A DNA stretch of 64,000 nt from NCBI GenBank assembly GCA_015956445.1, contig WIUZ02000005.1, positions 1,860,001 to 1,924,000 of the forward strand, in the 5' to 3' direction. This document shows, piece after piece, positions 1 through 64,000 of the stretch (positions are counted from its first letter, which is position 1; each line of letters begins with the position of its first letter). This stretch comes from Thelephora terrestris (Eukaryota; Basidiomycota; Agaricomycetes; Thelephorales; Thelephoraceae). The notes beneath the pieces were generated by a model. It saw only the letters and a program-made list of their open reading frames with translations. It was not told where the DNA came from and searched no databases. The position numbers were made by a program, and so were the translations under genes.

Positions 1-343
1 AGACCTATGTTACACATTACGGACTGCGAGGTTTCATCGGAGGCTCATCTCCTCTGCCAGTCGTGTTCTCCTACACTCCCATCGCAGAAGCGCCGACAGC
101 GATTGGCAACTCGCGAAGGATAATCCGAGAATAAGTAGCGCATGGAAAACAAATTCAAGGTGGAATGCCCAAGTGGGACCGAACTATAGCGGGAGCCCCG
201 ATACAGGGAAGCACGCTTAGCGTACGTTACAAGTGCGGAATAAAGGGAAAGCGAACGACAGCGACGGATGAACGATACAAATGTATAGAGGAACGCCTGA
301 AAGAGGGGTGGAGTAGAGGGGGATATCGTTACAGGTTTTCTTG
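1..343. other. Window edge downstream of CNOT9, no gene seen
   Basis: This stretch lies 3' of the CNOT9-like gene, which ends at 344 on the minus strand. Short open frames occur on both strands but none has a recognisable domain or a convincing exon structure. It probably holds the 3' UTR of that gene and the border of a gene outside the window. Confidence 0.5.
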
Positions 344-1880
344 TCAGTGGTTGGTCAGTTCGTTCAGATTGTTCAAGAGAGTGGTGAGGCATCTCTTTGT
401 GACCATATCGCCCTAGAAGATGTGAGACGAGAGATGTGAGAGAAAACATATGCAACAACTCACCTTGAGTAGTGCACTGAATGTATTATCTCTCAAGGGT
501 TCTGGTAAGCAGGCTCTCAACGCTTCACGGGCTCTGAAGAATTGGAGTTAGCTCTCTTTCCGTAAACAGTTAAAGACATCGTACCTCGGGTTATCACTCA
601 ACCTAAGGTAACACCTCACGACATGTTTCAACAACCTAACGGCCTGCGTCTCCACGAGTTGGTTCACCATGTTGCTCAACACGGTCCCCACAGCGTAGAA
701 CCTCTCGTAGGTGTGGCATATATACGTCAAGCCAGTCTCGTCCAACAGGATCTTCTGAACGATGAAGATGGCAACGGTTTTGGACAGCTCAGAGCCTGTT
801 TCCATGATCCGCAGACAGAGGGGAATGATCTCCGTCGAAAGAAGGAAGTGAATCACGGTCGAGTTGTCATTTTGCTGGAGATGGGTGTTTCAAGGTAAGT
901 GTGATGTGAGCGAGAAAGGACACCCCAAGAGCGGAAACAATGAATGGAATGATGACGCACTTTGACTAAAGCGCCGATGACGCCGAGAGACGTAAGCCTT
1001 AGGTACTCGAATGGTCTCGTTTTAGACGTCGTGTTGAGGAAAGGGTACAAAAATAGCGGGATGTGAGCTATATAGCCAAATTCCACGCCAAGTACAGAGC
1101 TGTTTAGCAAGTTTTAGTGCGAATGTGCCACGGAAAACGCACCGTTGAGGAATAGCTGCCTCGTCTCGGAATGAGAGGCAACACACTGCAATAGCGCAAG
1201 GGCGTTACAGACGCGGTTGGACACATGGGCGGTCAGGTTGGGGGGCGACAGCAAGGGGTAGACGGAAACGATCTCTTGAAGCAAAGCGGGCATGATTCCT
1301 GCCCAAAGACCCGCGATTTAACCTCCTGCCGAAGCCCAGCACCAGACATGTAATACGCACCGAAGGAATGCCATAAAACCATCGCAAGGTCGTCCCACTG
1401 TTCCCTCTTCTTACTCAACTCCAACAACGCAGTTTCCCTCGCATTTGGATCCATGAGATCAATGACCAGGGAGAACAATTTCCCCTCTTCATGACCAGGT
1501 CCTACGCCAGTGATACCTCCAACACCACCCGCATTCAAACCAACGGTTCCCATACCTCCAACTCCGACCGGTAAACCGAGACCTCCGCCCTGGAACGCGT
1601 TCATGTATTGGTTGGCTTGCTGATGAGAAAGATGCGCCGGGAGAGACGGTGAGTCTGAGTACGACAAATTAACGTTGACACCCCCTCCCGCTCCTCCGAC
1701 ACCACCACCTAGTCCTCCCCCAAGCCCGATTGTTCCGGCCCGCTGCTGGTGCTGTTGATAAACCTGAGGCAAAACGCCCATGTTGAGGTTGTACTGTTGT
1801 TGCTGAGCGGCCCCACCGCCACCGCTTCCACCTCCGCCCTGGAGGAACGAGACGGGTGATGGCGAGATGAGACCGGCCAT
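344..1880 (-). CDS. CAF40: CCR4-NOT complex subunit CNOT9/RCD1/CAF40
   Basis: Subunit of the cytoplasmic and nuclear CCR4-NOT deadenylase complex, where this armadillo-repeat protein docks RNA-binding partners. Six coding exons can be read on the minus strand: 1361-1880, 1143-1298, 961-1067, 585-874, 465-533 and 344-412. The first exon starts with [12 protein letters not shown] and carries a Gly- and Gln-rich, low-complexity N-terminus of about 130 residues, followed by the conserved block ending [16 protein letters not shown]. Later exons give the family hallmarks [58 protein letters not shown] and [20 protein letters not shown]. The last exon ends [17 protein letters not shown]. All inferred borders are GT..AG and keep frame. 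The ARM core is nearly invariant in eukaryotes, so the assignment is strong; the low-complexity N-terminus is as usual in fungi. Confidence 0.96.
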
Positions 1881-2424
1881 CGCGTCCGACGTTGAGGTCG
1901 AACTACGAGGCCGGTGTAGTCCGAGCGAAGATGATGTTCGAGAGATGGTGGAAAAAGGTGAACGGACACGCTAAACGAAGCGAGCCAGAGGGTAAGACGG
2001 GGTTTGGGTGAGGAAAGGAGGAGTTGGTAGATCGAGATCAGTCAAGCATTTGATATTGATCACCTCCCCCGTATCTAGATCTCGGCGTGCAAGCATACAA
2101 CTAACGACCCTTTGATATTCAATTGCAATGCGTTACTGTCCTTGAATGAAGTACCACTGTGTTCCCACGACTGGAACGCCTTGGGACACAACACCAAAAC
2201 AGCCACGAAAGTGATCTAGAAAAAGAAAAATAAGGAATAAATACAACCGTTCCTATCCATATCCATATGCACAGGTAAGCAGCAGATCAGCGCACAGGTT
2301 CGGATCCGAATGCTTGATTTACTCCCGTTGCAGAGATAAAACAAGCCGGATGAACATTTAGAGAGGGAAACCAGACCAGGGGACGCAGAAAGAAAAAAAG
2401 AGGAGGGAGGAAAGTTGAAGGAGA
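1881..2424. other. Intergenic: CNOT9 upstream region and MSC2 3' flank
   Basis: Both neighbours lie on the minus strand, so this gap holds the CNOT9 promoter and 5' UTR next to 1881 and the MSC2 3' UTR near 2424. A purine-rich run lies at about 2380-2415. No coding exon was recognised. Confidence 0.5.
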
Positions 2425-5400
2425 TCACAGCACAACCGCCTCCGGCTTCCCTTCTTCTACTTGAATCGTCAGTTCTTCCAATCCCTGTATTCGACTCCTC
2501 AGTATGTAGTCCACTCTTTCAACTACCCGATCCATATTCGCATAAGCTCGTTTTGTGGTTGAGTGAGGGCCATGTGGGTCGTACGATGAGGCTGAGAGAG
2601 CGAGCTGGAGGTGTATCGACCCAATCATGCTTGACGAATCCTTTGGCCAAAACCTGGGGTACGTGAACGAAGCGAGACCCTCAACCGTACCCAGCTGCAA
2701 AGGGGTAATTGATTATGAGCGAATTAGAGAAGTTAGAGAATAATGACCCACCTCTTTCAACGCAGACTCGATGGAGGTATCCTTTTCAGAAACGTCCAAC
2801 GCAAGAATCCTCCCGGTGTCAATAACCAGAGGCACGACACTCGCAGCAATGAGGATAGCGATGAACAATGAGGCGATTGGATCGAACCCCGTCCACCCGT
2901 AGAAACGAATGAGGATCGTTGAGATGATTACGCCCACAGACCCTAAAGTGTCCTATGACATATGCAGTGAGTACAACAAACATGTGTGATTGGTTTCGAG
3001 AGCCTACAGCCATGACATGGAGGAACACTCCTCGCATATTGTGACTATGTCCTTCATGTGAATCATGGGCATGTGAATGATCGTGCAGATTAGGGCTCTT
3101 CTCTGCATGGTGAAACTTATCATAGTGGTCATCTTGACCGAATTGATAACTTGGTGTTATTGGAGACGGGATCGAATCCTGCTCTGACTTCCCTAGAACT
3201 CGATCCATCACCGGGTTGCATGGACGATGATTCTGTGTAATGTCCTCTTCGGGAGGGGAAATATTTAACGGAGGTATATTTACGGGTCGTTTCCGTGATG
3301 GGGAGGTTGATCGCGAGTGTGGATGCTCGACCGTCAAGGCGGTTGATGTTGTCTGGCTCGTATTTGTATGAGAATGAGAATGCGAGCAATTTCCATCCAC
3401 ATGGGAGTGTTCGGGGGAATGAGAGTGAGAGCGTGAAGGAGGCTGAGGATTGGAGTGATCACGAGAGGCTGTTGCATGAAGATGGTTCCTCGAGGGGGAC
3501 GTTTGCACTGAAGGAGGAAGGGGGACGTGCGATTGCGAATGGAAATGTGATTGCGGATGAGAGTGGGAATGTCCGTCTAGGTGCGAGTGAGAGTGCGATT
3601 TTGGAGGTTGAGAATCAGAGCGCGAAGGGTTAGAATGCGAGTGCCCATGCCCGTGGTGATCGTGGTGATCATCGCCGATGGATCCGTTCTCCCTTTCGGG
3701 GGACTCGGGTGAAGGTGGTCCATGAGAATGCCCATGTCCGTGACCGTGACTATGGCTACCATGAGAGTGAGAATGTCCCTACAAGGCGGGATCAGCAAAC
3801 TTCAACGAATGAGAACATCATACCCACATGATGGTGGTGTCCTCCCATCGCGAACATGCCGAACAAGTTTACGCCCAACCCAAGGGAGCTGACAAGCAAC
3901 AACTGGTTGGTGTTCATTTCCGGGGGGTCGAGGCTGGAACGTAAAATCAACACCTGAGAGGTCAAGAATAAGGGGAGGCAACACGAACATTCGTTGAATG
4001 GCCTCAAAGACGATAAATATCGAGATCAGGATGAGGAAAATCCCGTTCGCAAACCCAGAGAGAGTCTCTATCCTCCCGTATCCATATGTGAACCGTTCGT
4101 TAGCGGGCCAAGTTGCCATCACCGACGCTATCAGTCCAACGGCAATGGCCATACAGTCGAACGCCATATGGATCGCTGGCCGTGTGTTTGTCAGCAGTCC
4201 AAAAAATGGCAATCAATGATGCGCACCGTCCGATATCAACCCAAGGCTGTTCGTCCAAACACCGTACAACATCTGGACAATCATGAACCACATGTTTAAA
4301 ATCAGGAAGTAGAATATCTTGCGTGACTCTGGATTTGCGAGGATAGCTTTCAGGTACGACCTAAGAAGGCTCCCAGTCGAATTTCTCGTGAGCGATGCCT
4401 TTTCTTGGGTATGTTTCGGGTCAAGTGCTGCCGAATGGGCCTCTGCATGAGCATTTGAATATCCACCCACAGAGAACACCCACCTATGTAGAGGAGAATT
4501 CCAAACAGGGGGTCCACCCACGTTGGATGTTCAGCGAAAGCCAGGAATCCAAACAGCACAGTAAACACGGAAAGTGTCAGGAACGATAGAGGATAGACTT
4601 GTGAAGGAGAGGGGAGAGCCTTCAACGCATTATTGGCAGTGGGAGTGAAACATGTCAACGAAGCGGCCAGCAATGGGATAACGACAAGGGATGATATAGG
4701 TAGTGACGGAGTCTCAACCTTCTCGAGCTGAACAGCAGTAGATTAGATTTGCAAGATATCGTCCGTCAAAACTTGGCTACTTACCATGAACATTCGAAAC
4801 ACATACAATGGCACAGCAAGGAAGCAGGACCCAAGCGCACTAGCGGCCGTGATCATTTGCGGCGTGACTGATGGTGGGAAGACACTTTGCGTTTGTTCGA
4901 AAGCCACAGAAGCAAGCCCATGAAACGCAAGGGCAGTATAACCAGGCAAAACTGTCCCAAGATTCGCATACGAATAGTTGGCATCCGATGCGAGGGACAG
5001 CAACAGCGCCACCACAATGAAGAAAGAATTCCTTGCCTAAAATGATCATTGTGAGCGGTTGATCGTGCACAAATATCACAAATTCGAACTTACTGAAGAT
5101 CTGCCTGTCAGAACTTTTGGCCAGACAGTAGAATACTGAGTCAATATGATCACCCTGCAGCGAAGAACACAAGGCGCAATCAGGATCATCCCGCAATGTC
5201 AAAAGATGGAATAGTGTCGCACCTCACAGGTGATAGGATGCCCAAGGTAGCAAGTAACGATGCGTGCTGCAAAAGCACAAAGAGTGAGGCCATCCCCATA
5301 ACAGACCACTACATTCGGAAGTTGGAGTGAGAATGAGTCCGCGAATACTGGAAAGGACGGAGAGACTGCACCTCGACGGCCCTACTTGCGAACAGCTTCC

Positions 5401-5811
5401 CATACTTCACTTCCCAAGCGACGAACCCCAGCCCTCCAAGGGCAAGTACCCTGATCAATAGCCACGGAACACCGGCATCCAAACTGAGCACCCACTCTTT
5501 CCCGGCATACAACCCGACGGCATGAAACGAATGAGCGACCAGCAGCTGCGGTAACACCTTGTTCGTCAGCCTACGGGATCACCGAGCCAACGGAAACCGA
5601 AGTCAACGGGTACAGAGGCGAGGTGGGCTCAAGTCAGTGCCAGATCACAAGCCGAATGAAGCGGAACGGATACGTACGACCTGGATAAGACTCTGATTGG
5701 GTTCAAGGTCACTTTCTGTCTCGTCCGAGAATCTGTTTCCTCCATAACGCCACGTGACGAGAGTCCGAACTTCGACGGAAGATGCAGTGGCGGAAGGGGA
5801 GGATGGGTCAC
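2425..5811 (-). CDS. MSC2: MSC2/ZnT5-like zinc transporter (cation diffusion facilitator)
   Basis: Cation diffusion facilitator that in fungi moves Zn2+ into the ER/secretory pathway, usually with Zrg17. It is a multi-exon minus-strand gene. The first exon starts MTHPPLPPLHLPS (ATG at 5811), followed by several N-terminal membrane segments (for example LIRVLALGGLGFVAWEV and ASLFVLLQHASLLATLGIL) that typify the long MSC2/ZnT5 branch. The CDF core includes FYFLILNMWFMIVQMLYGVWTNSLGLISDGAH, running into HMAFD, an HxxxD metal site in TM2. A second HxxxD (HVMAD, spliced across the intron at about 2953-3007) is followed by TLGSVGVIISTILIRFYGW. Between TM4 and TM5 lies an unusually long loop packed with HSH/HGH/HDH motifs. 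The C-terminal cytoplasmic domain ends KPEAVVL. Family assignment is firm; the exact N-terminal exons are less certain. Confidence 0.92.
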
Positions 5812-6680
5812 GAGTCAAACCATAATTACATCGTCGACACCGTTGATCGCGTCTGCCGCCACAGCCTCGTTCCAATCACCCGCCACCAAAATTCCACAGT
5901 CCTCGCACTTAATTCTTGATACAGAACACGGCAGAGGAACAAGCCATAGCTAGAACAGCAACGAATACAGAGATCTAGCGTCACGCAGTTATATGGGCGT
6001 CGAAAAGGCGCAACACAGCGCGCAAAGCGGGAAGATCTCCCGTCGAAACTGAGGGGCCTATCGGGACCTATTCGCATTTATCTCCTCGTCGTGACATCCT
6101 CACTCAAATACTATCGGGGTCAGCGGTGCGGGTGGGCATACTGGGTATGTAATAGCACGGCGGTGCGATGGTGGCATTGGATCGGTCGCGCGTGCGGGAA
6201 CTGGCACTCACCAAGACCGGTCTTGCCGACACTTTTCAGCTGCACTTCAAGGCCTCCCTTTCCGAGCGGCATGACGCGGTCTGCCTGAATGTACTGACCA
6301 CTATCCGTTGATGGTCTCCTATTCCTTGGTTTGGGGAACAACTGGTTTCCAGCTCATTCGCCGTCTCGGCACTGAGGAAGTGTTTTACCTACTGCAATGC
6401 AGATGCTGCCAGCACCCTTGGATCACCAATGTTGCTGTACGGGCCCGCCTCGCACCGCCCAAGTTTGTTGCCGCTTCCCATGAAGGTGTTTTTTCTCCGT
6501 AATGCAAATCAGGCATTCATTACGGACTTCCAGTGGGGCTCGAATTCCGAAACGCTATAAAGGCCTTCAGTTGCAGATTCTGAGTCCCTCAACCGCTGTG
6601 CGACCAATCCTTCCCCTTCACGTCTTCTCTCGGCCCGGTGCCACGTTCCTTTGCATTCTTACCCTAATTTCACGAACGTC
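5812..6680. other. Divergent intergenic region between MSC2 and the RNase gene
   Basis: This holds the MSC2 upstream region (minus) and the RNase promoter (plus). Around 6100-6340 the minus strand shows a short open frame with a good donor (GTGAGT near 6211) and acceptor (TACCCAG near 6146), which could be a small gene or a relic, but the product matches nothing I recognise. The plus strand of the same stretch carries a 47-codon frame starting near 6168. Neither is supported enough to call. Confidence 0.4.
6556..6561 (+). promoter_or_regulatory. Candidate TATA box of the RNase gene
   Basis: TATAAA in the context CGCTATAAAGGCC lies about 120 bp upstream of the RNase start codon at 6681, a reasonable distance for a fungal gene with a short leader. 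The call rests on motif and position only. Confidence 0.4.
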
Positions 6681-7219
6681 ATGCAATTCAAACTCATCGC
6701 ACTTTTAACCCTTGCCGTTGCTTCCGTCAATGGCGCCGCGGTATTCAAACGTTTCAGTGGTGTGTATACACCCTTTTGCGGTTTCTGTGGCTCTAATAGA
6801 CAATTTTTAGGGACCTGCGACTGTGCTGGCACGATCTACAGTAACGCGGCAATATCCCAAGCCGTCCAGCAGTCGCGAGGGAGGACCTTCGGCCGGTATG
6901 TTGCTGACCTTGACACATTGCTTGGTTTCTCATCTCCATCCCAGCCGCAAATACCCTCATCGATTCAATAACCGGGAAAACTTGTCGTCCTCGGTTGCGG
7001 GGTGCACTGCGGGAACGTTGGAAGAGTTCCCTATCCTCTCAGGGAAACTTTTCAACGGAAGCCCCGATTACCCTGGTCCTGACCGCGTCATATTCAGGTG
7101 CGTGCCCTTCATTTCCTTTTACAGTGACTCACTGATTTTTTGTCAGCTCTTCCGCTGCCAGCTGCGGTTGCATCACGCACTCCGGAGCTTCTGGAAATGG
7201 GTTCAACCTATGCACATGA
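6681..7219 (+). CDS. Secreted guanyl-specific ribonuclease (T1/F1 family)
   Basis: Extracellular endoribonuclease that cleaves single-stranded RNA after guanosine. Four exons separated by GT..AG introns give a protein of about 130 residues. The N-terminus MQFKLIALLTLAVASVNGA is a clear signal peptide, with KR after it as a possible propeptide cleavage site. The catalytic set of RNase T1 is complete: Tyr and His in KYPHRFNN (T1 Tyr38/His40), Glu in EEFPI (Glu58), Arg in PDRVIF (Arg77) and His in ITHSGASGNGF (His92). Cysteine placement (TCDC, AGCTAG, SCGC, LCT) suggests disulfides, as expected for a secreted enzyme. The mature domain is of ordinary T1/F1 length, and the long basic loops of the larger ribotoxin branch of this fold are absent, so a digestive or nutritional RNase is the plainer reading. 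Neighbours give no functional link. Confidence 0.93.
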
Positions 7220-7677
7220 GTTGATTGGATAATCTCAGGGTAAAATGTATCAGGATAGCCTCCCTGACGTGCGGATGGATTCAAGTTCGTTACGTGTTCT
7301 GGACTCTTTGCGTGACAAATGCGACTGTGAATCAGGATTCCCGTGTAGAGGCTACTTGCGGGTTTGTCATGAGTTTGGGGCGCGGTAGGAAAACCGCACA
7401 CCCTGTGCGGCTTGGTTATGCCCTCAACGTCAATTTCGCTCCCCTTGACCACGGTGCTTTGCTCGGCGTATAAGTTCATCTGATGCGAACGCTGATTGGC
7501 TGAGCGAGATGGTGCTCAATTGCTCCCAGTTTAACACGTGATGAGAATTTCCCTCTCAGTCACCTGATCGAACCCACACCTTACCCAAATTCGGTGGACA
7601 TGGATTAGGCTCTTCCTCCAGACTTCCTCCTAGCGGTTGTCATCCCTCTCGAACACATCTCCTCCTATCGGTAGACC
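7220..7677. other. Intergenic, no gene seen
   Basis: The gap between the RNase stop and the next start holds the 3' flank of the former and the promoter of the latter. Overlapping short frames on both strands show no domain or consistent splice structure. Confidence 0.45.
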
Positions 7678-8493
7678 ATGCAGCCTCACAAAAATACCCC
7701 GAAGAAAGCTAATTCGAATCATCAACGCAAACACAAACCGCGGCGCCAGCCACACAAGGAAACGGTTGCGGTTAATTCGCCCGCTGTCAACGCCCAAGCT
7801 GAAGGATGGGGATCCTCTGCTAACCCGTGGCCAGACACTATTGGTGAGTGATTATCGGAGGGTTCATGTTCCTTGACGTCGCTCTTACGTATTCTCGGTG
7901 ATACTATCAGATGAGTCCGATGTCAGTAAAGAGATTATCTCTGCGTGGCGCCAGAATGTTTATGCGGTGGCGAACGGGGGTGAGTTGCAGAAGATGGAAG
8001 ACTTGTACAACCGTCTCGATAGGGAGCGTGAGAAGTGGAATGAGCGGCTGAACAATCCACTCACGTGGGGATGGGGAGGTGGAGAGCCGGACAAGCTGAA
8101 CGATTGGGCAAAGGAGACGAAAGAGGTTACGGGATGGGGTGATCAACAACCCGACGACCTCAACAACTGGACTAACGATGCTGCCTACGAACCTTGTCAA
8201 GCCTGGGGAGGACACCAACAAGCTAACAGCGACAATACCCCGGACGGCCCATCTAATCCCCTGAACGCCGAACAAGCGCCTCCCCCTCTTCCTCAGCTAG
8301 TTTTCAGCCACGCGAGCAAGTTGAACGCAGATGGCCGGCAACGAAGTTACGAATTCACTCAGGTGAGTTGTTGAGGCTTCTCGATCGATCAATCTCCCTG
8401 ATCTGACCCTTTTGCGTCCAGCTGCCCACGGAAGCCAAGGCTGAAAGGATCAGAGAAGTTGCATACCAGCTCAGGGCAGTCAAAAAGCACTAA
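7678..8493 (+). CDS. Small GW/WG-motif protein, function unknown
   Basis: Three exons (7678-7843, 7911-8362, 8422-8493) joined by standard GT..AG introns encode 229 residues. The N-terminus is basic and Lys/Asn/His-rich (MQPHKNTPKKANSNHQRKHK). A middle acidic, helical-looking part (MEDLYNRLDREREKWNERL) is followed by repeated Trp-Gly motifs: EGWGSSANPW, TWGWGGGEPDKLNDW, TGWGDQQPDDLNNW and QAWGGHQQ. Two of these form a near-repeat GWG-x3-PD-x-LN-x-W. The tail ends AERIREVAYQLRAVKKH. I recognise no catalytic domain. GW/WG repeats in disordered proteins are known Argonaute-binding (AGO-hook) elements, so an RNA-silencing link is possible, but this is inference from motif only. Start chosen as the first ATG that keeps the GWG frame. 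Confidence 0.75.
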
Positions 8494-8767
8494 CCATACA
8501 CCGCGTCGGTTCACTCTACCCCCAATTCCCACAAATGCACCGCATCCTTCAATTGTACTTTTAGCACACGCAGCTACTATGCTTCAGATCAGGGCTTGGC
8601 TATAATCGACGGCGGAAAGGTCCAGCCGTCTTGTACAAACTAGTGGAATAGATATCCAGGGTATTGTATCAGTCGTTGGGGGTGAAGGGTGTCCCAGGGA
8701 AGGCACGGATGGCATTGGAGATCAAAGGCACATTGTCAATATTCTCCGGCCGGGGATGATGGACGAT

Positions 8768-10399
8768 TCACCGCCCAAACTCTACGTCTTCTACGAATTG
8801 AAGTAACTTGTCCTTCGTCACCTTGGGGGCTTTTGTGCGAAGGGTAATCCTCTGCAAGGGTAAACCAGCCTCAGTCCGAGCCTTCAGTACTGGTACAAGC
8901 ACTTCGTGTGGGATTTTGTTGTCGTGGATCTCGAGGGTTTTAAGCACCGGGAAAGGGTATTTGCCATCCTCAGTGGTATGAGAGAGCAGAGGGAGAAAAC
9001 TAACGGTGCCTTCCAATACGAGATTACCGACGTTCTTTAAACTGAGCATCGTGGGATAAGACCGATCGCTTGTCATTTGTTCTCCGATCCTCCCTCCAAT
9101 TACGAAACGCCGGACGGTGTCCAAGGGGCACCCTGCGATAATGTTGAAGAATTCCTTGAGGGGAAAGGGGTGGTCTTTGCCGCAATGTACCAGCTCGAGA
9201 CGAGTTTCTCCGTTCATCTTGAAGCGTACGGTGTACATAACGTACACCCTCGAGCGCGAGAATATCAGTTCGTCTGATCCTGCAATGAATGTGGACAGCG
9301 TCTGTACGATCGAGCGCATGAGGTCGTGAGGGAAAGCACCCCCCCGTATCTCTATCCGAGACACAACGCCTGCAGGGGGGAGGGTAATTGATGCGAGAAC
9401 GATCGCAAGTGTGGGGCTGCAACAGAGGGATAAGTTCTGGAGGGAAGGTAGGGTGATGCGACGATGTAGAACTATGGGGTCCACCCTGGGCGTATGAAGT
9501 TTGAGGTCGATGTCTGTTAGTGATAGTGAAGATTGCAAGAGATCGAACAAGTGATCTAGTAGCTTCAGAGGGAAATCTATGTCCCGGGACTCGACAGAGA
9601 TGGTGGTAAGGTTGGGGAATGTGGCACGTGGTCCGATAGGAATGGAAGGGCCAAGTATGTTGAAGGTGAAGTGGCGAAGATTAGGTGCACGAGAGAACAT
9701 CGTGGGTTCGAAAGCTGTGGGGTCGACCGAAGTGTCGGCAAGGATCCACAAATCTGTCAGGGCAGGGAGGGCGGAGACCGAGAAGGGTTGCAGAAACTTG
9801 TTCCACTGGCCCGAACATGTCGTCTCGAAGGATAAGGATCTGATTCGATGCGAGCGATCCAGAAGTTGTTGTTGAATGCACTCGGTAGTAGTCATCGTTT
9901 CTAGGGTCACATCCAAAGGTGATTCACCAGAGCGTTTGAGGTAAAGGTGCATGAGCGATGTGGACATTTCAGTGGAGTCCATGATGCCCCAGAGAGCGGG
10001 GGAAGATAAGAAGACAGATCGCCAAAGACGGCACACGTGGGACGCATTTAGGACGCTCTTGGGAGCCTCTGGATCGAAGTAGGTCGGGATGAGAAGGAGA
10101 ACGTCCTGGGGGAGTCGGTTTATTGCCGATATCACCACGTTCTTCGTCGAGCGGACAGTCAACAGGGCGGATTGCAGTTGGTCTTCGATGGCGCAGAGCT
10201 TTCGGTCATTCGGGGTTAGCACGCGAAATGCGGAGATTGTGCCAGGGAACGGACCTCATCTTTTGTGGGTAGGCTATGCAGAGCGTTGGATCACGTACGC
10301 TGTGGCGATGGGCTGTATTGTTACTTACCAAGAAGATGCGGAGAGGGCGCTCAGATCACGATTGAGGCCCTTGAGGGTTTGCAAGATCCCATTGTCCAT
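8768..10399 (-). CDS. F-box protein with leucine-rich-like C-terminus
   Basis: Probable substrate adaptor of an SCF ubiquitin ligase, from the large F-box families typical of mushrooms. Exon 1 starts at 10399 with MDNGILQTLKGLNRDLSALSA. A short second exon (PTKDE) follows, and the long third exon begins LCAIEDQLQ. The inferred intron before it has an excellent branch site (GTGCTAAC). The F-box is visible as INRLPQDVLLLIPTYF followed by NASHVCRLWRSVFLSSPALWGIM. The remaining 350 or so residues are rich in hydrophobic strand-loop segments (LTDLWILA, LPSLQNLSLCCSP, FPVLKTLEIHDNKIP), as in the LRR-like tails of this family. The apparent 484-codon frame uses a non-ATG start that lies inside the intron, so the spliced start is preferred. 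Partner and substrate are unknown. Confidence 0.85.
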
Positions 10400-10573
10400 T
10401 GGAGGCGTTGTGGGAGGTTCAGTGCGGAGTTGGTTTACATAAAATTAGAAAGCAGCTGCGGACGTGGACAGGTCAGGTGCTGTACGGTGCTCACTGCCGC
10501 CCATGACACAACCGGTGCGCGAATGGGGTATAGAGCGCCGGGTCGCCCGGGTGCACCGCCCCACACACCCTCT

Positions 10574-10579
10574 TATAAA
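10574..10579 (+). promoter_or_regulatory. Candidate TATA box of the WW-domain gene
   Basis: TATAAA lies 52-57 bp before the ATG at 10631, in the 231-bp gap shared with the divergent F-box gene. Position and motif are the only support. Confidence 0.42.
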
Positions 10580-10630
10580 TCGGACTGCGACCGCTGCTCT
10601 TACCCCACCACAACTCTCGTTCACTCTACC

Positions 10631-11488
10631 ATGCAAACTGACCGATACCCTCTTCCTTTCGGTTGGATCAAAGAATTTGATCAGGCTTCAGGCCGTTCAT
10701 TCTACGTACGTTCGTTCTTCGTTGCCGTACGCCTTATCGGATACTGATCTCCATGCCTAACAACAGGTCGATACCAAGGCTACCCCACCTCGAAGCATCT
10801 GGACTCATCCATACGAGGATGATGAATATCTAAAGGCTCACCCAGATGTCCGAGAGAAGCTCAGCACTGGTCGCTTCGGGGGCTCAGACTCCAATCTTCT
10901 CCCACCTTCCTTTGAGGAAAGCCAACGACGTCATTCCTTTGGTGGAGGCAGAGCATCTTCTTCGAGCCAGTCTCAAGCCACCAACATGCCAGTACCCAGC
11001 TCAAGTAAACAGCGGGGGCCAATAGGGTCGCTCAAAGACCATCTTTTTGGTACTAAAGAAGAACGCAAGGCGGAGAAGTTGAGGAAGAAAGAACAGGTGA
11101 TTTGCACTCCACTCGAACAACTGCGGTCTGATTCTAACCATTCGCGCAGGATCGTGCTTTCAAGGAAGCGCAGCGAGAACGTATCCAGCAGATGAACGCG
11201 GCCCGCCAACAGTATTACGCTAACCAGCCTCAGTATGGTTATGACCGGTTCAACGGATATGACTCCAGGTATTGTGACCCTAGGCTTGGGGGTGGCTCAT
11301 ACTACGGAGGTGGAGGCTTCGGATCAAACACACGAAGAGGCGGTGGTGGGGGTCTAGCCCTCCCACTACTTGGTGGGCTCGCTGGTGGGCTGTTGTTGGG
11401 TGACCTGCTCGACGATGGCTTCGGGGGCGGTGGCGGTGGCTTTGGGGGCGGTGGCTTTGATGGCGGTTTTGACGGCGGCTTCTTCTAA
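10631..11488 (+). CDS. WW-domain protein with Gly-rich C-terminus
   Basis: Three exons (10631-10705, 10767-11096, 11150-11488) encode 247 residues. The N-terminal WW domain (about residues 6-40) reads LPFGWIKEFDQASGRSFYVDT and continues to IWTHP, with both signature Trp and the terminal Pro. WW domains bind Pro-rich ligands. A Ser/Gln linker follows, then a charged helix (KEERKAEKLRKKEQDRAFKEAQRERIQQMN). The C-terminus holds a Tyr-rich stretch, a short hydrophobic run (LALPLLGGLAGGLLLGDLL) and GGGGFGGGG repeats. The hydrophobic run could be a membrane-associating segment, but it is glycine-rich and may be flexible. Proteins of this plan occur in fungi without a settled function. It shares a short divergent promoter region with the F-box gene. 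Confidence 0.85.
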
Positions 11489-11683
11489 ACTCCTGATATC
11501 CTTTCGTTCATGCGGACTCCTTCTCTCTTGTCGTGACTGTGTAGCATAGGCCCTTGCCGTATTGTATGCCCCCATGGATTTGTATTCCTATCTCATGATA
11601 AGTAATACACGTGCACTTTTTCTTGTATATGACGCGTCGATCTCAACCTTGATTGCCTCGCCTCATCTTCAGTTGACCCGGAG

Positions 11684-14600
11684 ATGCCTCCAACGCTCCC
11701 GGTATCCCTCAGCCCCCACATATGCGTCATATCTTCCCCTGACGTAGAGGTCGCCTTGAGATCTGGAGCTCTCCCGCCTCTCCCCCAACTCCTTCAATCT
11801 TTTTCTCCGCTCAGTTCAGGTAAGGCACCCGCACCGAGCCATCGAATTCCCAATAATTCCAAACGTGTATTATCACTTTGCATTTTGAACGAACAGTTAC
11901 TACTAGAACTCCTACCCAAATCCAGCATCCTCAATTCGTCCTCAGGTTTTCTGATCTAGCTGAAATCGAGGAAGCATGCCGAGAGGACGAAGAGGAACGG
12001 GCGAACAGGACAATCGACTGGATGGGTTCGCGTGTCAGCGAGAAAGCCGCGAAATGGGTTGAGATTATGGACAGAACCAAGTCAGAGGGCGTGACAACGC
12101 CGTGGTGGGAGGAGCTGAAGAAGTGTGCCGAGGGGAATGTTGTGCCCTCGAGAACCGAGGGATGGAATCACCCCGTTGCAAGTGAGTGATAATCAAAGCT
12201 CCTCCGCATCATGCGCCATTTGGCCTAACCTCCGACGCTAGTCATCTTCGCTGTGTCCACTGCGGCCGGAAATCCGCTCCAGGCTCTCCAGGACTTACAC
12301 GCAAGACAAATCGACCTACCACCTTGGGTAGATCCCGCCTACCTTCGTTGCACACTCATCATTCAATGCGGGACCTCTTCGCTCTCGGATCCAATGTATG
12401 TGTACACAGTGTAAATGCGGGTCTCGAGGGATTGAAACACAACTATGCCAGCACAGAATCGCTCTTCAACGCCGTTAAGAAGCAACACGCTAACAGCCAC
12501 CTTCTCAAACTTGCTCTCCCTAGCCCTCCGCCCTCGGGCGTACCGTCGCCAGCTCTTCTTCCCCGGTTACCTGGTAACCCTGAAACCACGGGGCCAGATA
12601 CGCCTCAACTGCGACCGCAGGTCGACTCCTTCGAGATTAGAATGATTGAAACAGATTTGGAATCAACCGCCAAGTTCGTCCGGGAACTCGCCGTGGAGAG
12701 TCTGATCCCTTGGATGGGAAAGTGCATTCTGGAGTGGAACGAAGCTGTAAGCGGTTTGTGTGCTTCCTCGGCCCCAGAGTCTTGACACAAACCACTAGTA
12801 TTCGTCATCTCGGAGGCTACCCTCCCGGTTATTCTCTTCTACTCGACGATTGTTTGGAACAGGGTCCATTTCCAACTCCCCCGCTCAAGGCACAGTTCCG
12901 CTACCTTCCCATGGGCATACGACCTCAACGAGTTCTGTGGCCTCCCTCCCCATCAATGTCACTCCACTCGCCCAGCAACGGAGGCTCGCAGAATTTGCAA
13001 CCGTGCTTGGCGACTACAAACTTGCCATTCCCATTTGGGAGGTCGTCAGAAAGGAAGGAAAGGGAGGCTCTGTGAGTAGTGACGCGCTCTATCTTTCAGT
13101 TTGAGTGCCCAGGCTTACTGTGATTGCTGATTCTAGGAAGTTCTACCGTTGCTACTCACCGCAAGTCCTGCCGTGGGTTTGCATGCCAAACATGCGATCA
13201 CGAGCATCAACACTAATTTCCCAGCGTCCACGCTGGTCACCGCGCTTGCGTACACCGTAAGATGGGACGCTGGAATTCTTAAACAGGACTTCCTCAGCAG
13301 AGAGCTAGAGGGCGAACGGTGGTTAGTCTGGGCTGCAGGTTCTGTGCGTTAATTCCATGCTGTGGTATTCACCCTTGGGTGATTTCTAATGCGTGCAAGA
13401 TCCTTTTATCTCCCAGGCCGAAGAAGCACCCGCAGCATTGTTACTCGCACACGCGGCACAGCTAAGCGTGATCAAAGGTTCCCGTAGAAGAGCGGCACTT
13501 TGGTTCCTCTCCGCGGCCAACAGACTCGAGAAATGTGGCATCGTGAGTGAACCCGAAACGACTGCCCCGCACCGTTTATTCACCCCGTTTCATCTCACAA
13601 GAAACCCCTGACGACTTACTTCCTAAGGAGGGCACACCTGATGTATCAATCACCCGTAGAGAAGGAGTTGTCTCCGTCGTTTTGGGAAATCGAGGACAAG
13701 TCCTCGAAACACTGGGAGGGATTTGGGGGTATCGTTCCTGGGATCGAGCATGCGCTTGGTATAATAAACCTCATCTGACCATGCATTTATTGATTTTGGA
13801 GAACAGGGCGGCTCTTATACACCACCGGAGACGTCGAAGGTGCCGTCAAGTTATTTTTGGGTCTTCTGAAAGGCACTATGTCGAGTTCACCATCGTTATC
13901 ACTACCCGGAGCCGTCATGGGACCAAATGGGACGGTGGCAGCCCCTCCTCAAGAAACGCAGGTCAATTTGGACAATGTATTCCTCGATGACTTTCGTGTG
14001 GCTTTCAGAGTAGGTCGGTTGTGCCTCGTTCTCAATGCCATCTCAAGCCCCGTTGATAGCATTGGGTGGAAACCGCGGGTAAGAAATTGGATCTGGCATC
14101 CTTCCGCCTTCCCACCGCGTTCTGTAAACCCAAGGCAACCAAGTTGAGGCTTCGGGATGACCATTTGGGCGACGACGATGGCGAGTGGAAGGAGCGGGAA
14201 CGTGAGTGGGCGGAATTTTGGCGAGGGAGAGGGGGGAAGGAGAAGCTGGACAACAGGCGGAAAGGGGTCGTCAACGGTATGTGTCGTTTCTCGTCCCGGT
14301 GGTTCTACCTTTGACCGCCTTGCTTGTTTTCAGAGACTATTTGGGTGGACTTTGCGTTGAAAAACCCATTGCAAGTTGAGGTGGAGCTGACGGATCTGAC
14401 GGTAGTGGTCAAAGAAGCTGGGAAGACGATGACCAACGAACCCCAAGAAGGGTTGGTCGAGGTTGAAGAAATAGACAAGATATGTCTGGGTCCCGGAGAG
14501 CAACGCACGGTAAGCGTGTTTCTTATTTCGTTTTTTTTTTGGCACGGATTTTATTTACGCGTCGAACTTATAGATACCAATATCCATCAAATCCCTCCGA

Positions 14601-16698
14601 CCGGCAAAGCTTGTTCTCACGGAGTTGACCTATAAATTCTTTGCCTCGATCCCTTGCTCAGAATCCCTCGGCGCTCGTGGAAGACGACTTAACGACACCG
14701 CCATACAGCGACAGGACAAGAACTACGCTCCCGATGTTTTCGTCGAGGTCGAGACTGAAGAATGCAGGCAACGTCTCGACGCAAGCTTCGTGGAGGACGG
14801 ACAAGTGGCGTTAATCCAGGGTGAGAGGAGGCGGTTAGAGTTGTGGATTAATAATACTGGAGTGGAAGACGTGAGCGAGATTTGGGTGGTATCCGGGCCG
14901 GAAAATGTGATATGGATAGAAAACTCGGCAGCCGAGAAAACACCAGGTGAGACTTGAGCCGTCGAGACAAACGAAGTTAACCTAATATTTAGGTCCGAGC
15001 GAGGAAGTGTTCCGGTCGATGAACAGTGTCTCGAACCCTGTGCCATCGCAGATACAAATCGAGGATTACACCGGATCTGAGGCGTTGGAACCCAAAGGAT
15101 ATTTCAAACTCCCCATCGTCTATCACGCAGACAGGGTAGAAGGTACCGAAATCCGTGTGATGTTCGTTTATCGCTTGGTGTGTACCATCTTCCCAACTGA
15201 GAACGATTAACTTTTGACTGGGGCAACGCGCGAAGGACGATGGAGGGTTTAGATCGACGCGAGCGTCGCTTTCCGTTCAAATACAGCCGGCATTCGAGAT
15301 TTCGATTTCGTCAAAGCCGGGGAGCGGCGGTGACTCGGAGTTCTTGTTGAGTTTGGAAGTGGAAAATACCACTCCGTCGACATCGTTGAAGATCTCGCAA
15401 ATATCCACTATGAGTCCGTCATGGGCATGCCATTCTCCCACGAGTGGATTCATGTGAGTTTCTTTTGCTGCTTCAGAGACCTAGAGTGGTTCATTGACGG
15501 TGTGTTACTTAAGCGTCGATCTACCCCCGAGTCAGATCGTACGCGTGGGGCTCTGTGCGAAACGATGGGAAGACGGTGCGGAAGGAATTGGGGAGATCAA
15601 GAAGTTCGTCAGGGGAAAGCTTGGCGCGGTACTGCGTGGAGAAGATATTGAACCTTCGGAGCCTCCTCCATTGGAGGTTTCATGCACACATTTCTCAGGC
15701 GTAGGTCGACTTCCGTCTCGCTGTGTTTACGCCATAGCTCATCGAAGGCTTTACATAGTCAGATCCAATCCTGGCGTTCGGCTCGGAAGAACTCTCGTAC
15801 TCCGTACGGCAAAACAAACGAAAGCTCGTCCGGCAATCCATCTCGAGGGCGTATCCGAGCATAGCGAGCTCATCCCACCACACGATCTTCCCATTATACA
15901 ACCCAGCTTCTGTCGATGCGTTGGTATTCTGGGAGATCCCCTCTCGGAAACGGTCCGGCCACGTTTTGGTATCCGGGTTGACTTTGGGGGCGGAACACGG
16001 AGAATTGGGAAGCACGATCGAGGAAGCGGAGAGCGCGAAGGTTAAGAGGAGCATGTATGCGGAGACGCAGAAGGAGAAGATGGAGGTTATGCAGGCGGTA
16101 AGGGGTGGAGAATGGAATGTGAATTCGAACCCGGTGGTGGTCAACGTGAAGTATGAGTTGGTGGTCGAGCATGATTTTGGGTCGGGGTGAGTGGGCTCTC
16201 GTTGCTGCATCGGCGAGGGGAATTCTGATCCTTTATTTGCGTCCAGATCGTGCGGCATCCCTGTGACATTTGTGATCTCGAACTGTTCGTTGACGCATCC
16301 GGCGAAGTTCGTTTTCCGGTTACCTTCCTCCGAGAGCAAGAAGAGTTCTACACCGTGAGTCTTTAAATCTCCTCTACATCCCGTAAAAGCCACCGATTGA
16401 AATGGGCGCAGACACATCCTCCCTCCGCAATACACGGGTCGACGCACGTTCCGCGGATTGATCGAACGATCTCAAACGACGGAACTACACGCCAAGGTGT
16501 GGATCCATCGTCCGGGAACGTACAGCCTCGATGGTTGGGTTGTAGAAAGCGAAGTCGGGGATCGACAAGAAGACGGGACGTGGAAAATGAGACATCGGTA
16601 TTCGTCTCAGCAGCAGAATCAGCAGGGTCAAAGTGACGGTGGAATTTCCTGCGTCACTGTCCGGGGCGTATCAAAATCCGCGTGAGCACTCGATTTAG
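11684..16698 (+). CDS. TRS120: TRAPP II complex subunit TRS120 (TRAPPC9)
   Basis: Large subunit of the TRAPP II exchange factor that activates Ypt31/Rab11 at the late Golgi. A many-exon plus-strand gene starts MPPTLPVSLSPHICVISSPD at 11684. Exon pieces, each open and joined by GT..AG introns, include HPQFVLRFSDLAEIEEACREDEEE, NPLQALQDLHARQIDLPPW, ELAVESLIPWMGKCILEWNE, FATVLGDYKLAIPIWEVVRKEGKGG and AAQLSVIKGSRRRAALWFLSAANRLEKCG. Beta-rich Ig-like parts follow (WVDFALKNPLQVEVELTDLTVVV). The C-terminus reads RVKVTVEFPASLSGAYQNP and stops at 16698. The total of roughly 1,300-1,400 residues fits fungal Trs120. The TPR-like middle and Ig-fold end are as in the family. Some inner exon borders are approximate. 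Confidence 0.88.
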
Positions 16699-16940
16699 TT
16701 CTTAGTGGCGAATTTTTGGCCGTTCTTCGCGATGAGGTGACGGTGGTCGTATACACATAATTCTGTTTCAATAAGAGGAAGAGTGAATTATTGAACCATT
16801 GTTTGCGAGGAAGTGGAGTACAAGGTAACGGAAACATTGCAACGCGTTCATGGGCCGGAAGATGAGAGAATGTGTACGGCCGATTGAAGCACAATCCAGG
16901 GGAAGAAAGATAGCACTGTGACGGCAATAAAATGGCGGGC

Positions 16941-17785
16941 TTAATCCTTCTTTGTTTCCTTCCTCTTCTGAGCGGCCAGCGCAGCTTTAGTTGCAGCAGT
17001 GTTGAAGAAGAGCTGGATCCGAAACGAGGGTGAGCGTTAGTGGAACAGTGATCCAGAAGCGGGTGGGATGATCGGAAGTTGCGGAAATGCCTTACCCCCG
17101 TGCAGAACTGGACCAAGTTGAAGAACGGAACTTCGAACTGGACCGAGAAGGTCATTTAGATGAGGACAGAAATACGAGAAACCGCAAACGCACCTCAGGT
17201 GGCAAGAACGTCTGAGCAAACACGATAGCAGTTGGGCTCGTGATCCACGTAACGCCCAGAACCGGGGCAAACCCCCTCTTGACAACCCTCAAAACAGCGT
17301 CCTTGGTCCTCGCACCCTCGACGACGGCGCTATTAGCCAAGAACACCGAGATTTGAATCGGAGCGATGACGAGTAAACTCGCGGCTAACATCCCGAGTTT
17401 TGCGCTTGGTCCGGTTCGGCCCGCGAAGAACTTGTGCATGGTCTTGACCATGGCGTGGCCTAGAGGAGCAGAGACAAGGAACCCGAATAAAGCCATTTTG
17501 AAGGCTTTCACGTTTATCTTGGAGGCTACGAAGAGCTGCTCGAGTGGACCGGAGGATGGGGGGAGCTTGCGGTTGGGAACACCGGCGAGATGTCTCGCTA
17601 GGACTTCTTGGAGGAAACCCAGAACGCCTGTAGAGAGCGTTCTGGTTTAGTTTATGACCCTAAGTGGGGTTGTCGGATTGCCCAAACGTACCGGCTGTGA
17701 TGGCCTTCGTCCTTAACTCGTGGTTCTTGAGCTGATACAAATAAGCCTGCATGAGACCACTGGTCTGGACGGCCTTGAGAGACAT
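16941..17785 (-). CDS. Mpv17/PMP22 family membrane protein
   Basis: Small multi-span protein of the peroxisomal or mitochondrial inner membrane family that includes PMP22, Mpv17 and yeast Sym1. The start MSLKAVQTSGLMQAYLYQLKNHELRTKAITAG (17785) is the usual N-terminus. The main exon gives KMALFGFLVSAPLGHAMVKTMHKFFAGR, ASLLVIAPIQISVFLANSAVVEG and the conserved RGFAPVLGVTWITSPTAIVFAQ. It then continues through VPFFNLVQFCTGTFFNTAATKAALAAQ to the basic end KRKETKKD. About four membrane spans and a short length fit the family. The family divides into peroxisomal and mitochondrial members; the Lys-rich tail does not decide between them. Confidence 0.9.
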
Positions 17786-18136
17786 TAGAATATTGGTATC
17801 ACAGAGATATGTCGTGGAGGAGAGAGGAAGAGGTCGATGTCAAGGCCTTGGGGGTCAGGGAAGAGCACGAGGCGGGGTAATTATGATGATGCGCATTCAT
17901 CTTGCCTCATGGCAACCAATTGATCGAGACGCGCTGCTGAAGTTTCATCCTCAAGTTATCTCAGGGTCATCAAGATGTAATACGCATTAGTCTATGGATT
18001 AGAGCGAGGTATGTGCTGTTTATAAGTTAGACGACTGTAATGTGTCCCTAATCTCTAGCAAAAAGAGAGCTACTTCTGGACGAGCGAGAAGGCAGAGTCC
18101 TCATCCGAAGAAAACTCATCACGAGGAGAAGGAGCA
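17786..18136. other. Intergenic, no gene seen
   Basis: Upstream flank of the Mpv17-family gene and 3' flank of the carrier gene, both on the minus strand. No exon or repeat was recognised. Confidence 0.45.
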
Positions 18137-19627
18137 TCACTTTTTAACCCAATCTTTGACGTAGTCCGCGAACGAGACCATGCACACAGTCTGCCAGATA
18201 CCGAGGCCTATGCGAGGGGTCACACCACGGTAGAGGCCCTTCATGCCGTTCTCCTTGTAGATGAAGGCAAGAGTGTTGAAGATCGTCAACTTGGCGGGTC
18301 TGTTCGGGTTGGCAGCAGCCTTGGACATTGATTGCATCTGGTGGAGAATTTTATCCGTGGATTAGATGATCATTCCTCACTCAGGTTCTTAGAAACAACT
18401 CACTTCCACACGGACAACCTCGATCGGCTGGTTCCAAGTGGCCAGAGCACCACCAATGGTGGAAGAAGCAATCTTCTCTAATGCGCTCAGCTTGTCGTTT
18501 TCAGATTTTCCCTGGGCTTTCCTGATGCTCGATTCGGCGAGACGCGCGAAACCCATACTGAAACGAAAGTCAGGCACAGAACTTCCCCTTCGACTTGACC
18601 AGAACGTACCGAGAGCCCCAATTGGTACACTGGCGCACTGCGACAGCGTTCACACCCTTGTTGATACCCCTAATACCCTCCCGACGGTAGATATCGGCGA
18701 ACACAGCCCAAGTCGATGGAGGCTTAACACCAGTCGCGGCTTGCTTGTGACGCGTGATCTCAGCCGTTTTCATACACGTACAGAAACCTGACGATGAATG
18801 AAGTAGTCAGCATGCGAGGCTCGTCTGACGGACGAAGATTCGGGGGGCTCATAAGACATGGGTTAGATTGCAAGACAGGCAGCATCGTGAACGATATCGC
18901 TAGCCGACGCAGACAAATACGGATTTAAATCATTGCGAGATGACGCATCCATCAAGATGCGATCGTCGGAATCCAAATAGACTCACCCATGGTAGCATAC
19001 GCCTGGATGATACCACCGCCCATACCACCGAGTAGACCCGCGGCGGCAGGGTTGACTCCCATGGCAGTCGTGGCTGTCTCTATTTCTGAGGCGGTAAACA
19101 AAAGGACTCCACCCTTCGTCGAGGCCTCAATCCAAGCCTGTGATTATCGAGTCGAGTGATATCAATCGGCGGTCGAGAGGAAATCACATGGAGACACGCG
19201 ATCACATACCCATGGAATGAGACCTTGGTAGAAACCCGCAACACCTCCTCGAGCCCAAACGGACTGAACGGCTTGGTACATTGTCTGGGACCTGTTTGCA
19301 GCCATTTGCGTCTTCAGGACTTCTAATGGTTGACCCAATGTCGTGACTTCCTGTAATCCGAAACTCTTTCAGGAACGCGGGGCTAATGACACCCTTGAAG
19401 ACAGCACTCACAAACTATACATTAAACCACGAGGAGCCGGGCAAGCCGGTCAGCAAAGGTGACCTGCACTGTATAAGATTTAATTACCATGTTCATAATA
19501 GCACCTATGCACGGACGCGGAGTAAGCACAAGTCCGGACGGGTCGTGTCGGGTGACGGGTCCAACGCACCGACAGCAATGTTGGACCAGCTGACGCCCTT
19601 TTGACCAGGTTCACGCTGGACACCCAT
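18137..19627 (-). CDS. YHM2: Mitochondrial citrate/oxoglutarate carrier YHM2
   Basis: Inner-membrane antiporter exchanging citrate for 2-oxoglutarate, important for cytosolic NADPH supply and originally linked to mtDNA maintenance. The minus-strand exons start [21 protein letters not shown] (19627). They continue through [55 protein letters not shown] and [29 protein letters not shown]. The family-specific block [41 protein letters not shown] follows. The third carrier repeat has [14 protein letters not shown] and [20 protein letters not shown], ending VKDWVKK. The three repeats of about 100 residues and the unusual carrier signatures ([17 protein letters not shown]) are those of YHM2 rather than a generic dicarboxylate carrier. 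Confidence 0.93.
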
Positions 19628-20088
19628 GATAGATCGTTAGGTATGAGGGGTATGAACAAAGCCACAGAGACAAAGAAGCTGTTGGGGAGAGAGGAACAAG
19701 GAAAGACACCGATCAAAAGTAACTGGCCTTTTGAAGCATCCGCTCTCCCCACCGGACACCCAGCATAGAAGGTGACATGATACGCGTAAAATCGTTCGAC
19801 CCCAACAGATTTTTCGTGTCAAAATTTACAATTGGTCAATCCACAATTCCATGAAACTACGGGAGATAAGGGGTGGTGGTAAAAGAAGAGTAGCTAAGTG
19901 AGACTTAGTGTACGAGAGTAAACGGTGGAGGGTGGGTATGCATGTGAGTGTGGAAAAAGTGTCGATTCCAAAGGGAGAAAAAAGCGAACGTTGGAACGGA
20001 AACGAGATATAGAGTGAAGATATAACCACACTCGAGGAGAGTGCAGGTCAGGTGAATCCATGAAAACCAGACCGAATCCACGAGGCTC
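19628..20088. other. Intergenic, no gene seen
   Basis: Promoter side of the YHM2 gene and 3' flank of the coiled-coil gene, both minus strand. The sequence is A/G-rich on the plus strand and has no supported exon. Confidence 0.45.
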
Positions 20089-23000
20089 CTACTGTCGTTC
20101 AGCCTTAAAGGCGTCCAGATCTTCTTGAAGTCTATCGAGAGGGTGCCAGTAAGCAAAAGGTTCAACGGGAAGGCGGAAAAGACAGCAAGAATGCAAAAAA
20201 GGTACGAGCGAATATGCAATTAACGATAACAATTAAAATACGAATAACATATCTGATAGCAAAATAACAGAACAGCGAAGAAATAAAGAGACTCGTGGAA
20301 CGAAAACGAGAAACCCAAACAGACATGAAAGCAAATAAAAATAGGAAAGCAGAAATAACAGAGCAGGGGAGAAAAAAATGACTCAGAAACAAATAAAAGC
20401 AAGAACAACCGTGCCCCCAATAAAAGTTATAAGCCCAGACAACTTCACATACCTCGTGATCGTATCGCTTGCCTCCTCCTGCTCCTGCTCTAGATACTTG
20501 ATCTCCATGGTCTTCCGTTCGAGGTCCGAGTCGAGCTCCTTTGTCTTTCCATTGGCAGCTTCAAGCTCTTCCCGGATTTCCTTGAGCTTCTTCTCGTAGT
20601 CCGCCCGAAGATCGCCCATCTTCAAATTATGCGCTTCGTGCATCTTTTGAATCTCATCCTTCGTCACGACTCCCGACCCAGTGCGCCCGTGGCCGTGAGC
20701 ACGATTAGAGGAAGGGGTACTGGGCCTCGCAGTGATCGTCGCCTTCAATGTAGCAATCTCGCCATGCGCGTCTGACAGTTTGCTGGCCAAATCTGACCTC
20801 TCCTTTTCCAACTGGGCGAGTTCAGATTTGTGAACTGACCTGAGCCTCGTCACGTCCTTTGCGCGTGCCTCCATGACCTCTTCGAGCTCTCCTGCGTGTC
20901 GGTTGGACATATCCGCGATGGACTCGTTCGTGGCCGCCAATACGTCCTGAAGAGCTGACCGATCAGAGTTGGCATCCGCGAGATCCTTCTTTAGCCGGTT
21001 CACTTCCGCCGTGCGGTCCGGGGTAGCAGAAGAGGCGACGATTTCAGCGGTCGCGCGAGCGACCTCCAACTGATCCTCGAGTGTCCTCAATTCACGAGCG
21101 GAGGTATCCAAAGCAGCCTTAGACTTAGCCAAGTCATCTTGCGTCGCTTTGAGCTCAAACGTGAGTTTGGAGATTTGCTTGCTGAGGTCCCCAGTTTGTT
21201 CCTCCAGGATAGCAGTATGCTCAGCTTTAAGGTCCCTAATCGTGTTCTCGTGGAACTGAGTGACTTGATCTAGAGAAGCAGCCGATTCAGCACGGAGAGC
21301 TTGAAGGTCAACACCGTGTTTGGACTGGAGGTGGACGGTGAGCATCGGTAAAGAACAAGTAAACCTGAGAAGCTCACATTAGCCTCCTGGAACGCTTCCT
21401 GCAACCGTTGTTCGTGTTCTTCCTTAACGACCTTGACCTTGGTAGCGAGAATCTCCTCTTGGCTCTAATACACTGGTTAGTGCTGGTCAAAAGGCGAGGC
21501 CGTTAATCTGGGCTACCTCGAGTTCCTTCGTGATCCTCTGCAACTTAGCGTTGAGCTCATCTAGAGCAAGTTGGTTGGATTCCTCCAAGCTCTGCAGCTT
21601 GGCAGCGTGTTCTTCAGCGACCAACTGTTGCTCCTGGCCTGCCTTCTCCAACGCTACTTGTGCGGTAGCTAGCTCACCCTCGAGAGCGGTGAGCTGAGAG
21701 AGTAGCTTCTCTTGTTCCTGTTGGAGCTCGGTGGCACGAGCCTCGTGTCCCTTCTTTGCTTCGTCAAGCTGCGCTAGAAGAGTCTTCTCCCTATCCTCCA
21801 AGGCGCTCTGAGATGCGAGCCTCGCCTTCGAGAGCTCTTCTTCGAGCGTCTTGGTCTTGGATTCGGCCTTTGTCTTCGCGTCTTCCGCAGCCTCGATGGC
21901 ATCCCTAGCCTCAAGCACTTCGATCTCCAACTCAGAGATCCTATTAGCCGTTTCCTCTTTCTCCTTCTTCAATGAAGCAAGCTCGATCTCGAGCTTCTCG
22001 ACCTCTTTAGCAGTCTCCTCTGCGACAGTCAGCTTACGTCTGAGTTCATCGAATGCAGCGGTGTGGGTGGCCTCGAGGGCAGAAGCCTCGGCGTTGATCT
22101 CCTCGAGTTCTGCACGGGCTTTTAGCAGTGCTTCGTGTTCGATCGCAGCTGCGGCGGCTGCCTCCGAAGTGGCCAGCTGACTAGACGCACGCAGAGCTTC
22201 GAGTTCGGACTTGGTAGAGGTTATTTCGGTTTCAAGGGAGGCTATTCTTGAATTGAGAGTCTCGACGGATCCTTTCTCGGACTGGAGGAGCTTCATCGTC
22301 TCGTGCAGCTAGATTCCATTGGAATACTGTCAACACTCGGACCGTATGCAGTGCGTCAAATTTGCATACCTCAGCTTTGACGGACTCGAGGAGAGCAGTA
22401 GAGTCATCAGCTTCACGCTCGGCCTGAAGAACGCGTAGGTTTGCCTGTACTTCTTCAAACTGTTGCTCGACAGCGGCCTTGGCATGTTCAAGCTCCTCGA
22501 GCTGCGCCTGTTTCTCCTGGATATCCGCCAGGGCAGACTCCAGAGAAGATTTGGTTTCCGACACTTGTGACTCGAGGTCGGCGATGGCTGTCTCTTTTGC
22601 TGAAACAGTCTCATTCGCTTTGTCCAGCTAACAGGGTTTAATTTGTTAGTCAACCCTCACAGGCACGTGGGTCTGCGCACACCTTTTGCTGCAGGTCGTC
22701 GCCAGCTTTGCTGCTGGGTGGTTTACCGTTCTCCTTGGCCTCCTTCAACGATGATATGGACCCGACACCTGGTGTACGTGACAGACGGGAAGCTACCGTG
22801 CTCGAGGGAGGTCTAGACACGCCGGTAGCTGGCTTCGAAACGGAAGGCGTCCTCTTGACAGCTTCTGTGATGGAAGCCCGAGGTCGGGTGGGTTTGAGGG
22901 TGTCGGGATCAGGTGAGGAAACCATTGAAGCTCTCGACGGAGGCTTGTTGATGGCGGAAGCTGGTGACTTCAGGACCGATGACGAAAGGGTAGGCCGGGT

Positions 23001-23593
23001 ACCAGTCGATGACGATAACGATTTCTTGTCAGCTGCGGGTTGGAACTTGGGGGGCAGATTGGACGTCCTACGAGTGTGGGTAGGGGCAGGGGGCTTGGGA
23101 GGGGGCATCGCTGTCCTTGCGGTGGCGATACTGTTCCTCTTTACGGGCGAAGTGGTGGGCGAAGGTTTGACTCCTGGAGTGTTGACCTTTGCGAGAGCAG
23201 GCTTGCCGGCACCGACAACCTAGAGGCATGGAAGAGCAGGGACACAATAACGGTTCCCGAAAAGCAGAGCGGAGGCAATCAGACAGAATGAATGTTAGTT
23301 TAAACCTATTTCAAGACGAATCGTCCACAGAACGAGACAGTTACACGTGCCTTTTTTGCAGCAGTTGTTGGAGGTTTAGTAGGGGTGGTTTTAGAAGGGC
23401 CCTTCTCAGCAGGAGGTTCCTCTTTTATTTCCTCTTCAACGTGTTCCGCGGGAGGGGCGGCTTCATCAGTGCTTTCACCTGCAGCATCAGAAGTGGAGAC
23501 GGGGTGCGGGGAAAGCGTGTCGTCTAGAGGAGACAAGACATCGGGTGACTCGTGGTGACCATTGGTCTTGTCGAGGACGTCCACGTCTGGCAT
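20089..23593 (-). CDS. Large coiled-coil protein with Ser/Pro-rich basic N-terminus
   Basis: A multi-exon gene starting MPDVDVLDKTNGHHESPDVLS (23593) encodes just under 1,000 residues. The first part is acidic then Pro/Lys-rich (PPAEKGPSKTTPTKPPTTAAKKA). Next is a basic, Ser/Thr/Pro-rich segment of about 170 residues (KPPAPTHTRRTSNLPPKF, SRLSRTPGVGSISSLKEAKENGKPP) resembling microtubule- or actin-associated linkers. From DDLQQKLDKANETVSAKE onward almost everything is heptad-rich coiled coil (LEELEHAKAAVEQQFEEV, LKKEKEETANRISELEIE). The last small exon (20089-20131) gives LQEDLDAFKAERQ after a 321-nt intron (20132-20452), long for this window. No CAP-Gly, kinesin or other enzymatic domain was seen. 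A cytoskeletal, golgin-like or tethering role is possible but not shown. Long antisense open frames here are composition effects. Confidence 0.82.
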
Positions 23594-24201
23594 AGGGACG
23601 GTGCTTCAAAGTGAACTTCGTCGAACGGAACGAAGACGTGCCGAGCGGACGTCAAAGCCCAGTCGGAGGTTATTGTTATGTTTTGTTATCCGAGTCGAGA
23701 TCGGTAACAAAACGATGTTACCTTGTTGTTACTGGGTTACAAATGGTAAGGTGAGACTGTATTGCTCGCTTTCCTTTTTAGGAAGGGCGCCAGTGAAACT
23801 TTAGCCGATCTGGGTCGGAGGCGGTGCACCAGGCTGGGAGGTATCTGGTACATGGTTGGGTTTTGGGAGACTCTCCGGTTGCATAGTTGTATGAGGCTTA
23901 CAGATTTCCTGAGGGATTTTGGGAGAAGAATTACTGGTAATTTGAGATAGTGCGGGGTATAAGAGGAATCTCAGAGTACACAGTATGTATCGTCAACTGT
24001 CTGTTGAGCGAACAATCAGGCCCCTCGGCTTCTCTTCAATCAGCCAACTCGCTTCACCTTCTCATTGTCGGCCTTCCCTCCGGTCCCCTTGTCCTCCTCC
24101 TCGTCTACTCATCCGGTCTGTGTCAACGTTTAGTGTCTTAGACTCTCGAAACGAACCATCAGGCCTCCTCGCGCGCCGTTTGTTGAAAGCCCTTTTACGA
24201 A
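23594..24201. other. Divergent intergenic region, no gene seen
   Basis: This holds the upstream regions of the coiled-coil gene (minus) and the Rac gene (plus). Pyrimidine-rich tracts at 24040-24110 may belong to the Rac promoter or leader. No exon was recognised. Confidence 0.45.
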
Positions 24202-25271
24202 ATGCAAGCTATTAAATGCAAGTCGCCCCACCTATTAACCACGCCCCCCACATTTTCCCCAGGCCTCTTTCAGTTCTGACTTTTCTTTGGCGTCTTGCGT
24301 GCCGTTTTCTTATCCACACAGGTGTTGTTGTTGGTGATGGTGCGGTCGGAAAGGCGAGTATATCCTCAGGCAATCGCGCATAATTTCCTCGAATCGCCAG
24401 CTCACCTCGGAACGTTTACAACCCTAGACCTGTCTTCTGATTTCCTATACTACGAATGCATTCCCCGTACGTCGCACTCTGGCCGTTCGTCATTCGTCCG
24501 ATACTCAGTCCATATTCACAGGGCGAATACATCCCGACCGGTACGCTTGGAATCAATTTAGAGGAAGGGTGGATCAATGCATCTTATGCCACGCCTTCCT
24601 AGTGTTTGACAACTACTCTGCAAATGTGATGGTCGACGGGAAGACTATTTCTCTTGGCCTTTGGGATACCGCTGGACAGGAAGATTATGATAGGCTCCGC
24701 CCACTCTCATACCCCCAGACCGACGTGTTCTTGATATGTTTCTCTCTCGTCAGTCCGCCAAGCTACGAGAACGTCCGGACTAAGGTTCGTTTTTCTCCGT
24801 TTCCGTGATTGGACCCCAGTTTTGAACGGTGTATCGCAGTGGCATCCCGAAATCTCGCATCATGCCCCCTGCACATCCATCGTGCTCGTGGGCACAAAAT
24901 TGGATCTCCGCGAAGACCCAAACACCATCGAGAAGCTGAGGGAAAGGTGGGCTGCACGCTCGTCTCCGATGTGTCATCTATCGATTACTGATGTAATGTG
25001 ATCTTCTGTGTCTGGTGTTTAGGCGCATGGCACCAATTCAGTATTCACAAGGCGTGGCAATGGCCAAGGACATTGGAGCCGTGAAGTATTTGGAATGTTC
25101 TGCCTTAACGCAGAAGGGGCTCAAGACCGTGTTCGACGAAGCTATTCGCGCAGTTTGTACGTGTCATTCTTCCCTCGCGGTGGGAAGATGTGCTCAGCCG
25201 CTTTCTTAGTGAACCCTCCCGTACGAGACAAGCCAACCCGCAAGGGTGGTAGCAAGTGCATCGTTGCATGA
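24202..25271 (+). CDS. RAC1: Rac-type Rho GTPase
   Basis: Small GTPase of the Rac/Cdc42 branch, controlling polarity, actin and NADPH oxidase in fungi. The spliced start MQAIKC leads into [10 protein letters not shown] (P-loop) and [13 protein letters not shown], then GEYIPT and [14 protein letters not shown] (switch I), [21 protein letters not shown] (switch II), [12 protein letters not shown] (the T-K-x-D base motif) and [18 protein letters not shown]. The tail is [16 protein letters not shown]: a polybasic region and a CaaX box CIVA. The dominant features are Rac-like. Two introns appear to use GC rather than GT donors: after AAAT (GCAAGT, about 24217) and after GGAAAG (GCGAGT, about 24356). 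Both are needed to keep the invariant KCVVVGDG and GKTCLL sequences in frame. The other introns are GT..AG. CaaX ending in Ala would predict farnesylation rather than the usual geranylgeranylation. Confidence 0.93.
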
Positions 25272-26884
25272 GAAGGATACCTTTTTGCTATATGTATTAG
25301 TCGTGCGGGGTATTCTTTGGCAACGTGTCTCATGATATTACAAGATTTACGGCCCCTGTTGATGACTTCTCTTCTCTTTCTCCACCTCTTCTCTCACCTT
25401 CGCGTTCGTCCCTCTGAATCACAGTAAACATACGTACTACTTTTACTTGTTCCTCTACCTTTCCTCGCTTTGTTCGGCAAGCGACGTGATGATGGTGTGA
25501 TGTGGGCATGATAGCTATAGTGGGTGTCGGTGGTTGTTTGGACGACCTTGTGTCTGCCGCTAAGCCTGAATTTGTTCCATAACTGGCGTAGCACCCTTCG
25601 GACATGCTGGCGTATCATGCGCCTTTGTTAGAAATCAGATACATCTACGGAGAATGGAGGTCTTCTTATTGTTTCCAGCTTTGAGGATTTCTGTCGTGGC
25701 TGGCTTGTAAGTTACTGGAGGGGGCACCTCCCAAACCACGGAGCGAAGGGATGTGGTCAGAGGACTCCATAAAGCCGAAGTCGTTCTCATCCGGAAAGGG
25801 AGACCACCAGCCTGGGGGCCACATAAAACACTCATCGGTTCTCGTAGAACAGGATAACAACAAGCAGCCAAGTCTCAGCAATCGAGAGTGAATCGCATGA
25901 CCTCCCTAGCGACAAGAGCAAACCCCGGAGGCTGTACCATCTACATGGCTTGGATGATGCCCAAGGTAATGGGGATCGCCTATTCACCAGGAAGGAAGAA
26001 CCGTGAGGCGGCACCGCACGTTAAGCATGATGATGCTTGTTCCCTTTATCGCTCTCGCCGGGCCCTAGAAATAGGTCTGGCCTCCGGGAATGCTGTGATC
26101 CCAGGGTCCCATCAGTACCTTGGACATATCCCCTGCGAGCATCGCAACTGGATCCTATTCAGTTTTGGCGGTCGGTTAAGGTTACTCGCATAGATACACC
26201 CAGCATGGCGATTGTATGAGACGATTGTATGGAGAACGCTGTGCGGTTAATTAGACTATTAGTACTTCTTCGCATGATCCAAAGCTCCAGCTGCGCAGCG
26301 CCGCCGAGCTCCTCGTCCGGACACTCACGCGTGGTGCGAATTTCCACAGCGCAACGGTCGACCCGTCAGAATCAATCCACATCGATCATTCCAGGAGATT
26401 CCCGACAGGCGTGATCCTTAGTTGGCGGCTGGCAACAACGGAGTAACCAAGTTAGGAAATTCAACAGTGATCCTTCCCATTCCACGCGTCACCGTGCCTG
26501 ATGCCGCTCGATTTTCTCTGGCGCCCAGCGGAGGCTAAGGTTGGCCGACCAGGCTCCTTCGACCGAAACTTCCACCTCGCCACCACGCTCACCGACACCC
26601 TCCCTCTTTTTAACCCACACTCTTTAACACAAACTCTCTTTTACAAGCGATCGTAACCACACACCGGTAGTTCGTAACAGTTGCATCAGCATCTGTTCCC
26701 AACAGATCCCAAGCGCTGCGGTACGGGCCAAAGTTTTGTACCCAGAAACATTTGCTCCTCTTGGTTATGCTCTTAGCGAGGACAAACCCCGCTCTAGATT
26801 GCTGAACACCATCTCGAGCAAATAATTGTACGCCACCCGCTTACCGCCTTCGTTGCTTGTGTTGAATGTGGATTGTTAGCAACC
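25272..26884. other. 1.6-kb gap without a supported gene
   Basis: This is the 3' flank of the Rac gene, the upstream region of the next gene and a middle stretch with several overlapping frames of 60-100 codons on both strands (25666-25881 minus, 25888-26193 plus). None has a recognisable domain, clear start or coherent introns. The middle part could be a decayed gene. The last 300 bp before 26885 are pyrimidine-rich and look like a promoter and leader. Confidence 0.4.
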
Positions 26885-29800
26885 ATGTCTGACCCACTGA
26901 AGTATGGGCCCGTTGAAACCCCCACCGGCTCGAGTTCAACTTCAAGGCATCGCCCTGGTGTCTCGATTACTACTATGGTATCTGGAATTGCAGATAGCAC
27001 CATCAGCTATGGGACTCTTCATTCTCAGCTTGGTCACTTTCCCCCACCTCCCAGCGAAGTACCAACGCCCACCACACCAAGATCTGCCGCCTTTCTCTTC
27101 CCCGTCGCCCCCTTGAAACTTACTCAAAGGGGCCCGCATCCTGATGCTCCAGGTGAATTCACCCAGCAGCCCCCATCACAACGCCCACCTATTCATCACC
27201 CCTCCGAAGAAGCTACCTTCCAGTATGGCACTCCACGACAGGTACGGCGGCAGCCGTCACTCACCACCTACGCCACCAACGGGACACTGGGCTCCTTATC
27301 CCCGTTCGACTGGCATGAAGGCTCTTCTAGCATTGACGTCGACCCGCCTGACGACCGGATGCTTCCAGCTTCATTCATTACTTCCCTCATCACCTCATCT
27401 GAACATGGAAGTCCCCGTTCCAACTCCGTTCCGATGTCTCCACCGCAAAATCCTGCTCAACTATTCAGCGGGGGAAACAACCCGGATGCGATGAGTTCAA
27501 TTTCCGATGCTACATATCCACCCCATAATTACCCTCCAACTTCATTGCCTAACAAGGCGATTCCCCCAGGTGCAGCATACTTAGAATCTTCGGGGCGTTC
27601 GGCGAAAACGAACTCCGTAGGAACGCGGACCTCGGACGCTGAACATTGCGGGCTGTCAGCGGGGAGCCATACCCCGTTCATCAACCCCGCGAACCAGTAC
27701 GAGCCTATCGAGGAGGACTCGATGGGTGAAATGTACGATCGAGGGGGGACACCGAAACACTCTTCAGGCCCCAATCATGGAAGGGGGTCTTCCGCAGGTC
27801 GTAGACAATCCCTCGTATCGACGCGGACGACCAAGAGCTTTGTCTCATCACTGATCTCCAAGCTTTCCCGCACGACGAGTAGGAAACAACCCGTATCGAA
27901 ACCCTTGCCCCCCGTGCCTTCCATTCCGAGCAACTTGCGGGACTCTGAATTTCGGAAATTTGAGGATTCGATGCCCTTACCGCAGCTCGCGAACCGTGCG
28001 CATGTCTTATCGAAGATGCTAGCGAGGGGCCGCAGACCGGATAGCGATTATTCTCCCTCAAATCCCACGCCAGTGGCACGGATGGAAGTCCATTGGAACG
28101 GTGTTTCCCAGACGCTGGGGACGCCAGGGTCAAGTTGGCCAACCATTCCAGAGGAATCATCTTTTGGGTATCGCGCAGGGGAGAAGTTGGCGACTTCGAA
28201 TCGACCGGTGGGCTTCTGGGATAGGCTGATAACGAAGTTTGGCAGAAAGAAGATCATCGTGACGCTCATCGTGATCGCGGCCCTCCTGATTATTCTCGCT
28301 GTGCTTCTTGGAGTTCTCCTCAGGGGGAAATCAAACCTTCCAACGTGTCCCGCTGGCAAAACAGGCACATATTGTGATATCGGTATGTTTGCTCCCTGAC
28401 CACCTGCCCCGTGGTGTGTCGACAACCCTACCCCCGCTGACTTGAGTGCCATCACTGTCCACTTGTAGCCGCGAGTTGTGTCTGCGTTGGTGGATCATCA
28501 AGCATGTGTGTTGCCCAAGGGTTGCTTGACATGCTTCCGGCAACAAACACGGCATTCACCACGAATTTCACCACTGAGGATGTGGTGGATTCACTGTTCT
28601 ACGCCATGGGTGCTCCACCAAATAACAACTGTGCATATCAGGCGATTCTCGTGGACACGGGTGCTAAACTTCGTGCTAGTGTCTTTCCTGTGCGGACGGC
28701 ATGGGCTCGATCTGCCCTTTTGTGGAATCTGATTCAGACCACGGACACTTCGTCGACCTCTTACATCCAGACGTTCCTCGAGAAGACCGATTTTGGAGCC
28801 TTGGGATCCGACAGCCCCATCAACAAGTCTGGTTACCAGATTTCGAGCAGCGGCTTTGTATTTGATTTTGCGGAGATGGCTGTCAGTTTCATGAACGTGT
28901 CATGGGTGAGCTATTCCCAGGTGTCCAGTGATGAAGCGTCGAGGGTTACGGGCAGCCTAAGTGGGGTGCTAGACATGGTGTATTCGAATGCTCTCGGTGA
29001 GTTTCAGTTTTTACGTTGCGCGGGATTGATTCTGAAGCGGGACTGCCCTCCGTAGCGGCATCTACGCAACATCAAACTGCATTAGCTAAATACTGGAAGT
29101 CTTCCTTGAGTCAGCAGCCAGGAGATCTTTCTAGATTCTTGGCCGTCATCGCCGCTTCGGAGATCATAATCCCCTTCGATGCTACAGCTTCAAGAGCTGG
29201 TCAGAATATTACAGATCTGATGCCGAACGCTACAAACCCCCTTTCATTCCCTCCCCCCCTCGCCTGTTACCCTGGCCTTGACACCTCCAGTATCACCCAG
29301 ATAAACCAGATCGAACAACAGATATTTGGCCTCCCTGCGGTTTCGACACAATCAAGTTTCGACCCGAGTTGTTTTGACACGCGGCCGGTGTATGGACGCC
29401 TGAACCTCCTTCAACTCAGGCTACCGTTCTATGATTCGACGAAGAACGCGTCTCTACAATGCGTTGCCCTCGGACGACCTGTCAACCCTCGTGCTGTACT
29501 ATATAGTGGGGAGTACTTGAGTCCGCTTACCAACCCGTCACCACCATCCTCGTCGACCGACTCATTCAACCCGAACCCGTTGCAATACGGGACGTTGAAT
29601 CACCTCAATCACGTTATCCTCCAATATTTAAAATCCATCCCTGACATCAACATCGCCATCGCCTTCGTCCAGTTCATATTATCCTCGGTTGCCACTCCTC
29701 CCGCTGTAAATTCTGCGCTGTATAATGCTTTGGACACGATCCCAACACTCGAGGTCGCTTTGTTTGGCACGATAGAGCCATCAGATGTATCTTTCGTTGG

Positions 29801-30086
29801 ATCTTCTTTCTCCACGCCCTCAGGCGGACTATTCTTTGGATCAGACCAGTCGTTGCAGGTCCGCCAATATGCGATCAATGTGACGGGCCAGGACGTCGTG
29901 TGGACGGAGCAGGCTGATTCACCCGAGGTGGTGAGAGACTCCTCTTTCAACGATCAGAACTTCAACAGCGTCTGGACTCCTGCGTTCAATTACCTGCATC
30001 TGAGCAGTGAAGGCCAACAAAACATTATCGTCAACGTCGGAAACGTAACGAGCGCGTTCGAAGCCTTGGGAAAGTTCGCTCCTTGA
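26885..30086 (+). CDS. Single-pass membrane protein, unknown fungal family
   Basis: Three exons encode just over 1,000 residues, starting MSDPLKYGPVETPTGSSSTS. The first 450 residues are disordered, Ser/Pro-rich and probably cytoplasmic. They end in a basic patch (WDRLITKFGRKK) before one membrane segment, IIVTLIVIAALLIILAVLLGVLL. After it comes a short Cys cluster (TCPAGKTGTYCD, then AASCVCVGGSSSMC) that looks like a broken EGF-like loop. A large outer domain with many N-glycosylation sequons (NFT, NKS, NVS, NIT, NAT, NVT) follows. The type II topology is inferred from the basic side and the sequons. The outer domain ends SSEGQQNIIVNVGNVTSAFEALGKFAP. No enzyme motif was recognised. A cell-surface or wall-associated function is likely but unproven. 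Confidence 0.82.
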
Positions 30087-31096
30087 TGGTGTTTCGTACA
30101 GGATCAGCGATCTGTTTCTTCGTTTGTTTTTTGTTTCACCAAATTTCTCGCGTTCCCGTTTGTTTGGTGCTCTGTCTCCATCATCTTTTGCAGATTTTCT
30201 GTGGCTGCTCACATGTACTTCCCTGCACTCACACAGACGCTGGTGTCCGCAATCGATTTGCTACTCATCATGGAACCGTATATAATCTTGGGCTTCTGCC
30301 CGGCTGACCCTGCTCCGTTCTTCCGTACATTCTTTTCCAATCGCATTCGTTCGGGTTTACAACTTCGTATAGTACATAGTCGCTTCCTAGGCAATTCTCA
30401 ATTCTTGGGTTCCTCTCATTCAACTCGCTCGCCTCATTGCCTTGAATCGTTGCTTGGATCTATCGCCTTCCAGATACCTTCAGTTCATGCGCAATGTCGC
30501 CACGCTGTGGAGCACACACTGCGGCGCTGGAGGCCGCGGCGACCAGGCTAAAGCGGCCGGCGATTCAACCCTGTAACAGCGCGGGCTTGGACGCCCTCGT
30601 TAACGGCATTACTTATGGGCGCTTGTCACCCATCAGACGTGTCCATCATGAGCTGTGCACACTGAGTGCTGAAGCTGAAGCTTGGCAACTGATGCTGTCG
30701 AGTTGTAGCGAAAGGGTTTTGATCACCCGCAATGAGACGAAAATCTAAAACGCGTACGGTTGAGAAAGGAATAGATACACACAGTACATACATCTGTCCG
30801 GATCGGATTTTGGTGATTTGTAACGCTCGCGCACATCGAGTCTCTGCCCCCTCTATCACTGGTCGCACACATTTGGAGCGAAAGACGACAACCGACCAAG
30901 GGTTTCGAGCAGACGCCAACCGGAAAACGCAACTCCACTTTACCCACAAGCGTCCGAGAAGGCGAACCCTGATCAGTGTTCAGCGCGGGCGCGCGCTCAT
31001 CCGCCCACCCACACACACAACAACGACGACACACAGACACACCCTGACGATTTATTTTCCTTTTGACCCAACCCCGCACCTCCGAACGAGTGAACG
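30087..31096. other. 1-kb gap without a supported gene
   Basis: It contains the 3' flank of the membrane-protein gene and the upstream region of the first Zn2Cys6 gene. A CA-rich stretch (around 31005-31050, CACACACAACAACGACGACA-like) sits just before the start codon. No exon was recognised. Confidence 0.45.
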
Positions 31097-34000
31097 ATGC
31101 CAAAATCGAGTAGCCCAAGCGGATCCCGAGATTCTGCGACTGGTCCTGCCCAGGGCACTTTGAAGCGGAATCAAGTGCGTATCTCTCTCCCCCCTTGCTT
31201 ACGTCGATCGACATGTAGCTCACAAGAATGTGATCCTTTCCTTCCTTTACTTCTTGCGCCCTTTACTTCGTCTAGGCGTGTCACCAATGTAGGAAGCGGA
31301 AACTGGTGAGAAACCTTTTTGTGGGCGCGGTGGTGTGAATGAGAACAAGATGAAGTGTGCTGACGATCCCTGGTCGGTGACCCCTACACAGAAATGGTGA
31401 GTGCTGTCGTAGCCTTCTCTGGTTGCTTTGTGTCGGGGTTCCCCCCCCTCCAGATCCACCATGCCCACTTTCGATTCCCGCCATTCGTTTGGGTCTTAGT
31501 TCCTCATTATACCAGCACCCCGGGGCAACTGGTTCCAGAAACCTTGACCGACCATTCTCTCGTCCGGGACCGTAACTTACGAGCTTTTGTTTCCCGATAG
31601 TGATGCCAAACGACCCTGCTCAACTTGCGTAAGGTCTCATAACCACGCTGTTGCGCATGCCGGTCCAGATGTTGTCTTGCCGCCTTTCCCGGATTGCACC
31701 TTTGACGAAGGTCAGTTTGCGCAAATACTTCTTAATCCTGCATCCTTGTTCATCTGCTCGGCTTTTCGCTAGTAAAAGATCCGGGCTTCTCGAGTAATGA
31801 CACCCCCAAAAGTAAATACGAAAAGTTGGAAAATAGGATCAGTGAGTCTCACCTGTTTTTTTTGGCGGTGGGTTTTGACGCTACTGGTTGTGGTACAGAT
31901 GAACTTGAATCCTTGTTGAGGCAAAAAGACGGCGAGTCAGCTATATCGAGTTCGCCTCCTTTGAGGACGCCATCGGGAAAACCTATGAGCGATGGCCACG
32001 ACATTCCTCTCCCCACAGGTACGCACAGTGGTCTTTCAGGGTATGGTTTGTTTTAACTTGGCTTACCGTCGAAAGTATCTGCAGACGAATTTGGGTTGTC
32101 TGCAGATATGATCTCAGGTAGCCTCGGGGCTGCTTCGCTTTTTAGTGAGAATGCCATGTTCGCCTCATCCACCGAGGCCCCACTTCCGCTCCATCCCATC
32201 GGACTTGGATTGTCTGATACGCCGTCGATGGCTGCGTACATCACTACGGGATCACCGGGGTCTGACACCAATAACTCACAACTTATTTGGAAACAATCGG
32301 CGAATTTACCTAATCCAGACCTGCTTAAACACCTGTACGAAATTTTCATTTTATATATATGACTGCGCAGTGATTTATGTTGCCATCGCAGGGTCGATGT
32401 CTTCTTTGCTTCTCACCCGCATGCAAACCGGCTTCTACATCGGCCCACGTTCCTTTTGTGAGTAAACATCTTCTCGCGACTTCTCCTCCACTGACACGAT
32501 CTTCAGCACTCTCTCACTACCGCAGACTCATCCGAAGTACCCTCGTGCCGCCCTGTTACACGCCATATGCGCAGTGGCTAGCGCTTACACACCTGCAGTC
32601 TCCAACCCTAGCCTACAGGGGACCCGAGGTAACAGAAATAGTTGGCTTCCAAGTCGCGCTCACGCTTGTCTGACCATTGCATCTAATGCACAGATGAGAT
32701 TTTTTCATCGAAGCGAAGAGGACCTTCAACTTTCGCAGAGGATCAAGCAAAGTTTGCTGCTGAGCAGATCGATCTATTGACCAACCTTGGGGAAAGTTTG
32801 TTGGAGTCGTTACAAGGTGTGTACAGACCGGACTCCATGATTGTTTGAGGTAGTGACCGTGGGTCCAAGCTTTGATTGTTCTGAGTTGGTTCTACTGGAT
32901 GCATGCCAGATGGGTCGAGGTAAGGCTACCTCTCGAATCTGCGCTTCGGCTTTGCGTTAAATGACAGTTCAGGTTTTCATCGCCACTGGCCGGGCCCTGC
33001 GCAGTTGCGTTCCGTTGGGGATCAGCATTTGTCCGCCGTTCCATTCAATTCAGCATTTATCGCGGTTCCCGTCTATTTTGCCGCTTGCAAACAGTGCGCT
33101 AGAAGATGAACTTAGGCGGAACGCGTTCTACTTTTGCTATCTGTTGGATAGGCAACAAGGTTTCGCGAATGGTTGGGCGATGGCTTTAGGTGAGTATTGA
33201 AAGTTTATTGCCACTACTTTAAAACTTATGCGAAAAAACGCAAGACGACATGGATATCGCCCAACTTCTCCCGTTGCGGGGAGACCAATTTGAGCAAGGG
33301 GTACTACTTCCAATCTAAATCACTTCTCAGCCGGGATGCTGACCATCCGCCAATGATAGATGCTGGTGTTAGAACAGGATAGACAATGGTTTCACGATCC
33401 GCACATCTTGTTCGCCCACCCCGACGGCCAGACTGATTCGTTCATTCTGATGGTCAAGGCCTCGATCATCCTCTCGAAGGTCAAGAATTTCAACCTCCGG
33501 TACAAGGCTCGGTACTTTGCGAAAGACTTGGACTACACCCCAACCGTCAAAGCACCGACGCAGTTGCCGAGTGAGGAAACGATGGACCCGAGGTCCTGCC
33601 CCGCGTTCATCGAGATAGATGACCTCGTTAGCAGATTCAGGGCCTCGTTCCCATCAGACTTGAGGCATCCGATCAACGGAAACCTTGTGGACGTAAACTT
33701 GTTTACGGCTTGCACGATTCCCCACATGTAGGTAATGTTTACTGGTAGACCAGTGCTCAATGCTCAGAGATGACGTTTTGACAGGGCCATGATTGTCCTG
33801 CATGAGCCCCACGCGGCTTTGCAGGCTGCCGGGTGTATTTCTGCGACAAACCTGTTGATTGCTGCAAGACAGATCCTTACGCTGATATACTCGATTTGGT
33901 CGACGAGTTTTGATTTGGCCCTGCTGGACGTGTTCATAAGCGTGCGATTCCTGTTTCCAAAAGTTGCATCCAAAGTTCTCACCCCCGCTTCTTTTGGGTC

Positions 34001-34356
34001 CTATAGTTCAGCTGGTACACGTGCGGGAGGATATTTGCAAAGTTCATCCAGGCCGCTTATGAGGCAAATCGGCCTGACCAGGTCGAGACCCTGAAAACCG
34101 AACTCCAGTCCGTCCTGTTCGCCTTGGGAAAGATGGGTGAAAGAATCCCGATAGCTTGTACGTCTCCCTGAATCCGACCTCGACTCGTTGATGTTCACGG
34201 GTGCATATTGCAGATCGGTATTACACCATGCTTTCGGCTGTTGCGTCACAAGTGATTAGGGAGACATCCCAAATTATCCCTGAGGAACCGATCCTCAACG
34301 ACGTCTTGTTCTACTCTAGCACGGTACCCATTCAACATAACGGCGGCACAAGGTAG
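31097..34356 (+). CDS. Zn2Cys6 transcription factor with fungal_trans domain (paralogue 1)
   Basis: Nuclear binuclear zinc-cluster regulator. It starts MPKSSSPSGSRDSATGPAQGTLKRNQ. The cluster ACHQCRKRKLKCDAKRPCSTC is assembled from three exons: 31276-31305, a 5-nt exon 31392-31396 (AAATG) and the exon from 31601. A short linker and leucine-rich dimerisation stretch (KYEKLENRINELESLLRQKD) follow. The middle homology region includes VDVFFASHPHANRLLHRPTF, ALLHAICAVASAYTP, ELRRNAFYFCYLLDRQQGFANGWAMAL and a later block DSFILMVKASIILSKVKNF. The stop is at 34354-34356. The gene is a close relative of the one at 38622-41578 in order, length and motif wording. Target genes are unknown. It lies directly upstream of prephenate dehydratase, which may be chance. 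Some of its dozen or so introns are approximate. Confidence 0.88.
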
Positions 34357-34935
34357 TCGCGAGCTTCTCCCTCAGCCGTCTCGTATCTTATTTACCTCCC
34401 TGGCCCGATCCTACTCCTCTTGCTATTTTTTGCCTTTTGCTATCGCTGAATGTTTCGCGTCTTTATTTAAATTAATGAGGTCCCATCTATAGCATTCCTA
34501 CGCTGTTTCCGATCCGTTGTCTGTAGTTATATAGAGAAAATTGTGACGCTAATATGTAGTTCCTCTCGACAAATTTGGTGAGTCGCCTGACGGATCCGGA
34601 ATTACTCTCACCAAGCAGACCACTGCGTAATACCACGGACGGCTACCGTTGCGTTGAACGTTGAACACTCTGGACGCTCGGGATGAAAGTAAGTAATTTG
34701 GGGTAAAAGTTGACGTACCTTTTCACCCGCAAGGGCCGCAATGCTCATCTTCGCTAAGCTTTCGGGGTAAATGTTACTGTATTATTAGCTCAACCAATCA
34801 AGTGTCAGCTTTTGTTCACCCGCTATTAGGTTTATAAACCGGAGCTTGCTGTGGCCGGTTTGAAAACGACAGGACCCTGACACCTGCGATCGCCTCATAT
34901 CAAGGGTGCTAACCATCGCTTTCCATAGACACGCC
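34357..34935. other. Intergenic upstream of PHA2
   Basis: This is the 3' flank of the first zinc-cluster gene and the promoter of PHA2. AT-rich patches occur near 34460-34560. A candidate TATA box is listed separately. No exon was seen. Confidence 0.45.
34833..34838 (+). promoter_or_regulatory. Candidate TATA box of PHA2
   Basis: TATAAA (within GGTTTATAAACCGG, itself a perfect palindrome) is about 100 bp before the ATG at 34936. The palindromic context could equally be a binding site. Motif and position are the only evidence. Confidence 0.4.
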
Positions 34936-36634
34936 ATGACTATCTTGTTAAATTCTGACTTCGCCTCTCATCGATCCTCGCCCGCGGTGGCGGAGTTGGC
35001 CTTCCTAGGTCCCAAGGGCACATATTCCCATCAGGTCAGCGACCCACATTAGACCTCCCAACCATTGAATTTAGCCGTTCTGAACTTGATGGCTGTTGTT
35101 CACGGTACAAACGATCTCCCCTTTCGGCGACCGTCGTCTCTCGCATTTGTCATGTGCTTCTTTAGGCCGCTTACGACAGGTTCGGGGAGGGTGTGCGATA
35201 CGTTGGGAGACCCACTATCACCGGTGAGTGCTTGGATGGGGTTTTTTTTCGAAGACGTGGGACTCACGAGAAGTTCTTTTTTCGCATCTACTTTCGCCTG
35301 TCTGCCGGGACTCCTGACGTCTGCCCGCTTTGATCAGACGTGTACGAATCTGTACGTTCGGGAGAATGCCCTGTAGGGCTCATCCCTCAAGAGAACTCGA
35401 TCCACGGAATCGTGATCGAGTCATACGACGCCCTCAGGGTACCAGACTTTGGGAGCAAGGTCTTTGTCCGGGGGGAAGTCACGATTAAGATCCAGCATTG
35501 TTTGATCACCCGGAAGGGAGTGGCGCTCCAGGACGTGAAACGGATACTCAGCCACGAGCAGGTTCGTACAAGTCTTAGTTCTGCGCGCGTATAACACGCG
35601 GCGTTCAATATCCGAACTGACTTCATTCCTTCACCTGTGTGTGTTCTTCGTTCTGCCTCCTTTCTCCTGTGTCCGCAAAACACTCTGCACTCAAAAAAAA
35701 TTCCTGGGGCTGTGTTGATTGATCGCTTGTCTCGGTCGTGTCCCCCTGTCGCATCGTTCGACTCCACTGCATGTTTGGCGGCAATCTCGGGGACCCGTCA
35801 CCAACCTCCCGTTATCTTCGCATCGAATCCGTTTTCTCCTCTTGGTGCACCCTTGCTCTGCTCCACAGGCGCTCGGACAGTGTGGTCGATTCATTAAGAG
35901 TCATCTGAAGGATGCGGTGCTTGTGAAGACACCCTCTACTGTGGCCGGAGTGGAAGCCATTTTGAATGACGAGCGGGAAGGCCGCTCGTCGGCGGCTATC
36001 GCCTCTAGCGTTTGCGAACGCTTGTTCGATGGCATCCAGGTGCTGCAGAAAGGTATTCAAGATCAAGCCTGTGAGTAGTGATCTTCTTTTTGCCTTTACA
36101 GTCTTCATGAACGACGCGGCTTATTCTCTCGATTTCCCAGCGAATTTCACGAGGTTCTACGTCCTCGCGCGGTCGGTCGATTGGCAACTTCCCTCAAATC
36201 CCACTTCTTTCAGCCCATGGTCATATGAAAGCCCGCGCAATAAGGGGCTCCTGCGGATTCGTGTATCCGAAACCTGTGATCCGTTGCCTGATTTCACACA
36301 CAGCCGTTCGCAGGTAACCCACGGGACAGGAGGGAGCGACCTGGCGAGCCTCTTGTCGGTATTGGGTCTACCAATCTGTCGGTTAGACCGGCGCCCTCTG
36401 CTCGGGGCGAAGACATTCACGAATCTGTATATTGTCGAAGTGGATGGCGGGGAACAATCTTTCGATTCTGCCGGTAGTTCTCCCATCGCTTCAGACATCG
36501 CAATGGGTCCTGACGGTTTGGGGCGGTGGGTCGGGGGTGCGACTGATCTAGAGATGTGGGCTTTGAGGTTACGAGAGGCTACGGGTAGAGTCGTGGAAGC
36601 TGGTGGTGATGCTGAAGTTCTAGGGTGCTGGTGA
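34936..36634 (+). CDS. PHA2: Prephenate dehydratase with ACT domain
   Basis: Converts prephenate to phenylpyruvate in phenylalanine synthesis. It starts MTILLNSDFASHRSSPAVAELAFLGPKGTYSHQ (34936). The catalytic PDT domain is spread over five exons: AAYDRFGEGV, CPVGLIPQENSIHGIVIESYDAL, VRGEVTIKIQHCLITRKG and SHEQ spliced to ALGQCGRFIKSHL. Then come TPSTVAGVEAIL and the signature NFTRFYVLAR. A C-terminal ACT regulatory domain follows (NKGLLRIRVSET, LASLLSVLGLPICRLDRRPLL, TNLYIVEVDG), expected to bind phenylalanine for feedback control. The intron at about 35562-35868 is near 300 nt, far longer than most here. The length is normal for fungal Pha2 with a slightly extended tail. Confidence 0.94.
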
Positions 36635-36947
36635 TGGAGCTTTTTCAGTCCTGTATCTAATTTCTCATCTAATTCATGCGCCTTTTAGTGGTTGCTTGCG
36701 TCATAGTAGAAAGTTACGTTGTTGTACCCAATCCAATCATACTGATTAGAACTGGATCCGTCTGTTATATCTTTACTGGAAATTTAGGAAAGGGTGTGAA
36801 CCTGGTCGGCCAATTGATGCCGGGAAGGGTGAAGGCCGAAGGCCGGAAAAGAGGCGTAGCAACCGTGAGTAACAATCGCCATCTTAAGCTAATGCGTATC
36901 TGGGCGGTCGGAACGCGTCGCGTTCTTCCGCAACTTACTCATCAACC
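36635..36947. other. Short intergenic region
   Basis: Gap between PHA2 and YTH1 on the same strand; it holds the 3' flank of the first and the promoter of the second. No exon was recognised. Confidence 0.45.
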
Positions 36948-38100
36948 ATGGCTGTGAACGTTCAGCCCGATCCTTTGACAGGCCCTTCACCACTTCGAGA
37001 CATCGTTAGACCTCAATTTCACCAGAACAATTTCGTCCAGGAGATTTTTATTAAAAATGAGCTTGGTTTGAAGTTAGATAAAGGTGCGCAGCGGTCGCCC
37101 TTGAGACAGTGTGGCTGACCATGATCGGCTGATTCAATTCTCGAAAATATACCTCTGGTTGTAGATGATCAGATATGCCGACTTGCTCTAACACCTACGG
37201 GCTGTCCCCTCGGCCCATTGCTATGTCCACTACGGCACACGTCGCCGTCACCCCAAAACTTCCAACCGCCGAAACAACTCCCAACGCACCCTCGGGATAG
37301 AGAGCGATTGGCGACTGTTTGTAAGCACTGGCTGCGGGGTCTTTGTAAGAAGGGTGACGCGTGCGAGTTTCTACACGAGTACAACCTACGGCGAATGCCA
37401 GAATGTTGGTGGTACGCGAAGTATGGGTACTGTTCGGCCGGAGACGAATGTCTGTATGCTCATCCGAAGGAGCGCAAAGTTGAATGCCCGGATTACAATC
37501 GTGGGTTCTGCAGGTTAGGTACGCCCTCTTCTCCATTGCGTTTAGACTTGGATGTCGTCTTCATGGATTCAACCTAAACCTCAAAGGTCCAACATGTCCG
37601 AGAAAACACGTCCGAAGAGTGGCTTGTCAGCTGTACCTGACCGGATTCTGTCCCATGGGCCCGGATTGCCCGCGAGGACAGTGAGCATACACCCTTGTCC
37701 GCAACTTCGCCTACTAACAGCCCTCCGCCAACTTACGACACGAACAGCCCCAAGCCGAGCATCCCTCCACCGAACGCTTATGACCCTCCCCCGCCGCCTT
37801 CCCCGAGGGACTTGGGGCCTCCTCCACCCGGCTATGGCAGATATGCGGACTTTGATCACGGGACTGGGTCAGGGATGCAGCAAGGGGGTGGGCAACCCCC
37901 ACGTAGGAATCTGGACGAGGTCTTGTGCTTCAAGGTGCGATGACTCTTTGCACCCGTTCTTTGCTTCCGCCTCAACTGACAACAACGCAATCTTGTTCAA
38001 GTGTGGTGAAAAGGGACACTATGCGAACCATTGTACAAACCGTAACAAACCGGGAAACCGGGGAGGTATAGATAGGACGAACCGGCGATTTGACGAGTAG
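36948..38100 (+). CDS. YTH1: mRNA 3'-end processing factor YTH1/CPSF30
   Basis: Zinc-finger subunit of the cleavage and polyadenylation factor that helps recognise the AAUAAA-type signal. It starts MAVNVQPDPLTGPSPLRDIVRPQFHQNNFVQEIF. Five CCCH fingers are visible in order: ICRLALTPTGCPLGPLCPLRH, TVCKHWLRGLCKKGDACEFLH, ECWWYAKYGYCSAGDECLYAH, ECPDYNRGFCRLGPTCPRKH and ACQLYLTGFCPMGPDCPRGH. The fourth and fifth are each split by an intron and rebuilt by GT..AG splicing. After a Pro-rich linker (PPPPPSPRDLGPPPPGYG) a CCHC zinc knuckle CFKCGEKGHYANHC follows, then the basic end NRRFDE. A single knuckle at the C-terminus matches CPSF30 of animals and many filamentous fungi, whereas yeast Yth1 lacks it. 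Confidence 0.95.
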
Positions 38101-38621
38101 GGTTAGAGGGTGGACGTTCGTCTGTTTCTCGTAGGCGGTGGCCTTGGCATGACGGGATGTGAGAAATGAAATGATAACTTCCCATCCCTCGATCGAGCAG
38201 GAGAGCCAGGAACTGGATCCAGACCCTGAGCCGGACCAACTCTTGCTGGTCAAGGAAGCCGTATTTGATTTTTCGGCCAGCACGGGTGTCAGACACCTTG
38301 CCGGGACAGTGCAAGCTGTGCAATGGTCGATGATTGTCGAAAACAAAGGAAATACGCGATTGTAGCACAGCAGATCAACGACTATCGGCTTAGTCTCTTA
38401 CTGTTTGAACCCCTTTCCAATGAGTTTTCGCTCGCTGTCCAAGCCTCAGCCAGACCCCAAGGTACAGTAATATTCGCTCATGGTCACGTGGCGTTGTGTC
38501 GAGGATCGAGGTAATACTCACCGGAGCCGCTCGTGGTCGCCAGGAGATGCTTTAAAACTCGCGAAATCTGCCGTAACTTGCTGCTCTTTATCCTCCGTTT
38601 GTCCCGTTTCTCTTCCTCCAA
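38101..38621. other. Intergenic with one small uncertain frame
   Basis: A 68-codon plus-strand frame at 38159-38365 (MRNEMITSHPSIEQESQ..) has protein-like composition but no recognised family and no independent support. The rest is 3' flank of YTH1 and promoter of the second zinc-cluster gene. Confidence 0.35.
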
Positions 38622-41578
38622 ATGCCAAAGGCACAGTCTTCCTCCCAATCGCCACGACCAGCTCTTCGTCGGAACCAGGCACGTATTGCCGCCCCAGGCC
38701 TTCACCACCTCTTATCCTGATCTCTAATAACTATCTGGTTGCGCAGGCTTGCCTTCCCTGCCGGAAGAGAAAGCTTGTACGTGCACTCTTCTTCAGTTTG
38801 GTCAGGAATATATCTGATCATCGTCTCTCTGAAGAAATGTGATGCTGGTCGCCCCCACTGCACAACCTGTGTGAAGTATGTGTTAACTCATTGCTGATAC
38901 GCAAGACCGTTGTCGCATCCAATTTACGTGTGTTGCGTCCTTATAGGCAGTGGAAGACTACCATTAGCGTACCACCTCCAGTTGGTTTTGTGTAAGCCTC
39001 CAAGTCTTCTCCGTCCAGACGGCCATGCTTACAATCCTTAGTCACCCGACGGAACCGCAATGCGCATATGACCCCGTAGACGGCCTGCCTCTGGCGCCTG
39101 ACACCGGTCCCTTAGAAAAAATCAAAGCGCTCGAGGAACAACTCAGTGAGCAGGATGAATTATCTCTCCGATCCCCGCTCACGCAGCTCCGTCCTCGCGT
39201 TTAGACCAGTTAAGGAATCAACTACGCGAAACAGATCCTCCAGCGGGGTCATCAACGATTCAAAGCGTTCGGTCACCAGCCTTACCATCATTGTTCGGCG
39301 CTTCCTCGGAACTAAGCCCAGGCGTCATCGTCCTCCCGAACGTCTCGCTCGCGACCACCCGTGCGGGCAGTACTCCTGGATCGAGTCCGAACAACAATAA
39401 GTCGTACTCCATCAAACTCAGCCCTAGTCCACCCCAAGAGTTGCTCATCTCAGGGTGGAGCTCCGACTTACCTTCCCCCGCGATTGTGAACCACCTTATC
39501 GACGTATTTTTCAAATGCGACCCGTGTGGTTCAAGGATTCTGCATCAGCCAACGTTCTTGGCCGCGATGCAGTTACCTCCCTACCATTCCACTTTTCCTC
39601 ATATTGCTCTACTTCACGCGATTGTATGTGGTTTAGTTACAAAAGCTGAGGGTGGGACCGCTAATCAGCCCCTAGTGCGCCTCAGCCTCAAGATGGACTT
39701 CAAACGCCGCTACGATGACTCCAGACGGAACACGTCGAGACAAGTTTGCCGAATTCCATGCCAGCAAAACGAGACAATACATCGACCGGACAATGGCCAG
39801 CGGGAAGGATATCTTTCAGGTCATGCAAGCGTGCATCGTGTTGTCTTGGTACCTTTATCAAGAAGGGCGATGGGTTGAGGTCTGGATCTACGCTGGTTTC
39901 CAGACACGTGTAGCTATCCCATTGCGTTTGAATTATCCCGGCACTTTTTCCGTCCACGCCGCCAACGGACCTGGGGAGTACCTTCCACCTCCTCGAGACG
40001 CGCTGGAAAAGGAGATCAGGCGAAGGACATGGTGGATGACGATCCTCTTTGATCGGATCGTGTCTATTGGAGGTTGGGTACACGCAGTCGGTTGGTCGCT
40101 CGTCGCACTCGCACGAATGCAATTTTTTTGACCCAAAACATCGCAGATGAACGAGATATCGGCACCGAGCTTCCATTAACTGCCGTGGACTTTGAGTTAC
40201 AAGTGCGTTGGTCGTGTATGTCTTCTCCCTTTTGAAACCTGACTCCTGCTGCCACAGAGGGCCGTCACAGCTAACCCACAGAATATTTCCCAAGAGGATA
40301 TGTTTGTCGTCCATCCCCTAGGATACACCGACTCTTTCCTGTTACTTATCAAGGCTACCATGTTATTTGGCCGAGTCACAGACTACAACGTGCGCAGCAA
40401 CCTCCGGGAGCCCGCAGCGATCACGCGGAACCAGATCCCGTTCTTCAAGCCCGGGTTTGCAGAACTCGACAAGCTGGTTTCCACAGACTTTCTGGAAAGC
40501 TTCCCTCCAGCGTACAAACACTTCGGGTTGAACGAGGATGGTTCCATCGACACGGACCTGTATCTCGCTCATATTCTCCCTCATGCGTGAGTCTCGTTCG
40601 GGCCTAGTTTTTTTTACGAATCTGATCTCTGATCCTGCGTGCTATGTCAACCTCACACAGTACCGTTATCACGTTGCACAACTCATACGTCGACTTTTCT
40701 GACTCACAATCTCTGTCTGCGTTGAGGTGTGTCGACTCTGCGAGGGCCATCCTCACGGCATACTACCGGCTGTATGGGACCTCGCTTGACATCACCAGAC
40801 TGCACCCTCTTGTGGTGGTTAGTACTTACGCTAGTCTGTGGTTGGTGACTGGCTTAACTTTCTCTCAGATCTGCTGGTACCTGGCCGCCGTTGTGCAGGT
40901 CCAGTTGTGCAGGTATTTCATTGAAATAGGTGACGTCTCGAGGGAGACAACTATCTGGGGTGAGATCAACGTCTTAAGGTACGTGATAGTCCCTAGCGAC
41001 AACACACCCTTCCAAGTCCTTCGCGTTCGTTGGGCTCGAGACCCCGCGCTCTTGTCACCACTTTCACGTCTCATTTCAATTGACGGCTTCCTTTGTCCCG
41101 TGGGTTCAGAATACTTATCTACATTTACGGCTTCTCTTATAGATCTGCTATGATGGTGTATGGGGAAAGGTCTCCCATCGGAAGTGAGTCCTTCGTACCT
41201 CGTCTCCGGTTCCACGCGATACCGAACCGCTGTTCAGCGCGTCAGGAAAAACTCTTGCAAGGTCTCATGTCCGAGATTGTCCGCCTTACCAGCCAAATGG
41301 AACCTCTGGAAGTGGGAGTGCCATTGTACCCCTTCTCGAGAGAGACTGCGTTCGGCAAACCCTCTCCAACGAGCGCCCCTCTTCCAAGCGGATCGCCGTT
41401 CGAAAATGAAGAGAGATCACCAAACCTACGCAGCAGCTCTAGAGCTGAGACCGTCAATTCGCATTCGGGGATAAGCGTCTCGGGTGCTGGAACGAGCCGT
41501 GACTTGTGGTCGACCAGCCCCAGTGACATGTCCCCGTTCTTAGCGGGGGTCCACGCCTCAGGTTACCCGCGACCTTGA
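38622..41578 (+). CDS. Zn2Cys6 transcription factor with fungal_trans domain (paralogue 2)
   Basis: Nuclear zinc-cluster regulator related to the gene at 31097-34356. It starts MPKAQSSSQSPRPALRRNQ. The cluster ACLPCRKRKLKCDAGRPHCTTC is built from two exons; the Lys-Cys-Asp codons that are cut by an extra intron in the paralogue are uninterrupted here. The intron before the cluster has a GC donor (CAG|GCACGT). A leucine-rich segment (KIKALEEQL) precedes the middle homology region: HLIDVFFKCDPCGSRILHQPTF, IALLHAIVCGLV, EKEIRRRTWWMTILFDRIVS, GYTDSFLLLIKATMLFGRV and HILPHATVITLHNSYV. The tail is Ser/Pro-rich and ends FLAGVHASGYPRP at 41578. Most internal introns match the first copy in position. 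The binding site and regulated pathway are unknown. Confidence 0.87.
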
Positions 41579-42286
41579 CTTTCGTCACCTTGCTGGATCC
41601 TTCTCGCACCTTTACCCCCGATTTCAATGCATCGCATCGGTTTTTCGTCCAACAGTTTTGTGCGTTTATCGTACCCCTTGACCAGGGTCGATATGTCATC
41701 GATTCTTTTCCCCTCTACTTCCCCATGCTGTGTTCATTGTAAAATCAGCGGTCTCCGTGTTTTTGTATCCCCGCGTCTACGATCCGTTGCTGTCTCGAGC
41801 TCCCTCTCGCGTGTGTTCTGGATACCTTTAGGGCGTCCAATTTTGTTTTGAAATTTGCTTTAGATCCTTTGTGTAATGGACTCTCCTCGCGTGTGTACCG
41901 TCGCTTGCTCGGCTTTGAAGTAGGATTTTCAAAAATTTAGTCCGCACATCGCCCGGACTTTGTGTTCTCTCAAAGCGATCTGTCTGCAAAAGCCGTTGGT
42001 ACAAAGGAAGCCACTAATTCAGGTATTCTACAGGCGCCTGGTCTCACAAAGCCATCATTGGGTTCCGGCCACCGCTTCCAGTACGATCAACGTATCGGTT
42101 CGAATGTTTCAAACGAGCCTTAGCTGGTCGTGGAGGGTGGTGGGGGACGGGGAGCGCTCATGGAGTGCCACGGTGGTATTGAGGCTTTGATAGTTGGAGG
42201 CTGTTCAGTACGATGTCAGAAGACCAATTCCCGACGGGTCAGGGGTGAAAAGGAGGGGGTTCGATGTGCGAGCGAAATATCTCGCA
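41579..42286. other. Convergent 3' region, no gene seen
   Basis: The zinc-cluster gene (plus) and the next gene (minus) end towards each other, so this gap should hold two 3' UTRs. T-rich stretches at 41630-41880 fit transcript ends. No exon was recognised. Confidence 0.45.
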
Positions 42287-43477
42287 TCAAGATTTGGAGG
42301 CTCTACGCCGTTCTGCCTCCAACACGGCCTCGAACCGGGCTTCATCGAGCGCGCGTTTATCCCACTTTTGCTCCCTCTCGTCGATCGTGATTGATGGGTC
42401 CAGATCGGAAGAATTATAGCGATCGTAAGTTCCCTCCCCAGTTGTCCCCCCAACCGGGTTGCCAGAACGGGTAGCCGATTGAGATGACTGCGGTGGCGTT
42501 TTGTTCCGTTCATGGCTCTGTCGTATGACATCCCATGAGGAAGGAGCGCCCGCTTTGTTGTTGGCGGCCCGGATTTCATCCCATTTGCCTGTGGGTCGTT
42601 GAACAACCACTTGGTGGGTCTGTTCCGCTAGGAGCCAGAGTATTCTGTGAGCGAGGTACACTCTAGGAAAGCAAAGTGAACGAGATCAAAGCGTATGTAA
42701 AGCAGCCTGCGCTTTTTAGGCGCCGAGAATGACGCAAGGAATCATGACGTATAGGTACTCACTCTGGTTCTGATCCAAATCCTCCTGTGACGGAGAGACA
42801 GCCCAACCTTCTGTGGGCTCCGTGGTTGCAGAGGTCGACTCGGTGCTAGTCGGGGAAGCTTGAAAGGTGGGCCCGAGGGCAGCACCCACGAGCTCTTCCC
42901 GCCGTTCTGGAACTCCGTATGGAAAGTGTTCACGGCCACCGAGCCGAGCGTTTACGTTTCGTAAGGCTTGATTAAATCCGACAGGGTTTTCCAACGACCG
43001 GGCAAACTTGATGTGGGCAGATAAGTTCTGGTTGAAGCCGATGGAGTAGCTGCAGAAGCCGAGTAGAGTACTTGTTGTCATGAGCTTAGTGAGCCTCCAT
43101 TTTGGGCGAGCGAACCCCTGGGAGTACGCGACTACACCAAGGAACGCGATGCTCGAGTAAATCAGCTGTGGGAGTTGAGATCGAACGGGTGTTAGGATGC
43201 AGTTGCTAAGGGGTGGAGCCTACTGGAAGATGGCGTTTCCTGCTCCCAAAGAGGGACTGTGAAGAATACATGGTTTACTCTGCTTTGAACTTGTGAGCAG
43301 GAGGAGCTCACTCACCTGGGCGAGTTCCATGTCGTGATAAGTAACATTTCCGTTCTCCACCTCCGGTTTGAGCAGATACTCCGTCTTTTCCCTTGAGCTG
43401 AAGACGGATTCCATCCATTTCAGGGGATACACTCTCACCGGTTGGCCTGCCTGCGTTGGTGAACGAGGGTCCGCCAT
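42287..43477 (-). CDS. Small membrane protein, unknown fungal family
   Basis: Exon 1 (43316-43477) begins MADPRSPTQAGQPVRVYPLKWMESVFSSREKTEYLL. A small exon gives SLFGSRKRHLP, and a third begins LIYSSIAFLGVVAYSQGFARPKWRLTKLMTTSTLLGFCSYSIGFNQ, which looks like two membrane-spanning helices joined by a short basic turn. It continues through ENPVGFNQALRNVNARLGG, then an acidic Ser/Thr stretch. The last exon holds ILWLLAEQTHQVVVQRPTGKWDEIRAANN, SSWDVIRQSHERNK and a charged helix (DEREQKWDKRALDEARFEAVLEAERRR). Two short spans, then WD-containing charged tails, recall OCIA-domain proteins of the mitochondrial outer region, but I cannot confirm that. It is divergent from the RhoGEF-like gene across 127 bp. 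Confidence 0.78.
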
Positions 43478-43604
43478 CCTGGAGTAGCTGACGGTCGGTT
43501 GTGAGAAACGAGTGAAGCAGGCGCATCCCTCGATCTCATCATCACCACCTCTGCGCTTGTCCTCCACCAACTACGACAAGCACACCGTTTGTCGACTCAC
43601 ACCC

Positions 43605-46600
43605 ATGGATGTAGTAGGCCACAAACTAAACGATAGCCTGCCTCCGCCTCCACCTCCTCCAAAGATCGTAGAACAAAAGTCAGAACTGCCACCAGTGCCG
43701 TTGGACACCTCAGGCTTGACGCCTTCCTCAATAGGCCCAAATGGTTCGTACTCCCACCCCTTTTTCCATCTTAAATTGACATTGAACCTTGTGCACCCCA
43801 GACTTCGCCAGCCCATTATCACCTACAACTCCTGGCGACCCTCGTTCCCAACCCCCGTCACCACAACCAGAGGCAAAATCAAAAAAGACAAACCCACTGA
43901 CTGAACTCGTTGAGACGGAAAAAACCTATGTTGATCAATTGGCCGGTATCATCAGGGTAAATACCTATTTATCGCTTTTATATTTGTTGCCTCTACACGG
44001 CATTTCACCAGTGTGCTGATGACTGGTCATTGATTTGCTCAGAAAGTTGCCTCTGCATGGTCGAGATCAAATCTGCCACCACCGGAGCTAGACCAGATGT
44101 TCAGAGCGATTGAAGCCATCTACAAGGCGAACCGTTCTTTGCTCTCGGTACGCAACCATACGCTCACGTCCGATATGTATCGGATAAAATAGAAACGCGG
44201 GTTTTTAGAAACTGAAGGAGATTGGAACGAGTCCCTCGTCACCCAAGGCGTTAGGTGACCTCCTTATGCGCTGGGTTGGTGGATGTATGCTATCGTTTTG
44301 AGTTTCCTAATCGATCCCTCTTTGCAGATTGACGATCTTGAACCCCCATATGCAACCTATTGTAACAAGTACCTCGCTGGGTTTGACACCTGGGAACGTG
44401 TAGCGGGTAATTTAAAACTCCCGACAACACTGGCTACATTTTCAGCCTCGAATCCTCCTCCGCTTCCCCAGGCCCGTGGATCAGAACCCCCGACGTGGAC
44501 TTTGGACGGCTTGTTTTTACTTCCCCATGGTAGACTCAAGTATTATAAGAAGCTCTACGGCAGGTTGTTGAAGAGTACTGCACCCGGACGAAACGACCAC
44601 AAGTTGCTTGTCGGTGCAATGGAAAAGTTAGATCGACTGGTGTCAACTGTGGAAGGTAGATTTAAAGTCAGACTCCAACCATCCTTACCCGTCGAAACGG
44701 TGGACGAAGTTGTGGTGAACATGCGGGGTGGACCTCCGCAGTACTCTCCGCCAGAGCCTGGGGTTCGAGACACACTTTTGTCGGATGGGAGCAACTCCAG
44801 GCATGCGAGCGTGTCGTAAGTTCCGCGTTTCCTTCGAAGCTGGAAGGTTTTTAACCGACGATTAACATCTCCAGCAGTGGGGGCAATCAATCTCAGACAA
44901 CTGCAGCGACATCGATTGATCGTAATTCTGGGCCGGCACCTCCCATGACGGCCGCGGACATCGAGAGGCGATTGTCAACCGCGAAGACACTCGACTTGTT
45001 CACGATGAACCCGAGGGTGAGGAATATTTTCACCTTTCTCACCGAGTATGATACTTAATGTTTCGCCCTCAGGAAACTAAGCTGCAAATCGAAACACCAG
45101 GCTTGACATATACTCGTGAGGTGAGGATGTCGTTGGGAGTTTCCATCGACTTCACTCCAAAATCCACTGGCGAACTTGTGCGATATCCCCGCGGACATAT
45201 ATTCCTTCTAACGGACCTTTTCCTTGTGTGTGAATGGATCTTACCTTCTGAGAGGGCAGAGCACGGAGGCGCGTTCGATTTCTCATTAATTTTTCCCCCT
45301 CTCGCTGGCAAACACTTGAAAGTCTCGGAGGTGCCTGACTCCGGTGAGCAATGTATTTACGTCGTTTGTGATCCCATCTAATCCACGCAATAGATACGGC
45401 TCTAAGCATCTTCATCCTGAGGAAGGAGACCTTGATCATCAATACCCCTTCACCTCAAGTGAAATCAAAGCTGCTCGCGGAATTTCAAGATTGTATCGAC
45501 ACAGCAATGACTCGTGGGTTCATCCAATCGGACTGTTTTCATTAGTCTCAGCCGAGTTTCTTAGTGCATCACCGGGCAAAAAACACACAGCCACCACCCC
45601 CTGTTCCAAGCCTCCCGCGGTCAATTTCCTCACCTTTTCCATCGTCACCACCAAACGGACCACCACTTCCTGAGTCCGGTGGCCCTGGAGGACCCCCAGT
45701 ACATGCACTCTCTCCAAGTCACAGCTTCAACACGGGAAACAAGAGGTTCTCGCCCCCATCACGAGCTGAATCGGTCAATTCAGAGAAACGTTGGTCTCCT
45801 TCAGGTCCGCCTGAATCGTTCGCGCAACGAACACTTTCACCAGAATTGCAACTTCAGAGCGGACCGCACCGTGTTGTACAGGAACAGTCCCCTGATCCTC
45901 TAAGTTTACAGAGATCTTCTTCAACCGCGGAGACGGTTATGGATGGACCGGTCCAGCGCAGTAGACCGCCTTCACAGGATCGGGGACCCGTTGGCCGCAG
46001 TCCTCCATTCCGGCCAGGGCAGGCCATGCCTCCACCGGGCTCGTTCGGTCCTGGACATGTTATGCCTTCTTCATTTGGCCCTGGACAGGTTGTGCCTCAA
46101 CAGTCGTTCAACCCAGGGCAAGTCCTTCCCCGTAGTATGAGCATACAACGAGGACCGGGGCCTCCGCCTCAGAACGGGATGAATCCCCCGCTTGGACACG
46201 GCGGCCAGCCTCCGCCCCGGAGCTTAACGAACCCCCCTGGACCAATGGGACCGCTTCCACCACGTAATATGATGAGCCCCCCGCCGCCTCGTAACGTCAT
46301 GAGTCCTCCCCCTGACGTTGGTCCCGGTGGACCCCCTCCGCCAAGTCACATGAAGCCTCCCGCCCCTGGATACATGGGACCTCCGCCTCCAGGTTATCCG
46401 GGACCTCCATTCAAAGGTCCTGCCCTACCTTCACACCCGGGTCCAAATCCTCCTGGCCCCAATGGAATGGGGCCTCCACCTTCCGGACCTCCTCCAGGAC
46501 CCGGTGGACCAGGGCAGCATCCAGGAGGACCTTCCATGCCAGGTCGACCGCCCTTGCCGCCTGGACCGCCACGTGGCCCGCCAACGGTGTCAGGCCAGCC

Positions 46601-47321
46601 CCTGATGGACCCTACGCGTGTACCACCAGGACCCAACGGTTTTAATCCCAACGTGCCACCTCATCCATCTCGACAACCATCTATGGACCTATTCCATCCT
46701 CAGCCCGTCGGTCCTCCAGAGCCAGGGTTCCTTCGCAAAACACAATCATCTCACTCGTTAAATTCGCACTTCGATCCCCACGGAGCATTGCCACCTGTTC
46801 CGAGGATGCCTGGAACGCAAATACCGAGAAATCATTCTTCCGATTCGTTGCCGTTGCCACAGTCCAGACCATTGCTGCCTTCCGCGCAGAGGTCCGTTTC
46901 GATGGTCCCCTCTTCCCAGTCTTTCCATGAGATCAGTCCGCCAACTTCACCCATCCAAGAGTCAGCCCCACACACTGGCCCAGTGACCTCGGCGATTTCA
47001 GCGCAGATGAAGTGCAAGGTCTTCCTCAAACAGCAACACGCGCAGTGGAAGTCCCTAGGCTCGGCGAAACTGAAGCTTTATCGTGAGAGCCCAACGAATA
47101 TCAAGCAATTGGTCGTAGAGGCGGACAACAGAGAGAGTTCGATCTTGATCTCTACGATCGTCTTGACGGATGGTGTGGAAAGGGTTGCCAAGACGGGCGT
47201 TGCGATAGAGTTGAGCGATAAGGGGTTGAGGTCCGGCGTTGTTTATATGCTGCAGTTGAGGAACGAGAAATCGGCGCAGGGTTTATTTGACAGCTTGCTT
47301 GCTGGGTCAGATCGGTCGTGA
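43605..47321 (+). CDS. RhoGEF (DH)-PH-like scaffold with long Pro-rich region
   Basis: Probable Rho-family guanine nucleotide exchange factor. The start MDVVGHKLNDSLPPPPPPPK (43605) is chosen over an in-frame ATG at 43512 because that one would lie only 34 bp from the divergent neighbour. A DH-like domain follows: PLTELVETEKTYVDQLAGIIR, AIEAIYKANRSLL and PPYATYCNKYLAGFDTWERV. A PH-like part has FLLTDLFLVCEWIL and LSIFILRKETLII. A 51-nt intron (GTGGGT..CTTAG, near 45510) removes an in-frame stop before the Pro-rich segment, which is full of PPPR, GPPPP and PGQ motifs over about 300 residues. The C-terminal 110 residues (MKCKVFLKQQHAQWKSLGSAKLKLYRE, LISTIVLTDGVERVAKTGVAIEL) look like an EVH1/PH-type beta fold. 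GTPase specificity cannot be told; a Rac-type GTPase lies 18 kb away. Confidence 0.85.
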
Positions 47322-47690
47322 TCCCACTCTCAACCCCCTTGTGGGCTCGTTCGGCCTTTTGTTTCCTTCGTCGTTGTTGCCAGAGAGATGACACTTTGGG
47401 TGCTTGTTTCATTCACGTTACTCTCTACGGATTTTTTTTGGCGGTCTTCCTCCTTTATTACCCCAAATTCCCTAATTTACGACCTTTCCAACCACTTTGA
47501 CTTCCCGTTGCTCATTTGGTGTGTTCCTCTTCCGCCTTTTGTTCGTTCGTGGGATCCTGTCGATGTCGTTTATTCGCAGACGCTGCCCGTTTTTCGCTTT
47601 ACGAGTAGGCTCTATATACCACAACTAATTTGATGAATCAAGTTTCAAACTGACCCACGAAAAGACCCATTGGAGGCATCTAACAGGATT
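47322..47690. other. Convergent 3' region
   Basis: The RhoGEF-like gene (plus) and the NGL-like gene (minus) converge here. The sequence is T-rich and holds no supported exon, as expected of two 3' UTRs. Confidence 0.5.
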
Positions 47691-49423
47691 CTACGAAGAT
47701 GTTGGCTCTTGTGAAAACGCCTGGCTTTTTGGAGCCTTATCCAGACTTGTTGAGGTCCATACGATTTCCGAGACAAGTGACACATGATCACTTCCGCATA
47801 CACCCTTCTGTGGGAGACCCGGCTCCATATCTTCAGTTGCGTGAGGCTTGAGGAGTCCAACTACGTGTGAGGTGTGTGAAGGAGGATCCAGGATGAAGAT
47901 GTAATCTAGGCACAACCGTTTCAACAACAGACAGATGATGTTCCTGAGCGAGGTAAACCAACCAAGCACTGTTTTCCAGAAGTGCGTATAAGACGTCCAC
48001 TCTGGCTCCCACCTACCTTGTCTTGTCGAGGGAATAGAGGTGACCCTGTCGCCAAAAGTTCGGACGTCCGAGTCCCCAGAAACTTTTGCGAGATTCAGCC
48101 CTTCATCGTATGAGCTCTTCAAGTCAGCGACCCCAAGTTTCTGGACCATTCTAACGAGCTCTTCCGTGGACAGAAGTCCGTCAGCGGGTATAGCCGTGCG
48201 AGCATTGACGATGATTCTGTCCGGGTCCTGCTCGGCACCGTCTTCTTCCTCGTTGTTGGTTTCCTTTGGTTCTGCGATCTGGACGCCGTCAGGATCTATG
48301 GATTCGTGCACGACACGGGAAAGAGCCAGAAGTTCCTCTTGAGATGGTGCAATGGGGTCTCCGACAAGGAGGGAGTAACCAGGGTCCTCTGGGGTAAAGT
48401 TGAAGTCTGTAAACTTACCCTCAGAAAAAGAAAAAAGGATGAGGTAGGTGGAGAGGTACCGCCTGCGATTATGCACGACCAATTGGGGTTGATAGCGTCG
48501 CGGAATTTTACGACCTCACGAAGGAGGATAGCGACTTGTCTATGTGCGTGGATTAATTGATTGTCGGAGTCAAGCTTTGGCGAGGAATAATCTAACCTGG
48601 TCCGTTCATAGGTGTATCTTGGGTGCCAGAACAGATGAGTTGTTGCGACAATCAGGCCATTTCCCTCGGAATCGGAGGATTTTAGAGCGACGAGAGACCC
48701 GATATTCTTTGTTCGGAAGCTGATACCTCGTCTGTACCTCTCCCCTTCACCATCTCGGACCTCTTCCTCGTCATAGGAGATGACATGGTCCGAGACTTTG
48801 GAGTATTTCAAGCCACGGTAGGCGATGAGCAGGCCATGCTTCTTGCGATGTCCAGCTTTATATATCGTGGTATAGCCGGCTTTCTCGATGACGGGAGTTA
48901 GTTTATCTAGCCTATCGACTTCCTGTGTGTATGCTTAGATGGAAACCAGCACCCGGACACGTCTGCTCACCTGAAGGCAGAGGATATCAGCGTCGGATGA
49001 GGTGATCTCTTTGTGTATCATGTTTTCTCGTTGGTGTGCCTTCAAACAGTTGCTAGTTGGGAATAATTCCCTCCCTAAGAGATGAAACGAGTTGGTTTCG
49101 TGGAGTTGTGCGTAAGTTTAAGCTAGCGCACGGACGAGACATTGTGCCAGCAACTGGTTCAGATTCAGTTTCGGACCATGATGTCTGGCGATGATAGGAC
49201 AAACATTCCAAGTCATGACCCTTGCTCTGTGCTTAATTGGAGCTTCGTTGACCTCTGGTAAATTGATCCATGGTCTAGTGAGGAAGTAGCTGTTATCTGG
49301 TTGTGGAGATGTAGGCTCTTTTAGCTGGGCTTCGTGTTTGGGTTTTTTCCGCTCCCCCCGCGTTTTTCGCTTCTCGGGCTGAGTGAGTTCCTCCGGAGTT
49401 GTTTCGTGTGCCCCGCTGTCCAT
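47691..49423 (-). CDS. NGL2: NGL2-type RNA exonuclease (EEP superfamily)
   Basis: Mg2+-dependent 3'-5' RNA exonuclease related to Ccr4; yeast Ngl2 trims 5.8S rRNA. The chosen start is MDSGAHETTPEELTQPEKRKTRGERKKPKHEAQLKEP (49423), a basic N-terminus that could be nuclear or nucleolar. The catalytic order is complete: VMTWN spliced to LLAQCLVRRELFPTS, DADILCLQEVDRL (metal Glu), TTHLFWHPRYTYERTRL, WSCIIAGDFNFTP (D-x-N) and GSDHVSL (Asp-His). Two introns fall inside active-site motifs. A 57-nt intron at the FWKTVLDYIF junction contains no stop and is a multiple of three, so the frame stays open if it is retained. The start is separated by 193 bp from the divergent metalloprotease gene. An N-terminal extension back to 49571 is possible but less likely. 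Confidence 0.88.
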
Positions 49424-49616
49424 GGGAAAGGACAGACTGGCGGTGCAGATCCGGGCCCGAGCAGGTGCGCGGAGAGTAAAGGAATGCGTGAGGGAGAACA
49501 GGATAGAGTCGGTTTGGCTCCGATCTCGGATTCGCATTCCTCTTCCGCTTACCGTCACCGACGTTGACATCACCAGTTGGGTTGCTGGGCAGGGAGGCTG
49601 CTTGGGTTCAGGAACA

Positions 49617-52600
49617 ATGCATCTTCTGAAGCGCACGGCGAACTCTTCTCTCTGTCTCCGTCGCTGGGGACCTCGAGCGGTGCAAAAGCTTTCGCCCACA
49701 CGCCAGCCCTGCCCGCCCCAATTTGGCGCTGGAGGCTTCCCGATCACCCGCACCTTGGCCACTCACTCGATGACTACCACCTCTCCCGAATCTCTTCCAG
49801 CCCCAAACCTCCCCAGCAAATTTGGGAACTTTGATCTCATTCGCACGGAAAAACTTGGATTGGCGGATATTGTCTTTTCGAAATATCGGAGCAGGGAAAC
49901 AGGGCTAACCGTTGTACATCTTGACTATGAGGGTAAGTGGCGAGTTATTTGCCGGGACATGAGTGTTTAAATTATCTCGCATCCTAGCACCTTTGGTGAA
50001 TGGCTACTTTGTTGTGGCAACCGAAAGTACGTCCCGATCTCAAGACGTTGACTGATCAATAGCTGAAGCTCCCGTGCTACAGTCTTTAACGACAGCGGAT
50101 GCCCGCATACACTCGAACAGTAAGACTCTCTACCCACTCTTGCCCTTACGCCGCTCATCGTTGACTCGTTTAGTCTGGTCTTCATGGGCTCAGAGAAGTA
50201 CCCCTACAAGGGCATTATCGACCACTTCGCAAACCGGGGCTTTTCTAATGGCACGAACGCCTGGACCGACACGGATCACACCGCCTATACGGTCTCCACT
50301 GCTGGAGAACAGGGCTTCCTCCAGTTGCTACCAATCTACATCGATCACATCCTTTATCCTACAATCACTGATGCTGGTTTTCTCACCGAGGTCCGTCCAG
50401 TCTCACCCCCAAGATAACAATGCCTTATTTGGTGATAGGTCCACCACATAGATCCAAAGGGCGAGGATTCTGGCGTTGTTTACAGCGAGATGCAAGGGAG
50501 GGAGAACACTTCCGGTGACATCATGGCCCTCAAGTCAGCCATTTTGTTTCGGCTTGTCGATAAACACTTACATGACTTCTAGGGTGCAGCGGCTGTTAAA
50601 CTCCCCGGATAGTGCATATCGTAGCGAGACGGGTGGACTCATGGAGGCCTTGCGTTCGCTGACAGTGGAACAAAGTGCGTGCACCAACATAAAAGCCTTG
50701 AATTTGGACCTCTGAACACCCAACAGTTCGGGATTACCACAAACAATACTACGTACCTCATAATCTGTCTCTGGTCATTACCGGAAAGATGTCCAAGGGC
50801 ACGCCTTCTATCCTTTCCGTCCTCCAAGAGCAAGTGGAACCCAGCATTTTTGCCCATGGACAGAACCGTGGACCAAAACCTGAAGGGTTCAAGCGCCCCT
50901 TCTTAGAAACGCCTAGTGCCAACCGGCCTCCGATTGCGAAGCCTTGTCATGAGACGGTGACCTTCCCTGAGAAGGATGAGAGCTTGGGGGAGCTCGTCAT
51001 CTCTTACCTGGGACCGGCACCGTCTGAATTCTTGGAACGAAAAGCACGTACTCATGATCTCCCTCGTTTATCCGGGGGGTTGACCGGAATTTTTCTTCCA
51101 GGCTCTTGATATCCTATCCGTGTATCTGACCTCCTCTCCCGTTGCCCCATTAAACAAGGAATACGTGGAAGTAGAAACTCCCCTTTGGTAAGGCTTCTTT
51201 TTGTAGTTTCTGCATGCTGAGTTACTTAACATTCGCCTAGCACTTATATCTACTTCTACGAAGACGAGCGGGCGACCAGGGGCGACCTGGCCATCTACGT
51301 GGGTTCTGTCCCAACTGAAAATCTCGCCAGCTTCCCAGATAAACTTCACGCCAGTCTTGCTCGTATCGCCGAAGGAGACCTGGACATGGAACGTATGGCG
51401 ATGGTGATTAATCGTGACGAGAGGCAGCTTCGAAGCAAAATCGAATCTTCGAAGGGTGATGCCTTCTCGGTAACCGTGATCACCGACTTCTTGTATGGGA
51501 AGGAGGACGGTTCGGAACTGCGCCAAGCGTTAAATGAGATGGATAATTACAAGCTCCTAAGGAAATGGTCGAGCAAGCAGTGGACCGATGTATTGAAGAA
51601 GTAGGGTTGAACAATATGACCCTTTCCCCCAGACTCACCGTTCTGTTCCAGGTATTACGTTGACCCCCCTTCGATTGTTGTCTGTGGCAAACCCTCTTTT
51701 GCTATGGCCGAGAAGTTGGAGAAGGACGAGAAAGCCCGGATCGCTGCTCAAGTAAAGCAGCTCGGACCTAAAGGGTTGGAAGATGCTGCACGGCTCTTGG
51801 AGAAGGCGAAGGCCGAGCACGACAAGCCCATCCCTGACGAGATCCTCAAGGCCTTTCCGGTACCAGATGTCAAAAGTATCACTTGGATACCTGTTGATAG
51901 TGTCCATGAGAATGGAAAGGTGGTCACCGCGGGGGAGAGTAAGCTGAGGAAGCATATTGAGGGTGACGGCAACCCGTTGCCTTTCTTCATCGGGTTCGAC
52001 CACGTCCAGGTTCGGAGACCGTTATACTCACCATCGATCGGCCCTTCTGACTTGTGAACCCAGTCCGACTTCGTCACTGTATCAGCATATGTCACGATGA
52101 GCGCTATTCCGAACCACTTACGCCCGTTTGTCACTCTTTATCTCTCGCGCAGAACCACAAGCTCTGACGAACTTCGACAGACACATCTCAACATACGTCT
52201 CCTCATTTTTTTCTCTCCCTGTCAAGCGCTCAAATGGTGAACGCCTGTCCCACGAAGAGGTCGTCAACAAGCTTGACGACGAGACTGTCGCGTATGGAGC
52301 CGAGTCGGGTGCAAGCAACATGTTCGAGGAGTTGCTCCGTGTAAGCATCAAGGTCGAGAAGGACCAATATGAAACCGCGGTGCTATGGTTGAAAGACCTG
52401 TTCTACGGTAGCGAATTCGACAAGGAAAGGTGAGCAATCGACAACCACCCCGCTTCCCATGTGGCGTGCCTCACCTTGCGGTCAACAAGACTGCAGATCA
52501 CCCTTGCGAAGATACAGCAGTCCCTCCCGGAGATGAAACGGAGCGGCAATACGGTGCTGAGCGCCATAGCATCCGAGAAATTGTACGATGAAACTTCAAC

Positions 52601-53921
52601 CCCTCGAGCAGGAACGGTCCTCAAGCAGGCGGAATTCATCCCTGGATTACTCCAGCAACTCCAAAGTGATCCTAAGAAGGTCGTCGAAGATTTTGAAGCA
52701 ATAAGACAGATCCGTGAGTCATGCTATCCATTTCCTCAGGTCCCCCGGTCAACCGGCCCCATTTCACAGTAACCACGCCGGAGGGAATCAGGTTCTCGGT
52801 CACAGGAAACATTCTCGATATTCAGAGCCCCAAGAAACCATGGCGGGAGCACTTTGGTGACCTGGTAAGCTTTTACTGTTCTCTCTCCCCAGCCCCACGC
52901 GTATAATAGCATTCTTATCGTCTGCAGAATCAAACCGCTCTCTGTCCTGTCCCCTTCTCCGACAAGACCCTGAGCGCTCTTGGCAAGAAGCCTGCCAATA
53001 AGGTTCCAAATTGCTCTGTGCGGCTTCTGACGTTTGACTGACGTATTATCTTAGGCCCTCGTAGTATCGCTCTCGACAATCGAGAGCTCGTTTGTGTACC
53101 ACACTTCCAGGGGTGTACAAGGGTTCGATCATCCAGACCTCCCCGCGCTAAGGATCACGTTGAGTGTGATGAACGCCACAGAGAGCTACTTATGGGTCCG
53201 TTTGGCTCGGTCACGGAAATGTTTCTCCTCATCTTTCTAATGCGATTTCAGAGATACATCCGCGGCTCGGGGTTGGCTTATGGGGCGTATATCTCGAACA
53301 ACACAGAAGCTGGCCTGTTAACCTTCTCCCTTTACCGAGTGCGTTTGTAGTAAGGAGTGTCTTATTCGGTCTCACTGAGTATTTCAACAGAGTTCGAGCT
53401 ACATCGCTGCTTTCGACCAAGCCGCGACAGTCGTGCGGGGACTAGTTGATGGATCTGTAAGTGTCGCTCGCTCTCCGCCACTGTCCGTGGGTCTCACCCT
53501 CTCCCCCTAGATTGCCTTGGATGACATCACACTGGATGCCGCTAAGAGCAGTATTGTCTTCGACGTTGCTCAGAACGTTTCAACGCCGGGAAGCGCCGCC
53601 CTGAGTTCGTTCGTGAACCAAGGCTTGAAGGGGCTGTCGCCAAACCACAACATCAAACTCCTTGAAAAGTACCAGGCGGTGAAGAAGGAAGATGTGATGC
53701 GGTGTCTGCAAGAGTATATCCTGAAACTCTTCGAGCCAGAGTCAAGCGTTGCCCTTGTGGTTACGGCTCCTGGTAAATCGGACGAGATCTCGGTGAGTTT
53801 GGAACAGAAAGGATTTAAGGTCGAGAAGCGGACGATCGAGGTTAAACCTGGAGATGACGAGGATACCGAGGCTGAGTCGACCTCTGATTCCGAAGGTAGT
53901 GAGGGGCGACGATTTGTGTGA
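49617..53921 (+). CDS. M16-family zinc metalloprotease (YOL098C-like)
   Basis: Large inverted-motif (HxxEH) metalloprotease of the M16C type, related to yeast YOL098C. The zinc site reads SGCPHTLEHLVFMGSEKYP, assembled across an intron. Other conserved stretches are NLPSKFGNFDLI, GVVYSEMQGREN, FANRGFSNGTNAWTDTDHTAYTV and LPIYIDHILYPT. Several further exons follow to GRRFV at 53921. The first ATG (49617) gives a basic, Arg-rich N-terminus (MHLLKRTANSSLCLRRWGPRAVQK) with the character of a mitochondrial targeting sequence. A second in-frame ATG (MTTTSPESLPAPNLP, about 49770) would give a cytosolic form that starts right at the domain. More than a dozen exons were read. The total of roughly 1,100 residues fits the family. 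Confidence 0.89.
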
Positions 53922-55056
53922 GGTGTAATCTGCGATATCATAGTTATAGGGATAGTAATTTCCATGCTTGAGCTCACCTGCGAGCGGGGTACGCCAGGAG
54001 CTAGGCTCCGTCGCGTCATGTAAACTTGGACTGGCCAAACTTTAACCAACAGCGTCAGGGTCGACACCGGCTCCGAACTTTCCAAATCGTTACTACCTGC
54101 GCTCAGGACTGGGTTTTAGCCGGACGTCGGGCTAAAGTGAGCGATCCTCAATGTCTGGCGACCCGCGAGTAAGTCAACGATCGCAAATAGACGCACGCCG
54201 ACGGTCCGTCCTTTAACTGGGCAACGCGTTCCACTCGTTCAGTTGCATGACTAGCTCTGCGGTTCTGGACCATGGAGATGGCAAGGGGCCATTTTTCTGT
54301 CCAGTCAAGAACTGCAGGACGACATTGGGTTTCTATCTGGTACCTTGGCCGTCGGTACATATGCCGCACTCTCGATCCGGTACCACAACACAACCATCTA
54401 CTCCTAACAATATTCAGAGCAGTTTCTCTACCTCATTCATCAGTCCCTCCCGACCACATCCCCTTCGTTCGGTTTCTGATATGGTTGGTTTTGTCATTGG
54501 TGTCTTGATCCACGCCATTGCCGGCGAATCGAGGTCGATACCCAGGGCAACCCATCTTATCTTCTATGCTCCGAATTGTGTTTACGTGAGGTCACAGTAC
54601 ACATCACTTGCCAAAGTCGCTATGGTGGCATTCGTGTAGTGTACATTGACGACAAGCCTGAGGGCAGCATTATGGTTTTTCGATTAAATACCAGAAGGCC
54701 TGCGCACGAAGGCACCAATGAGAAATGCTGGTGCGGTGCCCGCCATGTAGGTGACTGTCAGAACGTTCACCGATAATTCCTGCCGTCACATTGAATGACA
54801 AAGCGTACAGGCTGCAGTACATGTGGAAAATGAGATAGATCCAGAGTGGAATCCAGAGCATTAAATGACAGAAGATGCAAATCAGTGAGGAGCAGTACAA
54901 CAACAAGGCGCAGAACTGTACAAAGTTACAGGAGGATAATCTGTACAATGGAAAATGACCATGGGGGAAGGGCAGATGGAGGACCTTGGGTACAGAGATG
55001 AGATATTCATCCGGATGTGCTCGTAGAGGTGCTGGGTGGATATGCTAAGGAGGGAG
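53922..55056. other. 1.1-kb gap without a supported gene
   Basis: The metalloprotease gene (plus) and the NLR gene (minus) converge here. Overlapping 60-130 codon frames occur on both strands (54247-54639 plus, 54670-54948 minus) but none has a domain or splice support. The segment 54780-55050 is AG-rich and repetitive in flavour. Confidence 0.4.
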
Positions 55057-57769
55057 TTAACAGGGACAGGAAGTGGCATCGTGTCCAAAAAACTTACTAC
55101 TATTAGAATCTGAATCGTCCGAACTGTCTGGCTGTTCAATTAACTGAAGGAGATCTCTGCACCCCCCCACATCATCTGTAGCCCCGAGTTTTCCCAAGGT
55201 CTCAATTGCGCACAAAACTTCGGCTTTTGCCTCTTCGAGCCGGTCTTGTCGATACCAAAGCCGAGCTTGCTCCTGCATCGCACGACCCAGGCAATATGCG
55301 TCGTCAACCGTGTGCGACTTGGCTTGGTTGAGGTGAGATTGTGCATTGCCGAACTTGCCTTCATCGCAAAACAGCAACACGAGGGAGTAATGAATCCAAA
55401 ACAGTGTATTGTGCCAGTCGAAGGGGGATGCGATTCTGATGGCTGCCTCGAAATGTTGGATTGCCTTCTCCCTCTTGCCCTTTTTGCGATTTATATCACC
55501 TAGAAGATCATGAGAATGGCAGATCCAATATTCTCTGCGTTGGTCCAGAAAGAGTTCCATCGCGTGAGATGCAGCTTCTTCCGCCGCGTTGAGTTGATCG
55601 TCATCAACCAACAACTGTCCAAGGCGATTCCAACACTTCGCTTGTCCCTCTCCATCGCCAAGCCGTTTGTAAATTCCCAATGCTTTCTTTGACTGTCGTA
55701 TCCCTTCCCTCTTGAGTTCTAGCATCCGGTTTGTGTCAGCTAGGAACCATAATGTGCGAGCAACCCGATCATCATTCCCCTGCCTTCTCTCTAGCTCCAA
55801 GGTGTGAGTAATGAGCCGTTTTGCTTCCACATAATTCCCAAGTGAATAAAACAACAGTGAGAATTGGAACAAGCATCGATGCTTGGAACCCTGGTCATCT
55901 GGGAGTCCTTCTATCTTTGGCATCAACACAGTGAACCGTGGCTTGTGGTTATGGAGATGATTCGCAAAATCAGCACAGGTGTCCCAGGTGTCGTCCGAAT
56001 CCATGTTGAAGGATGTGAAGATATTGAGCAGGTGTTCGACATTCACGTCCTCCGATCTGATCCACTGTGATTCTTTGAACCCTGCCTGGTCGGGTTCGAG
56101 ATTACCCAGTAACCGGAGCCGGCTGGAGTAGCAATCCTTTGTCGTGCAGAGGAGTGGGGATGTCCTTGGGTCTTGGGGACTGAGATGGTCTCGTAGCGGC
56201 GCCAACATGGTGATGAAGCCGTTGCTGCGAGACGTCAAAGACAGAATACAGAATCTGTCGATGATGTTTCTTCTGTTGGGGATGGAGGGAAACAACCAGT
56301 CAAGGTTGTTCTCATCAACACCTTGTGGAAAGAAGGCGACAACTCCGAGGAATTCACGGGCGTTAGGGCCAAGCTCTCTGAACATAGGGGAGGCGAGTGA
56401 GAGCTCGATTGTCGCCGCGAGGCTGTCATTGTGTTCCGTCCTAAGCACGTTGGTTTGTCGCAGGTCCCACTCTCTGGCCAGTCGACTGCTGTCCCAATTG
56501 TTCTGGTGCGCGACAGTGGCCAGCAAAGTGACAGAAAGTGGATGAAAGTCGAGTCGTTCGAGGATGCTGTCGATCACATTGGGTCGTTCGTCCTTGTCGT
56601 AAATCCGATAGAAAGCGCTACGTGCGGCATCCATCGAAATCGCGGGGACGTCCAAACGCTTGCAATCCGATGGTATCGTGGTGATCCGGGACGTGATGAG
56701 GAGCCCAATATTGTCCATTCGGCTCAGTTCCTCTATGACTGTGTAGATTTTCTTCGCATCCGATCCCTGTGGGTCGAGAATCGACTCGGCGTTGTCGAGT
56801 ACAATGAGCATCTCCTCGGAGGACAGGAACGGTCGAAGGGGGGTCAAGTCTTCCGGGTTTTCGACGCCAGCACCGACGGCCTTTGAGAGCCGGCTGAGGA
56901 AATTGGCCAATGCAGGCTGAAACTGATCACAGCGGATGAACCGCCGGTTCCCGCCAAACCGTTTCTTGATGCGATCGTCGTGGAGGACAGTCAAGGCGAC
57001 CGATGTTTTCCCGATCCCGCCCACACCGATGAGAGCGATCGGAGTGAGGCTTTCAACAAGACCGACGACCTTCTCGATCAGCTCATCCCGTCCGAAACAA
57101 GCCCGTGGTGGTGGGGGAGGCGATTCTCCGAGCATGCTGTGTCTAAACGTAAGGCCCCAGGTCTCTTACTTCAGTCAAAATTGCAAACCTGACTCGAGTC
57201 TAGGCAATTGTGAGCAGTTTTCAACGACGAGTGGAGTACAGTGGCTACCCACCATCCGATCCCTGATATCAGCCCCTTCCTGGCCTTTCGCCATGGTACG
57301 TTGGATGTCGGAAACGATCTCACGAGTAGTCGCAGCCTCGTGATGAACGTTGGAAACGATCTCACGAGTGGTCGCAACTTCATGGTGAACGTTGGAAACT
57401 GCCACATGCGTGTGTAGCGCAAGTTCGGTCTAGAAGCGGATGGTCAACGGTATGTCCAGATAAAAGAAAATTTGACGCACGTCAAATACATGATGAATTC
57501 TATCAAGCTCTGATTTCCAGGCAGCAATCGTCTCTTTGTTGTTCCTCGCATGGAAAATACGAGAGATGGGACTTCGTTTGTCCGGATCGACAACGCTCCC
57601 CTGTATCTGCGCCACAGTCCTACGATCAGGGGCATCGTAAGCAAGTCTGGAACAATGAGCATATCCACTCGCTTGCTCACCTTGTCAGTTGCCCAATCGC
57701 CTCAAACACAGGTTGTTTCAATTGATCCGCGTGCGCGTAGGCCAACCCTCGATCGAGAGCTCCGCAAAC
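55057..57769 (-). CDS. NB-ARC/TPR NLR-like protein, 3' part of a split gene
   Basis: Probable STAND-type nucleotide-binding receptor. The long last exon (55057-57142) begins HSMLGESPPPPPRACFGRDELIEKVVGLVESL, then the P-loop IGVGGIGKTSVAL, a Walker B-like MLIVLDNAESI, NIGLLITSRIT and LDFHPLSVTLLATVAHQ, a winged-helix part (ARLAREWDL..), and a TPR-like C-terminus (LWFLADTNRMLELKREGIRQSKKAL, KAIQHFEAAIRIA). Upstream exons are an 11-nt exon (57189-57199), 57253-57429 with the tandem NVHHEVATTREIVS repeat, 57481-57619 (VAQIQGSVVDPDKR) and the 3' part of an exon ending at 57681. That last exon is cut at 57759-57769, where a large repeat element begins. The first ATG left in the body is at 57133, so an N-truncated product remains possible. 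The rest of the gene is at 63583-63831. Confidence 0.86.
57759..57769. repeat. Left copy of 11-bp direct repeat (target-site duplication)
   Basis: GCTCCGCAAAC borders the foldback element on the left and recurs exactly at 63572-63582 on the right. It lies inside the NLR coding exon. A length of 9-11 bp is typical of Mutator-like elements and of foldback elements. Confidence 0.85.
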
Positions 57770-57776
57770 CACAGGG

Positions 57777-57859
57777 TTCAGCTATCTTTTCTCCATGGGT
57801 CATGGACCATACATCGTGACAATTCTCCATGGGTCATGGGCCATGCAACGTTGTACAAC
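57777..57859 (+). repeat. Left terminal inverted repeat
   Basis: It begins TTCAGCTATCTTTTCTCC and runs into the array. Over about 73 bp it is identical to the reverse complement of the right end, followed by a single mismatch (G against A) before TTGTACAAC. The outermost few bases differ: CACAGGG on the left, GGG on the right. Confidence 0.85.
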
Positions 57860-59460
57860 ACTATCCTTTCCCCATGCCTCATGGGTTGTACAATGCTATC
57901 CTTTCCCCATGGGGCATGGGTTGTACAACACTATCCAATTCCCATGCCCCATGGGTTGTACAACGCTATCTGTTCCCCATGGGTCACGGGTTGTACAACA
58001 CTATCCAATTCCCATGCCCCATGGGTTGTACAACGCTATCCATTCTCCATGGGGCATGGGTTGTACAACGCTATCTGATTCCCATGGGGCATGGGTTGTA
58101 CAACACTATCCGTTCCCCATGGGTCATGGGTTGTACAACGCTATCCTTTCTCCATGGGGCATGGGTTGTACAACACTATCCCTTCCCCATGCCTCATGGG
58201 TTGTACAACGCTATCCTTTCCCCATGGGGCATGGGTTGTACAACGCTATCCATTCCCCATGGGTCATGGGTTGTACAACACTATCCATTCTCCATGGGGC
58301 ATGGGTTGTACAACGCTATCCATTCTCCATGGGGCATGGGTTGTACAACACTATCCATTCTCCATGGGGCATGGGTTGTACAACCCTATCCGATTCCCAT
58401 GCCCCACGGGTTGTACAATGCTATCCATTTCCCATGCCCCATGGGTTGTACAACACTATCCGTTCCCCATGGGTCATGGGTTGTACAACACTATCCATTC
58501 CCCATGGGGCATGGGTTGTACAACACTATCCGATTCCCATGCCCCATGGGTTGTACAACACTATCCGTTCCCCATGGGTCATGGGTTGTACAACACTATC
58601 CGTTCCCCATGGGTCATGGGTTGTACAACGCTATCCTTTCTCCATGGGGCATGGGTTGTACAACGCTATCCATTCTCCATGGGGCATGGGTTGTACAACG
58701 CTATCCATTCTCCATGGGGCATGGGTTGTACAACCCTATCCGATTCCCATGCCCCACGGGTTGTACAATGCTATCCATTTCCCATGCCCCATGGGTTGTA
58801 CAACACTATCCGTTCCCCATGGGTCATGGGTTGTACAACACTATCCATTCCCCATGGGGCATGGGTTGTACAACACTATCCGATTCCCATGCCCCATGGG
58901 TTGTACAACACTATCCGTTCCCCATGGGTCATGGGTTGTACAACACTATCCGTTCCCCATGGGTCATGGGTTGTACAACGCTATCCTTTCTCCATGGGGC
59001 ATGGGTTGTACAACACTATCCCTTCCCCATGCCTCATGGGTTGTACAACGCTATCCTTTCCCCATGGAGCATGGGTTGTACAACGCTATCCGATTCCCAT
59101 GCCCCATGGGTTGTACAACACTATCCATTCCCCATGGGTCATGGGTTGTACAACACTATCCGTTCCCCATGGGTCATGGGTTGTACAACGCTATCCTTTC
59201 TCCATGGGGCATGGGTTGTACAACACTATCCCTTCCCCATGCCTCATGGGTTGTACAACGCTATCCTTTCTCCATGGGGCATGGGTTGTACAACACTATC
59301 CATTCTCCATGCCCCATGGGTTGTACAACGCTATCCTTTCTCCATGGGGCATGGGTTGTACAACACTATCTATTTTCCATGCCCCATGGGTTGTACAATG
59401 CTATCCAATTCCCATGCCCCATGGGTTGTACAACAGCATCTTGTGCCCATGGGGCATCAG
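57851..59460 (+). repeat. Left array, about 45 tandem 35-bp units
   Basis: The unit is TTGTACAAC-N-CTATCC-NNNT then CCCATG-NNN-CATGGG. The first TTGTACAA begins at 57851 and the last at 59426, exactly 45 periods with no net indel. Each unit contains the palindrome TTGTACAA and a 15-bp inverted repeat CCCATG-N3-CATGGG whose core is mostly GGG, CCC, GGT or CCT. A period of 35 bp leaves every forward frame open, giving spurious frames of nearly 600 codons with a 35-residue super-repeat. Confidence 0.92.
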
Positions 59461-60156
59461 TTGCAGAATGGTGTTCTTTCTCCATGTCCCATGGATTATA
59501 TCACTATTCCAGGAAAGGAGATACTTTATAAATCAACCATTAGCTGTGTGAATTTGAAAAAATTAGACTCTGTTTGTATGCATGATAGACCATATATCAG
59601 TTTGTGGCTCTAACCTAATGGAAACTAAACTTAACCTGATAATAGCCACAACCTAATCCTCAATCTAACTTGAGCCAATGTAAACTTGACCCATGAACCT
59701 AAGCCTAACCTAATCCTAAACCTGGTCTAATCCCAAATCTACCCCTAACCTGACCTGACCTGACCTAACCTAACCTAACCTTATCTGACCTGAACCTACA
59801 CCTAACCTAACCTAACCTAACCTAACCTAACCTAACCTAACCTAACCTAACCTATACCTAAACTAACCTATACCTATACTAACCTATACCTAACCTAACC
59901 TGGTATGGGCAAACCTAACCTACCTATCATGACCTGTTTCAGCCTAATGTCATGTATGCCAGCCAAGACTAACTTCACCCAGTTGCAAACATATGACTTG
60001 GGTCACAGGACCATAAAGCAAACTGCAGTCCCCTCACTCTGTGCCCAACCATCCGATAAGCCCACGGACGCACATATATATCATCAGCAACCCAGCATCA
60101 TGCTTATCACCCATGTTCAACCACAAACCACTCTCACCCTTTGTTCTGTGCCATCT
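59460..60156 (+). repeat. Left inner arm with CCTAA-type runs
   Basis: After the array comes a non-tandem stretch, then CCTAACC pentamer runs (about 59690-59910), then a stretch up to 60156. The whole recurs in reverse complement at 60297-60960 with few differences; a short frame starting MGKPNLPIMTCFSLMS appears in both copies. The pentamer resembles, but is not, the usual fungal telomere repeat TTAGGG. Confidence 0.85.
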
Positions 60157-60296
60157 CAAAGCCTAACCATAACTCTAGCTCACCCACCCATATTCATCCT
60201 TGTGTGGAATATGTTATAAGTCTATAAACCATATGTTTGTAGTCCACTTGCTTGTGGGCCCAAGGAGGTGGATGAACTTGAGTTGTGGTTTGTCTG
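60157..60296. other. Central spacer of the foldback element
   Basis: About 140 bp between the two arms. Its two halves are only weakly complementary (AACCATAACTCTAGCTCACC against AACCACAACTCAAGTTCATC), so it may be a diverged continuation of the arms or the loop of the hairpin. No coding content was seen. Confidence 0.7.
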
Positions 60297-60960
60297 TGAG
60301 ATGGCACAGAACAAAGGGTGAGAGTGGTTTGTGGTTGAACATGGGTGATAAGCATGATGCTGGGTTGCTGATGATATATATGTGCGTCCGTGGGCTTATG
60401 GGATGGTTGGGCACAGAGTGAGGGGACTGCAGTTTGCTTTATGGTCCTGTGACCCAAGTCATATGTTTGCAACTGGGTGAAGTTAGTCTTGGCTGGCATA
60501 CATGACATTAGGCTGAAACAGGTCATGATAGGTAGGTTAGGTTTGCCCATACCAGGTTAGGTTAGGTATAGGTTAGTATAGGTATAGGTTAGTTTAGGTA
60601 TAGGTTAGGTTAGGTTAGGTTAGGTTAGGTTAGGTGTAGGTTCAGGTCAGATAAGGTTAGGTTAGGTTAGGTCAGGTCAGGTCAGGTTAGGAGTAGATTT
60701 GGGATTAGACCAGGTTTAGGATTAGGTTAGGCTTAGGTTCATGGGTCAAGTTTACATTGGCTCAGGTTAGATTGAGGATTAGGTTGTGGCTATTATCAGG
60801 TTAAGTTTAGTTTCCATTAGGTTAGAGCCACAAACTGATATATGGTCTATCATGCATACAAACAGAGTCTAATTTTTTCAAATTCACACAGCTAATGGTT
60901 GATTTATAAAGTATCTCCTTTCCTGGAATAGTGATATAATCCATGGGACATGGAGAAAGA
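60297..60960 (-). repeat. Right inner arm with TTAGG-type runs
   Basis: Reverse complement of the left inner arm. TTAGG runs lie at about 60530-60720. Differences from the left are mainly a small change in pentamer number (about 20 nt shift of the mirror centre). Confidence 0.85.
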
Positions 60961-61001
60961 ACACCATTCTGCAACTGATGTCCCATGGGCACAAGATGCT
61001 G

Positions 61002-63395
61002 TTGTACAACCCATGGGGCATGGGAATTGGATAGCATTGTACAACCCATGGGGCATGGAAAATAGATAGTGTTGTACAACCCATGCCCCATGGAGAAAGG
61101 ATAGCGTTGTACAACCCATGGGGCATGGAGAATGGATAGTGTTGTACAACCCATGGGGCATGGGAATTGGATAGTGTTGTACAACCCATGCCCCATGGAG
61201 AATGGATAGCGTTGTACAACCCATGCCCCATGGGGAAAGGATAGCGTTGTACAACCCATGAGGCATGGGAAAGGGATAGTGTTGTACAACCCATGCCCCA
61301 TGGAGAAAGGATAGCGTTGTACAACCCATGACCCATGGGGAACGGATAGTGTTGTACAACCCATGACCCATGGGGAACGGATAGTGTTGTACAACCCATG
61401 GGGCATGGGAAATGGATAGCATTGTACAACCCATGGGGCATGGGAATCGGATAGCGTTGTACAACCCATGCCCCATGGAGAATGGATAGTGTTGTACAAC
61501 CCATGCCCCATGGAGAATGGATAGCGTTGTACAACCCATGCCCCATGGAGAATGGATAGCGTTGTACAACCCATGGGGCATGGGAATTGGATAGTGTTGT
61601 ACAACCCGTGACCCATGGGGAACAGATAGCGTTGTACAACCCATGGGGCATGGGAATTGGATAGTGTTGTACAACCCATGCCCCATGGGGAATGGATAGT
61701 GTTGTACAACCCATGACCCATGGGGAACGGATAGTGTTGTACAACCCATGGGGCATGGGAAATGGATAGCATTGTACAACCCATGGGGCATGGGAATCGG
61801 ATAGCGTTGTACAACCCATGCCCCATGGAGAATGGATAGTGTTGTACAACCCATGGGGCATGGAAAATAGATAGTGTTGTACAACCCATGCCCCATGGAG
61901 AATGGATAGCATTGTACAACCCATGGGGCATGGGAATCAGATAGTGTTGTACAACCCATGACCCATGGGGAACAGATAGCGTTGTACAACCCATGGGGCA
62001 TGGAGAATGGATAGTGTTGTACAACCCATGCCCCATGGGGAAAGGATAGTGTTGTACAACCCATGCCCTATGGGGAACGGATAGTGTTGTACAACCCATG
62101 GGGCATGAGAATCGGATAGCATTGTACAACCCATGGGGCATGGGAAATAGATAGTGTTGTACAACCCATGGGGCATGAGAATTGGATAGCATTGTACAAC
62201 CCATGGGGCATGGGAAATAGATAGTGTTGTACAACCCATGACCCATGGGAAATGGATAGAGTTGTACAACCCATGCCCCATGGAGAATGGATAGTGTTGT
62301 ACAACCCATGGGGCATGGGAAATGGATAGTGTTGTACAACCCATGGGGCATGGGAATCGGATAGGGTTGTACAACCCATGGGGCATGGGAAATAGATAGT
62401 GTTGTACAACCCATGACCCATGGGAAATGGATAGTGTTGTACAACCCATGCCCCATGGAGAATGGATAGCGTTGTACAACCCATGGGGCATGGGAATTGG
62501 ATAGTGTTGTACAACCCATGGGGCATGGAGAATGGATAGGGTTGTACAACCCATGCCCCATGGAGAAAGGATAGTGTTGTACAACCCATGGGGCATGGGA
62601 ATCAGATAGTGTTGTACAACCCATGACCCATGGGGAACAGATAGTGTTGTACAACCCATGGGGCATGGAGAATGGATAGTGTTGTACAACCCATGACCCA
62701 TGGGAAATGGATAGTGTTGTACAACCCATGCCCCATGGAGAATGGATAGCGTTGTACAACCCATGGGGCATGGGAATTGGATAGTGTTGTACAACCCATG
62801 GGGCATGGAGAATGGATAGGGTTGTACAACCCATGCCCCATGGAGAAAGGATAGCGTTGTACAACCCATGGGGCATGGGAATCAGATAGTGTTGTACAAC
62901 CCATGACCCATGGGGAACAGATAGTGTTGTACAACCCATGGGGCATGGAGAATGGATAGTGTTGTACAACCCATGCCCCATGGGGAAAGGATAGTGTTGT
63001 ACAACCCATGGGGCATGAGAATCGGATAGCATTGTACAACCCATGGGGCATGGGAAATAGATAGTGTTGTACAACCCATGACCCATGGGAAATGGATAGT
63101 GTTGTACAACCCATGCCCCATGGAGAATGGATAGCGTTGTACAACCCATGCCCCATGGGGAAAGGATAGCATTGTACAACCCATGAGGCATGGGGAAGGG
63201 ATAGTGTTGTACAACCCATGCCCCATGGAGAAAGGATAGCGTTGTACAACCCATGCCCCATGGAGAATGGATAGCGTTGTACAACCCATGACCCATGGGG
63301 AACAGATAGCATTGTACAACCCATGGGGCATGGGGAAGGGATAGTGTTGTACAACCCATGGGGCATGGGCAACAGATACCATTGTACAACCCATG
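61002..63395 (-). repeat. Right array, about 68 tandem 35-bp units, inverted
   Basis: TTGTACAA recurs every 35 bp from 61002 to 63382 (68 periods, no net indel). The units are the reverse complement of the left array. The minus strand therefore carries stop-free frames up to 861 codons, best read as array artefacts. The array is 23 units longer than the left one. Confidence 0.92.
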
Positions 63396-63494
63396 GGGCA
63401 TGGGCAACGGATACTATTCCATTACCCATGGGTCATGGGTTGTACAATGGTATCTTTTCTCCATGGGTCATGGGTTGTACAACGCGTTGTACAA
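63396..63494 (+). repeat. Outer end of right array with flipped units
   Basis: After 63395 the orientation reverses: TTGTACAA occurs at 63440 and 63475 with CTCCATGGGTCATGGG between them, in the left-array orientation. At 63475-63494 two copies abut as TTGTACAACGCGTTGTACAA, a perfect 20-bp palindrome. This local inversion is not seen in the left arm. Confidence 0.8.
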
Positions 63495-63568
63495 TGTTGC
63501 ATGGCCCATGACCCATGGAGAATTGTCACGATGTATGGTCCATGACCCATGGAGAAAAGATAGCTGAA
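63486..63568 (-). repeat. Right terminal inverted repeat
   Basis: Reverse complement of 57777-57859 with one mismatch in about 83 bp, ending TAGCTGAA followed by GGG and the direct repeat. Confidence 0.85.
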
Positions 63569-63571
63569 GGG

Positions 63572-63582
63572 GCTCCGCAAAC
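63572..63582. repeat. Right copy of 11-bp direct repeat
   Basis: GCTCCGCAAAC, identical to 57759-57769. Removing the element and one copy restores one continuous reading frame of the NLR exon. Confidence 0.85.
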
Positions 63583-63831
63583 ATCAGCACACGCGAGCCC
63601 TAGCTCGACATAATCCTTTCTGTCGACCGCTGAATCCTGCACACGTTAAACAACGAATGAAGGTTGACCGACAGACACGATCGAGAGGGAGCTCACTCTG
63701 ATCTCGGAGAGAAGATCGCTAGTCGAACCGATAACAGCCTTGGCTGGAGTGTTGCTCGGTACCTCCTTCGTACGATTTAGAGCTTCGATAGCGACACTCA
63801 ACCCTCTCTTTCGCTGAGATTTCGTGTTCAT
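63583..63831 (-). pseudogene. Displaced 5' end of the NLR gene
   Basis: On the minus strand exon 1 (63697-63831) starts MNTKSQRKRGLSVAIEALNRTKEVPSN and ends GSTSDLLSEIR at a GTGAGC donor. Exon 2 begins at 63636 (DSAVDRKDYVELGLACADVCG) and is interrupted at 63582 by the direct repeat. The following codons of the same exon (ALDRGLAYAHADQLKQPVFEA) lie 5.8 kb away at 57758 and continue in frame. This N-terminal helical segment, with LGLACADVC, is the usual adaptor region of mushroom NLRs. An upstream ATG in the same frame at 63915 is possible. As the gene stands, a normal transcript would have to cross the whole palindrome. Confidence 0.82.
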
Positions 63832-64000
63832 CGTCGAAACTCGGGATAGCCACGAGGAGATGGTGTGGTATGAAGGTTGGGAGGGAGAACCCGAAGCCCA
63901 ATACAAGCGTGGCAAGCAGAGCCAGCGTCTGATGAATATATCCCACTTTGAACCGCGTTATTCTAGCCTCTGAATCCCAGGCTGGATTCCAGCCTAGTCG
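63832..64000. other. Upstream region of the NLR gene and window edge
   Basis: Probable promoter and leader of the split NLR gene on the minus strand. One frame runs on upstream to 63915. Nothing else is seen. Confidence 0.4.

Follow-up and report, generated by a model that had tools for sequence, protein, structure and literature searches.

The window, by which we mean the whole 64,000-nucleotide stretch of Thelephora terrestris DNA that was analysed, carries at 57770-63575 a copy of a foldback transposon, one member of a mobile family. Foldback elements are known in animals and plants and are defined by long inverted repeats composed of tandem sub-repeats, as in FB of Drosophila, TU of sea urchin and FARE of Arabidopsis, which the window family resembles in its foldback form with sub-repeats, a likeness of form, with sequences that presumably differ. 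The ends of the window element are built in this way, with inverted arms 1985 nt long at 89% identity. From the left, the element consists of a terminal heptamer, CACAGGG (57770-57776, + strand; placed by the 13-mer that it forms with TTCAGC), lying outside the inverted repeat, the left copy of a 73-bp outer terminal inverted repeat (57777-57849, +), an array of 35-bp units, TTGTACAAC...CCATGGGGCATGGG (57850-59457, +; 45.9 copies, 86% matches), and an inner arm (59500-60189, +) that contains a degenerate CCTAA array (59744-59901). An asymmetric loop of 77 bp (60190-60266, +), whose orientation relative to the ends varies among copies, is followed by the right inner arm (60267-60935, − strand) with an AGGTT array (60554-60691), the right array of 35-bp units (61000-63439, −; 69.7 copies, 84% matches), the right copy of the outer repeat (63496-63568, −) and the right terminal heptamer GGGGCTC (63569-63575, −; GAGCCCC when read inward), also outside the inverted repeat. 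Exact copies of CGCAAAC (57763-57769 and 63576-63582, unstranded) flank the element as target-site duplications. The two outer repeats, read by eye, are without any difference over 73 bp, and the inner arms (~690 bp each) align over 689 columns at 95.6% identity, differing by 10 mismatches and one gap, or at 98.5% when gaps are left out. Each 35-bp unit consists of the palindrome TTGTACAA plus CCATG....CATGGG; the left array holds 45 whole units of 22 types, with one 8-unit block duplicated, and the right array 69 whole units of 35 types. The identical inverted ends of about 73 bp, the opposed arrays and the near-identical inner arms agree with a preliminary description of this DNA. The right end of the element, placed there at 63571, lies at 63575, because the right end of other copies reads GAGCCCC+TTCAGC inward.

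The copy splits an exon of a STAND gene (NB-ARC/TPR) of immune-receptor-like type. At the joined empty site, the reading frame of the exon is open from its first 54 nt (63583-63636, −) through the remainder (57682-57769, −) up to a GTGAGC donor assigned by inspection, and the rejoined exon aligns ungapped with four paralogues from the same genome, with 25, 31, 33 and 34 of 48 residues identical. A 702-aa open reading frame (55057-57165, −) encodes the P-loop and TPR part of the split gene.

Exact searches with the ends turned up 52 pairs of a left and a right end across the whole 40.6-Mb assembly, separated by 0.46-12.5 kb, and the outer 78-80 bases recurred at 99-100% identity in 40 places (the best 40 of 123 candidates). 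Since each left end and the right end converging with it were paired by hand from the match lists, the pattern of one left plus one right end is partly built into the pair count; a further 18 true ends either stand without a partner or are internal duplicates, and one locus, C12:1194632 / 1201207, has two left ends pointing towards each other. Reading covered the ends or a part of most of the 52 copies, the long copies left unread or partly read being C3:1089954, C12:2795298, C10:198559, C45:1953348, C12:2147932, C59:827682, C8:807084, C38:27753, C58:1459026 and, in a sister family, C8:765527. Copies with ends read had CACAGGG+TTCAGC at the left and, inward, GAGCCCC+TTCAGC at the right, and one set of these readings came from copies chosen independently of the heptamers. 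The left 13-mer had 59 exact matches in the assembly, the terminal repeat following in 57 of them, and the right 13-mer had 63.

Over 53 end pairs (52 of the window family and one of the sister family), the flanking 7-mers matched exactly in 47, with one mismatch in four, two mismatches in one and six in one; for the window family alone, 46 of 52 were exact and four differed by one base. The pair C18:89772-93142 is without a target duplication, and the flanking 7-mers of C12:2147932-2160397 differ at two positions. Exact duplications at 8 to 12 bp occurred in none of the 53 pairs, and among 2756 wrong pairings that served as a control, none matched at all 7 positions and two matched at 6. The 11-bp duplication given in the preliminary description is therefore replaced by the 7-bp CGCAAAC, because GCTC is part of the fixed right end of the element, and the GCTC preceding the left duplication copy is a chance match to that end. 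Comparison with the empty site cannot tell 7 from 11 bp because identical bases are removed in both cases, and it was the fixed ends of other copies that resolved the length. The genome-wide search for copies suggested in that description was run, and the prospect of a single copy, which would have spoken against a mobile family, did not apply. Its expectation that each copy would have its own duplication was right for nearly all pairs and wrong in length (7 bp, not 9-11 bp), and the many copies with their own duplications support its view of a non-autonomous foldback family in a basidiomycete. Among the target 7-mers, the most frequent base reached at most 21 of 51 at each of the 7 positions, and mirrored positions paired in 11, 12 and 14 of 51.

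Relative to the unlike ends, the loop lay as in the window in 14 copies and in the opposite direction in 26 (40 of 52 pairs scored, 15 by direct reading and 25 by deduction from the coordinates of their matches), a ratio not clearly off 1:1 (two-sided binomial 0.08). The centre of the window copy is nearest on the tree to that of C12:2528108 (path 0.0021), and their loops are opposite. The tree of 16 centres requires four changes of loop direction, two of them forced by supported branches; good support is limited to 2 of its 13 inner branches, and the loop label clusters no more than in shuffles. Comparison of copies shows that the loop has changed its direction against the ends on several occasions. 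In 16 copies, with loop-side columns removed, arm identity was 98.7% within a copy and 96.8-97.2% between copies, showing that arms are homogenised within a copy, except next to the loop. A reading in which arms are inherited unchanged, taken from whole-arm comparisons in which 29 of 32 arms had their nearest relative in the corresponding arm of another copy, was withdrawn after these columns were removed. The last 34 alignment columns by the loop hold side-specific differences (8 columns), and without them the nearest arm was the own partner in 14 of 32 cases, the same side in 8 and the opposite side in 10, a change of pattern indicating that the arms exchange sequence and that the loop edge alone is side-specific. 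Given that the loop lies either way and that arms are homogenised within a copy, the arms recombine. The arrays vary among copies by whole units and blocks, and these array changes, the loop inversions and the arm homogeneity are the signature of inverted arms that recombine and convert one another.

The window family very probably consists of foldback DNA transposons that are non-autonomous and move by cut and paste. A transposase encoded elsewhere would recognise the ends, with the tandem 35-bp units as an array of binding sites, pair one left end with one right end and then cut; the element would be joined to a break with a 7-bp stagger, chosen with little regard to sequence, and gap filling would produce the 7-bp duplication. 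The role of the arrays as putative binding sites is suggested by analogy to Galileo, whose transposase binds, through its THAP domain, sites that lie in tandem repeats within the long ends (PMC3688188, excerpt). The left and right ends probably have different jobs, since their unlike heptamers survived arm recombination. In the sister family, the units are of 45 bp and the array palindrome is GTACGGCGCCGTAC as against TTGTACAA in the window family. We tentatively consider, as one possibility among several, that an undescribed lineage of transposases might move both families, making exact 7-bp staggered cuts and requiring two unlike heptamers, one left and one right; the inverted array would recombine freely and so allow the loop to flip, and the array palindrome would act as the address code that separates the families.

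Four transposase families were searched for in the assembly, and no transposase bearing the family ends was found, most copies being read at the ends; the one transposase that falls inside a copy is that of a nested hAT. Coiled-coil reading frames are common to two further copies, C60:461254-469613 (L061) and C58:1459026-1468098 (L132, of which 3501 bases were read), and both were rejected as autonomous copies, the frame being shared with an abundant repeat. One L132 frame had 150 scored matches among 661 genomic candidates, with a spacing of 9.3 kb between some of them, and on that account belongs to an abundant independent repeat, perhaps an LTR retrotransposon. Ten open reading frames of L061 and L062 had no Pfam match above the Pfam cut-off; L062 (C58:1495582-1500635) holds ~2.2 kb of other sequence, also with no Pfam match.

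A hAT transposase making 7-bp duplications, of the hAT7 type of rust fungi, is a conceivable but doubtful driver of the window family, whose termini are presumably unlike usual hAT termini, which counts against it. There are four hAT dimer-domain matches in the genome, none with family ends. The sole match inside a copy (C23:842973, in C23:836841-844347) belongs to a separate hAT nested in the array, with ends TAGGGCCTGACATGGAC...AGGCCTTA and an 8-bp duplication CCCATGGG (by eye), and was dropped as the autonomous partner because it has its own ends and duplication; the other three are without an exact family end within 10 kb. A single-mismatch left-end match at C7:826587, 4.8 kb from the C7 hAT match, is within chance level, as one-mismatch searches gave at least 137 matches against 44 in the control for the left end and at least 157 against 69 for the right. 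The usual 8-bp hAT duplication was not found in the family, and its 7 bp are consistent with hAT7 alone, families of which have 7-bp duplications in Puccinia and Melampsora (PMC12730594, excerpt); like the window family these are fungal, but they are coding elements of rusts.

Duplications of 9-11 bp mark Mutator-like transposition, and the preliminary description held the family to be probably MULE-mobilised, a proposal that loses its base because it relied on the 11-bp duplication. We now regard a MULE as an unlikely driver. Two MULE-domain matches exist in the assembly, but the family ends are absent from the 9991 bases read around them, where a MULE gene with the same ends had been proposed as the check; neither match lies within a family copy (most copies being unread inside), and unrelated inverted arms of 125 bp lie on either side of one locus, L060. 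Exact duplications of the 8-11 bp expected of a MULE were likewise not found in any of the 53 pairs. The short non-inverted motifs CACAGGG and GAGCCCC are external to the inverted repeat, like those of the sub-terminal MULE type, a resemblance and no proof. An argument for a MULE comes from Tm1, a Mutator/Foldback family of root-knot nematodes with a MULE-bearing member, whose inverted ends are likewise composites of tandem units with unlike 7-bp motifs beyond the inverted repeat on the two sides, and which also has mostly non-coding members and no target consensus (PMC3169594, an excerpt that also names FB and FARE). Tm1 differs in its duplications (8-10 bp, mostly 9, against 7), its units (~14 bp against 35 bp) and the sequences of its end motifs, and no MULE-bearing member was found in the window family (PMC3169594).

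A driver of the P superfamily, as for the foldback-like Galileo of Drosophila, is improbable. Galileo shares the 7-bp duplication and, in some copies, tandem repeats in long ends, which in D. willistoni occur in a single copy, but it has a P transposase and prefers the palindromic target GTANTAC (PMC4168063, PMC3688188, excerpts); the length of the duplication therefore fits and the palindromic preference does not, given the base composition of the target 7-mers above. A search of the assembly with PF21787 gave no matches, a weak result because the search was equally silent in control genomes. KDZ gave at least 126 matches in the assembly, with none among the matches listed inside the 53 end-pair intervals (by eye). 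That the element is an assembly artefact or a locally grown palindrome and no transposon is hardly credible: inverted repeats of such length put an assembly at risk, but the 52 end pairs occupy different sites, their flanking 7-mers match in nearly all cases, and the exon of the split gene runs on without a break at the empty site.

In its outer, tandem-repeat and inner domains and its non-coding middle, the window family also resembles Tetris of Drosophila virilis, which differs in its 220-bp units and duplications of 8-10 bp (PMC4079207, excerpt). Among the papers listed on foldback elements and fungi or basidiomycetes, titles and abstract beginnings showed no fungal foldback family. The number of copies suffices to separate fixed traits (unlike heptamers, 7-bp cut) from variable ones (array length, loop direction), so that the role of the unlike ends and that of the arrays become testable, and the window copy additionally interrupts an immune-receptor-like gene. 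A variant whose right ends are repeated shares a single junction across three loci, and at two of these the duplications (ATCAGGC, CGCTACA) match at the outermost end. In both the window and the sister family, the left and right outer heptamers are complementary position by position at 5 of 7 positions, a level reached by 1.9% of letter shuffles for the window family.

The element at 57770-63575, which begins with the heptamer CACAGGG and ends with GGGGCTC, and the genomic copies sharing its ends (the window family) are foldback elements by form, with the features that define this class. Tandem-repeat analysis placed arrays of 35-bp units at 57850-59457 and 61000-63439, opposed to each other and contained in inverted arms that extend over 1985 nt at 89%, in agreement with the preliminary description. 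The outer inverted repeat of this copy is 73 bp by reading of the sequence, and between the arrays the inner arms (59500-60189 and 60267-60935) flank a 77-bp loop. Each inner arm holds a degenerate CCTAA array (59744-59901 and 60554-60691), as does a sister element, from a related foldback family with 45-bp units, in stretch L056. The left array is traversed by a 596-codon open frame on the plus strand (57741-59531); the 35-bp unit changes frame at every repeat, so that all three frames are open across this array, and the long frame probably reflects chance. Judged by titles and the opening lines of abstracts, the papers listed for foldback elements with basidiomycetes, fungi or Basidiomycota included no fungal foldback family, and the single paper retrieved on Thelephora terrestris and transposable elements is a genome survey (PMC7550596).

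Searches of the assembly (40.6 Mb, 60 contigs, hereafter C-numbers, with the window at C45:1860001-1924000), each with the best 40 candidates scored, gave at least 261 matches for the element's first 601 bases, at least 66 for its first 80 bases, including at least 40 at 99-100% over 78-80 bases, and at least 84 for the inner arm at 77-100%. As read in copies, the ends were CACAGGGTTCAGC on the left and, reading inward, GAGCCCCTTCAGC on the right. Exact searches with them produced 59 left and 63 right matches (two in each control), and the left matches at C1:3357625 and C56:683942 were set aside as chance, since no terminal repeat followed them. From 57 left ends, 63 right ends and two left ends with one mismatch, we drew 52 converging pairs from the match lists by position, spanning 459 to 12478 bp (median 4556) and together covering 263 kb, which with nested insertions counted in amounts to 0.65% of the assembly. 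Another 7 left and 11 right ends fell outside the pairs as unpaired ends or internal duplicates; the left ends at C12:1194632 and 1201207 point toward each other.

As support for a mobile family, the preliminary description named several copies, each with its own 9-11 bp duplication; many copies do carry their own, but of 7 bp. Over 53 pairs (52 window-family and one sister-family), the 7-bp flanks were identical in 47, with one mismatch in four, two in one, and six in one, and 0 of 53 matched exactly at 8 to 12 bp, while 2756 wrong pairings used as a control gave zero full 7-bp matches. The duplication of the window copy is CGCAAAC, and the 11 bp first assigned to it was a misreading that arose because the element's own terminal GCTC, by chance also in the left flank, was counted in. 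There was little target preference, as the commonest base at each duplicated position reached at most 21 of 51 sites; just outside the duplication, T most often preceded it (22 of 51) and A most often followed it (23), with C the most frequent base two positions beyond (25).

A sister element, with ends CACAGGTTTCAGC and GAGCCCATTCAGC, is nested at C16:574896-578562; it has 45-bp units (19 of 22 spacings), and its 7-bp duplication, GTACAAC, lies inside a 35-bp unit. Units of the sister family carry the palindrome GTACGGCGCCGTAC and the shared sequence CCATGGGTCATGGG, and converging sister-type end pairs occurred in at least 10 other places among the matches listed in one-mismatch searches. The window-family copy at C3:429448 is inserted in a sister-type array with the duplication CCGTACG.

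The flanks of the element contain a STAND gene on the minus strand, whose 702-aa ORF has a P-loop and TPR and whose best named relatives are T. terrestris proteins, several named NB-ARC domain-containing. At the joined empty site, the exon stays open up to a GTGAGC donor (exon borders by inspection) and aligns without gaps to four paralogues, with 25, 31, 33, and 34 of 48 residues identical. In the occupied site, the exon enters the element and meets a stop, indicating that the element interrupts the coding part of the gene.

Transposases of the MULE, hAT, KDZ, and P families were searched for as the driver of the family. A hAT7-like enzyme may be responsible, for which PMC12730594 is cited as precedent. 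Four hAT matches were obtained, one inside a window-family copy; this is a hAT transposon nested in the foldback array (293-4944 of stretch L064, C23:838700-844420) with a dimer domain, and it was rejected as the driver because it is a separate element with its own ends TAGGGCCTGACATGGAC...AGGCCTTA and its own 8-bp duplication CCCATGGG. The driver may also be a P-type enzyme on the model of Galileo, which resembles the window family in duplication length (PMC4168063); zero P-type matches were obtained, the control genomes being equally silent. An enzyme of a kind not yet described may also be involved. At least 126 KDZ matches were obtained, with none within the 53 end-pair intervals, as compared by eye. 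Mobilization by a MULE, earlier thought probable, is not supported, since the window family differs from MULEs in duplication length and the stretch read around each of the two MULE-domain matches lacked window-family ends; a MULE with an unusual stagger may be proposed from the unlike outer heptamers, a likeness to Tm1 (PMC3169594), against the lack of any exact flank match at 8 to 12 bp. One MULE-domain locus (L060 2845-9698) lies between inverted arms of 125 bp that are 92% complementary and unrelated to the window family.

Reading frames in L061 and L132, from copies C60:461254-469613 and C58:1459026-1468098 (3501 bases of the latter), were rejected as marks of autonomous copies, as they are part of an abundant repeat with at least 150 scored matches of 661 candidates. 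Two similar coiled-coil frames lie on opposite strands of L132, at 1423-1908 (+) and 2711-3118 (-), the second with at least 150 genome matches, and by eye three foldback ends fall in the same few codons of coiled-coil repeat copies (C8:357518, C12:2147932, and C12:2160397). L061 also contains, at about 1880-2840 and inside a coding repeat, a further palindromic element, which has 58-bp sub-repeats and ends close to CACTGGGGGCAAGGGGTCAAATACC.

Loop direction was scored by eye in 40 of the 52 pairs: in 15 the loop itself was located in the sequence, and in 25 the strand on which the arm match runs into the loop was used. It was as in the window in 14 and opposite in 26; the unpaired copies C12:1201207 and C23:2697216, read directly, also had the opposite direction. 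A tree of 16 centres, with good support on only 2 of 13 inner branches, contained at least four changes of loop direction, of which well supported branches require two; the nearest relative of the window copy by tree path has its loop flipped. Excluding the last 34 loop-side columns, arm identity in these 16 copies was 98.7% within a copy vs 96.8-97.2% between copies, and the nearest relative of each of the 32 arms was its own partner in 14 cases, an arm of the same side in 8, and one of the opposite side in 10. Fixed side-specific differences were confined to 8 columns, all adjoining the loop. The plain explanation suggested by these comparisons is that the inverted arms recombine and convert each other. 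The left array has 22 unit types and the right 35, with 15 common to both; the left contains one duplicated 8-unit block, and the longest run common to both is 4 units vs at most 3 in 200 shuffles. The arrays thus change through duplication of single units and of blocks, and the two are only loosely in step.

Both heptamers lie outside the inverted repeat and have been kept unlike despite the recombination of the element's inside. In a variant with repeated right ends (C12:2528108-2533657, with 807-bp spacing, C45:1953348-1961949, and C1:534292-535811), the right end is followed by array via one common junction at all three loci (C1:535799, C12:2532031 and 2532838, and C45:1957801), and at the two loci whose left end is known, it is the outermost right end that gives the matching duplication. 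Compared position by position, the heptamers at 57770-57776 and 63569-63575 complement each other at 5 of 7 places; the same count holds in the sister family, and position 7 differs between the families in step at both ends (G/C to T/A).
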